A stretch of 64,000 bases of DNA, taken from the NCBI RefSeq assembly GCF_036173105.1, contig NZ_CP108053.1, forward strand, positions 7,812,001 through 7,876,000. The letters are read 5' to 3'. Each line of letters starts with the position of its first letter. Position 1 is the stretch's first letter. The notes below the pieces were generated by a model. The model was not told the DNA's origin, made no database searches, and worked only from the letters and a program-made list of their open reading frames with translations. Position numbers and translations under genes: made by a program. This stretch comes from Streptomyces sp. NBC_00287. Lineage in GTDB: Bacteria > Actinomycetota > Actinomycetes > Streptomycetales > Streptomycetaceae. This document shows, piece by piece, positions 1-64,000 of this stretch.

Positions 1-825
1 CGACGTACAGGCGAGGCAGAACCACATGAGCGCCACTCGGCCGGTCTTCCAGGCCTCCGAGGGGCTGTACTGGTGGACGGCCGGCGGGTTCTTCTCCAGG
101 GAGCGGCGTGCGCGCGGGTCGTCCGGCGGGTTGAGCGGGTCGATATTCGCGGGCCACCAGTTCTTCGGCGGGTCCTGGAAGTAGTAGCCGGCGACGGCCA
201 CGACAAGCGCGAGGAAGACGCCGACCGAGACCAGGACGACCTTGAAGTTGGAGATGTCCATCATGGTGGTGAACAGGAAGACGAAGGGCACCGAGCCATA
301 GGCGAAGCCGCCGTTGACGAAGCCGGTCTTGCCGCCCTTTCGCTCCGGATACCACTTGCCGACCATGTTGACGCAGGTGGCGTACACCATGCCCGCGCCC
401 ATACCGCTGAACATGCCGAAGCCGATGAAGGCGAGCATGACGTGCGGAGCGTAGGCCAAAGACAGATAGCCCATCAGTGTGCCCAGCGCGCCCAGCATCA
501 TCGCCCAACGCGCGGGCAGCTTGCCGGTCTCACGCAGCCGCCCCGCCGGGAAGGCCACGGCGGCCTGGAAGAACACCCAGACGGTCAGCATCCAGAAGAT
601 GCTGCCTTCGGACCAGTGGTGTGCTTGGTGAATTGTCTCCTCGGCGGACGCGAACGCATATTCCGCGGAGGAGATGCCCATCATGCCCACCCAGGGCAGG
701 ATCACCATCCACTTGCGTTTGCGCCCCATGATGTCGATGTCGGACTCGCCCACTCGATAGACGCGTCCGTTCTTGTCGGTCACCTCCCGGTACGCGGTGA
801 CCTGAGGAACGTCTGTGGTTGTCAC
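1..825 (-). CDS. OFA-family MFS antiporter, oxalate/formate type (3' end outside window)
   Basis: Membrane antiporter of the oxalate/formate (OxlT-like) major facilitator family, expected to exchange external oxalate for internal formate. It runs off the left edge, so only the N-terminal 275 codons are visible. I read it from GTG at 825, preceded by AAGGGG; no stop occurs before base 1. The polypeptide opens with a short hydrophilic leader (VTTTDVPQVTAYREV), followed by alternating hydrophobic segments such as WMVILPWVGMMGI and MLGALGTLMGYLSLAYAP, and the loop GKWYPERKGGKTGFVNGG, which is characteristic of OFA carriers. The oxalate enzymes directly upstream support the substrate. A strong hairpin at 902-934 separates it from the ligase gene, so it probably has its own promoter. 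Substrate is inferred from family and context. Confidence 0.85.
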   Translation of the reverse strand, partial: MTTTDVPQVTAYREVTDKNGRVYRVGESDIDIMGRKRKWMVILPWVGMMGISSAEYAFASAEETIHQAHHWSEGSIFWMLTVWVFFQAAVAFPAGRLRETGKLPARWAMMLGALGTLMGYLSLAYAPHVMLAFIGFGMFSGMGAGMVYATCVNMVGKWYPERKGGKTGFVNGGFAYGSVPFVFLFTTMMDISNFKVVLVSVGVFLALVVAVAGYYFQDPPKNWWPANIDPLNPPDDPRARRSLEKNPPAVHQYSPSEAWKTGRVALMWFCLACTS

Positions 826-848
826 GGCTCGTTGCACCCCTTGCGTCG

Positions 849-876
849 AAAGTTCTGGCCAGCGCCCCCTGTCCAA
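849..876 (-). promoter_or_regulatory. possible promoter of the OFA antiporter gene
   Basis: On the minus strand TTGGAC (871-876) and AACTTT (849-854) are separated by 16 bp, lie downstream of the terminator hairpin and upstream of the GTG at 825. The -10 match is weak, so this is only a candidate. Confidence 0.25.
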
Positions 877-901
877 TGCCTTTCGTGCGCGCACGGGTCC
901 T

Positions 902-934
902 GGGGTCGGCCGACGCGCACCGTCGGCCGACCCC
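902..934 (-). terminator. hairpin terminator after the oxc-frc-ligase operon
   Basis: Perfect 13-bp inverted repeat (GGGGTCGGCCGAC / GTCGGCCGACCCC) with a 7-nt loop, lying 14 bp beyond the ligase stop and before the antiporter start. It has no U tract, as is usual for Streptomyces terminators. It probably ends or attenuates operon transcription before the antiporter gene. Confidence 0.7.
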
Positions 935-947
935 GTTCCCACTCACC

Positions 948-3092
948 TCATGAACCGCCCCCCAACAGCCCCGCCGCCCGCGCCCAGCGGTACTTCGCCC
1001 CGAGCACGGCCACCGGCTTCTCCGTCGTGTACGGGTACGCCACGACCCCTCGCTCGTACAGGTACTGGCAGGCGTCCTCGACCTCGACGTCGCCCGCCAG
1101 CGACGCCACCACCGGCTTCTCGATCCCGCGCTCGCGGAACTCGGCCACCACGCGCGCGGTGAGCTCGGCGAAGACCATGGGGGGAGTGACGATGGTGTGC
1201 CAGTAGCCGAGGACCAGTGCGTGAATGCGAGGATCCTCAAGGCCGAGCCGGATCGTCGCCTCGTACGTCGACGGCGGCTCGCCCCCGGTGATGTCGACCG
1301 GGTTGCCCGCGGCCCCGAAAGGCGGGATGAACTTCCGGAAGGCCTCGTCCAGGTCGGGCGGGATCTCCATCAGGGACAGGCCGTTGTCGGTGACCGCGTC
1401 GGACAGCAGCACCCCGCTGCCGCCGGCCCCCGTGATGATCACGATGTTGTCGCCCTTGGGGGCGGGAAGTACCGGCAACGCGCGCGCGTACTCCAGCATG
1501 TCGTTGAGACCGGGCGCCCGGATGACCCCGGCCTGCCGCAGGATGTCGTCGTACACGGCGTCGTCGCCCGCGAGGGCCCCCGTGTGCGATCCGGCCGCCT
1601 TGGCTCCAGCGGCGGTCCGGCCGGCCTTGAGCACCACGACAGGCTTCTTCGGTACGGTCGCCCGAGCGGCCTCCACAAAGGCGCGCCCGTCCTTGAGGTC
1701 CTCCAGGTGCATCGCGATGCACTCGGTGTGCGGGTCCTCTCCGAACCAGGTCAGCAGGTCGTCCTCGTCCAGATCCGACTTGTTGCCGAGCCCGACGATC
1801 GCCGACACACCCGTCTTCGTGGTGCGGGCGAAGCCCAGGATGGCCATGCCGATGCCACCGGACTGCGAGGTCAGCGCCACGCCGCCCTTGACGTCGTAAG
1901 GCGTGCAGAATGTGGCGCACAGGTCTTGCCACGTCGAGTAGTAGCCGTAGATGTTCGGCCCGAGCAGCCGGACGCCGTGCCGCTCGGCGATGGCCACGAT
2001 CTCGGCCTGGAGCTCGTGTTCCCCGGTCTCCGCGAATCCGGACGGGATCAGCACGGCGTTGGGGATCTTCTTACGTCCCACCTCCTCCAGGGCCGAGGCC
2101 ACGAACTTGGCGGGGATAGCGAAGACCGCCACATCCACCTCACCGGGAACGTCCGTGACACTCTTGTACGCCTTGCGGCCCAGAATGTCATCGGCCTTGG
2201 GGTTCACCGGATGGATCTCCCCGGCGAAGCCGCCGTCGACGAGATTGCGCATCACCGAATTGCCGATCTTCCCCTGCTCGTTGGAGGCGCCGATCACGGC
2301 GACCGAGGAGGGCTGCATCAGACGGCGCATAGAGGTGAGGATCTCCTCGCGCGTGTACTTCCGGCGGGGCGGCGGCTGCTTCTCGGCGAGGATCACGCGG
2401 ATGTCGGCGGCGACCGCGGCCTCCGGCGTGGCGATCACCGGGTTGAGATCCACTTCGGCGATCTCGGGGAAGTCCGCGACCAGTTGGGACACCCGGCGGA
2501 TCTGCTCCGCGATCGCCCATCGGTCCACGGCTGCTTGGCCGCGCACGCCGCGCAGGATCTCCGCCGACCGGATCGAGTCCAGCATCGACAGCGCCTCGTC
2601 CGCGTCCAGGGGAGCGAGCCGGAAGGTGACGTCCTTGAGGACCTCGACCAGCACCCCGCCGAGCCCGAAGGCGACGACCTTGCCGAACGTCGGATCCGTC
2701 ACCGCGCCGACGATGACCTCCTGCCCCTTCGGCAGCAGTTCCTGTACCTGGACGCCCTCGATGCGCGCGGACGCGTCGTACGCGCGCGCGTTGTCGATGA
2801 TTTTGTGGAATGCCGCCCGTACGTCGACCGCACCCTCCACGCCGACGATCACTCCGCCGGCGTCGGTCTTGTGCAGGATGTCCGGAGAGACGATCTTCAT
2901 CACCACGGGGCCGGCGAAGCGCGCCGCATACGCCACCGCCTCGTCGACGTCGGTGGCGAGTTCCTCCCCGGGTACGGCGATCCCGTACGCGTCGGCGATC
3001 ACCTTGCCCTCGGGCGCGGTCAGCGCGGTGCGTCCCTCGGCCCGTACGGAGTCGAGGAGCGTGCGCACCCTCAGGACCCGGTCTTCGGCCAT
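948..3092 (-). CDS. acyl-CoA synthetase (NDP-forming), ATP-grasp plus CoA-binding fusion
   Basis: 714-residue NDP-forming acyl-CoA ligase that fuses both functional halves of a succinyl-CoA-synthetase-like enzyme. The ATP-grasp half comes first (about 1-240, with VVMKIVSPDILHKTDAGGV). A CoA-binding Rossmann half follows (SVAVIGASNEQGKIGNSV, about 265), then ligase domains with the phosphorylated-His motif GSHTGAL and a glycine-rich GAGGSG. Most acetate-CoA ligases of this family have the CoA-binding half first. Start: GTG ATG are adjacent; I chose ATG 3092, 4 bp after the frc stop, so the genes are probably translationally coupled. Context suggests it makes or recycles acyl-CoA (formyl-, acetyl- or oxalyl-CoA) for oxalate use. 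The substrate cannot be read from sequence. Confidence 0.85.
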   Translation of the reverse strand: MAEDRVLRVRTLLDSVRAEGRTALTAPEGKVIADAYGIAVPGEELATDVDEAVAYAARFAGPVVMKIVSPDILHKTDAGGVIVGVEGAVDVRAAFHKIIDNARAYDASARIEGVQVQELLPKGQEVIVGAVTDPTFGKVVAFGLGGVLVEVLKDVTFRLAPLDADEALSMLDSIRSAEILRGVRGQAAVDRWAIAEQIRRVSQLVADFPEIAEVDLNPVIATPEAAVAADIRVILAEKQPPPRRKYTREEILTSMRRLMQPSSVAVIGASNEQGKIGNSVMRNLVDGGFAGEIHPVNPKADDILGRKAYKSVTDVPGEVDVAVFAIPAKFVASALEEVGRKKIPNAVLIPSGFAETGEHELQAEIVAIAERHGVRLLGPNIYGYYSTWQDLCATFCTPYDVKGGVALTSQSGGIGMAILGFARTTKTGVSAIVGLGNKSDLDEDDLLTWFGEDPHTECIAMHLEDLKDGRAFVEAARATVPKKPVVVLKAGRTAAGAKAAGSHTGALAGDDAVYDDILRQAGVIRAPGLNDMLEYARALPVLPAPKGDNIVIITGAGGSGVLLSDAVTDNGLSLMEIPPDLDEAFRKFIPPFGAAGNPVDITGGEPPSTYEATIRLGLEDPRIHALVLGYWHTIVTPPMVFAELTARVVAEFRERGIEKPVVASLAGDVEVEDACQYLYERGVVAYPYTTEKPVAVLGAKYRWARAAGLLGGGS

Positions 3093-3096
3093 CACG

Positions 3097-4338
3097 TCAG
3101 ATCACTCCGTTCGACTTGAGCAGGCGCAGTTCCTCGTCACCGAGGCCGAGCTCGCCGATGAAGACCTCTTCGTTGTGCTGGCCGAGCAGCGGTGAACTGG
3201 TCACCTCCACGGGGGAGTCGGACAGCTTCAGCGGGCTGCCGACGGTCACGAAATCGCCCCGCTCGGGGTGCGGCACGGTGACGACCATCTCGTTGGCGAC
3301 CAGCGAGGAGTCCTCGATGATCTCCTTGGTGGAGAGGATCGGACCGCACGGGATGTTGTGCGCGTTGAGCTTCTCCAGCACCTCCCACTTGGGCAGGGTC
3401 GAGGACCACTCCTCGATCAGCTGGAACATCTTGTTCAGCTTGGGCAGCCGGGCCTCCGGCGTTGCCCACTCGGGGTCCTGGGCCAGTTCGGGCCGGCCGA
3501 TGAGCTCGCTGAGCGGCTTCCAGCCGACGGGCTGCACGATGACGTACACGTAGTCGTTCGGGCCGCCCGGCGCGCACTTGACCGCCCAGCCCGGCTGGCC
3601 GCCGCCGGAGGCGTTTCCGGAGCGGGGAACCTCCGTGCCGAAGTCCTCGTTGGGATATTCAGCGAGTGGGCCATGGGTCAGGCGCTGCTGGTCGCGCAGC
3701 TTCACCCGGCAGAGGTTGAGCACCGCGTGCTGCATGGCCACGTTCACCCGCTGACCACGCCCGGTGGTCTCGCGCTGGAACAGCGCCGCGAGAATCCCCG
3801 CCACCGCGTGGACGCCCGTGCCCGAGTCCCCGATCTGGGCCCCCGTCGCCAGCGGCGGTCCGTCCTCGAAGCCGGTCGTCGACATCGACCCGCCCATGGC
3901 CTGCGCGACGACCTCGTACGCCTTGAAGTTGGTGTACGGGCCGTCCCCGAACCCCTTGATGGAGGCATAGACGATCCGTGGATTGATCTCCTGGATGCGG
4001 TCCCAGGTGAAGCCCATCCGGTCGACCGCGCCCGGACCGAAGTTCTCGACCATGACGTCGGAGCGCCGGATCAGCTCGGTGAGAAGCTCCTTGCCGCGCT
4101 CGGTCTTGGTGTTGAGGGTGATGCTCCGCTTGTTGCAGTTGAGCATCGTGAAGTAGAGGGAGTCCACTTCGGGGAGGTCACGCAGCTGCTTGCGCGTGAT
4201 GTCGCCGGTCGGCGCCTCCAGCTTGACGACGTCCGCGCCGAGCCAGGCGAGCAGCTGGGTCGCGGAGGGACCGGACTGGACGTGCGTCATGTCCAGGACG
4301 CGGATGCCTTCGAGGGCCTTGGTAGGCGTTCCAGTCAT
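3097..4338 (-). CDS. frc: formyl-CoA:oxalate CoA-transferase
   Basis: Class III CoA-transferase of 413 residues that moves CoA from formyl-CoA (or succinyl/acetyl-CoA in relatives) to oxalate, producing oxalyl-CoA for Oxc. The catalytic aspartate is D171 in [10 protein letters not shown], matching Asp169 of the Oxalobacter enzyme. The flexible glycine loop appears as SGGGQPG, and the N-terminal [20 protein letters not shown] is typical. A GTG at 4347 would add three residues, but GAGGTGG sits just upstream of ATG 4338, so I use the ATG. It starts 11 bp after the oxc stop and stops 4 bp before the ligase, as expected for one polycistronic message. Distinction from other class III transferases rests largely on the adjacent oxc. 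Confidence 0.92.
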
Positions 4339-4348
4339 GGGAGCCACC

Positions 4349-6031
4349 TCACTTGTACATGGTCTGGTTCATGGTTCCGGGGGCGTATGCGTCCGGGTCG
4401 ACCCAGACGTTGATCAGCGAGGGCCTCCCAGACTCGCGGGCGCGCTGCAACGCGGGGCCGATGTCGGCGGGGTCGCGGACCTCCTCGCCGTAACCGCCCA
4501 GCATCTGCGCGAACTTGTCGTAGTGGACGTCGCCGAGGGTGTTGCCGACGCGCTCGCGTGCCTCGCCGTACTTGGCCTTCTGGCCGTAACGGATCTGGTT
4601 CATCGAGGAGTTGTTGCCGACGATGCCGACGAAGGGGAGGTTGTAGCGGACCAGGGTCTCGAAGTCCCAGCCGGTGAGGGAGAAGGCGCCGTCGCCGAAG
4701 AGGGCGACGACCTCCTTGTCCGGGCGTGCCTGCTTGGCCGCGAGGACGAAGGGGACGCCGACGCCGAGGGTGCCGAGCGGGCCCGGGTCCATCCAGTGGC
4801 CGGGCGACTTGGGCTGCACCACCTGACCGGAGAAGGTGACGATGTCCCCGCCGTCGCCGATGTAGATGGAGTCCTCGGTGAGGAAGTCGTTGATCTCGCT
4901 CACCAGTCGGTACGGGTGGATGGGGGAGGCGTCCGAGCGCAGGTGCGGCAGCCGCTTCTCGATCGCGGTCTGCTCGGCCGAGCGCAGCTCGTCCAGCCAC
5001 TCCTTGCGCTTGGACGCGCCGCCGTTGAGGCGTCCGGAGGCGGCCTCGGTGACCGCCTTGAGCACCAGTCCCGCGTCGCCGACGATGCCGAGGTCGATGT
5101 CGCGGTTCTTGCCGACGGTCCGGTAGTCGAGGTCGATCTGTACGACGGTCGCGTCCGGCGACAGCCGCTTGCCGTAGCCCATGCGGAAGTCGAAGGGCGT
5201 ACCGACGATGACGATGACGTCGGCGCCCGAGAAGGCGTACCGGCGTGAGAGCTGGAAGTGATGCGGGTCGCCGGGCGGCAGGGTGCCGCGTCCGGCGCCG
5301 TTCATGTACGCGGGGATGTTGAGGGTGCGGACCAGCTCGATGGCGGCCTCGGTGCCGCGGGTCGTCCACACCTGGCTGCCCAGCAGGATCGCGGGCTTCT
5401 CGGCGTGTACGAGCAGGTCGGCGAGCTTCTCGATCGCCTCGGGGTCGCCGGCGGAGCGGGTCGAGGCGCGGTAGGCGCCGGGCCGGGGCACGCGCGCCTT
5501 GGCCGTGGGCACCTTGGCGTCGAGGACGTCCCGGGGGATCTCCAGGAAGGAGGGCCCGGGCGCGCCGTGGTAGCACTCGCGGAACGCCATGGACACCATG
5601 TCCGCCGCGCGCGCCGTGTCCGGCACGGCCGCCGCGAACTTGGTGATCGGCGTCATCATGTCGACGTGCGGGAGGTCCTGCAGGGACCCCATCTTGTGCT
5701 GGGTGAGGGCCCCCTGGCCGCCGATCAGCAGCATCGGGGACTCGGCGCGGAAGGCGTTGGCGACGCCGGTGACCGCGTCGGTCGTACCGGGACCCGCGGT
5801 GACGACGGCGCAGCCGGGCTTGCCGGTGATGCGGGCGTAACCGTCGGCGGCGTGCGCGGCGACCTGCTCGTGGCGTACATCGACGACTTCGATGCCCTCG
5901 TCGACGCAGCCGTCGTAGATGTCGATGATGTGGCCGCCGCACAAGGTGTAGATGCGGTCGACCCCCTCGGCCTTCAAGGCCTTGGCTACGAGATGACCAC
6001 CGGAAATGACGTCCTGGGTGTCGTCGGGCAT
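4349..6031 (-). CDS. oxc: oxalyl-CoA decarboxylase
   Basis: Thiamine-diphosphate enzyme of 560 residues converting oxalyl-CoA to formyl-CoA and CO2, the energy-yielding step of oxalate catabolism. The cofactor-activating glutamate is E55 in [19 protein letters not shown]. The ThDP/Mg motif runs from [10 protein letters not shown] to [14 protein letters not shown] near residues 445-480. Length matches the family. ATG 6031 is preceded by an AGGA-type site and is the first start giving the family N-terminus; an open frame continues upstream but looks non-coding. First gene of the operon; the promoter must lie in 6032-6176, where an inverted repeat is found. Product formyl-CoA feeds back to Frc. 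Other ThDP enzymes (glyoxylate carboligase, acetolactate synthase) are less likely given the frc neighbour. Confidence 0.94.
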
Positions 6032-6084
6032 GGCGAAGTCCTGTCCCTTCGTAGGGGGTTGGAGCGGCTCTCGCGGTACATTGC

Positions 6085-6106
6085 ATACAGTCGACGAATA
6101 CTGTAT
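6085..6106. promoter_or_regulatory. candidate operator between oxc and sucC
   Basis: Perfect 7-bp inverted repeat ATACAGT-N8-ACTGTAT in the 145-bp divergent region, 54 bp before oxc and 71 bp before sucC. Size and spacing suit a dimeric GntR- or TetR-type repressor that could control both arms of the oxalate locus. The regulator is not in this window. Confidence 0.55.
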
Positions 6107-6176
6107 GAAGCTTGTTATCCCGCATCCGGTGGGTGGTGTCCAGGGGGCGTGCGGCACTTTTGAGTCAGGAGCCGGA

Positions 6177-7307
6177 ATGGACTTGTACGAGCACCAGGCA
6201 AGGGAACTCTTCGAGGAACACGGCATCTTGGTGCCGAGAGCCGAGGTGACGGACTCGGCGAAGGAGGCGCGCGAGATCGCTCGCCGGCTCGGCGGACGTG
6301 TCGTCGTCAAGGCACAGGTGAAGACGGGCGGGCGCGGCAAGGCAGGCGGAGTCAAGCTCGCCGCGGACCCGGCCGCCGCCGAACTGACGGCCCGCCAGAT
6401 CCTCGGCATGGACATCAAGGGCCATCTCGTCGGCAAGGTGATGCTGGCCCAACCCGTGGACATCGAGACGGAGTTCTACGTCTCCTACGTCCTCGACCGA
6501 GCCGCCGGCCGCTTCCTCGCCATCGCCTCCGCCGAAGGCGGCATGGAGATCGAGGAGGTCGCCGCCAGCAGGCCGGAGGCGGTGGCCCGCGTCCATATCG
6601 ACCCGGCCGAGGGCGTCACCTCGGCGAAGGCGAGCGAGATCGCCGAGGCGGCCGGGCTCCCGCCACAGACCGTCGACGTCCTGGTACGGCTGTGGGAGGT
6701 GCTGGTCCGCGAGGACGCCGTGCTCGTCGAGGTCAACCCGCTCGTCCGTACCCGGCAGGGGCAGATCCTCGCCCTCGACGGCAAGGTCACTCTCGACGAC
6801 AACGCCGGTTTCCGGCAGGCGCGTTGGGGCGCCGAGGGCGAGGCGCACGACGACCCGCTGGAGGCGGCCGCGGCGGCCAAGGGCCTCAACTACGTCAAGC
6901 TCGACGGCGAGGTGGGCATCATCGGCAACGGCGCGGGACTCGTCATGTCGACGCTCGACGTGGTCGCCGGCTGCGGTGCCCGCCCCGCCAACTTCCTCGA
7001 CATCGGCGGCGGAGCCTCGGCCCAGATCATGGCCGACGGACTGTCCGTGATCCTCTCCGACCCGGCCGTGAAGTCGGTCTTCGTCAATGTCTTCGGCGGC
7101 ATCACCGCCTGTGACGCGGTCGCCGACGGCATCGTAAAGGCCCTGGACGAGGTGCGGTTGACCAAGCCGCTCGTCGTGCGCCTCGACGGCAACAACGCGG
7201 CGCGCGGCCGCGCCATCCTCGACGAGCACGCCCACCCGCTGGTCGAGCAGGCCACCACCATGGACGGCGCCGCCCGTCGAGCCGCCCAACTCGCCACCTC
7301 AGCCTAA
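6177..7307 (+). CDS. sucC: succinate-CoA ligase beta subunit (second-copy type)
   Basis: ATP-grasp subunit of succinyl-CoA synthetase, 376 residues, which with SucD interconverts succinyl-CoA and succinate with phosphorylation of ADP/GDP. Visible motifs: the opening [17 protein letters not shown], the nucleotide loop [19 protein letters not shown] near residue 45, the metal/nucleotide site VEVNPL, and the C-terminal IFGGIT-like [15 protein letters not shown]. Start: ATG 6177 behind GGAG. It is followed 14 bp later by sucD. Location divergent from oxc, rather than in a TCA context, suggests a dedicated job: regenerating succinyl-CoA as CoA donor for the oxalate transferase. That role is inference. 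Confidence 0.92.
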
Positions 7308-7321
7308 GGAGACGGGACACC

Positions 7322-8206
7322 ATGGCGATCTACCTCACCAAGGAGAGCAAGGTCCTCGTCCAGGGCATGACCGGCGGCGAGGGCATGAAGCACACCCGGC
7401 GCATGCTCGCGGCCGGCACCAACGTCGTCGGCGGCGTCAACCCCCGCAAGGCGGGCCGCACCGTCGACTTCGACGACCGGGCCGTCCCCGTCTTCGGCTC
7501 GGTCGGCGAAGGCATGGCGGAGACCGGCGCGGACGTCAGCGTCGTCTTCGTGCCGCCCGCCTTCGCCAAGGCCGCCGTCGTCGAGGCAGCCGACGCCGGC
7601 ATCGGCCTCGCGGTCGTCATCACCGAGGGCATCCCCGTGCACGACTCCGTCGCCTTCACGGCATACGCGAAGGACAAGGGCACGCGCGTCATCGGCCCCA
7701 ACTGCCCCGGCCTGATCACCCCAGGGCAGTCCAACGCGGGCATCATCCCCGCCGACATCACCAAGCCGGGCCGTATCGGCCTGGTCTCCAAGTCCGGCAC
7801 GCTCACCTACCAACTCATGTACGAACTCCGCGACATCGGCTTCTCGACCTGCGTCGGCATCGGCGGTGACCCGGTGATCGGGACCACCCACATCGACTGC
7901 CTCGCCGCCTTCCAGGACGACCCCGACACCGAACTCATCGTCGTCATCGGGGAGATCGGCGGCGATGCGGAGGAACGCGCTGCCGCGTACATCCGCGACC
8001 ACGTCACCAAGCCCGTCGTCGGCTACATCGCCGGATTCACCGCCCCCGAAGGCAAGACCATGGGCCACGCCGGCGCCATCGTCTCCGGCTCCTCCGGTAC
8101 GGCGGCGGCCAAGAAGGAGGCGCTGGAGGCGGCCGGGGTACGGGTGGGGAGCACGCCGACGGAGACGGCAAGGCTCGTGCTCGCGCGGCTCGAAGAACGG
8201 CGGTAG
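7322..8206 (+). CDS. sucD: succinate-CoA ligase alpha subunit
   Basis: CoA-binding and phosphohistidine subunit, 294 residues. N-terminal CoA site [36 protein letters not shown] near 126-143, and the active-site histidine H249 in [13 protein letters not shown] are all present, so the enzyme should be functional with SucC. AAGGAG lies 9 bp before ATG 7322; the gene is in an operon with sucC. The last codons (RLEERR-stop) form the first unit of a 32-bp tandem repeat that continues downstream (8183-8308). Confidence 0.93.
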
Positions 8207-8308
8207 TCCAGCCGGCGCGGCTCGAAGAGCAGCGTCAGTCCACGTCGCGCAGCTCGAAGAGCAGCGGTAGTCCAGCTCAGGCGCCTCGACGAGCAGCCGC
8301 AGTCCAGG
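8183..8308 (+). repeat. four tandem 32-bp repeats spanning the sucD stop codon
   Basis: Units begin near 8183, 8215, 8247 and 8279 and share the core CTCGA-GAGCAGC-G-AGTCCA. The first unit encodes the sucD C-terminus and stop; the next three are non-coding copies with a few substitutions each. Looks like successive duplication of the gene tail. No known repeat family recognised. Confidence 0.8.
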
Positions 8309-8363
8309 CGTACCAAACGCTCGCCCCCCGCCCCCGAATGTGCACCGAGAGCGGAGCAACCCC

Positions 8364-9905
8364 ATGCCAACCTCCCTCACCCTCAAATCCGGCACCTCCT
8401 GGCCCGACGCCTGGCAGCGGTGTCTCGCCGTCGCCCCCGAGGCCTTCCGGGACGACCGTGTCCTCAACCTCTGGAACGGCACCTGGCAGGCGGACGGCCG
8501 TGCGCTGTCCGCCACCAGCCCCCTCGACGGCAGTCCCATCGCGGGCCCGCCCCGCCTGGACCGGGCCACCGCCCACCGGGCCGTACGCGCCTCGCTCGAC
8601 CAGCACCGCGCCTGGCGGCACATCCCCCTCGACGAGCGCCGCGCCCGGGTCGCGGCCACCCTCGACGCCCTCACCCAGCACCGCGAACTCCTCGCCCTGT
8701 TGCTGGTCTGGGAGATCGGCAAGCCCTGGCGGCTCGCGCAGGCGGACGTCGACCGGGCGATCGACGGCGTGCGCTGGTACGTCGACGGCATCGAGCCGAT
8801 GCTCGCCGGACGGGCCCCGCTGGACGGCCCGGTTTCCAACATCGCGAGCTGGAACTACCCGATGAGCGTGCTCGTTCACGCAGTACTGGTACAGGTATTG
8901 GCAGGCAACGCGGTCATCGCCAAGACCCCGACCGACGGCGGCGTTTCCTGTCTCACCCTGGCCTCGGCGCTGGCCGCCCGCGAAGGGATTCCCGTCACCC
9001 TCGTCAGCGGCAGTGGGGGCGAGCTGTCCCAGGCGCTGGTGCGGGCGCCCGAGATCGGCTGCGTCTCCTTTGTCGGCGGCCGTGACACCGGCGCCGCGGT
9101 GGCAACTGCCGTCGCCGACCTCGGCAAACGACATGTACTCGAACAGGAAGGACTCAACACCTGGGGCATCTGGAACTACACGGACTGGGACGCGCTCAAG
9201 GCGGTCGTGCCCAAGCTCTTCGACTACGGCAAACAGCGCTGCACGGCGTACCCGCGCTTCGTCGTCCAACGCACGCTGTTCGACGAGTTCCTGGCGGCGT
9301 ACCTCCCGGCGGTGCGCACACTCAGGGTCGGCCACCCGCTGGCCGTCGAGCACCCCGACGACCCCTACCCGGCGCTGGACTTCGGTCCGGTGATCAACGC
9401 GGCCAAGGCCAAGGAGCTGCACGACCAGGTCGCCGAGGCCGTCGACCGGGGCGCCGTTCCGCTGCACCGCGGCAGCCTGGCCGACGCCCGCTTCCTGCCC
9501 GGCCAGGACACCGCGGCGTACGTCCAGCCCGTCACGCTGCTCAATCCGCCGCCGTCCTCGCCGCTGCATCACGCGGAGCCGTTCGGGCCGGTCGACACCA
9601 TCGTCCTGGTCGACACCGAGGCCGAACTGCTGGCCGCCATGAACGCCTCCAACGGCGCCCTGGTCGCCACGCTGTCCACGGACGACCGGTCGGCCTTCGA
9701 CCGCCTCGCCCCGCAGATCCGCGCCTTCAAGGTCGGCCACGGCACACCGCGCTCCCGCGGCGACCGCGACGAGCTGTTCGGCGGGTTCGGCGCGTCCTGG
9801 CGTGGCGCCTTCGTCGGCGGGGAGCTGCTGGTGCGAGCGGTGACGCGAGGGCCGGCGGGGGAGCGGTTGCCGGGGAACTTCCCGGAGTACCACCTCATGC
9901 CGTGA
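8364..9905 (+). CDS. aldehyde dehydrogenase family protein
   Basis: NAD(P)-dependent aldehyde dehydrogenase fold, 513 residues. The catalytic cysteine is C293 in DYGKQRCTAYPRF. The general-base region reads VLEQEGLNTWG (E260/E262) instead of the usual LELGGKN, a clear deviation. SNIASWNYPMSV near 158-169 corresponds to the Rossmann entry and TAAYVQPVTLLNPP plus HAEPFGPV to the C-terminal barrel. Start ATG 8364 is preceded by GGAG. Downstream of sucCD and possibly co-transcribed with it across the 157-bp repeat-containing gap. A role in oxidising glyoxylate, glycolaldehyde or a semialdehyde linked to oxalate is plausible, but the substrate is unknown. Confidence 0.85.
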   Translation: MPTSLTLKSGTSWPDAWQRCLAVAPEAFRDDRVLNLWNGTWQADGRALSATSPLDGSPIAGPPRLDRATAHRAVRASLDQHRAWRHIPLDERRARVAATLDALTQHRELLALLLVWEIGKPWRLAQADVDRAIDGVRWYVDGIEPMLAGRAPLDGPVSNIASWNYPMSVLVHAVLVQVLAGNAVIAKTPTDGGVSCLTLASALAAREGIPVTLVSGSGGELSQALVRAPEIGCVSFVGGRDTGAAVATAVADLGKRHVLEQEGLNTWGIWNYTDWDALKAVVPKLFDYGKQRCTAYPRFVVQRTLFDEFLAAYLPAVRTLRVGHPLAVEHPDDPYPALDFGPVINAAKAKELHDQVAEAVDRGAVPLHRGSLADARFLPGQDTAAYVQPVTLLNPPPSSPLHHAEPFGPVDTIVLVDTEAELLAAMNASNGALVATLSTDDRSAFDRLAPQIRAFKVGHGTPRSRGDRDELFGGFGASWRGAFVGGELLVRAVTRGPAGERLPGNFPEYHLMP

Positions 9906-10290
9906 GACCGGAGTACCGCCGTAAGAGAGGGGATGCCGTCCTCATGCCGTAAGAAAGGGAGATGCCGTCGGAGGCGGCCGGAACGCTCGATGATCGGGTC
10001 GGGTGATGATCGGGTCTGTGCGGAAGCTGATCGCTACAGTCTGCGCATGGTTCGTGACAAGCCTCTCGCGTCCCCCGACCCACACCCCGGCGCCCGCCAG
10101 GACTCCCGTCTCGGCCACCTCCTCTGGCTCGCGCAGGTCAAGCTGGCGTCGAGCTCACGGACGCTGACCTGCGAGGATCACGCCACGAACACCCCAGGGT
10201 GAGCACTTCATCGCTCTTGGTGAAACCTTCCGCCGGAGGCTCCGGATGTGCCCCTCAGTCGACGGATATGCAGGTGAAGGGCGCTCCGAA
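9906..10290. other. gene-poor interval between aldehyde dehydrogenase and tRNA-Leu
   Basis: I see no convincing gene. Two imperfect 23/24-bp direct repeats lie at 9918-9940 and 9946-9969, and CTCATGCCGT from the preceding gene's end recurs inside them. A 51-codon frame at 10047-10202 follows a TACAGT box by 6 bp, as a leaderless gene would, but its product resembles nothing I know. Confidence 0.5.
9918..9969 (+). repeat. pair of degenerate direct repeats after the aldehyde dehydrogenase gene
   Basis: GCCGTAAGA-AGGG-GATGCCGTC occurs at 9918-9940 and again at 9946-9969. The CATGCCGT motif also ends the upstream gene, so this resembles the gene-tail duplication seen after sucD. Confidence 0.6.
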
Positions 10291-10297
10291 ACCTTGG

Positions 10298-10303
10298 TAT
10301 TGT
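10298..10303 (+). promoter_or_regulatory. probable promoter of tRNA-Leu
   Basis: TATTGT makes a good -10 hexamer, with the poorer GTGAAG 18 bp upstream as -35. Transcription would begin near 10309, at the base of the leader hairpin. Confidence 0.45.
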
Positions 10304-10308
10304 TGTCC

Positions 10309-10344
10309 CTGTCGCCGCGGGGAACACCCCCCGCAAGGCGACAG
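10309..10344 (+). other. hairpin in the tRNA-Leu precursor leader
   Basis: CTGTCGCC + GCGGGG pairs with CCCCGC + GGCGACAG, giving a 14-bp stem with a 6-nt loop and a 2-nt bulge. It ends 7 nt before the mature tRNA 5' end. It has no T tract and lies downstream of the likely promoter, so a leader or RNase processing structure is more likely than a terminator. Confidence 0.6.
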
Positions 10345-10351
10345 ACACCTA

Positions 10352-10436
10352 GTCCGGGTGGCGGAATGGCAGACGCGCTAGCTTGAGGTGCTAGTGCCCT
10401 TTATCGGGCGTGGGGGTTCAAGTCCCCCCTCGGACA
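10352..10436 (+). tRNA. tRNA-Leu, anticodon GAG
   Basis: 85-nt type II tRNA. Acceptor stem GTCCGGG (10352-10358) pairs with CTCGGAC (10429-10435) with one G-T pair; D arm GGCGGAATGGCAGACGC; anticodon stem CTAGC/GCTAG around loop TTGAGGT, so the anticodon is GAG (reads CUC/CUU). A long variable arm, TGCCCTTTATCGGGCG, is typical of Leu. T loop is GTTCAAGTC. CCA is not encoded. Confidence 0.96.
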
Positions 10437-10441
10437 CATCC

Positions 10442-10483
10442 CAGCTTGTGCGGATCGAGGCTCTCCTCGGTCCGCACAAGCTG
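10442..10483 (+). terminator. terminator of tRNA-Leu
   Basis: CAGCTTGTGCGGA pairs perfectly with TCCGCACAAGCTG (13 bp), with an inner CGAGG/CCTCG stem and CTCT loop, followed by TTT. It begins 6 nt after the tRNA 3' end. Confidence 0.88.
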
Positions 10484-10678
10484 TTTCTGCGTACGGGCGC
10501 CCCGGTCTACGACGTACGCCGCAGCCCGCCCCGTTTCGCCGACGGCAACCTCCAACGGAACCTGGCGATCGTGGCGCACCCGGCGGCAGCGGTACCTGGA
10601 GGAGAACCTCGCCGCCCTCGCCGTAGAACGGTCCCCCGACCAGCCTGACCTTCGTCAACGGCTGAGCGCGAGCCTCCT

Positions 10679-11929
10679 CTACGGCACCCCGAGCTCGAAG
10701 AGCACATACCCCGCGTACGACCCGGAGGCCGCCGCCGCGATGCCCAGGGGCCAGCACATCATCAGGGGGCTGAGGCGGCGCAGGGCGAAGGCGAGGGGAA
10801 GGAAGAGGGGGAACGCGGGGAGGAGGTAGCGGGAGACGTTGGCGAAGATCTGCTGGCTGCCGAGGATCAGGGCCAGGGTCAGGGCCGTGTAGACCACGAG
10901 TGGCGCCGGTGGACGGTGGCGGAAGAGCAGCCCGAGCATCGTGAAGGCGAGCACGACCGTGCCGACGCCGACGACATCCGCGAAGGGGTAGGCGAAGAGA
11001 TAGTCGAAGTGGCCCACCGGGACGGAGGTGAGGACGTCCAGGGTCTGGTCGCCGTAGTCGAAGGTGTGCGCCCAGGCGCCGTCCTGGAGTTTGAAGTAGC
11101 CGCCGTAGTCGCCCATGCGGTGTCCGACCCAGGCCAGGTAGCCGAAGAGGCCGAGCGGTGCGATGGCCAGCGCGAGCAGCGGTCGTACGACGCCCTCCTC
11201 CCGTCGATGCCGGTGCAGGGCGAGGGCGACGGCGACGCCCAGGGCCGCGATCAGGGCGCCGGCGGTGGGGCGGTTGAGGCCGGCGAGGAAGGTGAGGAGG
11301 CCGGCGGTGAGCCAGTTGCGGATCAGCATGGTGTGACAGGCCCAGGCGGCCAGGGCGACGTAGAGGGAGTCGGAGTAGACCGCCCACTCGACGCCCGAGC
11401 CGGGCCATACGGCCCACAGTCCGGCCGCGGCCAGGCCGGTCCGTCGGCCGCCGAAGCGTTCGGCGACCGTGTAGATCCCGAGGGCCGCCGCGAAGGACGC
11501 GACGACGGAGACGAACAGGCCGGCGCCGTACGAACCCAGGCCGGTGGCCTCGGAGACCAGGCGCATCAGTGCTGGGTAGAGCGGGAAGAAGGCGGCCGAG
11601 TTGCCTTCGATGGTGATCATTCCGGTGGCGCCGGGGACCGGGACGAGTGCCGGGTCGTAGCCGTGCTGCGCGACCTGCTGGTACCACCAGCCGTCCCAAG
11701 TGGCGAGCACATCCCAGGGGTGTGCGCCGCCACCGAAGCGGGGGTGCTTCTCGCGGAAGTCGCCCGCGGAGTGCAGCAGGTAGAGGAAGACGGTGAAGCC
11801 GATCAGCTTCAGGGTGCCGTAGAGGGCGAGTACGGGGCCGTAGTGTGCGGCGGCCTTGCGCAGCGGGTGCGGTGGCTGGGCCTCGGTGAGGCGGGCGTTC
11901 CAGGTCGGTCTGGTGTCGGTGGCGTTCAT
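10679..11929 (-). CDS. PIG-V-like integral membrane mannosyltransferase
   Basis: 416-residue polytopic protein resembling PIG-V/GT-C mannosyltransferases, which use polyprenyl-phosphate sugars on the outer face of the membrane. The family-like first loop carries WDVLATWDGWWYQQVAQHGYDP, where the WD-W-Y acidic segment is the expected catalytic region, followed by SAAFFPLYPALM and about ten hydrophobic helices (AALGIYTVAERF, GLLTFLAGLNRPTAGALIAAL, PLLALAIAPLGLFGYLAWVG). It ends with helices around YLLPAFPLFLPLAFAL. The ATG at 11929 overlaps the stop of the upstream glycosyltransferase (ATGA), so the two are translationally coupled and probably work in one pathway, the first making the lipid-linked sugar and this one transferring it. 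Acceptor unknown. Confidence 0.8.
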   Translation of the reverse strand: MNATDTRPTWNARLTEAQPPHPLRKAAAHYGPVLALYGTLKLIGFTVFLYLLHSAGDFREKHPRFGGGAHPWDVLATWDGWWYQQVAQHGYDPALVPVPGATGMITIEGNSAAFFPLYPALMRLVSEATGLGSYGAGLFVSVVASFAAALGIYTVAERFGGRRTGLAAAGLWAVWPGSGVEWAVYSDSLYVALAAWACHTMLIRNWLTAGLLTFLAGLNRPTAGALIAALGVAVALALHRHRREEGVVRPLLALAIAPLGLFGYLAWVGHRMGDYGGYFKLQDGAWAHTFDYGDQTLDVLTSVPVGHFDYLFAYPFADVVGVGTVVLAFTMLGLLFRHRPPAPLVVYTALTLALILGSQQIFANVSRYLLPAFPLFLPLAFALRRLSPLMMCWPLGIAAAASGSYAGYVLFELGVP

Positions 11930-13113
11930 CGGGCTCCCTTGCGGAACACCCAGGCGCGGAAGAGGAGGAACCGCAGCAGGGTCGCGGTGAGGTTGGCGGC
12001 GACGAGTACGGCCAGTTCCGTGCGCGGTGAGGCGTCGGGTGTCGCGAGGTGGAGCGCGGCGAGCGCGCCGGAGCTGAGCGTCAGGCCCAGGACGAAGACC
12101 AGCAGGCCGCGGGCCTGATGCCGGAGCGCCCCGTCCCGGCCGCGTACACCGAAGGCAAACCGGCGGTTCGCGGCCGTGTTGGCCACCGCGCACACCAGGA
12201 GCGCCAGCGCGTTGGCGGCCTGCGCTCCGGTCGCCGGGCGCAGGGCGGCGTAGAGCAGGAGGTGGGCGAGGGTGCTCAGGGCGCCGACGAGGGCGAAGCG
12301 CAGGAGTTGGGGGAGCAGTCCTGGGCGTGTTCCTTCGGAGGGCAGTCTGCCGCGGGCCAGTGACGTGCCGATACGGGCGATTCCGCGCAGGTCGGCGAGG
12401 GCGGTGGCGAGGATGTCGACGCGGCTGTCCGGGTCGTCCACCCAGTCGACCGGCACCTCGTGGATGCGCAGCCCGGCCCGTTCGGCGATCACCAGCAGCT
12501 CGGTGTCGAAGAACCACTCCTCGTCCCGCACCAACGGCACCAACTGCTCGGCGACATCGCGTCGTACCGCCTTGAACCCGCACTGCGCGTCGGAGAACCC
12601 GACGGCCAGGGTGGAGCGGAGCAGGGTGTTGTAGCCGCGGGAGATGAACTCCCGTTTGGGGCCCCGGATCACGCGGGAACCGGGCGCAAGCCGGGTCCCG
12701 ATGGCGAGATCGGAGTGCCCGGAGATGAGGGGCGCGACGAGCGGGAGCAACGCGGCCAGTTCGGTCGACAGATCGACATCGACGTACGCCAGCACCGGCG
12801 CCGACGACCGCGACCAGGCCGCCCGCAAGGCTCGGCCGCGCCCCTTCTCCTCCAGCCGCAGCCACTGTGCCTCCGGCAGCTCGCGGGCGAGGCGAGCGGC
12901 GATGGCGGGTGTGGCGTCCGTGCTGGCGTTGTCGGCGACGGTGATGCGGAAGGGGTACGGGAAGCCCGCGCGGAGGTGGGCATGGAGCCGGCGCACGCTG
13001 CGTTCGAGCTCCGCCTCCTCGTTGAAGACGGGGACGACGAGGTCGAGAACGAGGGCGCGGGGGTCGACGTCTATGGGGCGCCGTGGTTTGAGCTGCTCCC
13101 GTTGCTTTGTCAC
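11926..13113 (-). CDS. GT2 dolichol-phosphate-sugar synthase fused to GtrA membrane domain
   Basis: Two-domain protein of 395 residues. Residues about 20-250 form a family 2 glycosyltransferase (LDLVVPVFNEEAELERSVRRL, VADNASTDATPAIA, DxD-type AYVDVDLSTEL, DAQCGFKAVRRD), like dolichyl/polyprenyl-phosphate mannose synthases. Residues about 270-395 are a GtrA-like four-helix domain (LLRFALVGALSTLAHLLLYA, ANRRFAFGVRG, AWVFRKGAR). Together these would make a polyprenyl-phosphate sugar and help flip it. GTG 13113 is preceded by AAGGA; the open frame upstream of it is Pro/Arg-rich and non-coding. Coupled to the PIG-V-like gene by a 4-bp overlap. The sugar is not determinable from sequence. Confidence 0.88.
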   Translation of the reverse strand: MTKQREQLKPRRPIDVDPRALVLDLVVPVFNEEAELERSVRRLHAHLRAGFPYPFRITVADNASTDATPAIAARLARELPEAQWLRLEEKGRGRALRAAWSRSSAPVLAYVDVDLSTELAALLPLVAPLISGHSDLAIGTRLAPGSRVIRGPKREFISRGYNTLLRSTLAVGFSDAQCGFKAVRRDVAEQLVPLVRDEEWFFDTELLVIAERAGLRIHEVPVDWVDDPDSRVDILATALADLRGIARIGTSLARGRLPSEGTRPGLLPQLLRFALVGALSTLAHLLLYAALRPATGAQAANALALLVCAVANTAANRRFAFGVRGRDGALRHQARGLLVFVLGLTLSSGALAALHLATPDASPRTELAVLVAANLTATLLRFLLFRAWVFRKGAR

Positions 13114-13192
13114 TGTTCGTCCTTGTCTGTGCTCTGCCGTCGGGCATGCCGAAGCCGGCCGGGGCGGGGTGTTACGGGGGCGCGGGGTGCGG

Positions 13193-13696
13193 TCAGGGGG
13201 TGGTGGCCCCGGACGGCGTGGTGGTCTCTGACGGTTCGGTGGTCTCGGGCGGTGTGGTGGTCTCCGGCGGGGGGCCCGATGCCGATTCCGTGGCCGAGAC
13301 CGGCGGCGAGGTGGGCTGGGAGGTGTCCGTGGGGGTGGATGTGGTGGTGGCCGTGTCAGTGGATGCGTCGGTGGACGCGGTTGTGGACGCGTCGGTGGAC
13401 GTCGGCGTCGTGCTCGGCTGATCCGATGTCGGCGTCGAAGTCGGGCCCGGCACCGTGGAGCTGGGCGCGGGAGCCGGAGAGCTGGGCTCGACGTGCTCCG
13501 TCCCGCCGGGTCGCAGCAGCAGGGCGAGCGCGAGTACGGCGACCGCGAGCACCGATCCGGCGGCGTTACGGGCGGCACGGAGCCGACGACGGATCCGCAC
13601 TGCGTCATGGAGTCGCTCCCGCTGCCGGGGCTCGAAGGGGGTGTACTCCTGGGAGGAGCGCATCAACTGCGCGAGCTGCTCTTCGAAGTGGTCCAT
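13193..13696 (-). CDS. small membrane protein with Ser/Thr/Pro-rich exterior, partner of ECF sigma
   Basis: 167 residues: a charged N-terminal cytoplasmic part (MDHFEEQLAQLMRSSQEYTP, then REAR-rich RIRRRLRAARNA), one transmembrane helix (SVLAVAVLALALLL, about 55-68) and a low-complexity tail of Thr, Ser, Pro and Asp repeats (TDASTTASTDASTD). Its start is 10 bp after the sigma-factor stop, behind GGAGGAG, so it is co-expressed. The topology fits an anti-sigma factor or sigma-linked membrane protein, but the HxxxCxxC zinc motif of ZAS anti-sigma factors is absent. Recent amplification of GTGGAC-type triplets probably built the tail. Function uncertain. Confidence 0.7.
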   Translation of the reverse strand: MDHFEEQLAQLMRSSQEYTPFEPRQRERLHDAVRIRRRLRAARNAAGSVLAVAVLALALLLRPGGTEHVEPSSPAPAPSSTVPGPTSTPTSDQPSTTPTSTDASTTASTDASTDTATTTSTPTDTSQPTSPPVSATESASGPPPETTTPPETTEPSETTTPSGATTP

Positions 13697-13706
13697 GGCT
13701 CCTCCT

Positions 13707-14240
13707 TCACCCCACCGGCTCGATGACATCGGACAGGAGTTGCCGCAGCCGGGCGACTCCGCGGGAGGCGTGCGAGCGGGCGGTGCCCACCGGGCAGCCC
13801 AACACCTCCGCGACCTGCCGGTCGGGCAGGTCCTGGTAGTAGCGCAGCACCACGGCGGCCCGCTGCTGGGCGGACAACTGCGCGAGCGCGGTTTCGAGCC
13901 GTGACCGCTCGGCGACGGCCGCGGACACATCGCCCGGCAGCGCCACCTCGGGCACCTCGTCGACGGGCCGCTCGCCCCACCACCGCCGTCGCGCCGACCG
14001 CGCGGCGGCCCGTGCCATGACCTTGCGGACGTATGCCTCGGGCGCCTCCTCGCCGACCTTCGCCCAGACGAACCAGAGCTTGACCAAGGACTCCTGCAGC
14101 AGATCCTCGGCACGATGCCGATCCCCTCCGGTGAGCAGGCGTGCGAGATGGAGCAGCCCCGACCACCGGGCCGCCACAAAGCCGTCGAACTCACCGTCCC
14201 GAGCCCGCTGCATCCACACGTCCCTGCTGTCGCCGGTCAC
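13707..14240 (-). CDS. SigE-family ECF RNA polymerase sigma factor
   Basis: 177-residue extracytoplasmic-function sigma factor. Region 2 is FVAARWSGLLHLARLLTGG followed by RAEDLLQESLVKLWFVWAKV (core binding and -10 recognition). Region 4 carries LSAQQRAAVVLRYYQDLPDRQVAEVLGCPVGTARSHASRGVARLR, the -35 helix-turn-helix. It has the length of actinobacterial SigE-like ECFs. GTG at 14240 gives VTGDSRDVWMQ; the in-frame ATG ten codons later is an alternative. In operon with the membrane protein at 13193-13696, which may regulate it. Target genes unknown. Confidence 0.9.
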   Translation of the reverse strand: MTGDSRDVWMQRARDGEFDGFVAARWSGLLHLARLLTGGDRHRAEDLLQESLVKLWFVWAKVGEEAPEAYVRKVMARAAARSARRRWWGERPVDEVPEVALPGDVSAAVAERSRLETALAQLSAQQRAAVVLRYYQDLPDRQVAEVLGCPVGTARSHASRGVARLRQLLSDVIEPVG

Positions 14241-14394
14241 CTACACCTGTGAGAAGGCCCTGGCACCCCTGTGGCGCTGCACTCGCGACGAGTGATCTGG
14301 GCCACATCGCGCCGGAAGTCTGTCGAGGGACGGGACGAGCCCTCGCTCCGGAGTCGCTGTGGGGCGGGTCGGCGGTGATCACCACGTCGCCCTA

Positions 14395-14411
14395 TTGCAT
14401 ATGATGTGCAA
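14395..14411 (+). promoter_or_regulatory. Nur-box-like site overlapping a leaderless promoter
   Basis: TTGCAT-N5-GTGCAA matches the published Streptomyces Nur (nickel-responsive Fur-family repressor) consensus tTGCaa-N5-ttGCAA at the TTGCA and GCAA ends. A good -10 hexamer, TATGAT (14400-14405), lies inside it and the GTG at 14412 begins right after, so repressor binding would block the promoter of a leaderless message. Downstream transporter genes resemble the Nur-controlled nik cluster. Inference from motif and context. Confidence 0.65.
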
Positions 14412-14948
14412 GTGCGTGACTACGACATCAGGGCGGCGGGCCCGGACGACATCGGTGGTGCCCGGGCCGTGATGCTCGACACCGTCTACCGCGACTTCGG
14501 CAGTGGCTATGTGCCCCGCTGGCACGGGGACATCATCGACCCTGCCGCCGCCTACCTCGCGGCCGACCGGCACACCCTCCTCGTCGCGCTCGACCCCGAT
14601 GACGGAGACATCGTCGCCACCGCCGCCCTCGACTCCCGAGGCCCCGCTCACCCACCGAACCCGCGTGAGCTTGCCGAGCGGTACCCCTCGGGGGAGACCG
14701 CGCAGCTTCGGCGGGTCTATGTGCGGCCTGCGCATCGGCGGCGGGGGCTGGCTCGGCGGCTTGTTCGGGAGTTGGTGGACTTCGCTGTCGCGGACGGGGG
14801 GTATCGGGCCGTGTATCTGCATACCGATCCGGCAGTTGAAGGGGCCGAGGCGTTCTGGCGGTCGATCGGGAAGGTCGTGCATGACGAGCGGGGCGAGCCC
14901 GGTGGTGGGCAGGGGATCGTTCATTTCGAGATACCGATGGGGCGGTAG
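14412..14948 (+). CDS. GNAT-family N-acetyltransferase
   Basis: 178-residue acetyl-CoA-dependent N-acetyltransferase. The fold is clear: N-terminal YDIRAAGPDDIGGARAVMLDTVYRDFG, then the acetyl-CoA pyrophosphate loop VRPAHRRRGLARRLVREL (motif A, R/Q-xxG-x-G/A type) and the C-terminal YRAVYLHTDPAVEGAEAFWRSIG. I place the start at GTG 14412 because a TATGAT -10 box ends 6 bp before it, implying a leaderless mRNA; GTG 14406 would add two residues. It is the first gene of the putative Nur-controlled operon, 7 bp ahead of the binding-protein gene. Substrate unknown. Confidence 0.85.
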   Translation: MRDYDIRAAGPDDIGGARAVMLDTVYRDFGSGYVPRWHGDIIDPAAAYLAADRHTLLVALDPDDGDIVATAALDSRGPAHPPNPRELAERYPSGETAQLRRVYVRPAHRRRGLARRLVRELVDFAVADGGYRAVYLHTDPAVEGAEAFWRSIGKVVHDERGEPGGGQGIVHFEIPMGR

Positions 14949-14955
14949 AACGACC

Positions 14956-16443
14956 GTGCGCCGACTGCGTCTGCTTCTTGCCCTCCTGCTCGCTCCCGTG
15001 CTCACCGGCTGCTTCGCCTCCTCCGGCAGCGGTTCCGCCGACGACGCCTCCGCCGGCTCACGGCTGCGCGTCGGGCTCGCCTTTCCGCCGGCCGAGAATC
15101 TGTCGCCGTACGGCGCCGACGCGACCATCCTCACCCGACTCGGCGTGACCGAGGGGCTGACCTCGCTCGATGCCAATGGCGCCGCCGCTCCCGCGCTGGC
15201 CGCTTCCTGGCGGCGGAAGGGGGAGCGTACGTGGGTGTTCAGCCTGCGGGAGGCCACCTTCCAGGACGGCACCGCCGTCACCCCGGCCGCCGTCGCCGCC
15301 TCCCTCACGCACGCCACCGAGGCCAAGCCCGCCCCCGCCGCCCTCGCCGGCGTCGGGCTCACCGCCAAGGCCGCCGGTGACACGGACGTACGGATCACCA
15401 CCGACGATCCCGACCCCGTGCTGCCGCTGCGGCTGTCCAGTCCTTCACTGGCCGTTCTCGCCGCCAAGGCTTACGGCGCCGACGATCGCGTCGATCTCGT
15501 CGGTACCGCCACCGGGCCCTTCGAGCTGACCAAGGTCCTGGGCAGCACCGCCGCCACCCTCGACCGGTACGACGACTACTGGGGCGGTCGCGCCCAGGCG
15601 CCCGGGATCGACGTCAAGTTCATCCCGGACGGCACCGCCCGTACCAGTGCGCTGCGCACCGGGCAGATCGACCTCGCCGAGGCCGTTCCCGTCGCCCAGG
15701 CCGCCTCCCTCGACAAGGGCGTCCGCGAGGCCACCGCCACCACACGGACCACCAGCCTGCTGCTCAACTCCCGGTCCGGGCCCTTCAAGGACGCCGCGCT
15801 GCGAGCCGCCGCCCGGCAGGCCGTCGACACCTCCGTGCTCGCCGAGGATGTGTACGAGGGGTACGCCGACGCCGGTGCCGGGATCTACGGGCCCGCCGTC
15901 ACCTGGGCCGAGGGCAAGCGGCAGCAGCCGGTGGGAAGGGCCGAGGCCGCCGAACCGGACGACAGGAAAATCACCCTCGCCACCTACGACAACCGGCCCG
16001 AACTCCCCGAAGTCGCCCAGGTGCTCAAGCAGCAGCTGGAGAAGGCCGGGTTCGACGTCACCCTCGAAGTGCGCGAGTACTCGCGGCTGGAGAGCGACGC
16101 CCTCGCGGGGAAGTTCGACGCCTTCGTCCTCGCCCGCAACACCCTCGTCGACACCGGCGACCCCGTGTCCGTGCTCGCGAGCGACTACACCTGCGACGGC
16201 GGCTACAACATCGCCCAGCTCTGCGACAAGGACGTCGACCGGGCCGTCGCGAAGGCCGAGGACGCCGTCGACACCGCCGAGCGACAGGACGCCGCGATGG
16301 CCGCCGAAGCGGAGATCCTCGGGACCGACGCCGTTGTACCGCTGGTGCATCAGCGGATCATCACCGGCGTCGGCACCTCGGTGCGCGGCGCCCTCCTCGA
16401 CCCGTACGAGCGCACCCTCGTCGGCATGGGCACCCGGCGCTGA
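14956..16443 (+). CDS. NikA/DppA-type substrate-binding lipoprotein
   Basis: 495-residue family 5 solute-binding protein, exported and lipid-anchored: the signal peptide MRRLRLLLALLLAPVLTGC ends in a LTGC lipobox. The mature protein has the family pattern PPAENLSPYGADATILTRLGVTEGL, the WVFSLREATFQDGTAVTPAAV signature and YDDYWGG, with the second lobe from about 330. Relatives bind nickel chelates or oligopeptides. The Nur-box-like site upstream of the operon favours nickel. GTG 14956 is used; spacing of 7 bp from the GNAT stop implies co-transcription. The permease follows after 3 bp. Confidence 0.85.
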   Translation: MRRLRLLLALLLAPVLTGCFASSGSGSADDASAGSRLRVGLAFPPAENLSPYGADATILTRLGVTEGLTSLDANGAAAPALAASWRRKGERTWVFSLREATFQDGTAVTPAAVAASLTHATEAKPAPAALAGVGLTAKAAGDTDVRITTDDPDPVLPLRLSSPSLAVLAAKAYGADDRVDLVGTATGPFELTKVLGSTAATLDRYDDYWGGRAQAPGIDVKFIPDGTARTSALRTGQIDLAEAVPVAQAASLDKGVREATATTRTTSLLLNSRSGPFKDAALRAAARQAVDTSVLAEDVYEGYADAGAGIYGPAVTWAEGKRQQPVGRAEAAEPDDRKITLATYDNRPELPEVAQVLKQQLEKAGFDVTLEVREYSRLESDALAGKFDAFVLARNTLVDTGDPVSVLASDYTCDGGYNIAQLCDKDVDRAVAKAEDAVDTAERQDAAMAAEAEILGTDAVVPLVHQRIITGVGTSVRGALLDPYERTLVGMGTRR

Positions 16444-16446
16444 ACC

Positions 16447-18207
16447 GTGCGTCGACAGGCAGGCGCCCTCCTGTGGCGGGCGGGGATCGCGGTCGCCCTG
16501 GTGTGCGCCATCGGTGTGCTGCCCTGGGTCTCGCACACCGACCCGGCGCTCACCGTGCTCAAGGCGCGCTCGGCGGACCGCGATCCCACGCCGCAGGCAC
16601 TGGCGGACATCCGGGACCGGCTCGGCCTCGACGCAGGGCCCGTCCAGCTCCTCCAGCAGTGGGCGGGCGGGCTGTGGCGGGGTGATTTCGGGCGGTCCTG
16701 GCTCAGCGGCGGGGAAGTCGCCCCCGAGGTCTTCCAGGCCCTCGGTGTCTCGCTGTTGCTGATGGCGGTCGCTCTGCTCGCAGCCGTCGTCACCGCCGCA
16801 CTGATCTGCGCCCGCACCCTCCGCCTGGGCGCCCGCCGTCGGCCCGCCGGGGGAACCGGCTCCGCCGTGCTCGCCGCGCTGCCCGAGTTCCTCACCGCCA
16901 CCGTGCTCGCCACCGTCGTCGGCGTCCAGCTCGGCTGGCTCCCGGCCCTCGGCTGGTACGGGCCCCAGTACACGATCCTGCCCGCGCTCGCCCTCGGCCT
17001 GCCCGCCGGAGCCGTGCTCGGCCGCCTCCTCGACGACCTCCTGCCCGGCGCCTTCGCCGAACCCTGGGCGCCGGCCGCCGCCGCCCGCGGACTGCCCCGC
17101 CGGGCCGTCGCCCGCCAGGCGCTGCGCCGCAGTCTCCCCGGACTGCTGCCCAATACCGGCCTGTTCGTGGTCGGCCTGACCGGGGGCGCGGTCGCCGTGG
17201 AGCAGATCTTCGACATCCCGGGCCTCGGCCGTACGACCCTCCAGGCCGCCCTCGCCCAGGACCTGCCCGTCCTCCAGGCCGGCACCCTCCTGCTCGTGCT
17301 GCTCGCCGCGGCCGCCGCCGGACTCGCCCACCTCGGCACCCGCCTGCTCGTCGGCCCCGCCCTCCGCGACGACGCCCTGCCCTCCCTGCATCCGCCGACC
17401 CCACCGGCCGGCACCCTCCAACCGCTCCTCTACGCCGCAGCACTCCTCGGCGTCATCGCCCTCGGCCTGCCCCGCGACCCGCTCGCCCTCGACACCGGCG
17501 CCCGGCTCCAACCCCCTTCCCTCTCCCACCCGTTCGGCACCGACGCACTCGGCCGTGACCTGCTCGCCCGGGTCGCCCACGGCGCCCTCGACACCCTGCT
17601 CCTCGCCCTCGCGATCGGCGCGGTCACGCTCCTCACCGGCGTCCTGCTCGGTCTCGTACCCCGGCTGTCCGGGCCGCTCGTGGACACGGTCACCGCCCTG
17701 CCGCCCGTCCTCGTCGCCCTTCTCGTCACGGCCGTGGCCGGCAGCGGAGCCGCCACACCGGCGCTCGCCGTCGCGGCCGTCGCCTGGGCGCCGCTCGCCG
17801 CGCACACCTCCGCGCTGCTGCGCCAGGAACGCGCCGCGCTCCACATCACCGCCACCCGCGCGATGGGCGCGAGCCGCGGCTATCTGCTCCGGCACGAACT
17901 GCTGCCCGCGATCCTGCCGCCCGTCACCCGCCACGCCCTGCTGCGGCTGCCCGGCATCGCCCTGGCCCTCGCCTCGCTCGCCTTCCTCGGCCTCGGCGCC
18001 CAACCGCCGTCCCCCGAGTGGGGCCTGCTCCTCGCCGAGAACCAGCCCTACGCCGAACGCGCCCCCTGGGCCGTCCTCGCCCCCGCCGCCCTCCTCGCCC
18101 TGCTCGGCGCCCTGGCGGTGACGGCGGCAGGAGGCATACGCCTGCCCAGGCGCGCCCGCGAAATCCATCAGCCCTCAAGAACAAGGGAGTTGGCGGCACG
18201 CCGATGA
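16447..18207 (+). CDS. fused DppB-DppC-type ABC permease
   Basis: 586-residue protein joining both permeases of a peptide/nickel importer. The first half (about 1-310) is DppB/NikB-like, with LGLDAGPVQLLQQWAGGLWRGDFG and an EAA loop at AAARGLPRRAVARQALRRSL. The second half (about 320-570) is DppC/NikC-like, with HPFGTDALGRDLLARVAHGA and its EAA loop TRAMGASRGYLLRHELLP. Both EAA loops should dock onto ATPase subunits, yet no ATPase gene follows: the stop overlaps the next start (ATGA) and that gene is an MFS transporter. Either ATPases are supplied from elsewhere or they were lost here. GTG start 3 bp after the binding-protein stop. Confidence 0.88.
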   Translation: MRRQAGALLWRAGIAVALVCAIGVLPWVSHTDPALTVLKARSADRDPTPQALADIRDRLGLDAGPVQLLQQWAGGLWRGDFGRSWLSGGEVAPEVFQALGVSLLLMAVALLAAVVTAALICARTLRLGARRRPAGGTGSAVLAALPEFLTATVLATVVGVQLGWLPALGWYGPQYTILPALALGLPAGAVLGRLLDDLLPGAFAEPWAPAAAARGLPRRAVARQALRRSLPGLLPNTGLFVVGLTGGAVAVEQIFDIPGLGRTTLQAALAQDLPVLQAGTLLLVLLAAAAAGLAHLGTRLLVGPALRDDALPSLHPPTPPAGTLQPLLYAAALLGVIALGLPRDPLALDTGARLQPPSLSHPFGTDALGRDLLARVAHGALDTLLLALAIGAVTLLTGVLLGLVPRLSGPLVDTVTALPPVLVALLVTAVAGSGAATPALAVAAVAWAPLAAHTSALLRQERAALHITATRAMGASRGYLLRHELLPAILPPVTRHALLRLPGIALALASLAFLGLGAQPPSPEWGLLLAENQPYAERAPWAVLAPAALLALLGALAVTAAGGIRLPRRAREIHQPSRTRELAARR

Positions 18208-19436
18208 CCCTCACCCTGAACAAGCCGCCCCGGCACACAAGGCTCACCCCGCTCCTGCACCTCCTGATCCTCACTCAACTCGCCTTCAACATCGGCTTCT
18301 TCGCCGTCCTCCCCTTCCTCGCCGAACACCTCGGACAGGCCATCGGCATGGCGGGCTGGCTCGTCGGCTTCGTACTCGGGCTGCGGACCTTCAGTCAGCA
18401 AGGGCTGTTCGTGGTCGGCGGGGCGCTCGCCGACCGGTACGGCATCCGGCCCGTCGTACTCGCCGGGTGCGTGCTGCGGATCGCCGGGTTCGCCTGGCTG
18501 GGGTTCGCCGAGGAGACCTGGGCCGTCATCGGCGCCGTACTCCTGATCGGGTTCGCCGCCGCGCTGTTCTCGCCCGCGGTGGAGTCCGAGGTCGCCCGGC
18601 AGGCCGTCGTCCATGAGGAGCAGGGCGGCTCGCGCACCCGTGTGCTCGCGCTGTTCACCGTGGCGGGACAGGCCGGTGCGTTCGTCGGGCCGCTGCTCGG
18701 TGCGCTGTTGCTGTCCGTCGACTACCGCACGGTGTGTCTGGGCGGGGCCGGGGTCTTCGTACTCGTTCTCGCCGGACACGCCTGGCTGCTGCCGCAGCAC
18801 ATACCCGGGCGTCAGCGCGTCCAAGTCCGCGGCGGAGTGGGCCCGTTGCTGCGCAACCGGCGCTTTCTCGCGCTGTGCTGTGCGTACGGCGCCTATCTGC
18901 TCGCCTACAACCAGCTCTACCTCGCGCTGCCCGCCGAGGTGGAGCGAGTGACCGGCTCGCAGGCGCCGCTCGCCTGGCTGTTCGCGCTGTCCTCGCTGCT
19001 GGTGGTGACCGCCCAACTGCCCGTGACCCGCTGGGTGGGGGAGCGGCTCACCCTGCGCCGGTCGATGGGGGCCGGGCTGCTGCTCATCGCGGCCGGATTC
19101 GCGGTCGTGGCCGCGGTGCGCTCGGCCGGGCTGCTGCCCGCGGCCGGCTTCGTCGTCCTGCTCACGCTCGGCCAGATGCTCGTGGCGCCGGCCGCGCGGG
19201 CGTGGGTGCCGGATCTCGCGGAGGACAACAGGCTCGGCCTCTACACCGGGGCGCTCTCCTCGGTGTCCGGGCTGATCGTGCTGGTCGGCAGTTCGGCGAC
19301 CGGTGCGCTGCTGAACAGCGGGCTCCCGGTGGCCGTGCCGTGGCTGGTCCTGGCCGCCGTACCGGTGGCGGCGGCGGTGCTGTTGCCGCGTCAGACGGAG
19401 ACCAGATCCTCCGCCTCCGCCTCGACGACCTCCTGA
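18204..19436 (+). CDS. MFS transporter
   Basis: 410-residue, 12-helix major facilitator protein of the drug/metabolite efflux type: FNIGFFAVLPFLAEHLG in helix 1, the loop GALADRYGIRPVVLAG (motif A) after helix 2, and GQMLVAPAARAWVPDLAEDNRLG in the second half. It is translationally coupled to the fused permease (ATGA overlap) and therefore belongs to the putative nickel-type operon, perhaps as an export or alternative uptake partner. ATG 18204 follows a GGGAG. Its last 46 bp overlap, on the opposite strand, the end of the CDP-alcohol phosphatidyltransferase gene. Confidence 0.85.
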   Translation: MTLTLNKPPRHTRLTPLLHLLILTQLAFNIGFFAVLPFLAEHLGQAIGMAGWLVGFVLGLRTFSQQGLFVVGGALADRYGIRPVVLAGCVLRIAGFAWLGFAEETWAVIGAVLLIGFAAALFSPAVESEVARQAVVHEEQGGSRTRVLALFTVAGQAGAFVGPLLGALLLSVDYRTVCLGGAGVFVLVLAGHAWLLPQHIPGRQRVQVRGGVGPLLRNRRFLALCCAYGAYLLAYNQLYLALPAEVERVTGSQAPLAWLFALSSLLVVTAQLPVTRWVGERLTLRRSMGAGLLLIAAGFAVVAAVRSAGLLPAAGFVVLLTLGQMLVAPAARAWVPDLAEDNRLGLYTGALSSVSGLIVLVGSSATGALLNSGLPVAVPWLVLAAVPVAAAVLLPRQTETRSSASASTTS

Positions 19437-20149
19437 ACCCGCGAGGTCCGCCACAGCCACAGGATGTCCCGCCCGAACGACCACACCAGCGCCGCGAGCG
19501 CCGTGGCGACGACGCCGAACTCGACGAGGTGCGGCAGCAGACCCGAGGCGGCCAGCAGCAGGAACACGCCCTGGAGCGCGGCCACCGTCTTGCGGGCCGT
19601 GCTCGGCGGCAGCGGGGCGTTCAGCCACGGCCAGAAGCGGGCGGCGGCGACAAAGCCGTAGCGCATACCGCCGATCAGCAGCACCCACGGGCCCTGCGCC
19701 ATCGAGACGTAGACGCTGAGCACCAGGATCAGAAACGCGTCGACCTCCATGTCGAAGCGGGCGCCCAGCGCGGTCGAGGTGCCGGTGCGGCGGGCGACCT
19801 TGCCGTCGACGCCGTCGAGGATCAGGGCAACCGCCGTCAGCCCGACCAGCAGTGTCAGCGGCGGCGGGCTCTGGAAGGAGTCCGCGACCAGCGCGGTGAC
19901 GCCGCCGACCAGGATGGAGCGGCCCAGGGTGACCCGGTTGGCGGGGCCGAAGGAGCGCAGCCGGGAGCGGTGCAGGGCCCGGGAGAGTACCGCCCAGGTG
20001 GCGACGGCGAAGGCGAGTCCGGTCAGCCAGCCCGCGGGCCCCATGCCGATCGCCGTGCCGAGCAGCGCCAGCACCAGGATCTGGACGCCCGCTCCGAGCG
20101 CCGTCTCCTGCTGGACCAGCCTCGCGTCGTAAGTGTTGTTCAGGGCCAC
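19391..20149 (-). CDS. CDP-alcohol phosphatidyltransferase family protein
   Basis: 252-residue integral membrane enzyme that would transfer a phosphatidyl (or other CMP-linked) group to an alcohol acceptor. The family signature D-G-x2-D/A-G-x2-A-R-x8-G-x3-D-x3-D is present as LDGVDGKVARRTG, then LGARFDMEVDAF, around residues 105-135. Flanking hydrophobic helices include GVQILVLALLGTAIG and LLVGLTAVALIL. GTG 20149 is used because GGAGG precedes it; upstream in-frame residues look non-coding. It is divergent from the dehydrogenase operon at 20257 (107-bp gap), so the two may share regulation and act on the same lipid. Acceptor unknown. Confidence 0.87.
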   Translation of the reverse strand: MALNNTYDARLVQQETALGAGVQILVLALLGTAIGMGPAGWLTGLAFAVATWAVLSRALHRSRLRSFGPANRVTLGRSILVGGVTALVADSFQSPPPLTLLVGLTAVALILDGVDGKVARRTGTSTALGARFDMEVDAFLILVLSVYVSMAQGPWVLLIGGMRYGFVAAARFWPWLNAPLPPSTARKTVAALQGVFLLLAASGLLPHLVEFGVVATALAALVWSFGRDILWLWRTSRVQEVVEAEAEDLVSV

Positions 20150-20256
20150 CGAACATCCTCCGGCCGTGTGACAGAGTCGATCAACGCCGCGTACTGTGCG
20201 CGGCCTGTGCACACCTCGGTACGTGAACTACTTCCCGATCGTTCAGGAGGATGCGG

Positions 20257-21246
20257 ATGACGCCACCCGCACGCGCGTTCTGGCTCAGCAGTCCGGGTGA
20301 AGGCGAGATCAGGGAGGTCACCCTTCCGGTCCCGTCCGAGGGCGAGGTGCTCGTCCGCGCCCTGTACTCCGGAGTGAGCCGCGGCACCGAGACGCTCGTC
20401 TTCCGCGGCGGCGTCCCCGAGAGCCAGCACGCGGCCATGCGGGCGCCGTTCCAGGAGGGCGACTTCCCGGCGCCCGTGAAGTACGGCTACCTCAGCGTCG
20501 GAGAGGTCGAGGAAGGCCCGGCGGACCTCGTCGGCAGCACGGTCTTCTGCCTCTACCCGCATCAGACGCGCTACGTCGTCCCGGCCACCGCCGTGACCCG
20601 GGTACCCGCGAATGTGCCCGCCGAACGGGCCGTCCTTGCGGGCACGGTCGAGACCGCGGTCAACGCGCTCTGGGACGCGGCGCCCCTGGTCGGCGACCGG
20701 ATCGCGGTGGTCGGCGGCGGCATGGTCGGTTGCTCGGTGGCCGCGCTTCTGGCCCGCTTCCCCGGCGTACGGGTCCAGTTGGTGGACGCCGATCCGGCGC
20801 GGGCGAAGACCGCCGAGGCGCTGGGCGTCGACTTCGCGCTGCCGCAGGACGCTCGCGGGGAGTGCGACCTCGTCGTGCACGCCAGCGCGACGGAGCAGGG
20901 CCTCGCCCGGTCACTCGAACTCCTGACCGCCGAGGGTACGGTCGTCGAACTGAGCTGGTACGGCGACCGGCAGGTCAGCCTCCCGCTCGGCGAGGCCTTC
21001 CACTCCCGGCGCCTCACCATCCGCAGCAGCCAGGTCGGCACCGTCTCCCCGTCCGGCCGCGCCGGCCGCACCTACGCCGACCGGCTCGCCCTCGCCCTCG
21101 AACTCCTCGCCGACCCGGCGCTCGACGCCCTGGTCACGGGGGAAAGCGCGTTCGAGGAGTTGCCGGAGGTGCTGCCGAGGCTCGCGTCGGGGGAGATTCC
21201 GGCCCTGTGCCACCGCGTGCGGTACGGGCAAGAGCGCCTGACCTGA
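20257..21246 (+). CDS. zinc-free MDR-type dehydrogenase (alcohol dehydrogenase superfamily)
   Basis: 329-residue medium-chain dehydrogenase/reductase. The GroES-like part has [22 protein letters not shown] and the Rossmann part [25 protein letters not shown] near 145-170 with acidic VDAD after it. The catalytic and structural zinc cysteines of classical alcohol dehydrogenases are missing, as in BchC-like relatives. Two ATGs lie six bases apart; GGAGG abuts the first, so ATG 20257 has the correct spacing. First gene of a rightward operon with the PTPS-like, GT4, methyltransferase and membrane-protein genes. Likely oxidises or reduces a polyol or sugar alcohol of that pathway; substrate unknown. 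Confidence 0.82.
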
Positions 21247-21268
21247 GAAAAGAGTGAGAGACGGCTGA

Positions 21269-23054
<1,786 letters not shown>

Positions 23055-23058
<4 letters not shown>

Positions 23059-24044
23059 GGAAGACGGCGGAGACACAGGACACGGGGTGGATTCCGGCGC
23101 CGAGGGAGGCGACAGAAGTGGCCGACGATCTCGTCATTCCCGGTGCGGGACCCGCCCCCCGGCCCGGTGAGCGCCCGACGCTCAAGCTGCGCGAGCACGG
23201 GCCCGAAGACGCCCCGCGCTACGCCCCCGAGTGGCTGGAGCTGCGTGAAGGGCCCGACGGGGCCGCGCGGGCACCCGAGTTGCTCGATCCACTGCGGATC
23301 CGGCTCGCCAATCTGCCCGGCAAGGCCGATGGACTGGTCATCCACGACCTGGGCTGCGGCACCGGCTCGATGGGCCGCTGGCTGGCGCCCCGACTGGACG
23401 GCGCCCAGCACTGGATCCTGCACGACCGCGACCCCTACCTGTTGCACTTCGCCGCCGTCGCCTCTCCGCGCGCCGCCGCCGACGGCAGCCGGGTCAGCGT
23501 CGAGACCCGCCGTGGCGATATCGCCCGGCTCACCCCGGACGGCTTGTCCGGTGCCTCGCTGGTGACGGCCTCCGCGCTGCTCGACGTCCTCACCCGGGAG
23601 GAGATCGAGACCCTCGTCGCCGCCTGCACCGGCGCCGGCTGCCCGGCGCTGCTGACGCTGTCCGTCGCGGGCCGCGTGGAGTTCACCCCGTCCGACCCCC
23701 TCGACGACGAGATCGCCGAGGCGTTCAACGCCCACCAGCGGCGCACGGAGCTGCTCGGCCCGGACGCGATCACGGTGGCCTGCGAGGCGTTCTCCGCACG
23801 CGGGGCGACGGTACGGGTGCATCCGAGCCCCTGGAAGCTCGGCCCGGCCGACTCCGCGCTCACCGCACAGTGGCTGCGCGGCTGGGTCGGCGCGGCGGTG
23901 GAACAGCGCCCGGAGCTGCGCGCCCCTGCCGAACGCTATCTCCGCGAGCGCCTGGCGGCCTGCGAGGCGGGGGAGTTGCGCGTCGTGGTCCACCACAGCG
24001 ACCTCCTGGCACTGTCCCGCCCGACGGACGGGGCGACGTCATGA
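23055..24044 (+). CDS. class I SAM-dependent methyltransferase
   Basis: 329-residue Rossmann methyltransferase. The SAM-binding motif I is GLVIHDLGCGTGSMGRWLAPRL (about 95-115), followed by the acidic WILHDRDPYLLHFAA and RRGDIARLTPDGL, a motif II-like ASLVTASALLDVLTREEIETL. The N-terminal 60 residues are Pro/Glu-rich. ATG 23055 overlaps the GT4 stop and its own stop overlaps the membrane-protein start (both ATGA), placing it firmly in the coupled operon. Presumably methylates the glycosylated intermediate; O- versus N- or C-methylation cannot be told. Confidence 0.88.
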
Positions 24045-25252
24045 GCGCGGAGACGGTGGGGGCGACGGCCGGACGGGTCGGTGGGCACATGCGCGCGTCG
24101 GCGGCGCCGGGGGCCAGGCGCGCCCACGTGCACCTGCGGACCTCGGTGGCGCGGGCGGCCCGGCAGCCCACCGCCCTCTCCGTCCCCGCAGCCGCCACCG
24201 TTCCTGAAGCCCCCGCCCCATCCCCCACCTCCGCCACAGCCACCGCCCCCGATAAGTCCCGCGCCAAAAGCCTCCGCACCCACCTCGGCACAGCCGCCGG
24301 CCTCGCCATCCTCGCCGTCCTCCTCTGGCGCCTCGGCACCGGAGTCTTCCTCGACGGCCTGCGGCGCATCGACGTCACAGCCGTGGTCGCGGCTGTCGGG
24401 ATCGGGGTCGTCACCACCGTGTTCAGCGCCTGGCGCTGGCAGTTGGTGGCTCGAGGGCTGCGGATCCGGCTGCCGTTCGGCGCGGCCGTCGCCGACTATT
24501 ACCGCGCGCTGTTTCTGAACGCGGCCCTTCCCGGTGGCGTCCTGGGTGATGTGCACCGTGCGGTCCGGCATGGACGGAGTGCCGGTGATCTCGGTCGGGG
24601 AGTGCGTTCCGTCGTGCTCGAACGGGCCGCGGGGCAGTTCGTGTTGGCCGTGGTCGGAGCCGTCGTCCTGCTGACCATGCCGTCGCCCGTGCGCGACGAC
24701 GCCCGCCACCTCGCGCCGCTGCTCGCACTCGCCGCCCTCGGCGCATTCGCGGTCGTCCTCGCGCTACGGATGAGCCGAGTGCGCGCCTGGCTCGGAGGGC
24801 TGGCGTCGCTGCGCAACTGGCCCGGCGTCGCGGTGTCGTCGGTCGTCGTGCTGGCCGGACATCTCGCCACGTTCGTGCTCGCGGCCCGCGTCGCGGGCGC
24901 CAACGCCTCCGTCGCCGTACTCCTGCCGCTGGCCGTGCTCGCCCTGCTCGCGATGAGCCTGCCGCTGAACGTCGGCGGCTGGGGCCCCCGAGAGGGCGTC
25001 ACCGCCTGGGCGTTCGGCGCCGCCGGGCTCGGCGCGGGCAGCGGACTCGCGGTCGCCGTCGTGTACGGCGTCCTGTGTCTTGCCGCGAGCCTGCCCGGTG
25101 TCCTGGTGCTGGTCGTCCGCCGCTGGGCGCCCTACTCTGCGCCCAGCACGGAGAAATACGCGGCGAAGGATTCCGAAAGGCTCACCAGTAGTTCCTTCCC
25201 CTTTTCCGCCGAGCCCAGGGAAGGGCGCCCGATGACACCCGAATCGGTATAG
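24041..25252 (+). CDS. lysylphosphatidylglycerol-synthase-like integral membrane protein
   Basis: 403 residues of the UPF0104/MprF-flippase-like membrane family. A long Ala/Pro/Thr-rich cytoplasmic start (about 75 residues) is followed by roughly eight hydrophobic helices and the family signature YYRALFLNAALPGGVLGDVHRAVRHG (about 150-175), then VVLERAAGQFVLAVVGAVVLL and the LPLNVGGWGPREGVTAWAFG segment near 310. No aminoacyl-transferase domain is present, so it most resembles lipid flippases. It closes the operon, consistent with moving a glycolipid-like product. The last 121 bp run antisense over the end of the creatininase gene; the tail beyond VLVVRRWAP looks like an unconserved extension. 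Confidence 0.82.
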   Translation: MSAETVGATAGRVGGHMRASAAPGARRAHVHLRTSVARAARQPTALSVPAAATVPEAPAPSPTSATATAPDKSRAKSLRTHLGTAAGLAILAVLLWRLGTGVFLDGLRRIDVTAVVAAVGIGVVTTVFSAWRWQLVARGLRIRLPFGAAVADYYRALFLNAALPGGVLGDVHRAVRHGRSAGDLGRGVRSVVLERAAGQFVLAVVGAVVLLTMPSPVRDDARHLAPLLALAALGAFAVVLALRMSRVRAWLGGLASLRNWPGVAVSSVVVLAGHLATFVLAARVAGANASVAVLLPLAVLALLAMSLPLNVGGWGPREGVTAWAFGAAGLGAGSGLAVAVVYGVLCLAASLPGVLVLVVRRWAPYSAPSTEKYAAKDSERLTSSSFPFSAEPREGRPMTPESV

Positions 25253-25881
25253 GCGGACATACCGAGGGAGAGCAGATGACGCCGGTCGTCCGCGACGAAA
25301 TCGGAGGTCTCGTATCCGGGCCGCAGCATTTCCGGATGCGTATGCAGAAGGATGGAGGTCTCTATTTCCCCCGCGTGCATGTCGGTCAGCAGCGAGGTGG
25401 CGACCCCGGCCCGTTCCCGTGCCGATTCCCAGTCCTCCGCGGCCGGGAACAGCGCGATGCGCTCACCGCGCGCGGAGGATTCCTGAACGACGTTGCCCAG
25501 TACGTAGTTTCCGCCGTGGCCGTTGACCACCACCAGGGCCTCCACGCCCGAGCGGCGGAGCGATTCCGCTATGTCCCGTATCACCGCATGAAGGGTCACC
25601 GAGGAGATGCTGACGGTTCCCGGCCACGCCGCGTGCTCGTGCGAGCAGGAGATCGTCACCGGCGGAAGGAGGTGCACCGGGTACGCGGCGGCGATCTCCC
25701 GTGCGACCGCACAGGCGACGAGCGTATCCGTGGCGAGCGGCAGGAAGGGGCCGTGCTGTTCGAAGCTGCCGACGGGAAGGACGGCGACCTGCCGTGAGAC
25801 GCCCGCCCCGCGCGTCCGCACATCTTCCGTGGTGTCCGCCGGCACCAGACCGTGCGCCCACCGCGTTCCCGAATCACTCAT
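25132..25881 (-). CDS. creatininase-fold amidohydrolase, candidate FAPy deformylase (ArfB-like)
   Basis: 249-residue metal-dependent amidohydrolase. The metal ligands of the creatininase family are all present: E41 and H43 in [10 protein letters not shown]52 in LPLATDT, H122 in NGHGGN and E172 in AGEIETS, plus SHEH near 81. Members hydrolyse creatinine or the formamide of the pyrimidine made by FAPy-forming GTP cyclohydrolases. The second role is favoured here because its ATG (25881) lies only 38 bp from the divergent GTP cyclohydrolase II gene, whose active-site Met predicts FAPy as product. Its 3' end overlaps the preceding operon's last gene by 121 bp. Alternative: MftE-like peptidase, less likely without mycofactocin genes. 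Confidence 0.82.
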
Positions 25882-25919
25882 CTTTTCACGGCCTTTCGTC
25901 TCTGCTTAGGAACCAGATC

Positions 25920-26591
25920 ATGACAGAAAAAGTTGGCGTACTCGGAAAGAAGTCGCACAAGAAGTCCCACCAGCGCACCGGCGTGGAACGCGTTGTGAAT
26001 GCCCCGTTGCCCACGGTGTACGGGGAATTCCGCGCGGTCGGTTACATGGACCACGACCGCGGTGACGAGCAAGTGGCCCTGGTCCACGGTGACATCGGCA
26101 CCGAGGACGTCCTCACGCGGCTGCATTCGGAGTGCCTGACCGGTGACGCGTTCGGCTCCCAGCACTGCGAGTGCGGCGATCAGCTGGCCTCCGCGCTGCG
26201 CGCGGTCGTCGCCGAAGGCCGCGGTGTCGTTGTCTACTTGAGAGGGCACGAGGGCCGCGGCATCGGACTGCTCGCCAAGCTGCGTGCGATGGCCCTGCAG
26301 GCGGAGGGCCTGGACACCGTGGAGGCGAACCTCGCCCTCGGACTGCCCGTGGACGCCCGGGACTACGGCGTCGCCGCCCGGATCCTGGACGACCTCGGGG
26401 TACGCAGTGTCCGCCTGATGTCCAACAACCCGCGCAAGCGGGAGGCGTTGCTGGAGCACGGCATCACGGTCGCCGAGCAGGTCCCGCTGCTCATCGAGCC
26501 GTGCGAGAACAACATCACCTATCTGCGTACCAAGCGGGAGCGTCTGGACCATCATCTGCCCCATCTGGACGCCGTGGCGCACTGGTCCTGA
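25920..26591 (+). CDS. ribA: GTP cyclohydrolase II, formamidopyrimidine-forming type (Tyr to Met)
   Basis: 223-residue GTP cyclohydrolase II without the RibB half found in bifunctional proteins. Zinc cysteines are C72, C83 and C85 ([18 protein letters not shown]), and the GTP/phosphate loop is [16 protein letters not shown] near 175 is intact. The residue equivalent to E. coli Tyr105 is Met124 (KLRAMALQ). In a described S. coelicolor paralogue the same Met makes the enzyme stop at the N-formyl pyrimidine (FAPy) instead of releasing formate. ATG 25920 is preceded by AGGA. It leads an operon with the cyclodeaminase-like, FAD and saccharopine dehydrogenase genes and faces the creatininase-fold gene. 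Not expected to serve ordinary riboflavin synthesis alone. Confidence 0.92.
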
Positions 26592-26624
26592 TTCCCGTGG
26601 GGGCCGCCGGGACAGGAAGAGGGA

Positions 26625-27584
26625 ATGACCGACGACGTCCTCTTCCTCTCCGGCGACCAGGTGACCCGACTGCTCTCCCTGGACGCGGCCATCGCCTCCC
26701 AGCGCGCCGCCTTCGTCGCCCTCGGCTCGAACGGCGCCGATCTGCCCGGGAAGATCATGCACCCGAGCCGCTTCGACGACAGCGTCATGTTCGCGTACCT
26801 CTCCCGGCTGTCCGCGGACACCGGGGCGGTCGCGAAGATCGGCAGCGTCAACCCGGGCAATGCGGCCGCCGGGCTGCCCACCGTGCACGCCGTCGTCACC
26901 GCGCTCGACCCGGTGACGGGCCGCCTGGTCGCGGTCATGGACGGCACCGCGCTCACCACCTTGCGCACAGCGGCGGCCAGCGCAGTAGCCGTCGACGCGC
27001 TGGCCGGCCCCGACAGCGCGGACCTCGCCGTCCTGGGCTCCGGCACCCAGGCCCTCGCCCACACCCGGGCCCTCGGACGGGTGCGGGACCTGAAGTCCGT
27101 ACGACTGTGGAGCCCAACCGAGCGCAACCGCACCCGAGCGGCGCAAGCCCTGACGGCCGAACTGGGCCTCACCGTCGAGCCGGTCCGCACCGCCGAAGAG
27201 GCCGTGACCGGCGCCTCGCTCGTCGCCGCCTGTACCCTCAGCGCCACCCCGGTGGTGCGCGGCGAGTGGCTGGCGCCAGGCTGCACGGTGGTGAGCGTCG
27301 GCTCGTTCGAACCGACCCGCCGCGAGGTCGACGCGGAGGTGGTACGACGGTCCGCGGCCGTCGTCGTGGACGACCCGGAGACGGCGGCCCACCACGCGGG
27401 CCCGATCGTGGCCGCCCGGCTCGCGCCCGAGGACCTGATTCCCCTGGGCGGTGTCCTCACCGGCACCCACACCGCCCGTACCGGGCCCGGCGACATCGTC
27501 TACTACAACAGCGTCGGCCTCGGCATCCAGGACGCCGCGGCGGCCTGGGCCGTGATCGACGCGGCGCGGGAGGCGGGCCGGTGA
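26625..27584 (+). CDS. ornithine cyclodeaminase / mu-crystallin family protein
   Basis: 319-residue NAD(P)-binding protein of the OCD/mu-crystallin family, whose members cyclise ornithine or lysine with loss of ammonia or reduce cyclic imines such as piperideine-2-carboxylate. The Rossmann motif is LAVLGSGTQALAHTRAL (about 130) and the substrate region contains KIGSVNPGNAAAGLPTVHAVV and MDGTALTTLRTAAAS. ATG 26625 has GAGGGA just before it; its stop overlaps the GTG of the FAD oxidoreductase. With two saccharopine dehydrogenases downstream, a lysine/pipecolate or imine-reducing role is more likely than proline formation. Inference only. Confidence 0.85.
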   Translation: MTDDVLFLSGDQVTRLLSLDAAIASQRAAFVALGSNGADLPGKIMHPSRFDDSVMFAYLSRLSADTGAVAKIGSVNPGNAAAGLPTVHAVVTALDPVTGRLVAVMDGTALTTLRTAAASAVAVDALAGPDSADLAVLGSGTQALAHTRALGRVRDLKSVRLWSPTERNRTRAAQALTAELGLTVEPVRTAEEAVTGASLVAACTLSATPVVRGEWLAPGCTVVSVGSFEPTRREVDAEVVRRSAAVVVDDPETAAHHAGPIVAARLAPEDLIPLGGVLTGTHTARTGPGDIVYYNSVGLGIQDAAAAWAVIDAAREAGR

Positions 27585-28720
27585 AGGCGGAGGTGGTCGT
27601 CATCGGTGGCGGGGTGATGGGCGCGAGCATCGCCTGTCACCTGGCCCGCGCGGGTGTACGGGACGTCGTCCTCGTCGAACGCGACGAACTGGCCGCGGGC
27701 TCCACCTCCAAGGCGGCCGGCGGGGTGCGGGCGCAGTTCTCCGACGAGCTCAACATCCGGCTCGGCGCCCGCAGCCTGGAAGCCTTCGACCGGTTCGAGG
27801 CGGAGACCGGACAGGACATCGGGCTGCACAAGGTCGGCTATCTGTTCCTGCTGTCCACGCCCGAGGAGGTCGCCTCCTTCGAGGCGGGCGTACGGCTCCA
27901 GAACTCCCTCGGTGTGCCCAGCCGCATGCTCGACCCGGACGAGGCCCGCCGACTCTCCCCGCTGATCGTCACCGACGGCCTGCTGGCCGCCGCCTACTCA
28001 CCCGACGACGGGCACTGCACGCCCGAGTCCGTCGTCCACGGCTACGCGGCCACCGCCCGCCGGTACGGCGCGACCGTGCTGCGGCACACCGAGGTCACCG
28101 GCATCGACCTGCACGGCGACACGATCACCGGAGTGCGCACCACCAAGGGCCGGATCGCCACCGGCACGGTGATCTGCGCGGCCGGTGCCTGGTCGCGGGC
28201 CGTCGGCGCGATGGCCGACGTCGAGCTGCCGGTGGAGCCGCTGCGCCGCCAGATCGCGGTCACCGAACCGGTCCCGGACCTGCCGCCCGACCTCCCCATG
28301 ACCATCGACTTCACCACCAGCCTCTACTTCCATACCGAGGGCCCGGGACTCCTCGTCGGCATGTCCGACCCCGACGAGCGCCCCGGCTTCGACACCGGAA
28401 CCCACGACCGCTGGATCCCCCGGCTGTACGAGGCCATGGAGCGCCGCGCCCCCAGCCTCCTCGACCTGCGCCGCACCGGCGGCTGGGCGGGCCTGTACGA
28501 GCTCACCCCGGACCACAACGCCCTGATCGGCGAGGCCGCTTCCCCCTCCCGCTTCCTCTACGCGACCGGTTTCTCCGGCCACGGCTTTCTTCAGGGACCG
28601 GCCGTCGGCGAGGTCGTCCGCGACCTGTACCTCGGCCGCGTACCCTTCGTGGACGTCAGCCCCTTGAGCGCCGACCGGTTCGCGGCCGACGCCCTGCGCC
28701 CGGAGGCCAACCGCGTATGA
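27581..28720 (+). CDS. FAD-dependent amino-acid oxidoreductase (sarcosine oxidase/DadA-like)
   Basis: 379-residue DAO-fold flavoprotein. The N-terminal dinucleotide motif VVVIGGGVMGASIACHLARAG ends with the ribose-binding VLVERDELAAGSTSKAAGG. The C-terminal FAD motif is GGWAGLYELTPDHNALIGE and the catalytic-face loop ATGFSGHGFLQGPAVGE. Relatives oxidise secondary amines such as sarcosine, proline, pipecolate or saccharopine. The GTG start at 27581 overlaps the previous stop, and the stop overlaps the next ATG, so it is in the middle of a coupled operon. A cyclic or secondary amine derived from lysine is the obvious candidate substrate. Confidence 0.87.
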   Translation: MKAEVVVIGGGVMGASIACHLARAGVRDVVLVERDELAAGSTSKAAGGVRAQFSDELNIRLGARSLEAFDRFEAETGQDIGLHKVGYLFLLSTPEEVASFEAGVRLQNSLGVPSRMLDPDEARRLSPLIVTDGLLAAAYSPDDGHCTPESVVHGYAATARRYGATVLRHTEVTGIDLHGDTITGVRTTKGRIATGTVICAAGAWSRAVGAMADVELPVEPLRRQIAVTEPVPDLPPDLPMTIDFTTSLYFHTEGPGLLVGMSDPDERPGFDTGTHDRWIPRLYEAMERRAPSLLDLRRTGGWAGLYELTPDHNALIGEAASPSRFLYATGFSGHGFLQGPAVGEVVRDLYLGRVPFVDVSPLSADRFAADALRPEANRV

Positions 28721-29766
28721 CCGAACTCCATCTGTGGTTGCGACACGAGATCCGTTCCACCGAGCGCCGCACGCCGATCGTGCCCTCCGACGCACGGCGG
28801 CTGGTCGAGAACGGCGTCAAGGTGACCGTCGAGGAGTCCCCGCAGCGGATTTTCCCGGTCGAGGAGTACGAGAAGGCCGGCTGCCGGATTGCGAAGGCGG
28901 GCTCGTGGAGGTCGGCGCCGGGCGCCGCTGTCGTCGTAGGACTGAAGGAACTGCCGGATGAACCTTCGGAGTTGATCAACCGTCATGTCTTCTTCGGGCA
29001 CGCCTACAAGCAGCAGCCGGGCGCCGCCGCGCTGCTTCGGCGGTTCGCCGCCGGGGGAGGGGCGCTGTACGACGTCGAGTATCTGGTGGACGAGGACGGG
29101 CGGCGGCTTGCCGCCTTCGGGTACTGGGCCGGGTATCTCGGTGCCGCTCTGGCTGTGCTTCAGCACCAGGGGCGGCTCGCGGCGCCGCTCGTGCCGACGA
29201 CCAAGGAGGAGCTGGATGCCCGGCTCCCTGCCGAAGGGTTCACGGCGCTGGTGATCGGCGCCCTGGGCCGCAGCGGCCGGGGTGCCTGCGAGGCCTTCCG
29301 GGTGGCCGGGATCGAGCCGACCCGCTGGGACCTCGCCGAGACCCGCGAGCTGGACCGGCCGGCCCTCCTCGCGCACGACGTCATGGTCAACGCCGTCCTC
29401 GCCACCACCCCCGTCCCGCCCTTCCTCCGCGAAGAGGACCTCGACGACCCCGCCCGCCGACTGCGCACCCTCTGCGATGTCACCTGCGACGTCGGCTCGC
29501 CCCTCAATGTCCTGCCGGTCTACGACCGCACCACCGACTGGACGGCACCGGCCCGCCGACTGCGCGAGAAACCGCCCCTGGATCTCATCGCCATCGACAA
29601 TCTGCCGTCCCTGCTGCCGAGGGAGTCCAGCACCGACTTCTCGGCGGCGCTGCTGCCCCAGCTGCTGGAGTTCGGGACCGGCGGGGCGTGGGTGCGCTGT
29701 CTGGGCAGGTTCCAGCAGGCCTGCCGTGAAGTCGGTATCGAAGAAGGGGAGTTCCGCCGTGTCTGA
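28717..29766 (+). CDS. saccharopine dehydrogenase, lysine-forming type (LYS1-like)
   Basis: 349 residues of the AlaDH/PNT-type saccharopine dehydrogenase family, which interconverts saccharopine with lysine plus 2-oxoglutarate using NAD. Family segments: WLRHEIRSTERRTPIVPSDA at the start, the GLKELPDEPSELINRHVFFGHAYKQQ active-site stretch near 75-100, AAFGYWAGYLGAALAVLQH, and the Rossmann loop VIGALGRSGRGACEAFR near 170. ATG 28717 overlaps the flavoprotein stop. Streptomyces make lysine by the diaminopimelate route, so this enzyme more likely works in catabolism or in making a lysine-derived metabolite. Confidence 0.88.
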   Translation: MTELHLWLRHEIRSTERRTPIVPSDARRLVENGVKVTVEESPQRIFPVEEYEKAGCRIAKAGSWRSAPGAAVVVGLKELPDEPSELINRHVFFGHAYKQQPGAAALLRRFAAGGGALYDVEYLVDEDGRRLAAFGYWAGYLGAALAVLQHQGRLAAPLVPTTKEELDARLPAEGFTALVIGALGRSGRGACEAFRVAGIEPTRWDLAETRELDRPALLAHDVMVNAVLATTPVPPFLREEDLDDPARRLRTLCDVTCDVGSPLNVLPVYDRTTDWTAPARRLREKPPLDLIAIDNLPSLLPRESSTDFSAALLPQLLEFGTGGAWVRCLGRFQQACREVGIEEGEFRRV

Positions 29767-30913
29767 CCTGTTTCCCGCGAGCGGCACCGTCCACTGGGTC
29801 GGCGCCGGATTGTCCACCGGCAGCGGTCTGGCCCGGCTGTGCGAGACAGCGGGGCGGGTACGGCTGTGGCACCGCACCGAGGAACGCGCCGCCGAGGCCC
29901 TCTCCGTGCGGGGCTTGACCGGGCGCGCCGAGCCACGCGCGTACACCCTGGAAGCGCTGACCGCCGAACTCGCGCCCGGCGATGTCGTCGTATCGATGCT
30001 GCCCGCGCCCGAACACGCCGGGCTGCTGGCCGTCTGCGTGACCCGGCGCGCCCACTTCGCGTGTTCCAGCTATGTGTCGGACGCCGTGCTGGAGCAGGTG
30101 CCGGCGGCCACCGAGGCCGGACTTGTGGTGCTCACCGAGGCGGGCCTGGACCCGGGCATCGACCACCTCTTCGCCCACTCCCTCGTCGCCCGCGCCCGAG
30201 AGGCGATCGGCGAGGGTACGGCGGCGTCGTACAGCCTGACCTCGTACTGCGGCGGGGTCCCCGCGGAGCCCAACGACTTCCGGTACCGCTTCAGCTGGGC
30301 GCCCGCCGGAGTCCTGGGCGCCCTGCGTTCGCCCGCCCGTTACATCGAGGACGGCGCCGAGACCACCGTCGACCGCCCCTGGGAAGTGACCCGGCGACAC
30401 GTGGTCGAGGGGGAGGCCTTCGAGGTCTACCCCAACCGCGACAGTGTGCCCTTCGTCGCCCAGTACGAACTGCCGCCGGAGTGGAAGCCGCGTACCTTCG
30501 TCCGCGGCACCCTGCGTCTGGAGGGCTGGCTGCGTGCCTGGGAGCCGGTCTTCGAGGAGCTGAAGCGCGGCGACGACGAGCGGATCGCCGCCCTCGCCCA
30601 GGAGTTGGCGGCCGCCTATCCGACCACCGACGCCGACCGGGACCGGGTCGTCCTCGCCGTCTCCCTCGAAGTGAGCGGCGCGAACGGGCAGACCTGGACC
30701 GGCAGTTACCTGCTCGACCTGGTCGGCGACGAGGAGGAGAGCGCGATGGCCCGCTGTGTCTCCCGGCCCCTGGCACTGGGCGTCCGTCACATCCTGGACG
30801 GCTCCTTGCCGCCGGGGCTGAGCCGCGCGGCTGAGACGGCGGTACGGTCGTCGGAGTGGCTGCGCGAACTGGCCCTGGAGGGAGTGGAGTTCACGCTGCG
30901 CGTCAGTCGGTGA
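29759..30913 (+). CDS. saccharopine dehydrogenase, glutamate-forming type (LYS9-like)
   Basis: 384-residue saccharopine dehydrogenase/homospermidine-synthase-like protein, expected to interconvert saccharopine with aminoadipate semialdehyde plus glutamate. It has an N-terminal Rossmann segment (VHWVGAGLSTGSGLARLCE), LAPGDVVVSMLPAPEHAGL, the conserved SYVSDAVLEQVPAATEAGLVVLTEAGLDPGIDH block near 100-135 and SYCGGVPAEPNDFRYRFSWAPAG. GTG 29759 sits 8 bp inside the preceding gene, with a GGGGA site upstream. With the LYS1-like neighbour both halves of the saccharopine pathway are present. Its stop overlaps the antisense beta-lactamase-like gene by 11 bp. Confidence 0.87.
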   Translation: MSDLFPASGTVHWVGAGLSTGSGLARLCETAGRVRLWHRTEERAAEALSVRGLTGRAEPRAYTLEALTAELAPGDVVVSMLPAPEHAGLLAVCVTRRAHFACSSYVSDAVLEQVPAATEAGLVVLTEAGLDPGIDHLFAHSLVARAREAIGEGTAASYSLTSYCGGVPAEPNDFRYRFSWAPAGVLGALRSPARYIEDGAETTVDRPWEVTRRHVVEGEAFEVYPNRDSVPFVAQYELPPEWKPRTFVRGTLRLEGWLRAWEPVFEELKRGDDERIAALAQELAAAYPTTDADRDRVVLAVSLEVSGANGQTWTGSYLLDLVGDEEESAMARCVSRPLALGVRHILDGSLPPGLSRAAETAVRSSEWLRELALEGVEFTLRVSR

Positions 30914-32135
30914 CGGCCTCGTGCACCAGCCGCTTGAGGTCCGGGAACATCGTGTGTGACGTCTTGGGCCGGACCTGGGTCATGAACTGGACCGTCAGAT
31001 CGCGGGTCGGGTCGACCCAGAAGGTCGTGGTCGCTACGCCGCTCCAGCCGTAGGTGCCAAGGCCCGCGGGCGCCCGGGTGCGGGACGGGTCGATGACGAC
31101 GGAGACCCCGAGGCCGAAGCCGACGCCCTCGTTGCCGGGCTCGTCGTGGGCGGGGTGGCTGCCGAAGGAGCGCAGGTCGGCGCCGTCGGGGAGATGATTG
31201 GCAGTCATCAGGTCGACCGTCTCGGGGGCCAGCAGCCGGACGCCGTCGAGTTCGCCGCGGCGGCGCAGCAGCTCCATGAAGCGGTGGATGTCGTGGGCGG
31301 AGGCCGCCATACCGCCGCTGCCGGAGAGGAACCGGGGGCGGCCGTTCCGCAGCGGAAGTCCGGGGATCGGGGTTATCCGGCCGTCGTCGGTCTCGCCGTA
31401 CAACTCGGCGAGCCTGTCCGCCTGTTGGTCCGTGACCTGGAAACCGGCGTCGGTCATGCCGAGCGGGCGGAAGACGCGCTCGGCGAGGAACGCGTCGAGC
31501 GGCTGCCCCGAGACGACCTCGATGACCCGGCCGAGGACATTGGTGGCGACCGAGTAGTTCCACTGCGTGCCCGGGTCGAACTGGAGCGGCAGGCTCGCGT
31601 ACACATCGACCGTCTCGGCCAGATCCGAGCCGGGCAGCACCGCGGACTCCAGATTGGCGTCGCGATAGAGGGCGTCGACCGGGTGGCAGTGGTAGAAGGC
31701 GAAGGTCAGGCCCGCGGTGTGGGTCATCAGATGCCGGATCAGCAGGGGGCCCGCGGCCGGTCGGGTGCGTACGTCGGTGCCGGAGCCCTCGACGTACACC
31801 CGCGGCTCGGCGAAGGCCGGCAGATGGCGGCTCACCGGGTCGTCCAGCGCCAGCTTCCCCTCCTCCACCAGCAGCAACGCCGCGACGGAGGTGACCGGCT
31901 TGGTCATCGAGTAGATCCGCCAGAGAGTGTCCGCTTCCACGGGCAGTCCGGCGGCCACGTCACGGTGGCCGTGCGTGGTCAGGTGGGCGACGCGTCCGCC
32001 ACGGGAGACGGCGACCAGGAAGCCGGGCAGCCGCCCTTCGTCGACGTAATGGGCGAAGTACTGGTCGAGGCGGTCCAGCGCCTTCGGATCCAGGCCCACC
32101 TCGCCCGGTTCGACCTGTTGTCGCAGCTGTGCCAT
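30903..32135 (-). CDS. serine hydrolase, class C beta-lactamase/esterase family
   Basis: 410 residues of the beta-lactamase/transpeptidase-like family. The nucleophile is S76 in YSMTK (S-x-x-K) and the Y-x-N-like motif is WNYSVATN near 225; HLPDG and the HTAGLTF block are also typical. No signal peptide is seen, which fits the cytoplasmic esterase/carboxylesterase members (EstB-like) rather than a secreted beta-lactamase. ATG 32135 is preceded by GGAGA. The gene ends head-on against the saccharopine dehydrogenase operon with an 11-bp overlap. Substrate unknown. Confidence 0.85.
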   Translation of the reverse strand: MAQLRQQVEPGEVGLDPKALDRLDQYFAHYVDEGRLPGFLVAVSRGGRVAHLTTHGHRDVAAGLPVEADTLWRIYSMTKPVTSVAALLLVEEGKLALDDPVSRHLPAFAEPRVYVEGSGTDVRTRPAAGPLLIRHLMTHTAGLTFAFYHCHPVDALYRDANLESAVLPGSDLAETVDVYASLPLQFDPGTQWNYSVATNVLGRVIEVVSGQPLDAFLAERVFRPLGMTDAGFQVTDQQADRLAELYGETDDGRITPIPGLPLRNGRPRFLSGSGGMAASAHDIHRFMELLRRRGELDGVRLLAPETVDLMTANHLPDGADLRSFGSHPAHDEPGNEGVGFGLGVSVVIDPSRTRAPAGLGTYGWSGVATTTFWVDPTRDLTVQFMTQVRPKTSHTMFPDLKRLVHEAVTD

Positions 32136-32199
32136 CGCTCTCCTTACGAATGCAAGCGTCGAGGTGCTCCGGCCTACCCAGCCGCAGCGGCCTCCGATC

Positions 32200-33543
32200 T
32201 CATCGTCGCGCAGGAACAGGTGTGCGGTCCTGTGGATGGCCGTGCTCGTTGTCGATCGAGGCGAAACGTCCCGGCAGCGCACGGCCCGCCGCCATGCCCG
32301 TCAGAGCGAGCGCGGCCAAGGCGGTGAGCGGAAGCCCCGCACCCTCGCCCATGAGAGCGGTCGCCGCGGCCACACCCAGCACCGGCCCGACATTCATCGC
32401 GGTCTGCTGAAGCCCGCCCGCAACTCCGGCCGACTCGACGGCGGCCTCCCGTACGACGACATGCGTGGCGGCCACCATCACCGCGCCGAACCCGGCCCCC
32501 AGCAGGCCGAAACCGACGCAGAGCGTGAAGGTGTCCGACGCCCGGGAGAGCAACAGGATCCCGCCTGCGAGAACGCCGAGCGCGGTCATGGTGGTACGGC
32601 GGGCTCCGGCCCGGCGCAGAAGCCTCGGGCAGCTCAAGGCGGCGGCCACCATCAGCACCGCCAGCGGCAGACTGCGCAGCGCGCTCTGCATCGGGTCGAG
32701 GGCGAGGGCGTCCTGGAGGAGATAGGTGCCGACGAACAGGGCCCCGGACAGGGCGGCGGACGCGGCCACCAGCGCGCCGAGCGCGGCGCCGACGGCTCGG
32801 GTGCCGATGATGTCCGGCGGCAGCAAAGGGCTTGCCGTACGGCGTTCGTGGCGGACGAAGAGGGTTGCGGTGACCGCCGCGACGAGCAGCGCGGGTGCCT
32901 GGTCCGGCAGTGCGACGAGGGCGTGCACCAGGCAGGCCAGGGTTACGGCGAGCAGGAGAGCACCGGGCAGGTCGAGGCGGACCGCGGTGGTGGGCTGCGG
33001 GGTGCGTGCGGCGAGGGCCGGCACGCCGAACACGAGCGTGGGGAGCACGTTCAGGAGGAACACCGCCCGCCAGCCGGGCCCGGCCACCAGCGCCCCGCCC
33101 ACGAGCGGACCTGCGGCGGCAGCCACCCCGATGGCCGCGGTGCGTACGGCGATCGGCGTCCGCAGCCGGTCCGGCGGGTACGCGGCGCGCAGCATGCCCA
33201 GCGTGGCCGGTTGCAGCAGGGCGCCGAACACGCCCTGCACGACCCGGAGTCCGATCACCCAGCCGATGCCGGACGCGAGGCCGATGCCCGCGGACGCGGT
33301 GCCGAACCCGAGCATGGCGATCGCGAACAGGCGCCGGTGCCCGAATCGGTCGCCGAGCCGTCCGCCGAACACCAACAGGCTTGCCACGGCGACGAGATAA
33401 CCGGTGCTGGTCCACTGGACCTGCGCGTGGGACGCGCCCAGGTCGCGCTGGAGGGCGGGCTGCGCGATGGTCAGGACGGTGCCGTCGAGGGCGACGATCA
33501 CCGCTCCGGCCACGCTCGCAGCGAGGGTGAGACGAGGGTTCAC
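32200..33543 (-). CDS. DHA2-type MFS drug exporter
   Basis: 447-residue multidrug-type major facilitator with about 12-14 helices. Typical features: VIVALDGTVLTIAQPALQRDLG in helix 1 (motif D1), GRLGDRFGHRRLF (motif A) and the GLRVVQGVFGALLQPATLGML stretch. GTG 33543 overlaps the TetR stop (GTGA), so exporter and regulator form one operon read leftwards from the operator at 34124-34156. Presumably proton-driven efflux of a compound sensed by the TetR protein. Confidence 0.88.
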   Translation of the reverse strand: MNPRLTLAASVAGAVIVALDGTVLTIAQPALQRDLGASHAQVQWTSTGYLVAVASLLVFGGRLGDRFGHRRLFAIAMLGFGTASAGIGLASGIGWVIGLRVVQGVFGALLQPATLGMLRAAYPPDRLRTPIAVRTAAIGVAAAAGPLVGGALVAGPGWRAVFLLNVLPTLVFGVPALAARTPQPTTAVRLDLPGALLLAVTLACLVHALVALPDQAPALLVAAVTATLFVRHERRTASPLLPPDIIGTRAVGAALGALVAASAALSGALFVGTYLLQDALALDPMQSALRSLPLAVLMVAAALSCPRLLRRAGARRTTMTALGVLAGGILLLSRASDTFTLCVGFGLLGAGFGAVMVAATHVVVREAAVESAGVAGGLQQTAMNVGPVLGVAAATALMGEGAGLPLTALAALALTGMAAGRALPGRFASIDNEHGHPQDRTPVPARR

Positions 33544-34118
33544 TCGCCTTCCGGCCCGAGGTAGATGTCCAGCACCGAGTCGACCATGCGGCCGAAGTCA
33601 TCTGTCCCGACGGCGAGTTGAAGGCTTCCCCAGCCCCACAGCTGGCCGACGCCGTGCAGATTCGCCCACAGGGCACCGCCGACGACCCGGGCGTCGACAT
33701 CGGGCCGGACCCGGCCGACCAGCTCCACCAGGCGCCCGAACAAGGGGAGGCTGTGGTCGCGCAGCCCCAAGTAGCCGCTCTTCAGGAGATCGTGACGGAA
33801 CATCAGCTCATACATACCGGGGTTGTCCACCGCGAACCGAAGATAAGCGTCCGCCAGTGCCGCCAGCTGGGCGCGCGGGCCGCGGGGGTTCACGTCGACG
33901 GCCCGCGTCGCCCGGTCCGCGAGGTCGATGAAGCCGCGGCGCGCGATGGCCGACAGCAGCTCCAAATGCGTGGGGAAGTAGCGGCGCGGGGCCCCGTGCG
34001 AGACCCCCGCCCGGCGGGCGATCTCCCTCAGGGTGAGCGCCTGAACGCCCTCCTGGGCGACCAGTTCCACGCCCACGTCGACCAGTCGGTCACGTAGTCC
34101 TGCCTCGGATTCCTGCAT
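33540..34118 (-). CDS. TetR-family transcriptional regulator of the exporter operon
   Basis: 192 residues. The N-terminal helix-turn-helix is LVDVGVELVAQEGVQALTLREIARRAGVSHGAPRRYFPTHLELL (about 10-55), followed by an all-helical ligand domain with WANLHGVGQLWGWGSLQ. Start ATG 34118. A cluster of three complementary half-sites (GTGTCTACC-type) begins 6 bp upstream of the start, so the protein probably represses itself and the coupled exporter. The inducing ligand is unknown. Confidence 0.9.
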   Translation of the reverse strand: MQESEAGLRDRLVDVGVELVAQEGVQALTLREIARRAGVSHGAPRRYFPTHLELLSAIARRGFIDLADRATRAVDVNPRGPRAQLAALADAYLRFAVDNPGMYELMFRHDLLKSGYLGLRDHSLPLFGRLVELVGRVRPDVDARVVGGALWANLHGVGQLWGWGSLQLAVGTDDFGRMVDSVLDIYLGPEGE

Positions 34119-34123
34119 GCGCT

Positions 34124-34156
34124 GTGTCTACCAGGCGAGGGTAGACACTGTCTACC
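34124..34156. promoter_or_regulatory. TetR operator with three half-sites
   Basis: GTGTCTACC-N7-GGTAGACAC is a perfect 9-bp inverted repeat, and the second arm also forms GGTAGAC-N3-GTCTACC with a third half-site. Lies between the divergent TetR gene and the F420-type gene, so it may control both. Confidence 0.75.
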
Positions 34157-34201
34157 GGCGGGTGCGGGAATGTCCGGCTCGGCCCTCCCGGTTATCGGGA
34201 C

Positions 34202-34630
34202 ATGACTGAAGAGGCATTGCTCCAGCTGCTCTCCGAGGGCCACGGCGGCGTACTGGTGACCCTCAAGCGCGACGGCCGCCCCCAGCTGTCGAACGTCAGC
34301 CACGCCTACTACCCCGACGAGCGGACCATCCGGATCTCGATCACGGACGACCGCGCCAAGACCCGCAATCTGCGCCGGGATCCCCGGGCGTCGTACCACG
34401 TGACCAGCTCCGACCGCTGGGCGTACACCGTCGCCGAGGGCACCGCCGACCTCACGCCGGTCGCGAAGGACCCGCACGACGAGACGGTCGAGGAACTCAT
34501 CCGGCTGTACCGCGACGTCCAGGGCGAACACCCCGACTGGGACGACTTCCGCGCCGCGATGGTCCGGGACCGGCGGCTGGTGCTGCGGCTGCGGGTGGAG
34601 CGGGCGTACGGGGTGCCGAAGCGGGGCTGA
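34202..34630 (+). CDS. PPOX-class F420-dependent oxidoreductase
   Basis: 142-residue split beta-barrel flavin/deazaflavin protein of the FDOR-B type. Conserved parts: GHGGVLVTLKRDGRPQLSNVSHAYY at the start, the cofactor-phosphate region TDDRAKTRNLRRDPRASYHV (about 47-66) and the C-terminal RLYRDVQGEHPDWDDFRAAMVRDRRLVLRL. Relatives use F420 for reduction of enones or other small molecules. Divergent from the TetR/exporter operon and sharing its operator region, so a detoxification role in the same regulon is plausible. Confidence 0.83.
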   Translation: MTEEALLQLLSEGHGGVLVTLKRDGRPQLSNVSHAYYPDERTIRISITDDRAKTRNLRRDPRASYHVTSSDRWAYTVAEGTADLTPVAKDPHDETVEELIRLYRDVQGEHPDWDDFRAAMVRDRRLVLRLRVERAYGVPKRG

Positions 34631-34673
34631 GCCGGTCCGGCGGGGGAGCCCGTGCTTCGCGGCTGAGCTGCGG

Positions 34674-35849
34674 CTACCCGGGGAATCCGTGCTCCCGCGA
34701 CCACCACACCACCGCGATCACCGGCACCAGCAGCACCAGCACACTCCACGGAAACGCGGTCGCGCCGAACAGGCCGAGCAACACCCCGCCGACGACTCCA
34801 CCGCCGGCCATCGCCGCGTTCCACAGGGTGACCAGCATCGCCTGTGCCGCGTCCGCCTGCTCGCCACCCGCATCGGCCACCGCGGTCTGGAGCAGCGTGG
34901 GCGCGCCGCCCCAGCCGAGGCCCCACAGGGCTGCGGCACCGTAGACGAGGAGCGGCTGGTCGGCGAACCCGGCCAGCACGCCGGCGGCCCCGCCGACTAG
35001 CAGCACGCTCGTCATGGTGAGCACCCGCAGCCGCCGGTCGATCCCTGCGCCGACGATCCAGATGCTCAGCAGCGAGGCGCCACCGAACACCAGCAGCACC
35101 AGGTCCGTCGAGCCGCCCATGCCGTACCGGTCCAGGAAGGTGGCGATGTAGGCGTACAGGACGGTGTGCGCGAGCACGAACACCAAGGTGACGAAGAGGA
35201 CGGGCGTGACGCCCGGGACGGTGAGTGCCTTGAGTACGGGGGCTCGGTCGCCGCGCTCCTGTCCCGGACGGTCGGGGACCCCGAGGGCGATCCAGCCGAG
35301 GAGCAGGGCGGTGACGGCGGTCATCAGCGCGAACGCGGTCCGCCAGCCCAGGGCTCCGCCCAGGTAGGTGCCCGCGGGCACGCCGATCGAGAGTGCCAAC
35401 GGAACGCCCGCCATCACGACCGCGACCGCCCTGCCCTGTACGGCGGCGGGCACCAGCCGCCGGGCGTACCCGGCCAGCAGCGCCCAGGCCAGGCCCGCGG
35501 CGATACCCGCCACGAACCGGGCGGCCATGGTCAGCGGATAGCTCCCGGACACGGCCGTGACCGTGTTGGCCACGGCGAACCCCGCCATCGCCGCCAGGAG
35601 CAGCCGCTTGCGCCGCCAGTGCGCGGTGGCGGCGGACAGGGGGATGGCGGTGAGGGCCGTACCTATGGCGTAGACGGTCACGGCCTGGCCGGTCGCGGAC
35701 TCGCTCACCCCGAGATCGGCGCTCATCGCGGGGAGCAGGCCCGCGGGGAGGGTCTCGGTGAGGCTGGTGACGAAGACGGCGGTGGCCAGGGCGAGGAGGG
35801 CGGGGAGGGGGAGGGTGGTGGGTGGGCGGAGGTCTTGGGCTGTGGTCAT
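34674..35849 (-). CDS. AraJ/DHA1-type MFS transporter
   Basis: 391-residue, 12-helix transporter of the sugar/arabinose-efflux and drug exporter group. Helix 1 region TLPLPALLALATAVFVTSLTETLPAGLLPAMSADL, then ATGQAVTVYAIGTALTAIPL and the basic loop AHWRRKRLLLAAMAGF (motif A variant). ATG 35849. A perfect 14-bp palindrome lies 18-31 bp upstream, inside the promoter region. Convergent with the F420-type gene. Confidence 0.85.
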   Translation of the reverse strand: MTTAQDLRPPTTLPLPALLALATAVFVTSLTETLPAGLLPAMSADLGVSESATGQAVTVYAIGTALTAIPLSAATAHWRRKRLLLAAMAGFAVANTVTAVSGSYPLTMAARFVAGIAAGLAWALLAGYARRLVPAAVQGRAVAVVMAGVPLALSIGVPAGTYLGGALGWRTAFALMTAVTALLLGWIALGVPDRPGQERGDRAPVLKALTVPGVTPVLFVTLVFVLAHTVLYAYIATFLDRYGMGGSTDLVLLVFGGASLLSIWIVGAGIDRRLRVLTMTSVLLVGGAAGVLAGFADQPLLVYGAAALWGLGWGGAPTLLQTAVADAGGEQADAAQAMLVTLWNAAMAGGGVVGGVLLGLFGATAFPWSVLVLLVPVIAVVWWSREHGFPG

Positions 35850-35866
35850 GGGGGGAGGGTCGGGGT

Positions 35867-35880
35867 TGACACCGGTGTCA
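35867..35880. promoter_or_regulatory. palindromic operator upstream of the AraJ-like transporter
   Basis: TGACACCGGTGTCA is a perfect 14-bp palindrome. On the minus strand TTGAAC lies just upstream of it, the layout seen at MerR-type promoters. The cognate regulator is not in the window. Confidence 0.55.
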
Positions 35881-35965
35881 GGTTCAAGGGCGGTCCGTGA
35901 TCCGGCGTCATCTCACCTTCGCCGCACTAGAGTTGGGCTGACCTGGACGGGGGAGTGCGCGGGGC

Positions 35966-38065
35966 ATGATGGATCTGATTTCGGTGGGTGCGATCAGCGC
36001 GGTGCTCGCGGCCGTCGGGACCGGGACGGCGAGCGAGGTCGGCAGGCGGGTCGCGGAGACGGCGGGCGGTCTGGTCCGCCGTATCGTGGGGCGCGAGGTG
36101 GCCGCCCCCACCACCCCCGGTCAACGGGACGCGGTGGCCCGGCTGGTGCATGAACGGGCCCAGGCCGACCCGCAACTCGCCGCCGAATGGCTCATGTTCG
36201 CGCGCGGCGTGCCGGCTCCCCGTGCAGTCCGGCCGAGTGCGCGACCCTGTCTGCCCACCGCCCCACGCTTCTTCACGGACCGTCAGCAAGCCATGAAACT
36301 CCTCGACAAGGAGGCATCACGCCCCCACGACGGGCGCCCACGGCTGGCCCAGCTCCACGGTCCTGAAGGCATCGGCACCACCACCCTCGCCTGCCACTGG
36401 GGCTGGCGACAGACCGCCCGCTTCCCCGACGGTCAGCTGTACGCCGATCTCGGCACCCTCCCGCCCGAGGTGGTCCTCGGCACTCTGCTGCGCCAACTCG
36501 GGCTGCCGGACGATGAGATACCCCCGGCGACCCACGACCGCGCCGACTTCTTCCGGGAGTGTCTGGCCGAACGGCGCGTCCTCCTTGTCCTCGACCACGT
36601 GGAGTCCGCCGCGCAGGTGCAGCCGTTGCTCTCCTCGGCACCGGATGTGTTCACGATCGTCGTCGCCCGCCGTCCGCTCGTCGGCCTGGGCGCCCTGCAG
36701 ATCCCGATCGGGCCGCTGGCTCGGAGGGACGCGATGCAGATGCTGAGGAATCTCGTCGGGGAGCCCGCGGTCAACGCGGCCCGCCCCACCTTGCCCGGGG
36801 TGCTCGACCGCTGCGCCGGCCTCCCCTACGCCCTGCACGCCGCCGCACTCAGTCTCACGGTGCCACCCGAGCTTCCGGAGGACAACGCCGTGCCCGAGAG
36901 CGACCCGGTCCACGCCGCCGCCGAGGACTCGTACCGCCGACTGACGCCCGGCGCGGCCCGCCTCTACCGGCTCACCGGCCTGCGCGACTGGCCCGCCCTC
37001 GACACGACCGCGGCCGCACACGCGGCGGACCTCGACCGGTCCGAGGCCGCCGCTCACCTGGAGGAACTCGCCGAGGCCCTGCTCGTCGAGCGCACCGATG
37101 CCGGACGTTACCGCTACCGTCCCGCCCTCCGCTCCCACGCCGAGCGCAAGGCCGCCGCGGTCGACGGAATCGGCCCCTGCTCGGCGGCTGTCGCACGCGT
37201 CATCGCGGGCTACCGGGACCTGGCGGTCGGCGCTGCCCAGGCGGCCCTTCCACAGAGCTGGCGGGTCCCCTCGGCTCGTTCGCCGGTGAGCTACCCGGAT
37301 CCGGGTACGGCCGTCGCGGCCCTCGCCGCGGAGGCGCCCAACCTCGTCGAGGCGGTACACGCAGCCGAGGAGTTCGGTGACCGGGACACCGCGACCCTGC
37401 TCTGCCGGGCCCTGTGGCCGCTCCAGCTCAAGGTCGGGCACCACGACGTCCTGCTGCCCGCGTTGCGTGCCGGCGTGCAGATCGCGGACGACCACTTCCC
37501 CGGCACCCTGACAGCCGGCGCCCTGCACTTCCAACTCGCCCACTGCCTGATGGAGTTGAGCCGCTGGGCGGAAGCGGAGCCCGAGTCCCTCGCCGCCGCG
37601 CGAGAGGAACAGGTGGCCGGACACGCGCGCGGCCACGCCTCCGCGGTCGAGCTGCGCGGCCTGCTGCGGATGCGGGAGTGGCGGTTCGAGGAGGCGTACG
37701 CCTGCTTCGAGGAGGCGGCCCGCGTCTACGACACCATCGGGCCCGGAGACGAGGGCAGCAACGATCTCCCGCGTGCCCGTGCCCTGTTGGCGCGTCACCG
37801 GGGCCGTGCCCTGGGCCACCTCGGACGCCGGGCGGAGGCGGTGGAGCACCTGAACCGAGCTCTGCGCTTCTTCCGGGACAGCGGCGAGGCCTACAACACC
37901 GCCCGCACCCTCACCGACCTCGCCGAAACCCACCTGGACGGCGGCGCGCCAGGCACCGCCCTGCCGTTGATCGACGAAGCACTCGCGGCACTCCAGCAGG
38001 AGCGGGCCGACCACCACGTGGCCTGGCTGCGGACGCTCCGGGAGCGATGCCTCAGAGCGGAGTGA
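35966..38065 (+). CDS. STAND/NB-ARC-like protein with TPR region and degenerate P-loop
   Basis: 699 residues. An N-terminal helical segment (MMDLISVGAISAVLAAVGTG, partly hydrophobic) precedes a nucleotide-binding domain like that of AfsR/NB-ARC proteins: the Walker A position reads GPEGIGTTT (132-140) with Thr138 where Lys is required, Walker B is RVLLVLDHVES (about 215) and DRCAGLPYALHAAAL is the GLPLA motif. TPR-type helices follow from about 470 (AEAEPESLAAAREEQ, AEAVEHLNRALRFFRDSG). No DNA-binding domain is present. ATP hydrolysis is doubtful without the lysine; a scaffold or signalling role is more likely. Its end overlaps the convergent TagF-like gene by 14 bp. Confidence 0.8.
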   Translation: MMDLISVGAISAVLAAVGTGTASEVGRRVAETAGGLVRRIVGREVAAPTTPGQRDAVARLVHERAQADPQLAAEWLMFARGVPAPRAVRPSARPCLPTAPRFFTDRQQAMKLLDKEASRPHDGRPRLAQLHGPEGIGTTTLACHWGWRQTARFPDGQLYADLGTLPPEVVLGTLLRQLGLPDDEIPPATHDRADFFRECLAERRVLLVLDHVESAAQVQPLLSSAPDVFTIVVARRPLVGLGALQIPIGPLARRDAMQMLRNLVGEPAVNAARPTLPGVLDRCAGLPYALHAAALSLTVPPELPEDNAVPESDPVHAAAEDSYRRLTPGAARLYRLTGLRDWPALDTTAAAHAADLDRSEAAAHLEELAEALLVERTDAGRYRYRPALRSHAERKAAAVDGIGPCSAAVARVIAGYRDLAVGAAQAALPQSWRVPSARSPVSYPDPGTAVAALAAEAPNLVEAVHAAEEFGDRDTATLLCRALWPLQLKVGHHDVLLPALRAGVQIADDHFPGTLTAGALHFQLAHCLMELSRWAEAEPESLAAAREEQVAGHARGHASAVELRGLLRMREWRFEEAYACFEEAARVYDTIGPGDEGSNDLPRARALLARHRGRALGHLGRRAEAVEHLNRALRFFRDSGEAYNTARTLTDLAETHLDGGAPGTALPLIDEALAALQQERADHHVAWLRTLRERCLRAE

Positions 38066-39782
38066 CGGTCACGGCGTGAGCCGCGTCCCCGGTGCGGACC
38101 GTCAGTCCCCGCCCGTACAGCTCCTCCGGCGACCTGCCGCAGGACACCCACGCGTGCAGCGCCGAAGCGTACGCGGCCGGGTCGGCGTCCGACGCGGAGT
38201 GCAGCCGTACCAGTACGCCGGCCCGGGTGCGCACCACGCAGGAACCGGCGCTGGTGACGTACGCGGCGAGGGAGCAGTGCGGGTGCCCGCGCAGAACCTC
38301 CGCCGTCCACTGGGCCGGTGAGCCGAACCGTGGGTCGTCGGGCTCGCCGTGCCGGAACACCACATCCGCCAGGGCCAGTTGATCCGTCTCGCGGGTGTCC
38401 TCGGATACGGCCGTATGGGCCTCGCCCGTCCCGTACGACGCCCGGTGCGGGCCCGCGTACCGGGTGACTGCGATCTCGCACGCCCCCTGGAGCTGGGTGA
38501 GAACAGTCAGCGGAACGGTATGCACGGCGGGTTCGTAGGGCGGCAGGGGCAGCGGTTCGAGTCGTGCGGGGTGATCGGGCTCGGGGATGCCCATGACGTC
38601 GTAGAAGAGGCGCCTGAGCCGGGCCGCCGACTCGCCGGGGGATGAGCTGACGAACTCGGATGGTTCCGGGGGCGGTTGATGCCGCGAGATAAGCCTCTCC
38701 ACTTGCCCGCGCAGCGGCAGTGCGGGGTCCAGGCGCGGTGCCGTGCGGACGAAGGCGTGCACCGGGGCGTCCGGGGCCAGGCCGGACAGGGGTGCCGCGC
38801 CGAGGAGTACGGGGGTGCCGAGGGCGGCGGCGTAGTAGGTGACCGAGCCGTGGTCGCCGATCACCGCGTCGGCCGCGATCAGGGCCTGCCGCCAGCCGTG
38901 CAGGGGATCGACCAGCGCGAGTCCGGCACGCCGGGCCCGGTCGAGCCAGGCGCGGATCTGGCCGGGGCCGTGTCCGTGCCAGATGTTGGGGTGCAGTACG
39001 GCCGCCAGCCGGTACTCGTCCGCCGGGAACTCCGAGGTCAGCCGGGGCAGCAGGGAGGGCAGGACGTCATCGCCGCCGTCACCGAAGAGCGAGTCCGGAT
39101 TCCAGGTGGAGTTGAGGACGACCAGACGTTGGCCCCGGCCCACACCCAGGGCGCGGCGGAAGCGGTCGCGGTACGGCCGAGCCGCCAACATGCGGTCCCA
39201 GCAAGGGTCTCCGGCGAGTACGGCGGTCGGCTCGGCCTCGGGGCAGGCGGCCCGCAGTCGCTCGTACTGCTCGGGGTGGGACAGCACCAGCGCGTCCGCG
39301 ATCGGCTTCCCGAACTCGTCGAGCAGCCACTCCGGTGACAACCCGAAGACCGGTTCCGACACCGCGCGCCCCGCGCCGGGTGTCGGGTGTCGGGTGTCGG
39401 GTGTCGCCAGCCTCTTAGTGTATCCGGCGCCATGGGACAACACGGCCAACTGTCCAGAAAGCGACCGCAGTTGACCGCCAAAGCTCGCTGATATGGCCAA
39501 CGCGACCGGAGTCCGTACCGCCTGCTCCCACGGCAGCACCGGCACCCCCGTCTGGGCCAGCACATCCCGCACACCGGCCTCGAACGCCGAAGACCCGGGG
39601 CACGTTGCCAGCAGCTGCACCCTGAAGTCGTCGTGGAAAAGGGGCAGTACGTCCAGCAGCCGAGTCGCCGCGGTCACGTTGTGGACGACGAGCAGCACCC
39701 GATGTCCCCGCCCCCGCGTGGCCCAGCGCGCCGAGTCATCGCCGACCGGCACCCGTATCCATCCGGCCCCCGCCACGCCCAC
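38052..39782 (-). CDS. TagF/CDP-glycerol glycerophosphotransferase-like GT-B protein
   Basis: 576-residue protein whose first 400 residues resemble CDP-glycerol:polyol-phosphate glycerophosphotransferases: HRVLLVVHNVTAATRLLDVLPLF, LVVLNSTWNPDSLFG, VLHPNIWHGHGPGQ and the donor-site motif DAVIGDHGSVTYYAAALGTPVLLG (about 270-293). The C-terminal part is an unfamiliar alpha/beta region. GTG 39782 is chosen for its AGGGCAGG site; TTG 39821 is the longest option. Four GGGTGTC heptamers (39378-39405) lie in the frame, encoding the segment around TPDTRHPTPG. A teichoic-acid-like or surface-polymer role is possible but unproven. Confidence 0.7.
   Translation of the reverse strand: MGVAGAGWIRVPVGDDSARWATRGRGHRVLLVVHNVTAATRLLDVLPLFHDDFRVQLLATCPGSSAFEAGVRDVLAQTGVPVLPWEQAVRTPVALAISASFGGQLRSLSGQLAVLSHGAGYTKRLATPDTRHPTPGAGRAVSEPVFGLSPEWLLDEFGKPIADALVLSHPEQYERLRAACPEAEPTAVLAGDPCWDRMLAARPYRDRFRRALGVGRGQRLVVLNSTWNPDSLFGDGGDDVLPSLLPRLTSEFPADEYRLAAVLHPNIWHGHGPGQIRAWLDRARRAGLALVDPLHGWRQALIAADAVIGDHGSVTYYAAALGTPVLLGAAPLSGLAPDAPVHAFVRTAPRLDPALPLRGQVERLISRHQPPPEPSEFVSSSPGESAARLRRLFYDVMGIPEPDHPARLEPLPLPPYEPAVHTVPLTVLTQLQGACEIAVTRYAGPHRASYGTGEAHTAVSEDTRETDQLALADVVFRHGEPDDPRFGSPAQWTAEVLRGHPHCSLAAYVTSAGSCVVRTRAGVLVRLHSASDADPAAYASALHAWVSCGRSPEELYGRGLTVRTGDAAHAVTVTPL
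39378..39405 (+). repeat. four tandem heptamers inside the TagF-like gene
   Basis: GGGTGTC x4 without interruption. Because 7 is not a multiple of 3, gain or loss of a unit would shift the reading frame near residue 130. Confidence 0.9.
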
Positions 39783-39938
39783 GCCCTGCCCTTCGCCTCG
39801 CCCGGCCCTGTGATCGGGCAACCATAACCGCGGGCCGGAGTCCTAGGCCCCTCGGCGCAAGGCCGACGACCGATGGTCCGGCGGACAGGCGTTGCCTAGG
39901 CTGCCGAAGAGATCAGGCAGCCAGGAGAAGAGGACCCG

Positions 39939-40349
39939 ATGCCCGTCAACGGCCACAGTCACATCCGTATCGCCCGTCCCTCCCGCGACCTGGCCGCCGC
40001 CGAGCGTTTCTGGGGCGAGGGGCTGGGGCTCGGCGTCGTATGGCGGGCGGAGGGTGGAGCGGAACCCGGCGAGCACGATCTGTTGATGCTCGGCTGGCCC
40101 GACGCCGACTGGCACCTCGAACTCGTCCACGAGCCCGCCCTGCCCGTCGAACCCAGGCCCACCGAGGAAGACCTGCTGGTGATCTATGTCGACGGGCCCG
40201 TGCCGGAGGATCTCGTCACGCGGCTCGAAGAGCACGGCGGCAAGCGCGTCCCGTCGCCGAATCCGTACTGGAACCAGTGGGGTGTCACGATCGAGGACCC
40301 CGACGGCTATCGCCTGGTCCTGTGCGAGCGGGGCTGGTCCAACGCCTGA
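39939..40349 (+). CDS. VOC-superfamily (glyoxalase/bleomycin-resistance-like) protein
   Basis: 136 residues with two beta-alpha-beta-beta-beta modules. SHIRIARPSRDLAAAERFWGEGLGLGV forms module 1 with the N-terminal metal-ligand His; WHLELVHEP supplies a central Glu; WGVTIEDPDGYRLVLCERGW is the usual C-terminal module end. AGGAGAAGAGG precedes ATG 39939. Possible glyoxalase, dioxygenase or drug-binding role; nothing more specific visible. Followed by a strong bidirectional terminator. Confidence 0.87.
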   Translation: MPVNGHSHIRIARPSRDLAAAERFWGEGLGLGVVWRAEGGAEPGEHDLLMLGWPDADWHLELVHEPALPVEPRPTEEDLLVIYVDGPVPEDLVTRLEEHGGKRVPSPNPYWNQWGVTIEDPDGYRLVLCERGWSNA

Positions 40350-40370
40350 CCGCCTGACCGCGTGACCGCC

Positions 40371-40404
40371 CGAACCCCGGAGCCGCAGGGGCGTCCGGGG
40401 TTCG
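40371..40404. terminator. bidirectional terminator between VOC and MHS permease genes
   Basis: CGAACCCCGGA pairs with TCCGGGGTTCG (11 bp, 12-nt loop), 22 bp from each convergent stop codon. Confidence 0.82.
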
Positions 40405-40426
40405 AGGTTCGAGCGAGAGCGCGAGG

Positions 40427-41773
40427 TCAGGCCGTCACTGTCTCCCGCTGGGCCGCCTCCTTGGGCGTGCGCTCGCCGAGCTGCTCCGTCGGGACCTTGT
40501 GGGTCTCGCGCGCCGTCAGTGCGGCGATCACCGGCGGGACGCACAGGGCCGCCGTGAAGAGCGCCACCGCCGACCAGTTGTCGCCGTTCGGTCCCGCGAT
40601 CTGCGCCGCGAAGGTCACCGCGAAACCGGCGACCGCGAAGCCGATCTGCGTGCCGATCGCCATGCCGGACAGCCGGACCCGGGTCGAGAACATCTCGCCG
40701 TAGAAGGAGGGCCAGACGCCGTTCGCGGCGCTGTAGACGACACCGAAGGTCACGATGCCCAGGAGCAGGGTCAGCGGGTAGGAGCCCGTCGAGATCGACC
40801 ACAGGTACAGGAACATCATCACCGCGCTGCCGGCCGCGCCGGCCAGGAACACGGGGCGGCGGCCGATGCGGTCCGAGAGCGTGGCCCACAGGGGGATCGC
40901 GGCGAGCGCGACGAGGTTCGCCAGGGCGCCCACCCACAGCATCGACGAGCGGCTCATGCCGACGGAGTCGCTCGTCGCGTACGACAGCGCCCACACCGTG
41001 AAGATCGTGCTCACCGAGGCGACCAGCGCGCCCGCGATCACTCGCAGCACATCCGCCCAGTGCTCGCGCATCAGCACCGCGAGCGGAAGCTTGACCACGC
41101 CCTCCGACGCGGCCTGCTGCTCGAAGGCCGGCGTCTCGTCCAGCTTGCGGCGGATGACATAGCCGACGACGGCGACCGCGATGCTCATCCAGAACGGCAC
41201 CCGCCAGCCCCACGACAGCAGCTGCTCCTCGGGCAGCGCGGCGATCGGGATGAAGACGAGCGTGGCCAGCAGCTGGCCGCCCTGGGTGCCGCTGAGGGTG
41301 AAGCTGGTGAAGAAGCCGCGCCGGTTCGGTGGCGCGTGTTCCAGCGTCATCGAGTTTGCGCTCGCCTGCTCGCCGGCCGCGGAGATGCCCTGCAGGACAC
41401 GGCAGAGCGCCAGCAGCACCGGGGCGAGCGTGCCGACCTGGTCCCGGGTGGGCAGACAGCCGATCAGGAACGTCGACAGACCCATGAGGATCAGCGTGAA
41501 GACCATGATCTTCTTACGGCCGACCCGGTCGCCGTAGTGGCCGAGGAAGAGCGCGCCGATCGGACGGGCGGCGTAGGCCACACCGAAGGTGGCCAGCGAC
41601 AGCAGGGTCGCGGTGGCCGGGTCGGACTCGTCGAAGAAGACCTCGGGGAAGATCAGGGCGGCCGCGCTGCCGTAGATGAAGAAGTCGTAGTACTCCAGCG
41701 CGCTGCCGATCCACGCGGCGGTGGCGGCTTTCTTCGGCTGCCCGGGCGGGGCGGCGGGGGTGGGGACGGACAC
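40427..41773 (-). CDS. MHS-family metabolite:H+ symporter (shikimate/quinate-type)
   Basis: 448-residue MFS transporter of the metabolite:H+ symporter group (ShiA, PcaK-adjacent relatives). Family hallmarks: AAWIGSALEYYDFFIYGSAAALIF in helix 1, the loop GHYGDRVGRKKIMVFTLILMG, CRVLQGISAAGEQASANSMTLEHAP (RGxxxGGE variant), and RRGFFTSFTLSGTQGGQLLATL. GTG 41773 follows GGAG. Divergent from the VOC gene's side and next to a TetR regulator and shikimate-catabolic genes, so uptake of shikimate or quinate is the best guess. Confidence 0.86.
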   Translation of the reverse strand: MSVPTPAAPPGQPKKAATAAWIGSALEYYDFFIYGSAAALIFPEVFFDESDPATATLLSLATFGVAYAARPIGALFLGHYGDRVGRKKIMVFTLILMGLSTFLIGCLPTRDQVGTLAPVLLALCRVLQGISAAGEQASANSMTLEHAPPNRRGFFTSFTLSGTQGGQLLATLVFIPIAALPEEQLLSWGWRVPFWMSIAVAVVGYVIRRKLDETPAFEQQAASEGVVKLPLAVLMREHWADVLRVIAGALVASVSTIFTVWALSYATSDSVGMSRSSMLWVGALANLVALAAIPLWATLSDRIGRRPVFLAGAAGSAVMMFLYLWSISTGSYPLTLLLGIVTFGVVYSAANGVWPSFYGEMFSTRVRLSGMAIGTQIGFAVAGFAVTFAAQIAGPNGDNWSAVALFTAALCVPPVIAALTARETHKVPTEQLGERTPKEAAQRETVTA

Positions 41774-41840
41774 GGCGGCTCCTTTGAGGAAACTCCAACT
41801 TAAGGGGAGTGAGCGGCGGGGAGAAGGGCCGGATCTTCGG

Positions 41841-41864
41841 CTAATTAACCCACTGGATAGTTAG
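41841..41864. promoter_or_regulatory. imperfect operator upstream of the MHS permease
   Basis: CTAATTAACC-N4-GGATAGTTAG, 8 of 10 positions complementary, in the 175-bp interval between permease start and TetR stop. AT-rich against its surroundings. Probable binding site for the neighbouring TetR. Confidence 0.5.
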
Positions 41865-41948
41865 TCCCGGTGGGAAGGGATGTTGCGCCCGCGTTTCCCG
41901 CGTGTCAAGGGGTGGTGCCGTACGAGCTGCCGCGTGCCCGGTGTCCGG

Positions 41949-42614
41949 TCAGCCCGCCGCGCGCTCCGCCGTCAGATAGGCGATCACCATGTCGCCGAGC
42001 ATCGTGCGGTAGTGCTCGCGCTGGGCGGGATCGACGAGGTCACGGCCGAACAGGGCGCCGAAGGTGTGCCGGTTGGCGACCCGGAAGAAGCAGAAGGAGC
42101 TGATCATCGCGTGCAGATCGACGGCGTCGACGTCGGCCGTGAACAGCCCGGACTCCTGGCCCGCCGCCAGGATGCGGCGGATCACGTCCAGCGCCGGTGA
42201 GCTGATCCTGCCCAGCTTCTCGGAGGCGGCGATGTGCTCGGCGCCGTGGATGTTCTCGATGCTGACCAGGCGGATGAAGTCGGGGTGCGCCTCATGGTGG
42301 TCGAAGGTCACCTCCGCCAGGCGCCGGATGGCCGCGACGGGGTCCAGATGCTCGACGTCGAGCTGCTGCTCGGCCTCGCGGATCACGCCGTACGCCCGCT
42401 CCAGGACGGCCGTGAACAGCTGCTCCTTGCCGCCGAAGTAGTAGTAGATCATCCGCTTCGTGGTGCGGGTGCGGGCCGCGATCTCGTCGACGCGGGCGCC
42501 GTCGTAGCCGGCGCGTGCGAACTCCTGGGTCGCCACGTCGAGGATCTCGGCCTGGGTGCGGGCGGCGTCACGGATGCGTCCGCCGTGCCGTGCCTGTTCG
42601 TCGACGCTGGTCAT
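41949..42614 (-). CDS. TetR-family regulator of shikimate/quinate genes
   Basis: 221 residues: helix-turn-helix ILDVATQEFARAGYDGARVDEIAARTRTTKRMIYYYFGGKEQLF (about 25-70) and a C-terminal ligand domain of the TetR_C_6-like kind (HPDFIRLVSIENIHGAEHI, SFCFFRVANRHTFGALFG). ATG 42614 with AAGGAA upstream. It lies between the permease and the divergently read shikimate dehydrogenase, with palindromes at both ends, so it likely controls the whole quinate/shikimate set. Confidence 0.87.
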   Translation of the reverse strand: MTSVDEQARHGGRIRDAARTQAEILDVATQEFARAGYDGARVDEIAARTRTTKRMIYYYFGGKEQLFTAVLERAYGVIREAEQQLDVEHLDPVAAIRRLAEVTFDHHEAHPDFIRLVSIENIHGAEHIAASEKLGRISSPALDVIRRILAAGQESGLFTADVDAVDLHAMISSFCFFRVANRHTFGALFGRDLVDPAQREHYRTMLGDMVIAYLTAERAAG

Positions 42615-42713
42615 CGGGTTCCTTCGGGCGAGGGGCAGGTGTCGCGCTCGGTGTCGCGATTGTAAGAGCTCGGCTCGGACCACTTCCTCTGCCCGGGGAA
42701 GGAGTGCTATGAC

Positions 42714-42735
42714 TAACGTACTAGTTCGTACATTA
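42714..42735. promoter_or_regulatory. imperfect operator upstream of shikimate dehydrogenase gene
   Basis: TAACGTAC-N6-GTACATTA, 7 of 8 positions complementary, 20 bp before the GTG start of the dehydrogenase gene and 100 bp from the TetR start. Confidence 0.55.
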
Positions 42736-42754
42736 ATTGCTCTGGAGGTCCGCG

Positions 42755-43630
42755 GTGCCCAAGGACTCGTTTCTCGTCGGACTGATCGGTTCCGGTATCG
42801 GGCCGTCCCTCAGCCCGGCCCTCCACGAGCGGGAGGCCGACCGGCAGGGGCTCAGGTATCTGTACCGGCTGATCGACATCGACGTCCTCGGCGTGCCGCC
42901 CGAGCGGGTCGGCGAGCTGGTGCGGGCCGCGCGTGATCTCGGCTTCGACGGGCTCAACATCACGCACCCGTGCAAGCAGCTCGTCATCGAGCACCTCGAC
43001 GCGCTGTCCGCGCAGGCCCAGGCGCTCGGTGCGGTCAACACCGTCGTCTTCGAGGGCGGGCGGGCCGTCGGCCACAACACCGACGTCACCGGCTTCGCCG
43101 CGTCCTTCGCGCGCGGGCTGCCCGACGCGCCCCTGGAGCGGGTCGTCCAGCTCGGCGCGGGCGGCGCCGGTGCGGCCGTCGCGCACGCCACGCTCACCCT
43201 CGGCGCCGAGCGCGTCACCGTCGTCGACGCGCTGCCCGAGCGGGCCGCCGACCTCGCCGACTCCCTGAACCGGCACTTCGGCGAGGGCCGCGCCGCCACC
43301 GCTTCCCCGGACCGGCTGGCCGAGCTGCTCACCGAGGCCGACGGCATCGTGCACGCCACCCCGACCGGCATGGCCGCCCACCCCGGACTGCCCTTCCCGG
43401 CCGAGCTGCTGCACCCCGGGCTGTGGGTGGCCGAGGTGGTGTACCGGCCGCTGGAGACAGAACTGCTCCGCACCGCCCGGGAGTTGGGATGCGCCACCCT
43501 CGACGGCGGCGGCATGGCCGTGTTCCAGGCCGCCGACGCGTTCCGGCTGTTCACCGGCCGTGAGCCGGACAGCGCGCGGATGCTCGCGGACATCGCCGAG
43601 CTCGCGGACACCGTACCGGCCGTCCCCTAG
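42755..43630 (+). CDS. aroE: shikimate/quinate 5-dehydrogenase
   Basis: 291-residue shikimate dehydrogenase family enzyme. Substrate-binding SLSPALHE (18-25), catalytic lysine K74 in NITHPCKQ and aspartate D110 in GHNTDVTG are present; the nucleotide loop is LGAGGAGAAVAHATL. The HPCK rather than HPxK of biosynthetic AroE is the form seen in catabolic quinate/shikimate dehydrogenases such as QsuD. GTG 42755 has GGAGG at ideal spacing. It is followed 11 bp later by the dehydroshikimate dehydratase gene. Catabolic quinate/shikimate oxidation to 3-dehydroquinate or 3-dehydroshikimate is inferred. Confidence 0.9.
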   Translation: MPKDSFLVGLIGSGIGPSLSPALHEREADRQGLRYLYRLIDIDVLGVPPERVGELVRAARDLGFDGLNITHPCKQLVIEHLDALSAQAQALGAVNTVVFEGGRAVGHNTDVTGFAASFARGLPDAPLERVVQLGAGGAGAAVAHATLTLGAERVTVVDALPERAADLADSLNRHFGEGRAATASPDRLAELLTEADGIVHATPTGMAAHPGLPFPAELLHPGLWVAEVVYRPLETELLRTARELGCATLDGGGMAVFQAADAFRLFTGREPDSARMLADIAELADTVPAVP

Positions 43631-43641
43631 GAGTCATCGAC

Positions 43642-45420
43642 ATGCGTACGTCCATCGCCACCGTCTGTCTGAGCGGATCCCTCACCGAGAAGCTCACGGC
43701 CGCGGCCCGGGCCGGCTTCGACGGGGTCGAGATCTTCGAGAACGACCTGCTGGCCAGCCCGCTCACCCCCGAGGAGATCCGCGCCCGCTGTGCGGACCTG
43801 GGTCTGAGCATCGACCTCTACCAGCCGATGCGGGACATCGAGGCCGTGCCCGAGGACGCCTTCGCCCGCAATCTGCGCAGGGCCCGGCACAAGTTCGAGC
43901 TGATGCGCCGCCTCGGCGCCGACACCGTGCTGGTCTGCTCCAGCGTCGACCCCCGGGCGATCGACGACGACGACCTCGCCGCCCGGCAGCTGAGCGAACT
44001 CGCCGATCAAGCACAGGAGTTCGGCATCCGCGTCGCCTACGAGGCGCTGGCCTGGGGCCGTCACGTCAGTACGTACGACCACGCCTGGCACATCGTCGAG
44101 ACCGCCGACCACCCTGCGCTCGGCACCTGCCTGGACAGCTTCCACATCCTCTCCAGGGGGTCCGACCCCAAGGGCATCGAGGACATCCCCGGCGAGAAGA
44201 TCTTCTTCCTGCAACTGGCAGACGCCCCGCTGCTCGGCATGGACGTCCTCCAGTGGAGCCGCCACCACCGCTGCTTCCCCGGCCAGGGCGGCTTCGATGT
44301 CGCCGGGCTCGTCCGGCACGTGCTGCGCACCGGATACGACGGCCCGCTGTCGCTGGAGGTCTTCAACGACGTCTTCCGGCAGGCCGAGGCGGGCCCCACC
44401 GCCGTGGACGGCCGGCGCTCCCTGCTGGTTCTGCAGGAGTCGGTGGGCCTCGCCGAACCGCCCGCCCCCGTCGTCCCCACCGGTGTCGCCTTCGCCGAAC
44501 TCCTCACACCGGACGCCGAACCGGTCTCGACGGTGCTGTCCGCCCTGGGCTTCGCCCGCGCCGGGCGCCACCGCAGCAAGCCCGTCGACCTGTGGCAGCA
44601 GGGCGAGGTCCGGATCCTGGTCAACACCGGCGGGGCCGCGCGTCGCGAGAGCGTCCATCTCGCCGCCATCGGTCTGGAGTCACCGGACCCGGCGGGGGCG
44701 GCCCGTCGCGCGGAGACCTTGCTCGCGCCCGTCCTGCCGCGCCGCCGCGCTCCCGAGGACGCGCCGTTGGACGCCGTGGCCGCCCCCGACGGCACGGAAC
44801 TGTTCTTCTGTACGAGCGAGTGGCGCGGCGATTTCGAGGACGTACTCCATCCGCCCGCCGCCACCGGTGTCACCGGCGTCGACCATCTCGCGCTCACCCA
44901 GCCCTGGCATCACTTCGACGAGGCGACCCTCTTCCACCGCAGCGTCCTGGGCCTGCACGCCCAGCCCAGCGTGGATGTCGCCGACCCCTACGGACTGCTG
45001 CGCAGCCGCGCCGTCACCAATGCCGACGGCAGCGTCCGGATCGCCCTCACCGTCGGCGCGGCGCCCGGGGACGACACGGTGCACGCCCAGCACATCGCGC
45101 TGGCCACAGATGATGTGGTTGTGGCGGCGCGGCGCTTCCGTGAAGCGGGCGGCCGACTGCTCCCGGTCCCCGCCAACTACTACGACGACCTGGCGGCCCG
45201 ATTCGACTTCGCCGACGGCGAGTTGGAGACCTACCGCGAACTGGGCATCCTCTACGACCGGGACTCGGACGGCGCCTTCCGGCACTGCTACACGCAGACC
45301 GTGGGCCGCGTCTTCTTCGAACTCGTCCAGCGTGACGACGGCTATCGGGGCTACGGCGCCCAGAACGCGCCGGTGCGGTTGGCCGCGCAGCACGCCGTAC
45401 GGGCGGTCACTGGCGGCTGA
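43642..45420 (+). CDS. two-domain 3-dehydroshikimate dehydratase (QuiC1-like, TIM barrel plus HPPD-like)
   Basis: 592-residue fusion. Residues 1-270 form a xylose-isomerase-like TIM barrel with metal ligands E134 (AYEALAWG), D165 (CLDSFHI), Q191 (LQLADAP) and E239 (SLEVFND), the set found in bacterial QuiC1 enzymes that make protocatechuate from 3-dehydroshikimate. Residues about 290-590 are an HPPD/VOC-like domain that keeps a metal triad (DHLALTQP, AQHIALATDD, VFFELVQR). AGGAG lies 9 bp before ATG 43642. Together with aroE and the MHS permease it completes uptake and conversion of shikimate to protocatechuate; ring-cleavage genes are not here. The 3' end overlaps the next gene by 14 bp. Confidence 0.9.
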   Translation: MRTSIATVCLSGSLTEKLTAAARAGFDGVEIFENDLLASPLTPEEIRARCADLGLSIDLYQPMRDIEAVPEDAFARNLRRARHKFELMRRLGADTVLVCSSVDPRAIDDDDLAARQLSELADQAQEFGIRVAYEALAWGRHVSTYDHAWHIVETADHPALGTCLDSFHILSRGSDPKGIEDIPGEKIFFLQLADAPLLGMDVLQWSRHHRCFPGQGGFDVAGLVRHVLRTGYDGPLSLEVFNDVFRQAEAGPTAVDGRRSLLVLQESVGLAEPPAPVVPTGVAFAELLTPDAEPVSTVLSALGFARAGRHRSKPVDLWQQGEVRILVNTGGAARRESVHLAAIGLESPDPAGAARRAETLLAPVLPRRRAPEDAPLDAVAAPDGTELFFCTSEWRGDFEDVLHPPAATGVTGVDHLALTQPWHHFDEATLFHRSVLGLHAQPSVDVADPYGLLRSRAVTNADGSVRIALTVGAAPGDDTVHAQHIALATDDVVVAARRFREAGGRLLPVPANYYDDLAARFDFADGELETYRELGILYDRDSDGAFRHCYTQTVGRVFFELVQRDDGYRGYGAQNAPVRLAAQHAVRAVTGG

Positions 45421-46849
45421 CGGTGCGGGTGACACCGGCCAGGATCGTCGTGGCCAGGATCCAGCCCGCCAGCACCAGGACGTACGCCAGCCACTGCGCC
45501 CAGCCCTCCGGCGCGTAGGCCGCCTCCTGGCCGAAGGAGATCACCGGGACCAGCAGGTCCAGGGTGAAGAACACCGGGTTGAAGTCCGGTGCCTCGGCGG
45601 GTTTCAGCGCGGGCGGCGGGGCGAGCGCGTAGGCGACCGAGCCGATGGCGAGCAGCGACAGGAGCCAGCCGAAGGCGCGCAGGGGGCGGAAGCCGTAGCC
45701 GACGGCGGCGTCCTGGACGTGGCCCCACAGTCGGCCGTACCAGGAGAGCGTCGAGCGGTGGCGGCGCTGTTTGGCGAGCTGCACCAGGCGGGCGGCGTGG
45801 TCGTCGCCGCTGCGGCGGTAGGCGGCGGTCAACTGCTCGTAGCCGTGCGGGTCGAAGGCGTCGCCGTCCCGCTCCAGCATCGGCAGTCGGCGCTCGACCG
45901 GCTCGTGCGGGGTGAGGAAGGTGTACGTGAGGTCCAGCACCCGCACCTCGTCCGGCAGCATCTCCGGTTCCAGGTCGAGCTGTTCGAGCTGGGAGCGGCG
46001 CAGATTGATCCGGCCCACGACCGGCGGGCCGCCGCGCAGCCAGATCTCGGCGATCACGGAGCTGCTCGCCCGCAGCGCCGTGCCGCCCGGGTTCGACAGG
46101 CCGGCGCGCAGCAGGTCGAGGCGTCCCGGTATGCGGGCGCCGCGCAGATCGACCCGGCCCTCGGCACGCAGCCGCCGCCCGAGCAGATTGGCGCCGACCT
46201 CCAGGGACTCGGCGTCGAGGACGGTGCCGCCGGGGTGGCTCAGTGAGGCGTCCTCCAGATTGATCGTGCCGGCCACCCGGGCACCGTTCAGCTGGATCTC
46301 GCCCTCGGCGCGCAGCCCCGGCGCGCACAGGTCGTCCTCGATGGCGACCTGGTTGAGCCGCAGGGCGGGCCGGTCGGAGTCCGCGGCGGTGAGCCGCGCA
46401 CGTTCCAGGAACAGCGCCCCGGAGATCTGGGCGCCGCCTAGATGGACCGGACCGCTGAACCGGCAGTCGCTCAGCCGCAGGCTGCCGTCCACCCGGATAC
46501 GGGCCGCCGACAGACCGGGCAGCTCGGAGCCGCTGAGGTTGAGATAGCTCAGCTGGGCGCCGGAGAGGTCGGGGGCGGCGTCGAAGTGGCAGTCACTCAG
46601 CCGTACGACGCTCTCGACGGCCGCGTACTTCAGATTCAGGACTCCGGTGATGCGGGCGCCCGCGAGTTTCACGGCGGCGATCTCGCCGGGTTCGTGCGGC
46701 CCGTTCAGCAACAGGGCCCGCAACACCCCTGCACGCACGGTCGGTTCGGGGCTCGCCCCGTCCGGGTCGGTACGGAAGTCCACCGCCGTACCTGTGGCGA
46801 AGGCCCGCCAGACGCGCTGTTCGGCCGGTGTCAGATCGTTGATCTCCAT
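45407..46849 (-). CDS. pentapeptide-like beta-helix membrane protein
   Basis: 480 residues. From about 60 to 290 it is made of repeated short strands typical of a right-handed beta-helix (LSGAQLSYLNLSGSELPGLSAARIRVDGSLRLSDC), then a linker and two or three C-terminal transmembrane helices (GWLLSLLAIGSVAYAL, WLAYVLVLAGWILATTIL). Proteins of this kind are often mislabelled oxidoreductases; no nucleotide-binding motif is visible. ATG 46849. It follows the phosphatase by 41 bp and may be the last gene of the pentose-phosphate transcript. Function unknown. Confidence 0.75.
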   Translation of the reverse strand: MEINDLTPAEQRVWRAFATGTAVDFRTDPDGASPEPTVRAGVLRALLLNGPHEPGEIAAVKLAGARITGVLNLKYAAVESVVRLSDCHFDAAPDLSGAQLSYLNLSGSELPGLSAARIRVDGSLRLSDCRFSGPVHLGGAQISGALFLERARLTAADSDRPALRLNQVAIEDDLCAPGLRAEGEIQLNGARVAGTINLEDASLSHPGGTVLDAESLEVGANLLGRRLRAEGRVDLRGARIPGRLDLLRAGLSNPGGTALRASSSVIAEIWLRGGPPVVGRINLRRSQLEQLDLEPEMLPDEVRVLDLTYTFLTPHEPVERRLPMLERDGDAFDPHGYEQLTAAYRRSGDDHAARLVQLAKQRRHRSTLSWYGRLWGHVQDAAVGYGFRPLRAFGWLLSLLAIGSVAYALAPPPALKPAEAPDFNPVFFTLDLLVPVISFGQEAAYAPEGWAQWLAYVLVLAGWILATTILAGVTRTVSRQ

Positions 46850-46890
46850 CAGCCGCGACTCTGGCGGGCCTCCTGGCCGGTGTCAAACCT

Positions 46891-47472
46891 CTATGCCCGT
46901 ACGTTCCATTCGGCGATGACCGGTCGCCCGTGCTCCGTCGACAGCCGGCTCACCGTGCCGGTCGCCAGCTGGAACAGCCGGCCCTCCGCCGGGGACAGCC
47001 CCAGCCGCCGTGCGGTCAGCACGCGCAGGAAGTGGCCGTGGGCCACGAGGACCACGTCCCCCTCAGCTTCGTCCACCCGGGCCAGCACGCGGTCGGCCCG
47101 CTGCCCCACCTGCTCGGGCGACTCACCGGGGTGCTCCTGCGGGCCGGGCGGGACGCCGTCGGTCCACAGGTACCAGTCCGGCCGGGTGCGGTGTATCTCG
47201 AGCGTCGTGATGCCTTCGTAGGCGCCGTAGTCCCACTCGTGGAGGTCGTCGCAGGGCAACGCCCCTGTCACGCCCGCGAGTTCGGCGGTGCGCCGCGCTC
47301 GGCCCAGTGGGCTGGTCAGGGCCAGGGAGAAGGTCCGGGACGAGAGGAGTGGAGCGAGCGACTTGGCCTGTTCCTCGCCGTGCCCGGTGAGGGGCAGGTC
47401 GGTCCAGCTGGTGTGCTGTCCCGACACGCTCCACTCCGTCTCGCCGTGGCGGACCAGCAGGAGATCCCCCAC
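46891..47472 (-). CDS. histidine phosphatase family protein
   Basis: 193 residues with the RHG catalytic motif LLLVRHGETEWSVSGQHTSW at the start, the acid LHEWDYGAYEG near 82, and the second histidine in DVVLVAHGHFLRVLTARRLG. Phosphoglycerate-mutase-like, probably a phosphatase of a small sugar phosphate. GTG 47472 is 8 bp after the gnd stop, so it is part of the pentose-phosphate operon, which hints at a sugar-phosphate substrate. Confidence 0.88.
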   Translation of the reverse strand: MGDLLLVRHGETEWSVSGQHTSWTDLPLTGHGEEQAKSLAPLLSSRTFSLALTSPLGRARRTAELAGVTGALPCDDLHEWDYGAYEGITTLEIHRTRPDWYLWTDGVPPGPQEHPGESPEQVGQRADRVLARVDEAEGDVVLVAHGHFLRVLTARRLGLSPAEGRLFQLATGTVSRLSTEHGRPVIAEWNVRA

Positions 47473-47480
47473 CGCCGGAC

Positions 47481-48356
47481 CTACTTCGACTCGACGGCGT
47501 GGCCGCCGAACTGATTGCGCAGCGCCGCGATCATCTTCATCTGCGGGGAGTCCTCCTGGCGGGAGGCGAACCGGGCGAAGAGGGAGGCGGTGATCGCCGG
47601 GAGGGGTACGGCGTTGTCGATGGCCGCCTCGACGGTCCAGCGGCCCTCGCCGGAGTCCTCCGCGTAGCCGCGCAGCTTGTCCAGGTGCTCGTCCTCGTCG
47701 AGGGCGTTGACCGCGAGGTCCAGCAGCCAGGAACGGATGACCGTGCCCTCCTGCCAGGACCGGAAGACCTCCCGGACGTCCGTCACGGAGTCGACCTTCT
47801 CCAGCAGCTCCCAGCCCTCGGCGTAGGCCTGCATCATCGCGTACTCGATGCCGTTGTGGACCATCTTCGCGAAGTGCCCGGCGCCGACCTTGCCTGCGTG
47901 GACATAGCCGTACGGGCCCTCCGGCTTGAGCGCGTCGAAGAACGGCTGCACCTTCGCCACATGCTCGGCGTCGCCGCCGACCATCAGCGCGTAGCCGTTC
48001 TCCAGGCCCCAGACGCCGCCGGAGACACCGGCGTCGACAAAGCCGATGCCCTTCTCGCCGAGCTCCTTGGCGTGCTTCTCGTCGTCGGTCCAGCGGGAGT
48101 TGCCGCCGTCGACCACGATGTCACCGGGGGACAGGAGCTGCCCCAGTTCGTCCACGACGGACTGGGTGGCGGGCCCGGCCGGGACCATCACCCAGATCAC
48201 GCGCGGTCCTTCGAGCCTGTCGACCAGTTCGGCGAGGGAGGCGACGTCGGCGAGGTCCGGGTTGCGGTCGTATCCGACGACGGTGTGGCCTGCGCGGCGG
48301 ATCCGCTCGCGCATGTTGCCGCCCATCTTGCCGAGGCCGATGAGTCCGAGCTGCAT
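47481..48356 (-). CDS. gnd: 6-phosphogluconate dehydrogenase, short NAD-type
   Basis: 291-residue decarboxylating 6-phosphogluconate dehydrogenase (GntZ/YqeC size, far shorter than the 470-residue form). Motifs: MQLGLIGLGKMGGNMRERI, VVDGGNSRW, DAGVSGGVWGLENGYALMVGG and the catalytic GAGHFAKMVHNGIEYAMMQ near 170-190. ATG 48356 follows the pgi stop with one intervening base (TGAcATG). Provides the third oxidative pentose-phosphate enzyme in this operon. Confidence 0.93.
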   Translation of the reverse strand: MQLGLIGLGKMGGNMRERIRRAGHTVVGYDRNPDLADVASLAELVDRLEGPRVIWVMVPAGPATQSVVDELGQLLSPGDIVVDGGNSRWTDDEKHAKELGEKGIGFVDAGVSGGVWGLENGYALMVGGDAEHVAKVQPFFDALKPEGPYGYVHAGKVGAGHFAKMVHNGIEYAMMQAYAEGWELLEKVDSVTDVREVFRSWQEGTVIRSWLLDLAVNALDEDEHLDKLRGYAEDSGEGRWTVEAAIDNAVPLPAITASLFARFASRQEDSPQMKMIAALRNQFGGHAVESK

Positions 48357-48357
48357 G

Positions 48358-50004
48358 TCAGTGCACTTCCTTGAGTTCACGGTAAGCGGCTACGAGAGCC
48401 GAGGTGGAGGCGTCGAGGCCGGGGACGTCGGCGCCCTCGGTGAGGGCGGGCTCGACCCGCTTGGCGAGGACCTTGCCGAGCTCCACGCCCCACTGGTCGA
48501 AGGAGTCGATGTTCCAGACGGCGCCCTGGACGAACACCTTGTGCTCGTAGAGGGCGATGAGCTGGCCGAGCACCGACGGGGTCAGCTCACGGGCGAGGAT
48601 CGTGGTCGTCGGGTGGTTGCCGCGGAAGGTGCGGTGCGGCACCTGCTCCTCGGCCACGCCCTCCGCACGGACCTCCTCGGCGGTCTTGCCGAAGGCGAGC
48701 GCCTGCCCCTGTGCGAACAGGTTGGCCATCAACAGGTCGTGCTGCGCCTTGAGTTCGTCACTCAGCTCGGCCACGGGCCGGGCGAAGCCGATCAGGTCGG
48801 CCGGGATCAGCTTGGTGCCCTGGTGGATCAACTGGTAGTAGGCGTGCTGCCCGTTGGTGCCGGGCGTACCCCACACCACCGGGCCGGTCTGCCAGTCCAC
48901 CGGGTGTCCGTCGCGGTCCACCGACTTGCCGTTGGACTCCATGTCCAGCTGCTGGAGGTAGGCCGTGAACTTCGACAGGTAGTGGCTGTACGGCAGTACC
49001 GCGTGCGACTGGGCGTCGAAGAAATTGCCGTACCAGATGCCCAACAGGCCAAGAATCAGCGGGGCGTTGGCCTCGGCGGGGGCGCTCTTGAAGTGCTCGT
49101 CGACCAGCCGGAAACCGTCGAGCAGCTCGCGGAAGCGATCGGGGCCGATGGCGATCATCAGGGAGAGGCCGATCGCGGAGTCGAACGAGTAGCGGCCGCC
49201 GACCCAGTCCCAGAACTCGAACATGTTGTCCGGGTCGATACCGAACCCGGTGACCTTCTCCGCGTTCGTCGACAGGGCGACGAAGTGCTTGGCGACCGCC
49301 TTCTCCTCGCCGCCGAGCCCGGCCAGCAGCCAGGTGCGGGCCGAGGTGGCGTTGGTGATCGTCTCGATGGTGGTGAAGGTCTTCGAGGCGACGATGAAGA
49401 GGGTCTCCGCCGGATCGAGGTCGCGCACGGCCTCGTGCAGGTCCGCGCCGTCGACGTTCGAGACGAACCGGAAGGTCAACTCCCGGGCGGTGTACGGCCG
49501 CAGCACCTCGTACGCCATAGCCGGACCGAGGTCCGAGCCGCCGATGCCGATGTTGACGACGTTCCTGATGCGCTTGCCGGTGTGGCCGGTCCATTCGCCG
49601 GAGCGGACGCGCGAGGCGAAGTCGCTCATCCGGTCGAGGACGGTGTGCACCCCCGGCACCACGTTCTCGCCGTCCACCTCGACCACCGCGTCCCGCGGGG
49701 CGCGCAGCGCGGTGTGCAGCACCGCCCGGTCCTCGGTGATGTTGATCCGCTCGCCGCGGAACATGGCGTCGCGCAGCCCGAACACCTCGGTGGCGGCGGC
49801 CAGTTCCTGGAGCAGGGCGAGCGTCTCGTCGGTGATCAGGTGCTTGGAGTAGTCGATGCGCAGATCGCCCACGCGCACCACATACCGGTCCGCGCGCTCG
49901 GGGTCCGCGGCGAACAGGTCACGCAAGTGCGCGTGCCACTCGGCGCGGTGGTCCTCCAGGGCGCTCCACTGGGGCCGCCGGGTGAGCTTCGGGGAGTCAG
50001 ACAT
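48358..50004 (-). CDS. pgi: glucose-6-phosphate isomerase
   Basis: 548 residues, full length for the bacterial/eukaryotic PGI family. Signatures: [23 protein letters not shown] near 150, [36 protein letters not shown], and the C-terminal PGI signature [24 protein letters not shown] 50004 lies 8 bp inside the end of opcA. Brings fructose-6-phosphate back to glucose-6-phosphate, allowing a cyclic pentose-phosphate pathway with tal and tkt. Confidence 0.95.
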
Positions 50005-50932
50005 GAGAGGGGGTCTCCTTGGCGACCTCGCCCCGCAGGGCGACGGCGTACATCTCGTCCGCGTCGAGGCGCCTGAGCTCCTCGGCGATCAGTTCGGAGG
50101 TGGAGCGGACCTTCAGCGCGAGGGTGCGCGACGGCTGGCCCGGCAGGGACAGCGTGGCCAGCGGGCCCTCGGGGCGGTCGATGACGATCTCGCCGTTCGC
50201 GGTGCCGAGCCGGACGGCCGTGACCACCGGACCCGCGGTGACGATCCGCTCGGCCTTCACCCCGAGCCGCGCCTCCAGCCAGCGGGCCAGCAGCTCGGCG
50301 CTCGGGTTCTCCGCCTCGCTCTCCACGGCCGCCGAGGTGATCTCCACCCGGGCCTGGTCCAGGGCCGCCGCGAGCATCGAGCGCCACGGGGTCAGCCGCG
50401 TCCAGGCGAGGTCGGTGTCGCCCGGCGCGTAGGCACGCACCCGGGTCTCCAGCGCCTCCAGGGGGCGCTCGACGGCGTACATGTCGGTGATCCGGCGCTG
50501 GGCGAGCGCGCCGAGCGGGTCCTTGGCGGGCACCTCGGGGGCGTTCACCGGCCACCACACGACCACCGGGGCGTCCGGCAGCAGCAGCGGCAGGACCACG
50601 GAGTCGGCGTGGTCGGAGACCTCGCCGTAGGTGCGCAGCACGACCGTCTCGCCGGTGCCCGCGTCGGCGCCCACCCGGACCTCGGCGTCGAGGCGGGAGG
50701 CGGTGCGGTCGCGGGGGGTGCGGGCGTGCCGCTTGATGACGACCAGGGTGCGTGAGGGGTGCTCGTGCGAGGCCTCCTCGGATGCCTTGATCGCGTCGTA
50801 GGCGTTCTCCTCGTCCGTGACGATCACCATCGTCAGGACCATGCCCACGGCGGGGGTGCCGATGGCGCGGCGACCCTGTACGAGGGCCTTGTTGATCTTG
50901 CTTGCCGTGGTGTCGGTCAGGTCGATCTTCAT
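49997..50932 (-). CDS. opcA: OpcA, glucose-6-phosphate dehydrogenase assembly protein
   Basis: 311-residue actinobacterial/cyanobacterial OpcA, an allosteric activator of Zwf. Opening [22 protein letters not shown], the [15 protein letters not shown] strand region and [18 protein letters not shown] near 125 are characteristic. Start overlaps the zwf stop (ATGA) and its end overlaps pgi, so dose is tied to both. No catalytic activity expected. Confidence 0.93.
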
Positions 50933-52458
50933 GGCCTGCGCCAGCTCCGTCCGTCTCGTGCGAGCATCTCGTCGGCTTCCTCGGGTCCCCAGCTGCCCGA
51001 GGCGTACTGCGCCGGCTTGCCGTGCCGCGCCCAGTACACCTCGATGGGGTCGAGGATCTTCCAGGACTCTTCCACTTCCTGGTGACGGGGGAACAAATTG
51101 GCGTCGCCGAGCAGGACGTCCAGGATGAGACGTTCGTACGCCTCCGGGCTGGACTCCGTGAACGACTCGCCGTAGGCGAAGTCCATCGTCACGTCCCGGA
51201 TCTCCATGGAGGTGCCGGGCACCTTGGAGCCGAAGCGGACGGTGACGCCCTCGTCGGGCTGGACGCGGATGACGATCGCGTTCTTGCCCAGCTCCTCCGT
51301 GGCGGTGTGGTCGAAGGGGGAGTGCGGCGCCTGCTGGAAGACCACCGCGATCTCGGTGACGCGGCGGCCGAGCCGCTTGCCGGTGCGCAGGTAGAAGGGG
51401 ACGCCCGCCCAGCGGCGGTTGTCGACCTGCAGCTTGATCGCGGCGTACGTGTCCGTCGTGGAGGCCGGATCGATGCCGTCCTCCTGGAGGTAGCCGCGGA
51501 CCTTCTCGCCGCCCTGCCAGGCGGGCGCGTACTGCGCGCGCACGGTGTGCCGGCCCAGGTCCTCCGGAAGCTTCACGGCCTTGAGGACCTTCAGCTTCTC
51601 CATCAGCAGCGAACCGGCGTCGAAGGAGGCGGGCTCCTCCATCGCGGTGAGCGCCATCAACTGGAGCAGATGGTTCTGGATGACGTCACGGGCCGAGCCG
51701 ATGCCGTCGTAGTAGCCCGCCCGGCCGCCGATGCCGATGTCCTCGGCCATCGTGATCTGGATGTGGTCGACATACGACCGGTTCCAGATCGGCTCGAACA
51801 TCTGGTTGGCGAAGCGCAGCGCCAGGATGTTCTGGACGGTCTCCTTGCCCAGGTAGTGGTCGATCCGGAAGACCTGCTCCGGGTCGAACACGTCGTGGAC
51901 GACCTTGTTGAGCTCCTCGGCCGACTTCAGATTGTGGCCGAACGGCTTCTCGATGACCGCACGGCGCCAGGAGCCCTTCGGCGCGTCGGCGAGGCCGTGC
52001 TTCTTCAGCTGCTGGACGACCTTCGGGAAGAACTTCGGCGGTACGGAGAGATAGAAGGCGTAGTTGCCGCTGGTGCCCCGGGAGGTGTCCAACTCGTCGA
52101 CGGCGGCGCGCAGTTGCTTGAAAGCCTGGTCGTCGTCGAAGTCACCCGGGATGAACCGCATGCCCTCGGCGAGCTGCTGCCAGACCTCCTCGCGGAAGGG
52201 GGTGCGGGCGTGCTCCTTGACGGCGTCGTGCACGACCTGCGCGAAGTCCTGGTCCTCCCAGTCCCGGCGGGCGAACCCGACGAGGGAGAAGCCCGGCGGC
52301 AGCAGACCGCGGTTGGCGAGGTCGTAGACGGCCGGCATCAGCTTCTTGCGGGACAGGTCGCCGGTGACACCGAAGATGACGAGGCCCGAGGGTCCCGCGA
52401 TCCGCGGGAGCCGCCGGTCGCGGGTGTCGCGCAGCGGGTTGGTCCAGTCGGTGGTCAT
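50929..52458 (-). CDS. zwf: glucose-6-phosphate dehydrogenase
   Basis: 509-residue Zwf. NADP-binding [22 protein letters not shown] (about 26-47), [15 protein letters not shown], the active-site signature [13 protein letters not shown] near 200 and [10 protein letters not shown] all intact. ATG 52458 overlaps the tal stop (ATGA). Committed step of the oxidative pentose-phosphate pathway, giving NADPH. Confidence 0.96.
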
Positions 52459-53579
52459 TCCCCGTCGACCCCCTTGTTCTGCAGGGACTTCGTGACGGCG
52501 TCCAGCAGCTCCTGCCAGGCGGCCTCGAACTTGGCGACGCCCTCGTCCTCCAGCTTGGTGACGACCTCGTCGTAGGAGATGCCGAGGCGCTCCACGGCTT
52601 CCAGGTCGGCGCGGGCCTGGACATAGCCGCCGGTGACGGTGTCGCCGGTGATCCGGCCGTGGTCGGCGGTGGCGTTCAGGGTGCCCTCCGGCATGGTGTT
52701 GACCGTGCCGGGCGCGACGAGCTCGTCGACGTAGAGCGTGTCCTTGTACGCCGGGTCCTTCACCCCGGTCGACGCCCACAGCGGGCGCTGCTTGGTGGCC
52801 TTCGCGGTCGCCAGCTTCACCCAGCGGTCGGAGGAGAAGACCTCCTCGTACGCCTCGTAGGCGAGCCGGGCGTTGGCGAGGGCGGCGCGGCCCTTCAGCG
52901 CGAGGGCCTCGTCGGTGCCGAGGACGGTCAGCCGCTTGTCGATCTCGCTGTCGACGCGGGAGACGAAGAAGGAGGCCACGGAGTGGATGGCGGACAGGTC
53001 CAGGCCCCGCTCGGCGGCCTTCTCCAGGCCCAGCAGATAGGCGTCCATGACCTCGCGGTAGCGCTCCAGCGAGAAGATCAGCGTGACGTTGACGCTGATG
53101 CCCTCGGCGAGGACCGCGGTGATGGCCGGCAGGCCCGCCTTGGTCGCCGGGATCTTGATCATCACGTTGGGGCGGTCGACCAGCCAGGCGAGCTGCTTGG
53201 CCTCGGCGACGGTGGCCGCGGTGTCATGGGCGAGGCGCGGGTCCACCTCGATGGAGACCCGGCCGTCCCGGCCGCCGGTCGCGTCGTACACCGGACGCAG
53301 GACATCGGCGGCGGCGCGTACATCGGCCGTCGTCATCATCCGTACGGCCTCGTCGACCGTGACCCCGCGCACGGCGAGATCGGCGAGCTGCTCCTCGTAG
53401 CCGTCGCCGGAGCCGATGGCGGCCTGGAAGATGGACGGGTTGGTGGTGACGCCCACCACGTGCTTGGTGGCGATGAGTTCGGCGAGGTTGCCGGAGGCGA
53501 TCCGCTTACGGGACAGGTCGTCCAGCCAGATGGAGACGCCCTCGTCGGACAGGCGCTTGAGGACGGGTACTTCGGTCAT
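52455..53579 (-). CDS. tal: transaldolase
   Basis: 374 residues, the longer actinobacterial transaldolase. [17 protein letters not shown] is the N-terminal signature; the Schiff-base lysine is in [17 protein letters not shown] near 145. [15 protein letters not shown] and the C-terminal [23 protein letters not shown] follow. ATG 53579 comes 30 bp after tkt stop, same operon. Confidence 0.95.
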
Positions 53580-53609
53580 TTCGCGATCATCTTCTTTCTG
53601 GCGGTCGGA

Positions 53610-55685
53610 TCAACCACGCGCGGCAGCGAGCGATTCCCGCGCGGCCGCGGCGACGTTCTCGGCGGTGAAGCCGTACTCGGCGAACAGGGTCTGGGCGTCG
53701 GCGGAGGCGCCGAAGTGTTCGAGGGAGACGATGCGTCCTGCGTCACCCACGAACCGGTACCACGTCAGACCGATCCCGGCTTCGACAGCGACGCGCGCTC
53801 GCACGGACGGCGGAATGACGGCGTCCCGGTACTCGCGCGGCTGCTGCTCGAACCACTCCACGGACGGCATCGACACCACCCGGGCGCCGATCCCCTCGGC
53901 TTCGAGCTGCTCGCGCGCGGCGACGGCGAGCTGGACCTCGGAGCCGGTAGCGACGATCACGACGTCCGGCGTCCCGGTCGAGGAGTCGCGCAGGACGTAA
54001 CCGCCCTTGGCCGCGTCCTCGTTGCGCTCGTACGTCGGCACGCCCTGGCGGGTCAGCGCGAGGCCGTGCGGGGCCGGGTCGGAGGCGTGCCGGCGCAGGA
54101 TCTCCTCCCAGGCGACGGCGGTCTCGTTGGCGTCGGCGGGCCGCACGATGTTCAGGCCCGGGATGGCGCGCAGCGAGGCGAGGTGCTCGACCGGCTGGTG
54201 GGTGGGTCCGTCCTCACCGAGGCCGACGGAGTCGTGCGTCCACACATAGGTGACGGGGAGCTGCATCAGCGCGGACATCCGGACGGCGTTGCGCATGTAG
54301 TCGGAGAACACCAGGAAGGTGCCGCCGTAGATGCGTGTGTTGCCGTGCAGGGCGATGCCGTTCATCTCCGCGGCCATGGAGAACTCGCGGATGCCGAAGT
54401 GGACGGTACGGCCGTAGGGGTCGGCCTCCGGCAGCGGGTTGCCCTTCGGCAGGAAGGAGCTGGTCTTGTCGATCGTGGTGTTGTTGGATCCGGCCAGGTC
54501 GGCGGAGCCGCCCCACAGCTCGGGCAGGACCGCGCCGAGTGCCTGGAGGACCTTGCCGGAGGCGGCGCGGGTGGCGACGGACTTGCCGGGCTCGAACACC
54601 GGGACCGCGGACTCCCAGCCCTCGGGAAGCTGACCGGCGACCACGCGGTCGAACAGCTTGGCGCGCTCCGGGTTCGCGGTGCGCCACTCGGCGATGCGCT
54701 TGTCCCAGGCGGCGTGCGCCTCGGCGCCCCGGTCGAGGGCGCGGCGGCTGTGGGCGAGGACCTCGTCGGCGACCTCGAAGGTGCGCGCGGGGTCGAAGCC
54801 GAGGACGCGCTTGGTGGCCGCGATCTCGTCCTCGCCGAGCGCGGAGCCGTGCGAGGCCTCGGTGTTCTGCGCGGTCGGGGCGGGCCAGGCGATGATCGTG
54901 CGCATCGCGATGATCGAGGGGCGCTCGGTCTCGTCCTGCGCGGCCTTGAGCGCCGCGTACAGGGCGTGGACGTCGACGTCGCCGTCCCCGGTGGGCTCGA
55001 TGCGCTGGGTGTGCCAGCCGTAGGCCTCGTACCGCTTCAGCACGTCCTCGGAGAACGCGGTCGCGGTGTCGCCCTCGATGGAGATGTGGTTGTCGTCGTA
55101 GACGAAGACCAGGTTGCCCAGCTTCTGATGGCCGGCCAGCGAGGAGGCCTCGGCGGAGACGCCCTCCTCCAGGTCGCCGTCGGAGACGATCGCCCAGATG
55201 GTGTGGTCGAACGGGGACTCGCCCTCGGCGGCCTCGGGGTCGAACAGCCCGCGCTCGTAGCGGGCGGCCATCGCCATGCCTACGGCGTTCGCGACGCCCT
55301 GACCGAGCGGCCCGGTCGTGGTCTCCACGCCCGCGGTGTGGCCGTACTCCGGGTGACCGGGCGTCTTCGAACCCTGGGTGCGGAAGGCCTTGAGGTCGTC
55401 CAGCTCGACCTCGTACCCGGCGAGGAAGAGCTGGGTGTAGAGCGTCAGCGAGGTGTGGCCGGGGGAGAGGACGAAGCGGTCACGGCCGGTCCACTCGGGA
55501 TCCGCGGGATCGTGCCGCATCACCTTCTGAAAGATCGTGTACGCGGCAGGCGCGAGGCTCATCGCGGTGCCGGGGTGGCCGTTGCCGACCTTCTGCACGG
55601 CATCCGCCGCCAGCAGGCGCGCGGTGTCGACGGCACGCCGGTCGAGTTCGGTCCATTCGAAGCTGTCCGGTGTCTGCGTGCTCAT
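53610..55685 (-). CDS. tkt: transketolase
   Basis: 691-residue ThDP transketolase. N-terminal AVQKVGNGHPGTAMSLAPAAY, ThDP/Mg motif SDGDLEEGVSAEASSLAGHQ near 160, and the pyrimidine-domain GIREFSMAAEMNGIALHGN and HDSVGLGEDGPTHQPVEHL. ATG 55685 is used; TTG 55691 two codons upstream is possible. First gene of the leftward operon tkt-tal-zwf-opcA-pgi-gnd. The 84-bp gap to the divergent AraC gene must carry its promoter and contains a perfect palindrome. Confidence 0.95.
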   Translation of the reverse strand: MSTQTPDSFEWTELDRRAVDTARLLAADAVQKVGNGHPGTAMSLAPAAYTIFQKVMRHDPADPEWTGRDRFVLSPGHTSLTLYTQLFLAGYEVELDDLKAFRTQGSKTPGHPEYGHTAGVETTTGPLGQGVANAVGMAMAARYERGLFDPEAAEGESPFDHTIWAIVSDGDLEEGVSAEASSLAGHQKLGNLVFVYDDNHISIEGDTATAFSEDVLKRYEAYGWHTQRIEPTGDGDVDVHALYAALKAAQDETERPSIIAMRTIIAWPAPTAQNTEASHGSALGEDEIAATKRVLGFDPARTFEVADEVLAHSRRALDRGAEAHAAWDKRIAEWRTANPERAKLFDRVVAGQLPEGWESAVPVFEPGKSVATRAASGKVLQALGAVLPELWGGSADLAGSNNTTIDKTSSFLPKGNPLPEADPYGRTVHFGIREFSMAAEMNGIALHGNTRIYGGTFLVFSDYMRNAVRMSALMQLPVTYVWTHDSVGLGEDGPTHQPVEHLASLRAIPGLNIVRPADANETAVAWEEILRRHASDPAPHGLALTRQGVPTYERNEDAAKGGYVLRDSSTGTPDVVIVATGSEVQLAVAAREQLEAEGIGARVVSMPSVEWFEQQPREYRDAVIPPSVRARVAVEAGIGLTWYRFVGDAGRIVSLEHFGASADAQTLFAEYGFTAENVAAAARESLAAARG

Positions 55686-55738
55686 CTTCAAGAAGTCCTC
55701 GATGGGAGCGGGGTTCCTGCTCTGACGCGTTCAAAACT

Positions 55739-55753
55739 AAAAGTCAGACTTTT
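55739..55753. promoter_or_regulatory. palindrome between tkt and the AraC-type gene
   Basis: AAAAGTC-A-GACTTTT, a perfect 7+1+7 inverted repeat and AT-rich island, 54 bp before the tkt ATG and 17 bp before the regulator GTG. Probably an operator or part of the divergent promoters. Confidence 0.55.
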
Positions 55754-55769
55754 TCGAGGGAAGGTCACC

Positions 55770-56711
55770 GTGTGTCAGCCTGTGGTGAAAGTGGGACACG
55801 GGTACGAGACGCGGGCGGACATGGCGGACAGAACAGTGCAAGGCGGCGAGGACGGGATCAGAACCTTCCCCTTCCCGGTCGACCTGAGCGTGCTCGGTGT
55901 GGGCATGCAGGTCGGCCCGATGCGCCCCGACCGCGCCTGGCACGCCGATGTGCCGCTGGAGCGGGTGCACCGCATCGACTTCCATGTCGTGATGCTCTTC
56001 GACGAGGGGCCCGTCAGACACATGATCGACTTCACCGAGTACGAGGCGGGCGCCGGCGACCTGCTGTGGATCCGCCCGGGGCAGATCCACCGCTTCTCGA
56101 CGACGAGCGAGTACCGGGGAACCGTCCTCACCATGCAGCCCGGCTTCCTGCCCCGGGCGACCGTGGAGGCGACCGGCCTCTACCGCTACGACCTACCGCC
56201 CCTGCTCCACCCCGACGAGCCGCAGCTCACCGCGCTGCGCTCGGCGCTCGGCCAGCTCCGCCGCGAGTACAAGGACACGACCACGCTTCCCCTGAGCCTG
56301 CACACCGCAGTCCTGCGCCACTCCCTGTCGGCGTTCCTGCTCCGCCTCGCACATCTCGCGGCGAGCTCCCAGGAGGCGGCCCGCCGCGACGCCGGCTCGA
56401 CGTTCACCCTCTTCCGGGACGCGGTGGAACGCGGCTTCGCCACGAATCACAGCGTGAGCGCGTATGCGGATCAGCTCGGGTATTCGCGGCGCACGTTGGT
56501 GCGGGCGGTGCGGGCGGCTACGGGGGAGACGCCCAAGGGGTTTATCGACAAGCGGGTGGTGCTGGAGGCCAAGCGGTTGCTGGCCCATACGGATATGCCA
56601 ATCGGGCGGGTGGGGGCGGCGGTGGGCTTTCCTGATGCCGCCAACTTCTCCAAGTTCTTTCACCAGCACACGGATATGACTCCGGCGGCGTTCAGGGCAG
56701 AGCTGCGCTAG
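55770..56711 (+). CDS. AraC-family transcriptional regulator
   Basis: 313 residues: an N-terminal cupin-like sensor domain (RIDFHVVMLFDEGPVRHMIDF, AGDLLWIRPGQIHRFSTT) and a C-terminal double helix-turn-helix (SVSAYADQLGYSRRTLVRAVRAATGETPKGFIDKRVVLEAKRLLAHTD, then IGRVGAAVGFPDAANFSKFFHQHTDMTPAAFR). GTG 55770 has AGGGAAGG at good spacing; ATG 55821 would shorten it by 17 residues. Divergent from tkt, so regulation of the pentose-phosphate operon is possible. The last codon overlaps the convergent gene's stop (CTAG shared). Confidence 0.88.
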   Translation: MCQPVVKVGHGYETRADMADRTVQGGEDGIRTFPFPVDLSVLGVGMQVGPMRPDRAWHADVPLERVHRIDFHVVMLFDEGPVRHMIDFTEYEAGAGDLLWIRPGQIHRFSTTSEYRGTVLTMQPGFLPRATVEATGLYRYDLPPLLHPDEPQLTALRSALGQLRREYKDTTTLPLSLHTAVLRHSLSAFLLRLAHLAASSQEAARRDAGSTFTLFRDAVERGFATNHSVSAYADQLGYSRRTLVRAVRAATGETPKGFIDKRVVLEAKRLLAHTDMPIGRVGAAVGFPDAANFSKFFHQHTDMTPAAFRAELR

Positions 56712-57238
56712 ACCGGCGGCTGTCCGCCGACTCCCATACGGCGGACTCCGCGTGGCGAGAGCGTCATCGGGCCCATCCAGCCCATGTGAACCAGGGCGAC
56801 CTGGGACGGCAGCGGGGTCACCGGATCCACCGACCTGCCGTGCGACCAGTTCTGGAACAGGCCCTCCGTGGTCTCCACGGCGGACACCACCATGGTCACC
56901 TTCAGCTCCCCGTCACCCCAGGTGTGCCACAACGCCCAGCCCTCGGCGCGGGGTTGGACTCCGAACCGCGCGCAGAGCTCGTCGTACCCCTCCATGACCC
57001 CCGGCTTCAGTACCGCGGCACCGAACAGCCGGACCAGGGGGCGGTCCTCCTCCAGGCAGCCGTCGCCCTCGAAGTGGTAGTGGTGCAGCATCCTGGCCAG
57101 CGCGTTCACCCGGCGCTGGAGCGGTGTCGCGTCCTCGGGGTCCGCGTCCAGGGCAGGCCGGCCCTCGTCGTACGCCGCCGCCTTGATCTGGTGGGCGAGG
57201 CGCTCTATCTCGCGGAGGTAGTCAAGTTCACTGAGCAT
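56708..57238 (-). CDS. conserved-looking hypothetical protein
   Basis: 176 residues without a domain I recognise. An N-terminal helical part (MLSELDYLREIERLAHQIKAAAYDEGRP, ATPLQRRVNALARMLHHYHF) is followed by a beta-rich part (WALWHTWGDGELKVTMVVSAVETTEGLFQNW). No signal peptide or transmembrane helix. ATG 57238 is preferred because a strong terminator hairpin occupies 57264-57306; the longer GTG frame would have to read through it. Gene-like codon usage throughout. Confidence 0.7.
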   Translation of the reverse strand: MLSELDYLREIERLAHQIKAAAYDEGRPALDADPEDATPLQRRVNALARMLHHYHFEGDGCLEEDRPLVRLFGAAVLKPGVMEGYDELCARFGVQPRAEGWALWHTWGDGELKVTMVVSAVETTEGLFQNWSHGRSVDPVTPLPSQVALVHMGWMGPMTLSPRGVRRMGVGGQPPV

Positions 57239-57263
57239 CTCGCGCAGTCTCGCACCACGGCCC

Positions 57264-57306
57264 GTGTCGGCGGTCCGAATTTCTCCTGGGCTCGGACCGC
57301 CGACAC
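57264..57306 (-). terminator. terminator after the GH16 gene
   Basis: GTGTCGGCGGTCCGA pairs perfectly with TCGGACCGCCGACAC (15 bp, 13-nt loop), 16 bp beyond the glucanase stop. No T tract. Confidence 0.85.
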
Positions 57307-57321
57307 GCCTCACCGCTCCTC

Positions 57322-58695
57322 TCAGCGGCCGAAGTTGAACCAGTTCACGTTCACGAAGTCCGCCGGCTGCCCGCTGGTGAAGGTCAGATACACATCGTGC
57401 GTACCCGTCACCGCGCTGATGTTCGCCGGTATCGTCCGCCAGCTCTGCCAGCCGCCCGTGTTGGCCAGCGCGAAACTCCCGATGGGCGCGTTGCTACGGC
57501 TGTCCAGGCGCACCTCGACCAAGCCGCTCACGCCGGATCCGGCGCCGCTCGCGACCCGGGCGACGAACTGAGTGGCCGCCGAGGAGCCGAAGTTGACACC
57601 CCGGTACAACGCCCAGTCACCGTTGGCGAGCGCGCCGATGTTCTGGCCGCCGCCCGTGTCCGAGGTCGCCTCGGTGAACGTGCCCGACTGGCTGTCGTGG
57701 GACTCGGCCTGGATGGCGCTGTAGGCGTCGCGGTTGCCGGTCGGCGGGGGTGTGGTACCGCTCCCACTGGACAGCACCTGGACATAGTCGACGACCATCG
57801 AGTGACCGGGCACGGTCGCCGCGTCCGGGCCGCCGCCGAACGCGTCGACGAAACCGCCGCCCATCGCCACGTTCAGGATGATGAAGAAGCCGTGGTTGGT
57901 GGCGTTGTTCCAGGTCGTCGCGTCGACCTGATCGGCGCGCACGGTGTGGTAGTTGATGTCGTCGACGTAGAAGCGGATCTGCTCCGGGCTCGTCGAGCGG
58001 TCCCATTCCAGTGCGTACGTGTGGAAGCCGGCCTGGCAGGTCGCGCCGGGGCAGGCCCTCGAACCGCCGATGCCCGTCGTCTCGTTGCACGGACCGCCGG
58101 GGCTCGTACCGCAGTGCACCGTCGACCACACGGTGTTGAGGCCCTGGACGTTCTCCATGATGTCCAGCTCGCCGACGCTCGGCCAGTTCCACAGGTTGCC
58201 GCGGTAGGGCGTGCCCAGCATCCAGAACGCGGGCCAGTAGCCGCGGGCCGCGGCGCCGGTGACGTTGGGCATCTGGATACGGGACTGGACGCGCAGCTTG
58301 CCGCCCGCCGGGGGCTGGAAGTCGCCGCGGTTGGTCTCGATACGGCCGGACGTCCAGTTGCCGGACGCGTCGCGGCGCGGGGTGATGCGGAGGTTGCCGC
58401 TGCCGTCCAGGGCCACGTTGTTGGTGCTGGACGTCATGTTCTCGATCTCGCCGGTGCCCCAGTTGGCGGGGCCGCCGGGGTAGCCGTGGCCGGTCGCGTA
58501 CTGCCAGTTGGCGGTGTTGACGCCGGTGCCCGCGGCGCCGTTGAAGTCGTCCACGAAGACCTGCGTCCAGCCCGACGGGGGCGGCGGAGCGGCGGCGTCC
58601 GCGGACGCGACGGCGGCCGCCGCCAGGCCCAGGGCGCTGAAGACTGCGACGAGTGCGCGCCGCAGCGGGCGCCGTCGTCTGTGGGGACTGCTCAT
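57322..58695 (-). CDS. secreted GH16 endo-beta-1,3-glucanase with CBM6
   Basis: 457-residue exported laminarinase-type enzyme. Signal peptide with basic start RRRRPLRRALVAVFSALGLAAAA and cleavage around ASADAAA. GH16 domain (about 42-315) with the catalytic E-x-D-x-x-E motif GELDIMENV: nucleophile E176, D178 and acid/base E181. A TTPPPTG linker leads to a C-terminal CBM6-like carbohydrate-binding module (AIQAESHDSQSGTFTEATSD, NIGALANGDWALYRGVNFG). ATG 58695 follows GAGAGG. A 20-bp LacI-type palindrome upstream implies induction by beta-glucan oligosaccharides. Confidence 0.92.
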   Translation of the reverse strand: MSSPHRRRRPLRRALVAVFSALGLAAAAVASADAAAPPPPSGWTQVFVDDFNGAAGTGVNTANWQYATGHGYPGGPANWGTGEIENMTSSTNNVALDGSGNLRITPRRDASGNWTSGRIETNRGDFQPPAGGKLRVQSRIQMPNVTGAAARGYWPAFWMLGTPYRGNLWNWPSVGELDIMENVQGLNTVWSTVHCGTSPGGPCNETTGIGGSRACPGATCQAGFHTYALEWDRSTSPEQIRFYVDDINYHTVRADQVDATTWNNATNHGFFIILNVAMGGGFVDAFGGGPDAATVPGHSMVVDYVQVLSSGSGTTPPPTGNRDAYSAIQAESHDSQSGTFTEATSDTGGGQNIGALANGDWALYRGVNFGSSAATQFVARVASGAGSGVSGLVEVRLDSRSNAPIGSFALANTGGWQSWRTIPANISAVTGTHDVYLTFTSGQPADFVNVNWFNFGR

Positions 58696-58726
58696 GGGGA
58701 TGCCTCTCGGTGGGGTGCGGGGAACC

Positions 58727-58746
58727 CTTTGAGAGCGCTCTCAAAG
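58727..58746. promoter_or_regulatory. LacI-family operator upstream of the glucanase gene
   Basis: CTTTGAGAGCGCTCTCAAAG is a perfect 20-bp palindrome, related to the TGGGAGCGCTCCCA CebR-type sites of Streptomyces. It lies 32 bp before the ATG. Confidence 0.8.
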
Positions 58747-58845
58747 TGCCGCCAATGTGCTCCCCGGCACCCGGGTCGTCAAGAGGTGAAGCAGAGAAAT
58801 CCCGTTCACGGAACGGGAGTTCACCCCGTGAATGCGCGGGACGCG

Positions 58846-60072
58846 CTACAGGGCACTCCCCGCCCGCCACTCTGCCCAGGACAGGTTCCAGCCGTTCAGC
58901 CCATTGGCCGGATCGACCGTCTCCTCCCCGGAGTTGGTCACGACCACCACATCACCGAGCATCGAGCTGTCGTAGAACTTGTAGCCGTCCACGGACTTGT
59001 CGCCCGCGCCCTTCGCGTCGTGCAGCCCGATACAGCCATGGCTGGTGTTCTCGCCGCCGAACACCGACGTGGACGCCCAGTAGTTGCCGTGGATGAAAGT
59101 GCCGGAGGTGGTCAGCCGCTGGGCGTGCGGGACGTCGGAGATGTCGTACTCGTCGCCGAGACCGACCGTGGAGGACTCCATCCGGGTCTCCTTGAACCGT
59201 TCGCTGATCACCATGATCCCGGACCAGGTGGTGTGGTCGGCGTCGCCGCCGGTGACCGGGTAGCCGGCGACCGTCTGCCCGTCCCGTACGACCGTCATCA
59301 CCTTGCTGTCGAGATCGACCGTGCTGATCTGCTCGCGGCCGATGTGGAAGGTGACGTCCTTGGACTGGACGCCGTGGACACCGTCCGCGCCCTCGACGTC
59401 CTTCAGCCGCAGACCGAGCGTGACCGTGGTGCCGGCCGCCCAGTACGACTCGGGCCGGAAGTCGAGCCGGGTGTCGCTGAACCAGTGGCCGACCACCTCG
59501 ACGGCCGGCTCCGCGGTCACCGTGATCGCCTTCTCGACCGCTGCCCGGTCGGTCACGGCGTGCGTGAAGTTGATCGACACGGGCATGCCGACGCCGGAGG
59601 TGGAGCCCGCCTCGGGGATGAAGTAGCCGACGAAGGTCTCGCCGGGGGACCTGGTGGTGAAGGTCGCGGTCTTCGTCGCGGCGCCGCCCTCCGCCTCGGC
59701 GGTGACCGTGTACTTCGTGCCGGAGTACGGGTTCTCCTTCGAGATCCACTTGGTCCGGGTGTCGTTGTAGGTGCCGGCCAGTGTGGACCCGTCGTTGCCG
59801 GTGACCTCCACGGACGCGAGCGTGCCGTCCGTCACCGTGACCTCGACGGGAGTGGTGAACGCGGCCTTCTTCGTCCCGTCGGCGGGAGTCACCGTGATCG
59901 TCGGCGGGAGCGTCGAGGCAGTCGTGGCCGTACCGGGCTCCGAGGCGTCCGCCGAGCCGCTGCACCCGGTCAGCACGGCGGCGGGGACCACACCGAGAAC
60001 GGTGAGGACCCCGCGCCGTGACCACCCCCGCGACTGCTGCTCGGACCGGTTTGATATGTGCGAGACGCCCAC
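58846..60072 (-). CDS. L,D-transpeptidase lipoprotein (YkuD domain)
   Basis: 408-residue cell-wall cross-linking enzyme. The export signal has twin arginines (WSRRGVLTVLGVVPAAVLTGC) ending in a lipobox, so a Tat-exported lipoprotein is likely. Ig-like domains (about 60-260) with TITVTPADGTKKAAFTTPVEVTV precede the catalytic domain, whose motif is HGNYWASTSVFGGENTSHGCIGL with the nucleophilic Cys in SHGC. GTG 60072 is preceded by AGGAAGG, favouring it over GTG 60096. Layout matches mycobacterial Ldt enzymes that form 3-3 peptide cross-links. Confidence 0.92.
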   Translation of the reverse strand: MGVSHISNRSEQQSRGWSRRGVLTVLGVVPAAVLTGCSGSADASEPGTATTASTLPPTITVTPADGTKKAAFTTPVEVTVTDGTLASVEVTGNDGSTLAGTYNDTRTKWISKENPYSGTKYTVTAEAEGGAATKTATFTTRSPGETFVGYFIPEAGSTSGVGMPVSINFTHAVTDRAAVEKAITVTAEPAVEVVGHWFSDTRLDFRPESYWAAGTTVTLGLRLKDVEGADGVHGVQSKDVTFHIGREQISTVDLDSKVMTVVRDGQTVAGYPVTGGDADHTTWSGIMVISERFKETRMESSTVGLGDEYDISDVPHAQRLTTSGTFIHGNYWASTSVFGGENTSHGCIGLHDAKGAGDKSVDGYKFYDSSMLGDVVVVTNSGEETVDPANGLNGWNLSWAEWRAGSAL

Positions 60073-60175
60073 GGCAGGCCTTCCTGGTATATCCACGTTT
60101 GCGCCTGCATCGTGCGCCTCGTACCTGGGGTGATCCTTTGAACCGGCGGTGCGCGGTATGAGATTCCGGTGATTC

Positions 60176-62278
60176 TCAGACCTTCGTCGGTACGGGCGGC
60201 TCGGGCGCCGTCGGCGCCTCCGTCAGCCCGAACCGGTCGTGGGCCCGGCGCAGCGGGCGTGGCGCCCACCAGGCGCGGCGGCCGAGCAGGGCCATCGTCG
60301 CCGGGACCAGCAGCATCCGTACGACGGTGGCGTCGATCAGCACCGCGAGGGTGAGCCCGAGGCCGATCTGCAGGATGGGCGAGAAGCCGCCCGTCATGAA
60401 GGCGCCGAAGACGACCGCGAGCAGCAGCGCGGCACAGGTGACCACCCGTCCGGAGCGGCGCAGCCCCGTCACCACGGCTTCTTGATCGTCCTCCCCGCGC
60501 TCCCGTGCCTCCCGCATCCGGGCCAGGATGAACAGCTCGTAGTCCATGGCGAGCCCGAAGGCGATGGCGACGATCAGTGGCGGCGCGGTGAGGCTCAGCG
60601 AGCCCAGGCCCTCGGCGCCCAGCAGTCCGGCCAGATGCCCGTCCTGGAAGACCCACACCACCACACCGAGCGCGGCGCCCAGGCTGAGCAGCGTGGTCGC
60701 GATGGTGCGCAGCGGGATCAGTACCGAGCCGGTGAAGGCGAACAGCAGTGCGAAGATTCCGGCCAGGACGGTCACGGCGGCCCAGGGTGCCCGTTCGGCG
60801 AGCATCTCCCGGAAGTCCACCAGTCGGGCCGCGACCCCGGTCACCTCGACGGGTTCGTCGCCGCGCAGGTCCCGTATCCGCTCGACCAGGTCCGTCGCGG
60901 CTTTGCCGTCGACGCTCCCGGGCGGCTGGATCTCCACCACCGTGGTGCCGCCCGGCAGTTGACGCGACTCGGCGCCGGACAGCGCGCTGATCCGCTCGGC
61001 GGTCGCCGGGTCGGTGCCGGGCTTGACGACGACGGTGATCGGGGAGACCCCGGTGCCGGGCGGGAAGTGCGCGTCGACGGTGTCGTACAGCTGCCGTGCC
61101 TCGGTGCTCGTGGGCAGTTGCTTGGCGTCGCCGATGTTGATCGTCATGCCGGTGACCGGCAGCGCCAGCACCAGGAGCACCGGTACGACGGTGGCCACCA
61201 CGGCGATACGGCGGCGGGCGGCGAAGCGGGCCAGGCGGGCGAAGAGGCGGCCCTCCTCCCTGTCCGGCCGTACGCGCGCGGGTGGGATCTTCCCGCCGAA
61301 CTTCGTCAGCAGCGCGGGCAGCAGGGTGACCGCGGCCAGCATGTCGATGACCACGACGGCGGCCACGGCCAGACCCATGCTGCGCAGGAACACGCTCGGG
61401 AAGACCAGCAGCCCCGTCAGACTGACGGCCACCGTGAGCCCGGAGAACAGCACGGTCCGCCCGGCCGCGGCGACCGTACGGTGCACGGCCGCCACGACGT
61501 CCTCGGTGTGCCGGCGCTCCTCACGGAACCGCACCAGCATCAACAGGGCGTAGTCCACGGCGAGTCCGAGCCCCAGCATGGTGGTGACCTGGATCGCGTA
61601 CACCGAGATGTCGGTGACCTCGCTGAAGGCGAACAGCGCCAGGAACGCGCCGGCGATGCCACTGACGGCGATCACCAGAGGCAGGGCGGCGGCGCGCAGT
61701 CCGCCGAACACCACGAGCAGCAGGGCGAGTACGACGGGCAGGGAGATCAACTCGGCGTTCTTGACGTCCTCCTGCGCCCTTTCGCCGAGCTGCCTGCCGA
61801 GCAGTTCGCCACCGCTGACATGGACGTCGGGCGCCTCGATCTGCCGGATGCGTTCGGCGGCGGCGTCCGTCGCCTCCTCCTCGGCGTCGTCGTCCAGGCC
61901 GCCCTCGAAGGTGACCGGGATGATCAGGGCCTGTCCGTCCCGGGCGGTGAGTCCGGGCGTGGCGTACGGATCGGGTACGGCGGCCACTCCGGCGATCTCG
62001 CGGACCTCGGCGACGGCCCGTTCGACCTGGGCGCGCAGGGCGGCGTCGGAGACCGGCTCGCCCGCGACGACGGCGGTGACGGTCTCGCCGGTCGGGTCCA
62101 GGCCGGACAGATACTCCTCGGCCAGCTGCGACTCGGTGCCGGGCACGTCCGGCACATCGTCGGAGAGCCGCCCGAAGACGCCCGTGCCGAGCCCGAAGCC
62201 GAGCAGCAGGAAGAGCAGCCAGAGCAGGATGACGGTGAGCGGACGGCGCGTGGCAGTCCGGGCGAGCGTGGAGAGCAC
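60176..62278 (-). CDS. MMPL-family RND transporter
   Basis: 700-residue RND-type protein with two repeats, each a transmembrane helix, a large extracellular loop and five clustered helices. MMPL marks: ALARTATRRP-type start (VLSTLARTATRRPLTVILLWLL), GLGLAVDYALLMLVRFREER after helix 5, and AFGLAMDYELFILARMREARERG in the second half, with conserved Asp-Tyr pairs for proton relay. GTG 62278 has CCGGAGG at ideal spacing; TTG 62308 is the longer option. Exports lipids or drugs in relatives; substrate unknown. Confidence 0.9.
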   Translation of the reverse strand: MLSTLARTATRRPLTVILLWLLFLLLGFGLGTGVFGRLSDDVPDVPGTESQLAEEYLSGLDPTGETVTAVVAGEPVSDAALRAQVERAVAEVREIAGVAAVPDPYATPGLTARDGQALIIPVTFEGGLDDDAEEEATDAAAERIRQIEAPDVHVSGGELLGRQLGERAQEDVKNAELISLPVVLALLLVVFGGLRAAALPLVIAVSGIAGAFLALFAFSEVTDISVYAIQVTTMLGLGLAVDYALLMLVRFREERRHTEDVVAAVHRTVAAAGRTVLFSGLTVAVSLTGLLVFPSVFLRSMGLAVAAVVVIDMLAAVTLLPALLTKFGGKIPPARVRPDREEGRLFARLARFAARRRIAVVATVVPVLLVLALPVTGMTINIGDAKQLPTSTEARQLYDTVDAHFPPGTGVSPITVVVKPGTDPATAERISALSGAESRQLPGGTTVVEIQPPGSVDGKAATDLVERIRDLRGDEPVEVTGVAARLVDFREMLAERAPWAAVTVLAGIFALLFAFTGSVLIPLRTIATTLLSLGAALGVVVWVFQDGHLAGLLGAEGLGSLSLTAPPLIVAIAFGLAMDYELFILARMREARERGEDDQEAVVTGLRRSGRVVTCAALLLAVVFGAFMTGGFSPILQIGLGLTLAVLIDATVVRMLLVPATMALLGRRAWWAPRPLRRAHDRFGLTEAPTAPEPPVPTKV

Positions 62279-62481
62279 GGGGGCCTCCGGCGGTTGGACG
62301 GTGGACAAGTGCTCTCAGGTTCGTCCTGGGCCGGGGGTCACCGGATCGCCGGAGGGAGCGGTTTGTCGGGCTCGGTCGTACGGGGGAGAGGCGGGGTCGT
62401 ATCACTCGCGTGGGGGAGGAATCAAAGGTGCCGGTTGGAGAGTTGACCAACGGCGACACTCACGATCTCCGAGGAGCACCC

Positions 62482-62895
62482 ATGTCCGACGCACCAGCAG
62501 TCCGGGAACTCCGCCTTGTCGTCACGGCGGACGACTACGACGAGGCCTTGCGCTTCTACCGCGACGTCCTCGGTCTGCCCGAACGCGCTGCGTTCTCCTC
62601 CCCCGGAGGGCGGGTCACCATCCTGGAGGCGGGGCGCGCAACCCTGGAGCTGACCGACCCGAACCACGCCGCGTTCATCGACGAGGTCGAGGTCGGGCGT
62701 CGCGTCGCCGGACACATCCGGGTGGCCTTCGAGGTGGACGACTCCACGGCGGTGACGCGTGTGCTGGCGGGGGCCGGGGCCGAAGTTGTCGCCGAGCCGA
62801 CTCGTACGCCCTGGAACTCCCTCAACTCCCGGCTGGAGGCACCGGGAGCCCTGCAGCTCACCCTCTTCACCGAGCTCGGGGAGGGTCAGGACTGA
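62482..62895 (+). CDS. VOC-superfamily protein
   Basis: 137 residues: VRELRLVVTADDYDEALRFYRDVLGLPER in module 1, ATLELTDPNHAAF, and module 2 RVAFEVDDSTAVTRVLAGAGAEVVAEP with LQLTLFTEL at the end. The first metal His of glyoxalase I is absent, so a binding or other role is possible. GAGGAG precedes ATG 62482. Divergent from the MMPL gene; its last 10 bp overlap the antisense response-regulator gene. Confidence 0.85.
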   Translation: MSDAPAVRELRLVVTADDYDEALRFYRDVLGLPERAAFSSPGGRVTILEAGRATLELTDPNHAAFIDEVEVGRRVAGHIRVAFEVDDSTAVTRVLAGAGAEVVAEPTRTPWNSLNSRLEAPGALQLTLFTELGEGQD

Positions 62896-63560
62896 CCGTC
62901 GCCGGGCGTCACCAGGCCCGTCTCGTACGCGCAGATCACCGCCTGCACCCGGTCCCGGAGCCCCAGCTTGCTCAGCACATTGCTGACGTGGGTCTTCACC
63001 GTGTGCTCGCTCACGAACAGGGCCGTCGCGATCTCCGCGTTGGACAGGCCCCGGGCGAGCATCCGCAGGGTCTCCGCCTCGCGGGCCGTCAGCACTTCCA
63101 GCCGCTGTGGGGTGACCTCCGCGGCTGCCTCCTGGCGACGGCGGCGCACGATGTCGGCGACCAGACGGCGGGTCACCGTAGGGGCGAGCAGGGAGTCCCC
63201 GGCCGCGACCACCCGGACCGCGTGCACCAGGTCGTCGCGGCGGACGTCCTTCAGCAGGAAGCCGCTGGCCCCCGCGTAGAGCGCGTCGTATACGTACTCG
63301 TCCAGGTCGAACGTGGTCAGCATGACCACCTTGCAGGCGGACTCCCCGCACACTCGCCGAGCCGCTTCCAGGCCGTCCATGACGGGCATCCGGATGTCGA
63401 GGAGCAGCACATCGGGCGTGTGGGCCCGGACCGCGGCGACCGCCTCCGCGCCGTCGCCGGCCTCGGCGACCACCTCGATGTCCGGCTGCGCCTCGAGGAT
63501 CATGCTGAAGCCGCTGCGGACCAGTTCCTGGTCGTCGGCGACGACCACCCGGATGCTCAC
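62886..63560 (-). CDS. NarL/LuxR-type response regulator
   Basis: 224 residues. Receiver domain with acidic pair DD (about 9-10), phospho-acceptor aspartate in VLLLDIRMPVMDGLEA and lysine in GFLLKDVRRDDLV. The LuxR-type helix-turn-helix is LTAREAETLRMLARGLSNAEIATALFVSEHTVKTHVSNVLSKLG. GTG 63560 overlaps the kinase stop (GTGA). Targets unknown; possibly the neighbouring MMPL and VOC genes. Confidence 0.93.
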   Translation of the reverse strand: MSIRVVVADDQELVRSGFSMILEAQPDIEVVAEAGDGAEAVAAVRAHTPDVLLLDIRMPVMDGLEAARRVCGESACKVVMLTTFDLDEYVYDALYAGASGFLLKDVRRDDLVHAVRVVAAGDSLLAPTVTRRLVADIVRRRRQEAAAEVTPQRLEVLTAREAETLRMLARGLSNAEIATALFVSEHTVKTHVSNVLSKLGLRDRVQAVICAYETGLVTPGDGQS

Positions 63561-64000
63561 CCCAGCGCCGCCTGCCGGTCGTCGGCCGGAAGCCGTACGA
63601 CGACCCGGAAACCGCCCTCCGGACCCCGCCCGGCACGGGCGCTGCCCCCGCAGGCGGCGGCCCGCTCACGGATGCCGATCAGTCCGTGCCCGCCGCCGGG
63701 GCCCGAGGGGCCGCGTCCGTCGTCCGTCACCGACAGTGTCAATTCGTCCTCCGCCCAGTCGAGAGCGACGGTAGCGGAGGAAGCGTACGCATGCTTCACG
63801 GTGTTGGTGAGCGCCTCCTGCGCGATACGGAAGGCGGCGACCTCGGTGTCCGGGGGCAGCGGGCGCGGCTTGCCGCTGGAGCGCAGCTCGACCCGCAGCC
63901 CGGTCGACTCGGTGACCTGCCGGACCAGGCCGGGCAGCGCCGCCACGCCCGGCTGCGGCAGCCGCCGCGCACCGCCCTCGCGCTCCTCCTCCTTCAGCAC
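63557..64000 (-). CDS. NarL-partner sensor histidine kinase (5' end outside window)
   Basis: C-terminal 147 residues of a HisKA_3-type kinase; the sensor and phosphorylated-His box lie beyond base 64000. Visible ATPase motifs: N box AQEALTNTVKHAYAS, G1 VTDDGRGP and G2 GHGLIGIRERAAACGG. Coupled to the response regulator by a 4-bp overlap. Confidence 0.92.
   Translation of the reverse strand: MLKEEEREGGARRLPQPGVAALPGLVRQVTESTGLRVELRSSGKPRPLPPDTEVAAFRIAQEALTNTVKHAYASSATVALDWAEDELTLSVTDDGRGPSGPGGGHGLIGIRERAAACGGSARAGRGPEGGFRVVVRLPADDRQAALG

Follow-up and report, generated by a model that had tools for sequence, protein, structure and literature searches.

A RibA paralogue and a creatininase-family hydrolase encoded next to each other in Streptomyces sp. 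NBC_00287 probably constitute a split GTP cyclohydrolase II that feeds a dedicated pathway. They lie in a stretch of 64,000 nt (NZ_CP108053.1, positions 7,812,001–7,876,000, forward strand), referred to below as the window, on which all feature coordinates are based (Table 1). The RibA paralogue would open the imidazole ring of GTP with release of pyrophosphate and, lacking the tyrosine (Tyr105 in E. coli) that is used in the late deformylation step, would stop at the N-formyl pyrimidine FAPy. The hydrolase would take the formyl group off FAPy, yielding formate and the diaminopyrimidine ribosyl-5′-phosphate, and the diaminopyrimidine would enter a pathway comprising a protein of the 6-pyruvoyl-tetrahydropterin synthase (PTPS) fold, a dehydrogenase, a glycosyltransferase, a methyltransferase and a flippase-like protein, possibly leading to a pterin-like product. 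The gene identities, the loss of the tyrosine, the conservation of the cluster and the covariation of the hydrolase with that loss were observed directly, and from them we infer that the hydrolase probably acts on FAPy and that the later steps probably follow.

Table 1. Features of the conserved cluster and its surroundings (window coordinates)
Feature	Position	Strand	Details
CDP-alcohol phosphatidyltransferase at the conserved edge of the cluster (uncertain start codon)	19391-20212	-	PF01066, 5.8e-14; near the cluster in relatives
Zinc-type dehydrogenase-like protein	20251-21246	+	weak BchC match; adjoins PTPS in relatives
6-pyruvoyl-tetrahydropterin synthase homologue, SCO6650 counterpart	21356-21754	+	PF01242, 4.3e-23, 82 bits (cut-off 22.4)
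GT4-family glycosyltransferase	21751-23058	+	PF00534, 1.9e-28; 4-bp overlap with PTPS gene
SAM methyltransferase-like protein	23055-24044	+	PF13649, 1.6e-6, 29.1 bits (cut-off 27); 4-bp overlap with GT4 gene
Flippase-like membrane protein (LPG synthase TM region)	24041-25252	+	PF03706, 3.4e-28; 3′ end overlaps hydrolase gene convergently
Creatininase-family metal hydrolase, proposed FAPy deformylase	25132-25881	-	249 aa; PF02633, conserved residues, co-occurrence with Tyr-less RibA
Divergent intergenic region between RibA and hydrolase	25882-25919	.	38 bp
GTP cyclohydrolase II paralogue (RibA-like), Met124 aligned with E. coli Tyr105	25920-26591	+	223 aa; PF00925
Accessory genes 3′ of RibA: ornithine-cyclodeaminase/mu-crystallin, FAD oxidoreductase (DAO), AlaDh/PNT-N, saccharopine-dehydrogenase-like	26625-30913	+	present in part of the Streptomyces loci

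The RibA paralogue matched Pfam GTP_cyclohydro2 at 3e-67 and passed the GTP cyclohydrolase II model TIGR00505 with 229.8 bits (cut-off 205.85). Its alignment to E. coli GCH II (PDB 2bz0) placed Met124 at Tyr105 and equated Cys72/83/85 with C54/C65/C67 and Asp145, Arg147 and Lys173 with D126, R128 and K154, which we take to be the zinc cysteines and the catalytic Asp/Arg/Lys, bearing out the preliminary description of a cyclohydrolase that keeps its zinc and phosphate motifs with Met at the tyrosine position. The same cysteines, Asp, Arg and Lys were kept in all 66 Tyr-less RibAs from the cluster loci described below, position 124 being variable. S. coelicolor SCO6655 was reportedly recognised by Spoonamore et al. 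in 2006 as a FAPy-forming GTP cyclohydrolase II, and the window RibA, in which Met124 replaces the Tyr105 equivalent, resembles it in the Met that SCO6655 presumably carries at this switch position. The window RibA is very probably the SCO6655 orthologue, since the neighbouring PTPS gene matches SCO6650 (PDB 3d7j, E 4e-81) and six ordered window genes would fit 6650–6655; SCO6654, next to SCO6655, is the presumed hydrolase counterpart. For SCO6655, covariation between a hydrolase and the switch residue was absent from the paper titles and abstract openings covered.

The hydrolase matched Pfam Creatininase at 3e-61 and 207.3 bits (cut-off 31.3), and its creatininase fold is predicted from sequence matches to PDB entries 3no4, 3lub, 1q3k and 1j2t. 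Residues E41, H43, D52, H122, H169 and E172, presumably metal ligands in the motifs of this family, were present in the window protein and invariant across 66 scored cluster hydrolases, that of Sciscionella marina (L194) included. The window protein has NGHGGN where creatininase (1q3k) has NGHYEN, a change of Glu to Gly, and the counterpart motif of the rhizobial enzyme BrbF, NAHGGN, has the same Gly; the earlier claim that every creatininase-family metal ligand is kept thus holds for the wider family and not for creatininase proper. The hydrolase also missed the creatininase-proper model TIGR04448 (91.4 bits, cut-off 235), and its top NCBIfam equivalog was the MftE model TIGR03964, again under the cut-off (131.7 bits against 172); a separate MftE is encoded elsewhere in the NBC_00287 genome (L043, 207.3 bits). 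A score of 39.7 bits against the ArfB model NF033501 (cut-off 180) ruled out membership in the ArfB family. Because a BrbF orthologue scored below the same cut-off (30.7 bits), this miss is no argument against FAPy deformylation. The window hydrolase and BrbF share 35% identity over 164 residues and stand apart on the tree; the cluster hydrolases formed one group on our trees (94/87 and 91/88), which was not strongly supported.

The preliminary description had presented a two-gene unit, divergent and 38 bp apart; the arrangement and the pairing were confirmed, but the unit itself proved to be a conserved cluster of about eight genes that the pair closes. The PTPS homologue missed the QueD equivalog model (34.3 bits, cut-off 89.25) and contains the motif LHGAT, invariant in 16 homologues compared, the equivalent of which in QueD/PTPS is presumably HGH. 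Membership of the accessory genes 3′ of RibA in the pathway is uncertain. Of the 67 Streptomyces genomes carrying the pair, 66 had the PTPS gene, and all six other cluster genes were seen in 66/66 Tyr-less loci; among the cluster genes scanned with profile models there were no later riboflavin genes. These findings bear on whether the pair is a redundant set of riboflavin genes making the ordinary precursor, possibly as a separate pool of the kind proposed for BrbF. The predicted product would indeed be the common riboflavin precursor, and BrbF serves riboflavin synthesis (PMC9478397), but NBC_00287 encodes two additional RibAs that both carry Tyr, and the conserved company of the pair is a PTPS homologue and modifying genes rather than riboflavin genes. 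We therefore consider a riboflavin role very improbable, and the original proposal of a dedication to something other than housekeeping riboflavin was supported.

The co-occurrence of Met-type RibA and the hydrolase, for which a genome survey had been suggested, was complete among the Streptomyces genomes drawn. This RibA was present in 67 of 150 drawn genomes, with Met at position 124 in each, and the hydrolase was divergently adjacent in 67/67 (gap 38–272 bp), which argues against chance adjacency. Across the cluster loci the adjacency was looser: among the 65 showing both genes, 51 had them divergent within 300 bp, 2 convergent within 300 bp, and 12 in the same locus with 4.8–12.1 kb between them, where they co-occurred despite the separation. 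Head-to-head adjacency was therefore ruled out as the conserved feature, 14/65 loci being arranged otherwise. By eye, and unscored, a purine-rich stretch resembling a ribosome-binding site precedes the ATG of both genes in the window.

Covariation between the switch tyrosine and the hydrolase supports the two-step reading. We took 129 loci, 127 of which had both dehydrogenase and PTPS and 124 of which were distinct by those two proteins (L174 and L186, both among the 124, have an identical RibA core); the scan for such stretches kept the best 80 of 576 confirmed ones, in order of their match to a single Tyr-type PTPS, and so does not amount to random sampling. RibA was in view in 99/124 loci, 66 with a Tyr-less and 33 with a Tyr enzyme, and the cluster hydrolase occurred in 66/66 of the former and 0/33 of the latter. 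In the 65 Tyr-less loci with the hydrolase in view, the RibA residue was Met in 54, His in 8, Leu in 2 and Gln in 1, with His, Leu and Gln enzymes occurring in Actinomadura and relatives; thus Met, though constant in the 67 Streptomyces enzymes, was ruled out as the diagnostic residue. The apparent exception L164 (Leu) was resolved: its contig does carry the hydrolase, some 15 kb away from RibA and so beyond the 20 kb first examined. The 25 loci with no RibA in view comprised 24 that also had no hydrolase in view, several on short contigs, and L194. Apart from the listed cluster copies, 51 of 52 scored RibAs had Tyr, the remaining one (L299) being cluster-type with an adjacent hydrolase. Since the hydrolase was present where Tyr was lost and absent where it was kept, these sequence data support FAPy formation by the RibA paralogue and deformylation by the hydrolase as the likely sequence of events.

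The Tyr loci retained the dehydrogenase, PTPS and GT4 genes in all 33 cases, the flippase-like gene in 31, the methyltransferase in 28 and the CDP-alcohol transferase in 26. With most other cluster genes common to both locus types, either a complete cyclohydrolase or a defective one plus the hydrolase appears to fill the same slot. This also bears on the possibility that FAPy is itself the wanted product, its formyl retained in the final metabolite, with the hydrolase serving another role. A RibA that has lost the switch tyrosine yet kept its other scored active-site residues would suit such a product, and the reaction of the hydrolase is putative; however, in Micromonospora and other relatives a largely shared gene set is fed by a Tyr-type RibA, the expected product of which is deformylated, making retention of the formyl group very unlikely.

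Whole-genome searches covered sets of 30 and 28 genomes for the hydrolase and of 30 and 9 for RibA. Every one of the 33 Tyr-type genomes was included in full in the hydrolase search; 29 had nothing above 41% identity, and four (L173, L186, L190, L204) had a 56–64% homologue outside the cluster, three of these adjoining a regulator-like gene and falling outside the cluster clade and the fourth lying in two unplaced pieces. In two Tyr loci, L158 and L160, the cluster RibA is apparently the sole RibA of the genome and so may be the housekeeping copy; L158 has only three of the six other cluster genes. Sciscionella marina (L194) has the cluster hydrolase, but the two RibAs detected in the draft assembly of this species carry Tyr; its hydrolase frame of 203 codons is missing about 24 residues near the C-terminus and may therefore be decaying, and the shortening offsets the weight of the four Tyr-type genomes with a homologue. 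A Tistrella locus of 24.6 kb encodes a 49% identical hydrolase with no RibA found in it, and a B. multivorans locus of 10.6 kb has a Tyr RibA with no hydrolase found.

We examined how many evolutionary events lie behind the covariation. A tree of dehydrogenase, PTPS and GT4 contained 53 rows, 10 of them from the Streptomyces sample; 14 Micromonospora-type rows, L158 and L160 were left out, and 9 of the 24 loci with neither gene were included (another tree covered 72 of the 124 loci). Tyrosine and hydrolase states were identical in 52/52 rows counted, L194 not being counted, with four changes, and 3/3 independent pairs on well-supported branches agreed (sign test, p 0.25, a number of pairs at which significance is out of reach). 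On a 69-row RibA tree the union of Tyr-less enzymes had support of 86/44; after removal of 12 long or distant rows, all Tyr, the Tyr-less clade in the remaining 57 rows reached 97/92, with tyrosine loss as one change. The independent events are thus few, and residue and RibA lineage are confounded because no Tyr-bearing member of the hydrolase-linked clade was found among the RibAs on the tree.

Alternatively, the hydrolase may be a cluster member that attacks an amide or peptide-like bond of an intermediate further along the pathway, and its association with Tyr-less RibA may reflect common descent of a single lineage carrying both. The single, not strongly supported group of cluster hydrolases and the single Tyr-less clade seen once long rows are removed imply few origins, hydrolase relatives occur in RibA-free contexts, the top equivalog is a peptidase, albeit below cut-off, and L194 has the hydrolase with no Tyr-less RibA. 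However, clusters with a complete RibA or none keep most of the genes and have no cluster hydrolase, although these clusters should also require any later reaction, and within the hydrolase-bearing clade three branches are without both the Tyr-less RibA and the hydrolase together. We therefore regard a later step as unlikely and favour deformylation of FAPy by the hydrolase.

More broadly, it seems reasonably likely that actinobacteria (Streptomyces, Amycolatopsis, Actinomadura, Pseudonocardia, Micromonospora and others) share a GTP-derived pathway whose gene content points to a pteridine-like core, to glycosylation and methylation, and to a membrane transfer step, and whose first step is interchangeable between a complete cyclohydrolase II and an archaeal-style split with a recruited deformylase, the split being a route of FAPy deformylation separate from ArfB and BrbF. 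This reading assigns a probable role to the conserved neighbour of a FAPy-forming cyclohydrolase and would explain how FAPy could be used; it presents an enzyme losing half of its reaction once a partner takes over, and, by fixing the entry point of an uncharacterised cluster in many genera, makes its product searchable. Within the literature searched, the covariation and the deformylase assignment are new, and both halves have precedents in SCO6655 and BrbF; the pairing was not described in the titles or abstract openings covered.

Among known systems, archaeal ArfA (GTP cyclohydrolase III) and ArfB (deformylase) resemble the window pair in dividing the GTP cyclohydrolase II reaction between two enzymes; ArfB is a creatininase-family protein, and ArfA is not known to be related to RibA. 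MftE, the creatininase-family peptidase of mycofactocin (TIGR03964), is separate from the cluster hydrolases on the tree. Their nearest group, at 54–64% identity, consists of regulator-linked creatininases from Streptomyces and Micromonosporaceae, which differ in adjoining a TPR-containing regulator-like gene with no RibA or other cluster gene nearby; in 12 Streptomyces genomes such relatives (54–62% identity) were not beside RibA. The 8-azaguanine and pepteridine clusters were rejected as relatives, since the passages covered name GCH I-type genes and make no mention of 'creatinin' (PMC7109123, PMC7674941, PMC5384830). The bacterial two-enzyme branch originally proposed was supported, but its chemistry has a bacterial precedent in BrbF of Sinorhizobium and Brucella, a creatininase-family FAPy (AFRPP) formamidase with an activity of 272–290 nmol/min/mg at 0.5 mM, which two distant homologues failed to replace (PMC9478397). 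BrbF and the window hydrolase are both bacterial members of the creatininase family with the same proposed reaction and the motifs EQHG, HGGN and H-[AG]-G-[ED]-x-ET in common. BrbF differs in serving riboflavin synthesis and in adjoining MarR and CobW-like genes instead of a FAPy-forming cyclohydrolase, and the window hydrolase has neither this neighbourhood nor close sequence similarity to it. The FAPy-forming partner of BrbF is missing (PMC9478397), and the pair described here suggests seeking it among Tyr-less RibAs.

Coordinates and an alignment to E. coli GTP cyclohydrolase II (PDB 2bz0) bore out the preliminary description, in which a RibA-like gene with Met124 at the E. coli Tyr105 site lies 38 bp, start codon to start codon, from a creatininase-family gene (hereafter the hydrolase). 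The window spans positions 7,812,001-7,876,000 of a 9.64-Mb single-contig genome, whose two further RibAs both have Tyr. The window RibA keeps the three zinc cysteines and Asp126, Arg128 and Lys154 (E. coli numbering).

Features of the window at and around the RibA-hydrolase pair
Feature	Coordinates	Strand	Remark
Dehydrogenase-like, PTPS-fold, GT4 glycosyltransferase, methyltransferase-like and flippase-like membrane protein genes		+	left of the pair, in this order
CDP-alcohol phosphatidyltransferase			flanks the + strand cluster genes
Creatininase-family protein (hydrolase)	25132-25881	-	249 residues
GTP cyclohydrolase II paralogue (RibA)	25920-26591	+	223 residues
Ornithine-cyclodeaminase-like, FAD oxidoreductase, AlaDh/PNT N-terminal and saccharopine-dehydrogenase-like genes	26625-30913	+	directly 3' of RibA

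The PTPS-fold, GT4, methyltransferase-like and flippase-like genes are joined by 4-bp overlaps. The PTPS-fold protein, in which LHGAT replaces HGH invariantly across all 16 homologues compared, matched PDB 3d7j (4e-81), which is S. coelicolor SCO6650 and reportedly lacks the catalytic zinc; its PTPS fold suggests that the cluster product may be 'pterin-like'. Since the numbers SCO6650 to SCO6655 would suit the six genes in order, the SCO6650 match and this order make the window RibA very probably the orthologue of SCO6655. Spoonamore et al. are said to have found in 2006 that SCO6655 yields FAPy, the N-formyl pyrimidine formed from GTP, with Met120 as the switch residue. Only some of the Streptomyces loci have the four genes 3' of RibA, which look like a separate amino-acid cassette.

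Within Streptomyces, the cluster RibA (≥73% identity) was present in 67 of 150 sampled genomes, each with Met at the switch position and with the hydrolase (≥67% identity) on the same contig, divergent and 38-272 bp away. All but one of these genomes (66 of 67) also gave the PTPS gene, and the one without it is in about 1,420 contigs. Second, divergent PTPS copies (75-78%) occur in two genomes (G020 and G084; loci L152 and L153), and a search of the 20-kb stretch at each found none of the other cluster genes. Two Streptomyces carry the whole cluster on large plasmids (S. fungicidicus p1, L047; an S. globisporus plasmid, L099), so the cluster is probably mobile as one unit.

Across the class, PTPS marker matches (1e-20) were obtained in 57 of 394 genomes and 25 of 137 genera; a GTDB contig scan confirmed 576 stretches, of which the best 80 included Micromonospora, Planosporangium, Amycolatopsis, Pseudonocardia, Actinomadura, Thermomonospora, Sciscionella and Actinacidiphila. 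RibA was visible in 99 of 124 distinct cluster loci, and these divided without discordance into 66 with a Tyr-less RibA and the hydrolase and 33 with a Tyr-type RibA and no hydrolase in the locus. The hydrolase was in view in 65 of the former (switch residue Met in 54, His in 8, Leu in 2, Gln in 1); in L164 (Leu) it shares a contig with RibA at a distance of about 15 kb. The preliminary description is amended on two points: the feature common to these enzymes is loss of Tyr rather than the Met singled out earlier, and the unit is the cluster rather than the pair. All six other cluster genes were present in 66/66 Tyr-less loci, and the Tyr loci had the dehydrogenase, PTPS and GT4 genes (33/33 each), flippase-like (31/33), methyltransferase (28/33) and CDP-alcohol transferase (26/33) genes.

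Whole-genome searches for the hydrolase in all 33 Tyr-type genomes gave nothing above 41% identity in 29. The other four, all Micromonosporaceae (L173, L186, L190, L204), have a 56-64% homologue outside the cluster locus; three of these homologues directly follow a regulator-like gene, have none of the cluster genes nearby and branch apart from the cluster hydrolases, and the fourth is split in two pieces and not securely placed. In two Tyr loci (L158, L160) RibA sits in a long frame and is apparently the genome's only copy, and so may be the housekeeping enzyme. Of 52 RibAs scored outside the listed cluster copies, 51 had Tyr, and the remaining one (L299) is itself a cluster-type copy adjoining a hydrolase. 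The only locus counter to the rule, in Sciscionella marina (L194/L331), has the hydrolase and no RibA, and both RibAs found in this draft genome are Tyr-type. Its hydrolase keeps the motif residues in a 203-codon frame, and may be decaying, as about 24 residues are missing near the C-terminus.

On a dehydrogenase+PTPS+GT4 tree, hydrolase-bearing clusters formed one clade (100/100), inside which neither the hydrolase nor a Tyr-less RibA is present on three branches: a pair of genomes (L131, L163) from the family that holds Thermomonospora, a third member of this family (L157), and, as the last, Pseudonocardia acidicola (L192), which has a Tyr-type RibA in the locus and is sister to a Pseudonocardia with a His RibA and the hydrolase. 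The first three genomes each have a single, Tyr-type RibA, and nothing in them matches the hydrolase above 38% identity; P. acidicola has five RibAs, all Tyr, and none above 39%. The two states agreed in 52/52 rows counted, with four changes on the tree. Well-supported branches hold only three pairs (p 0.25), too few for significance, and gain and loss are not distinguishable on this unrooted tree. Removal of 12 long or distant Tyr rows brought the Tyr-less RibAs into one clade (97/92); with these rows included, they fell into two clades with a weak join (86/44). Without these rows the switch residue changed at least four times. Most Tyr-type cluster RibAs fall in a separate lineage, that of the source genome's own L003 (one of its other RibAs), so that the two forms of the cluster's first step are non-orthologous replacements.

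Cluster hydrolases grouped together without strong support (94/87 in one tree, 91/88 in another), nearest to regulator-linked creatininases, with BrbF and MftE (the mycofactocin peptidase) farther away. Twelve further Streptomyces genomes of the 150 have a 54-62% homologue and no cluster-type RibA; in all 12 a regulator-like gene, with weak TPR matches and by eye an HTH-like N-terminus, lies just upstream of the homologue. Members of this sister group also follow a regulator-like gene in four Micromonosporaceae loci looked at (L014-L025 and L325-L328 for the whole set). Three of these creatininases (L021, L022, L025) carry HGGEFEVS in place of HAGEIETS at the motif presumed to bind metal. On a Tistrella plasmid, a creatininase-family gene with 49% identity (L044:12703-13464) is followed by what looks, translated by eye, like an N-formylglutamate amidohydrolase gene.

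The tyrosine is required for the second half of the GTP cyclohydrolase II reaction, and Tyr-less RibAs keep the other scored active-site residues. Either a Tyr-type cyclohydrolase or a Tyr-less one plus a metal hydrolase supplies what is largely a common set of downstream genes, which counts against FAPy staying formylated in the pathway; a hydrolase acting late would be required in Tyr-type clusters too, yet it is absent from those loci. Most simply read, a Tyr-less RibA and the hydrolase would together do the job of one complete RibA. The covariation strengthens the proposal of a FAPy-forming RibA followed by a deformylating hydrolase, and the shared downstream genes, the lost second-half residue and family precedents point to a putative deformylase. 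Among these precedents is archaeal ArfB, which deformylates FAPy. The preliminary description had named only this one, and is corrected here, as rhizobial BrbF is already known to deformylate AFRPP (that is, FAPy), its matching FAPy-forming enzyme being still unidentified according to its authors (PMC9478397). BrbF, ArfB and the window hydrolase belong to the same family, with FAPy deformylation known for the first two and proposed for the third.
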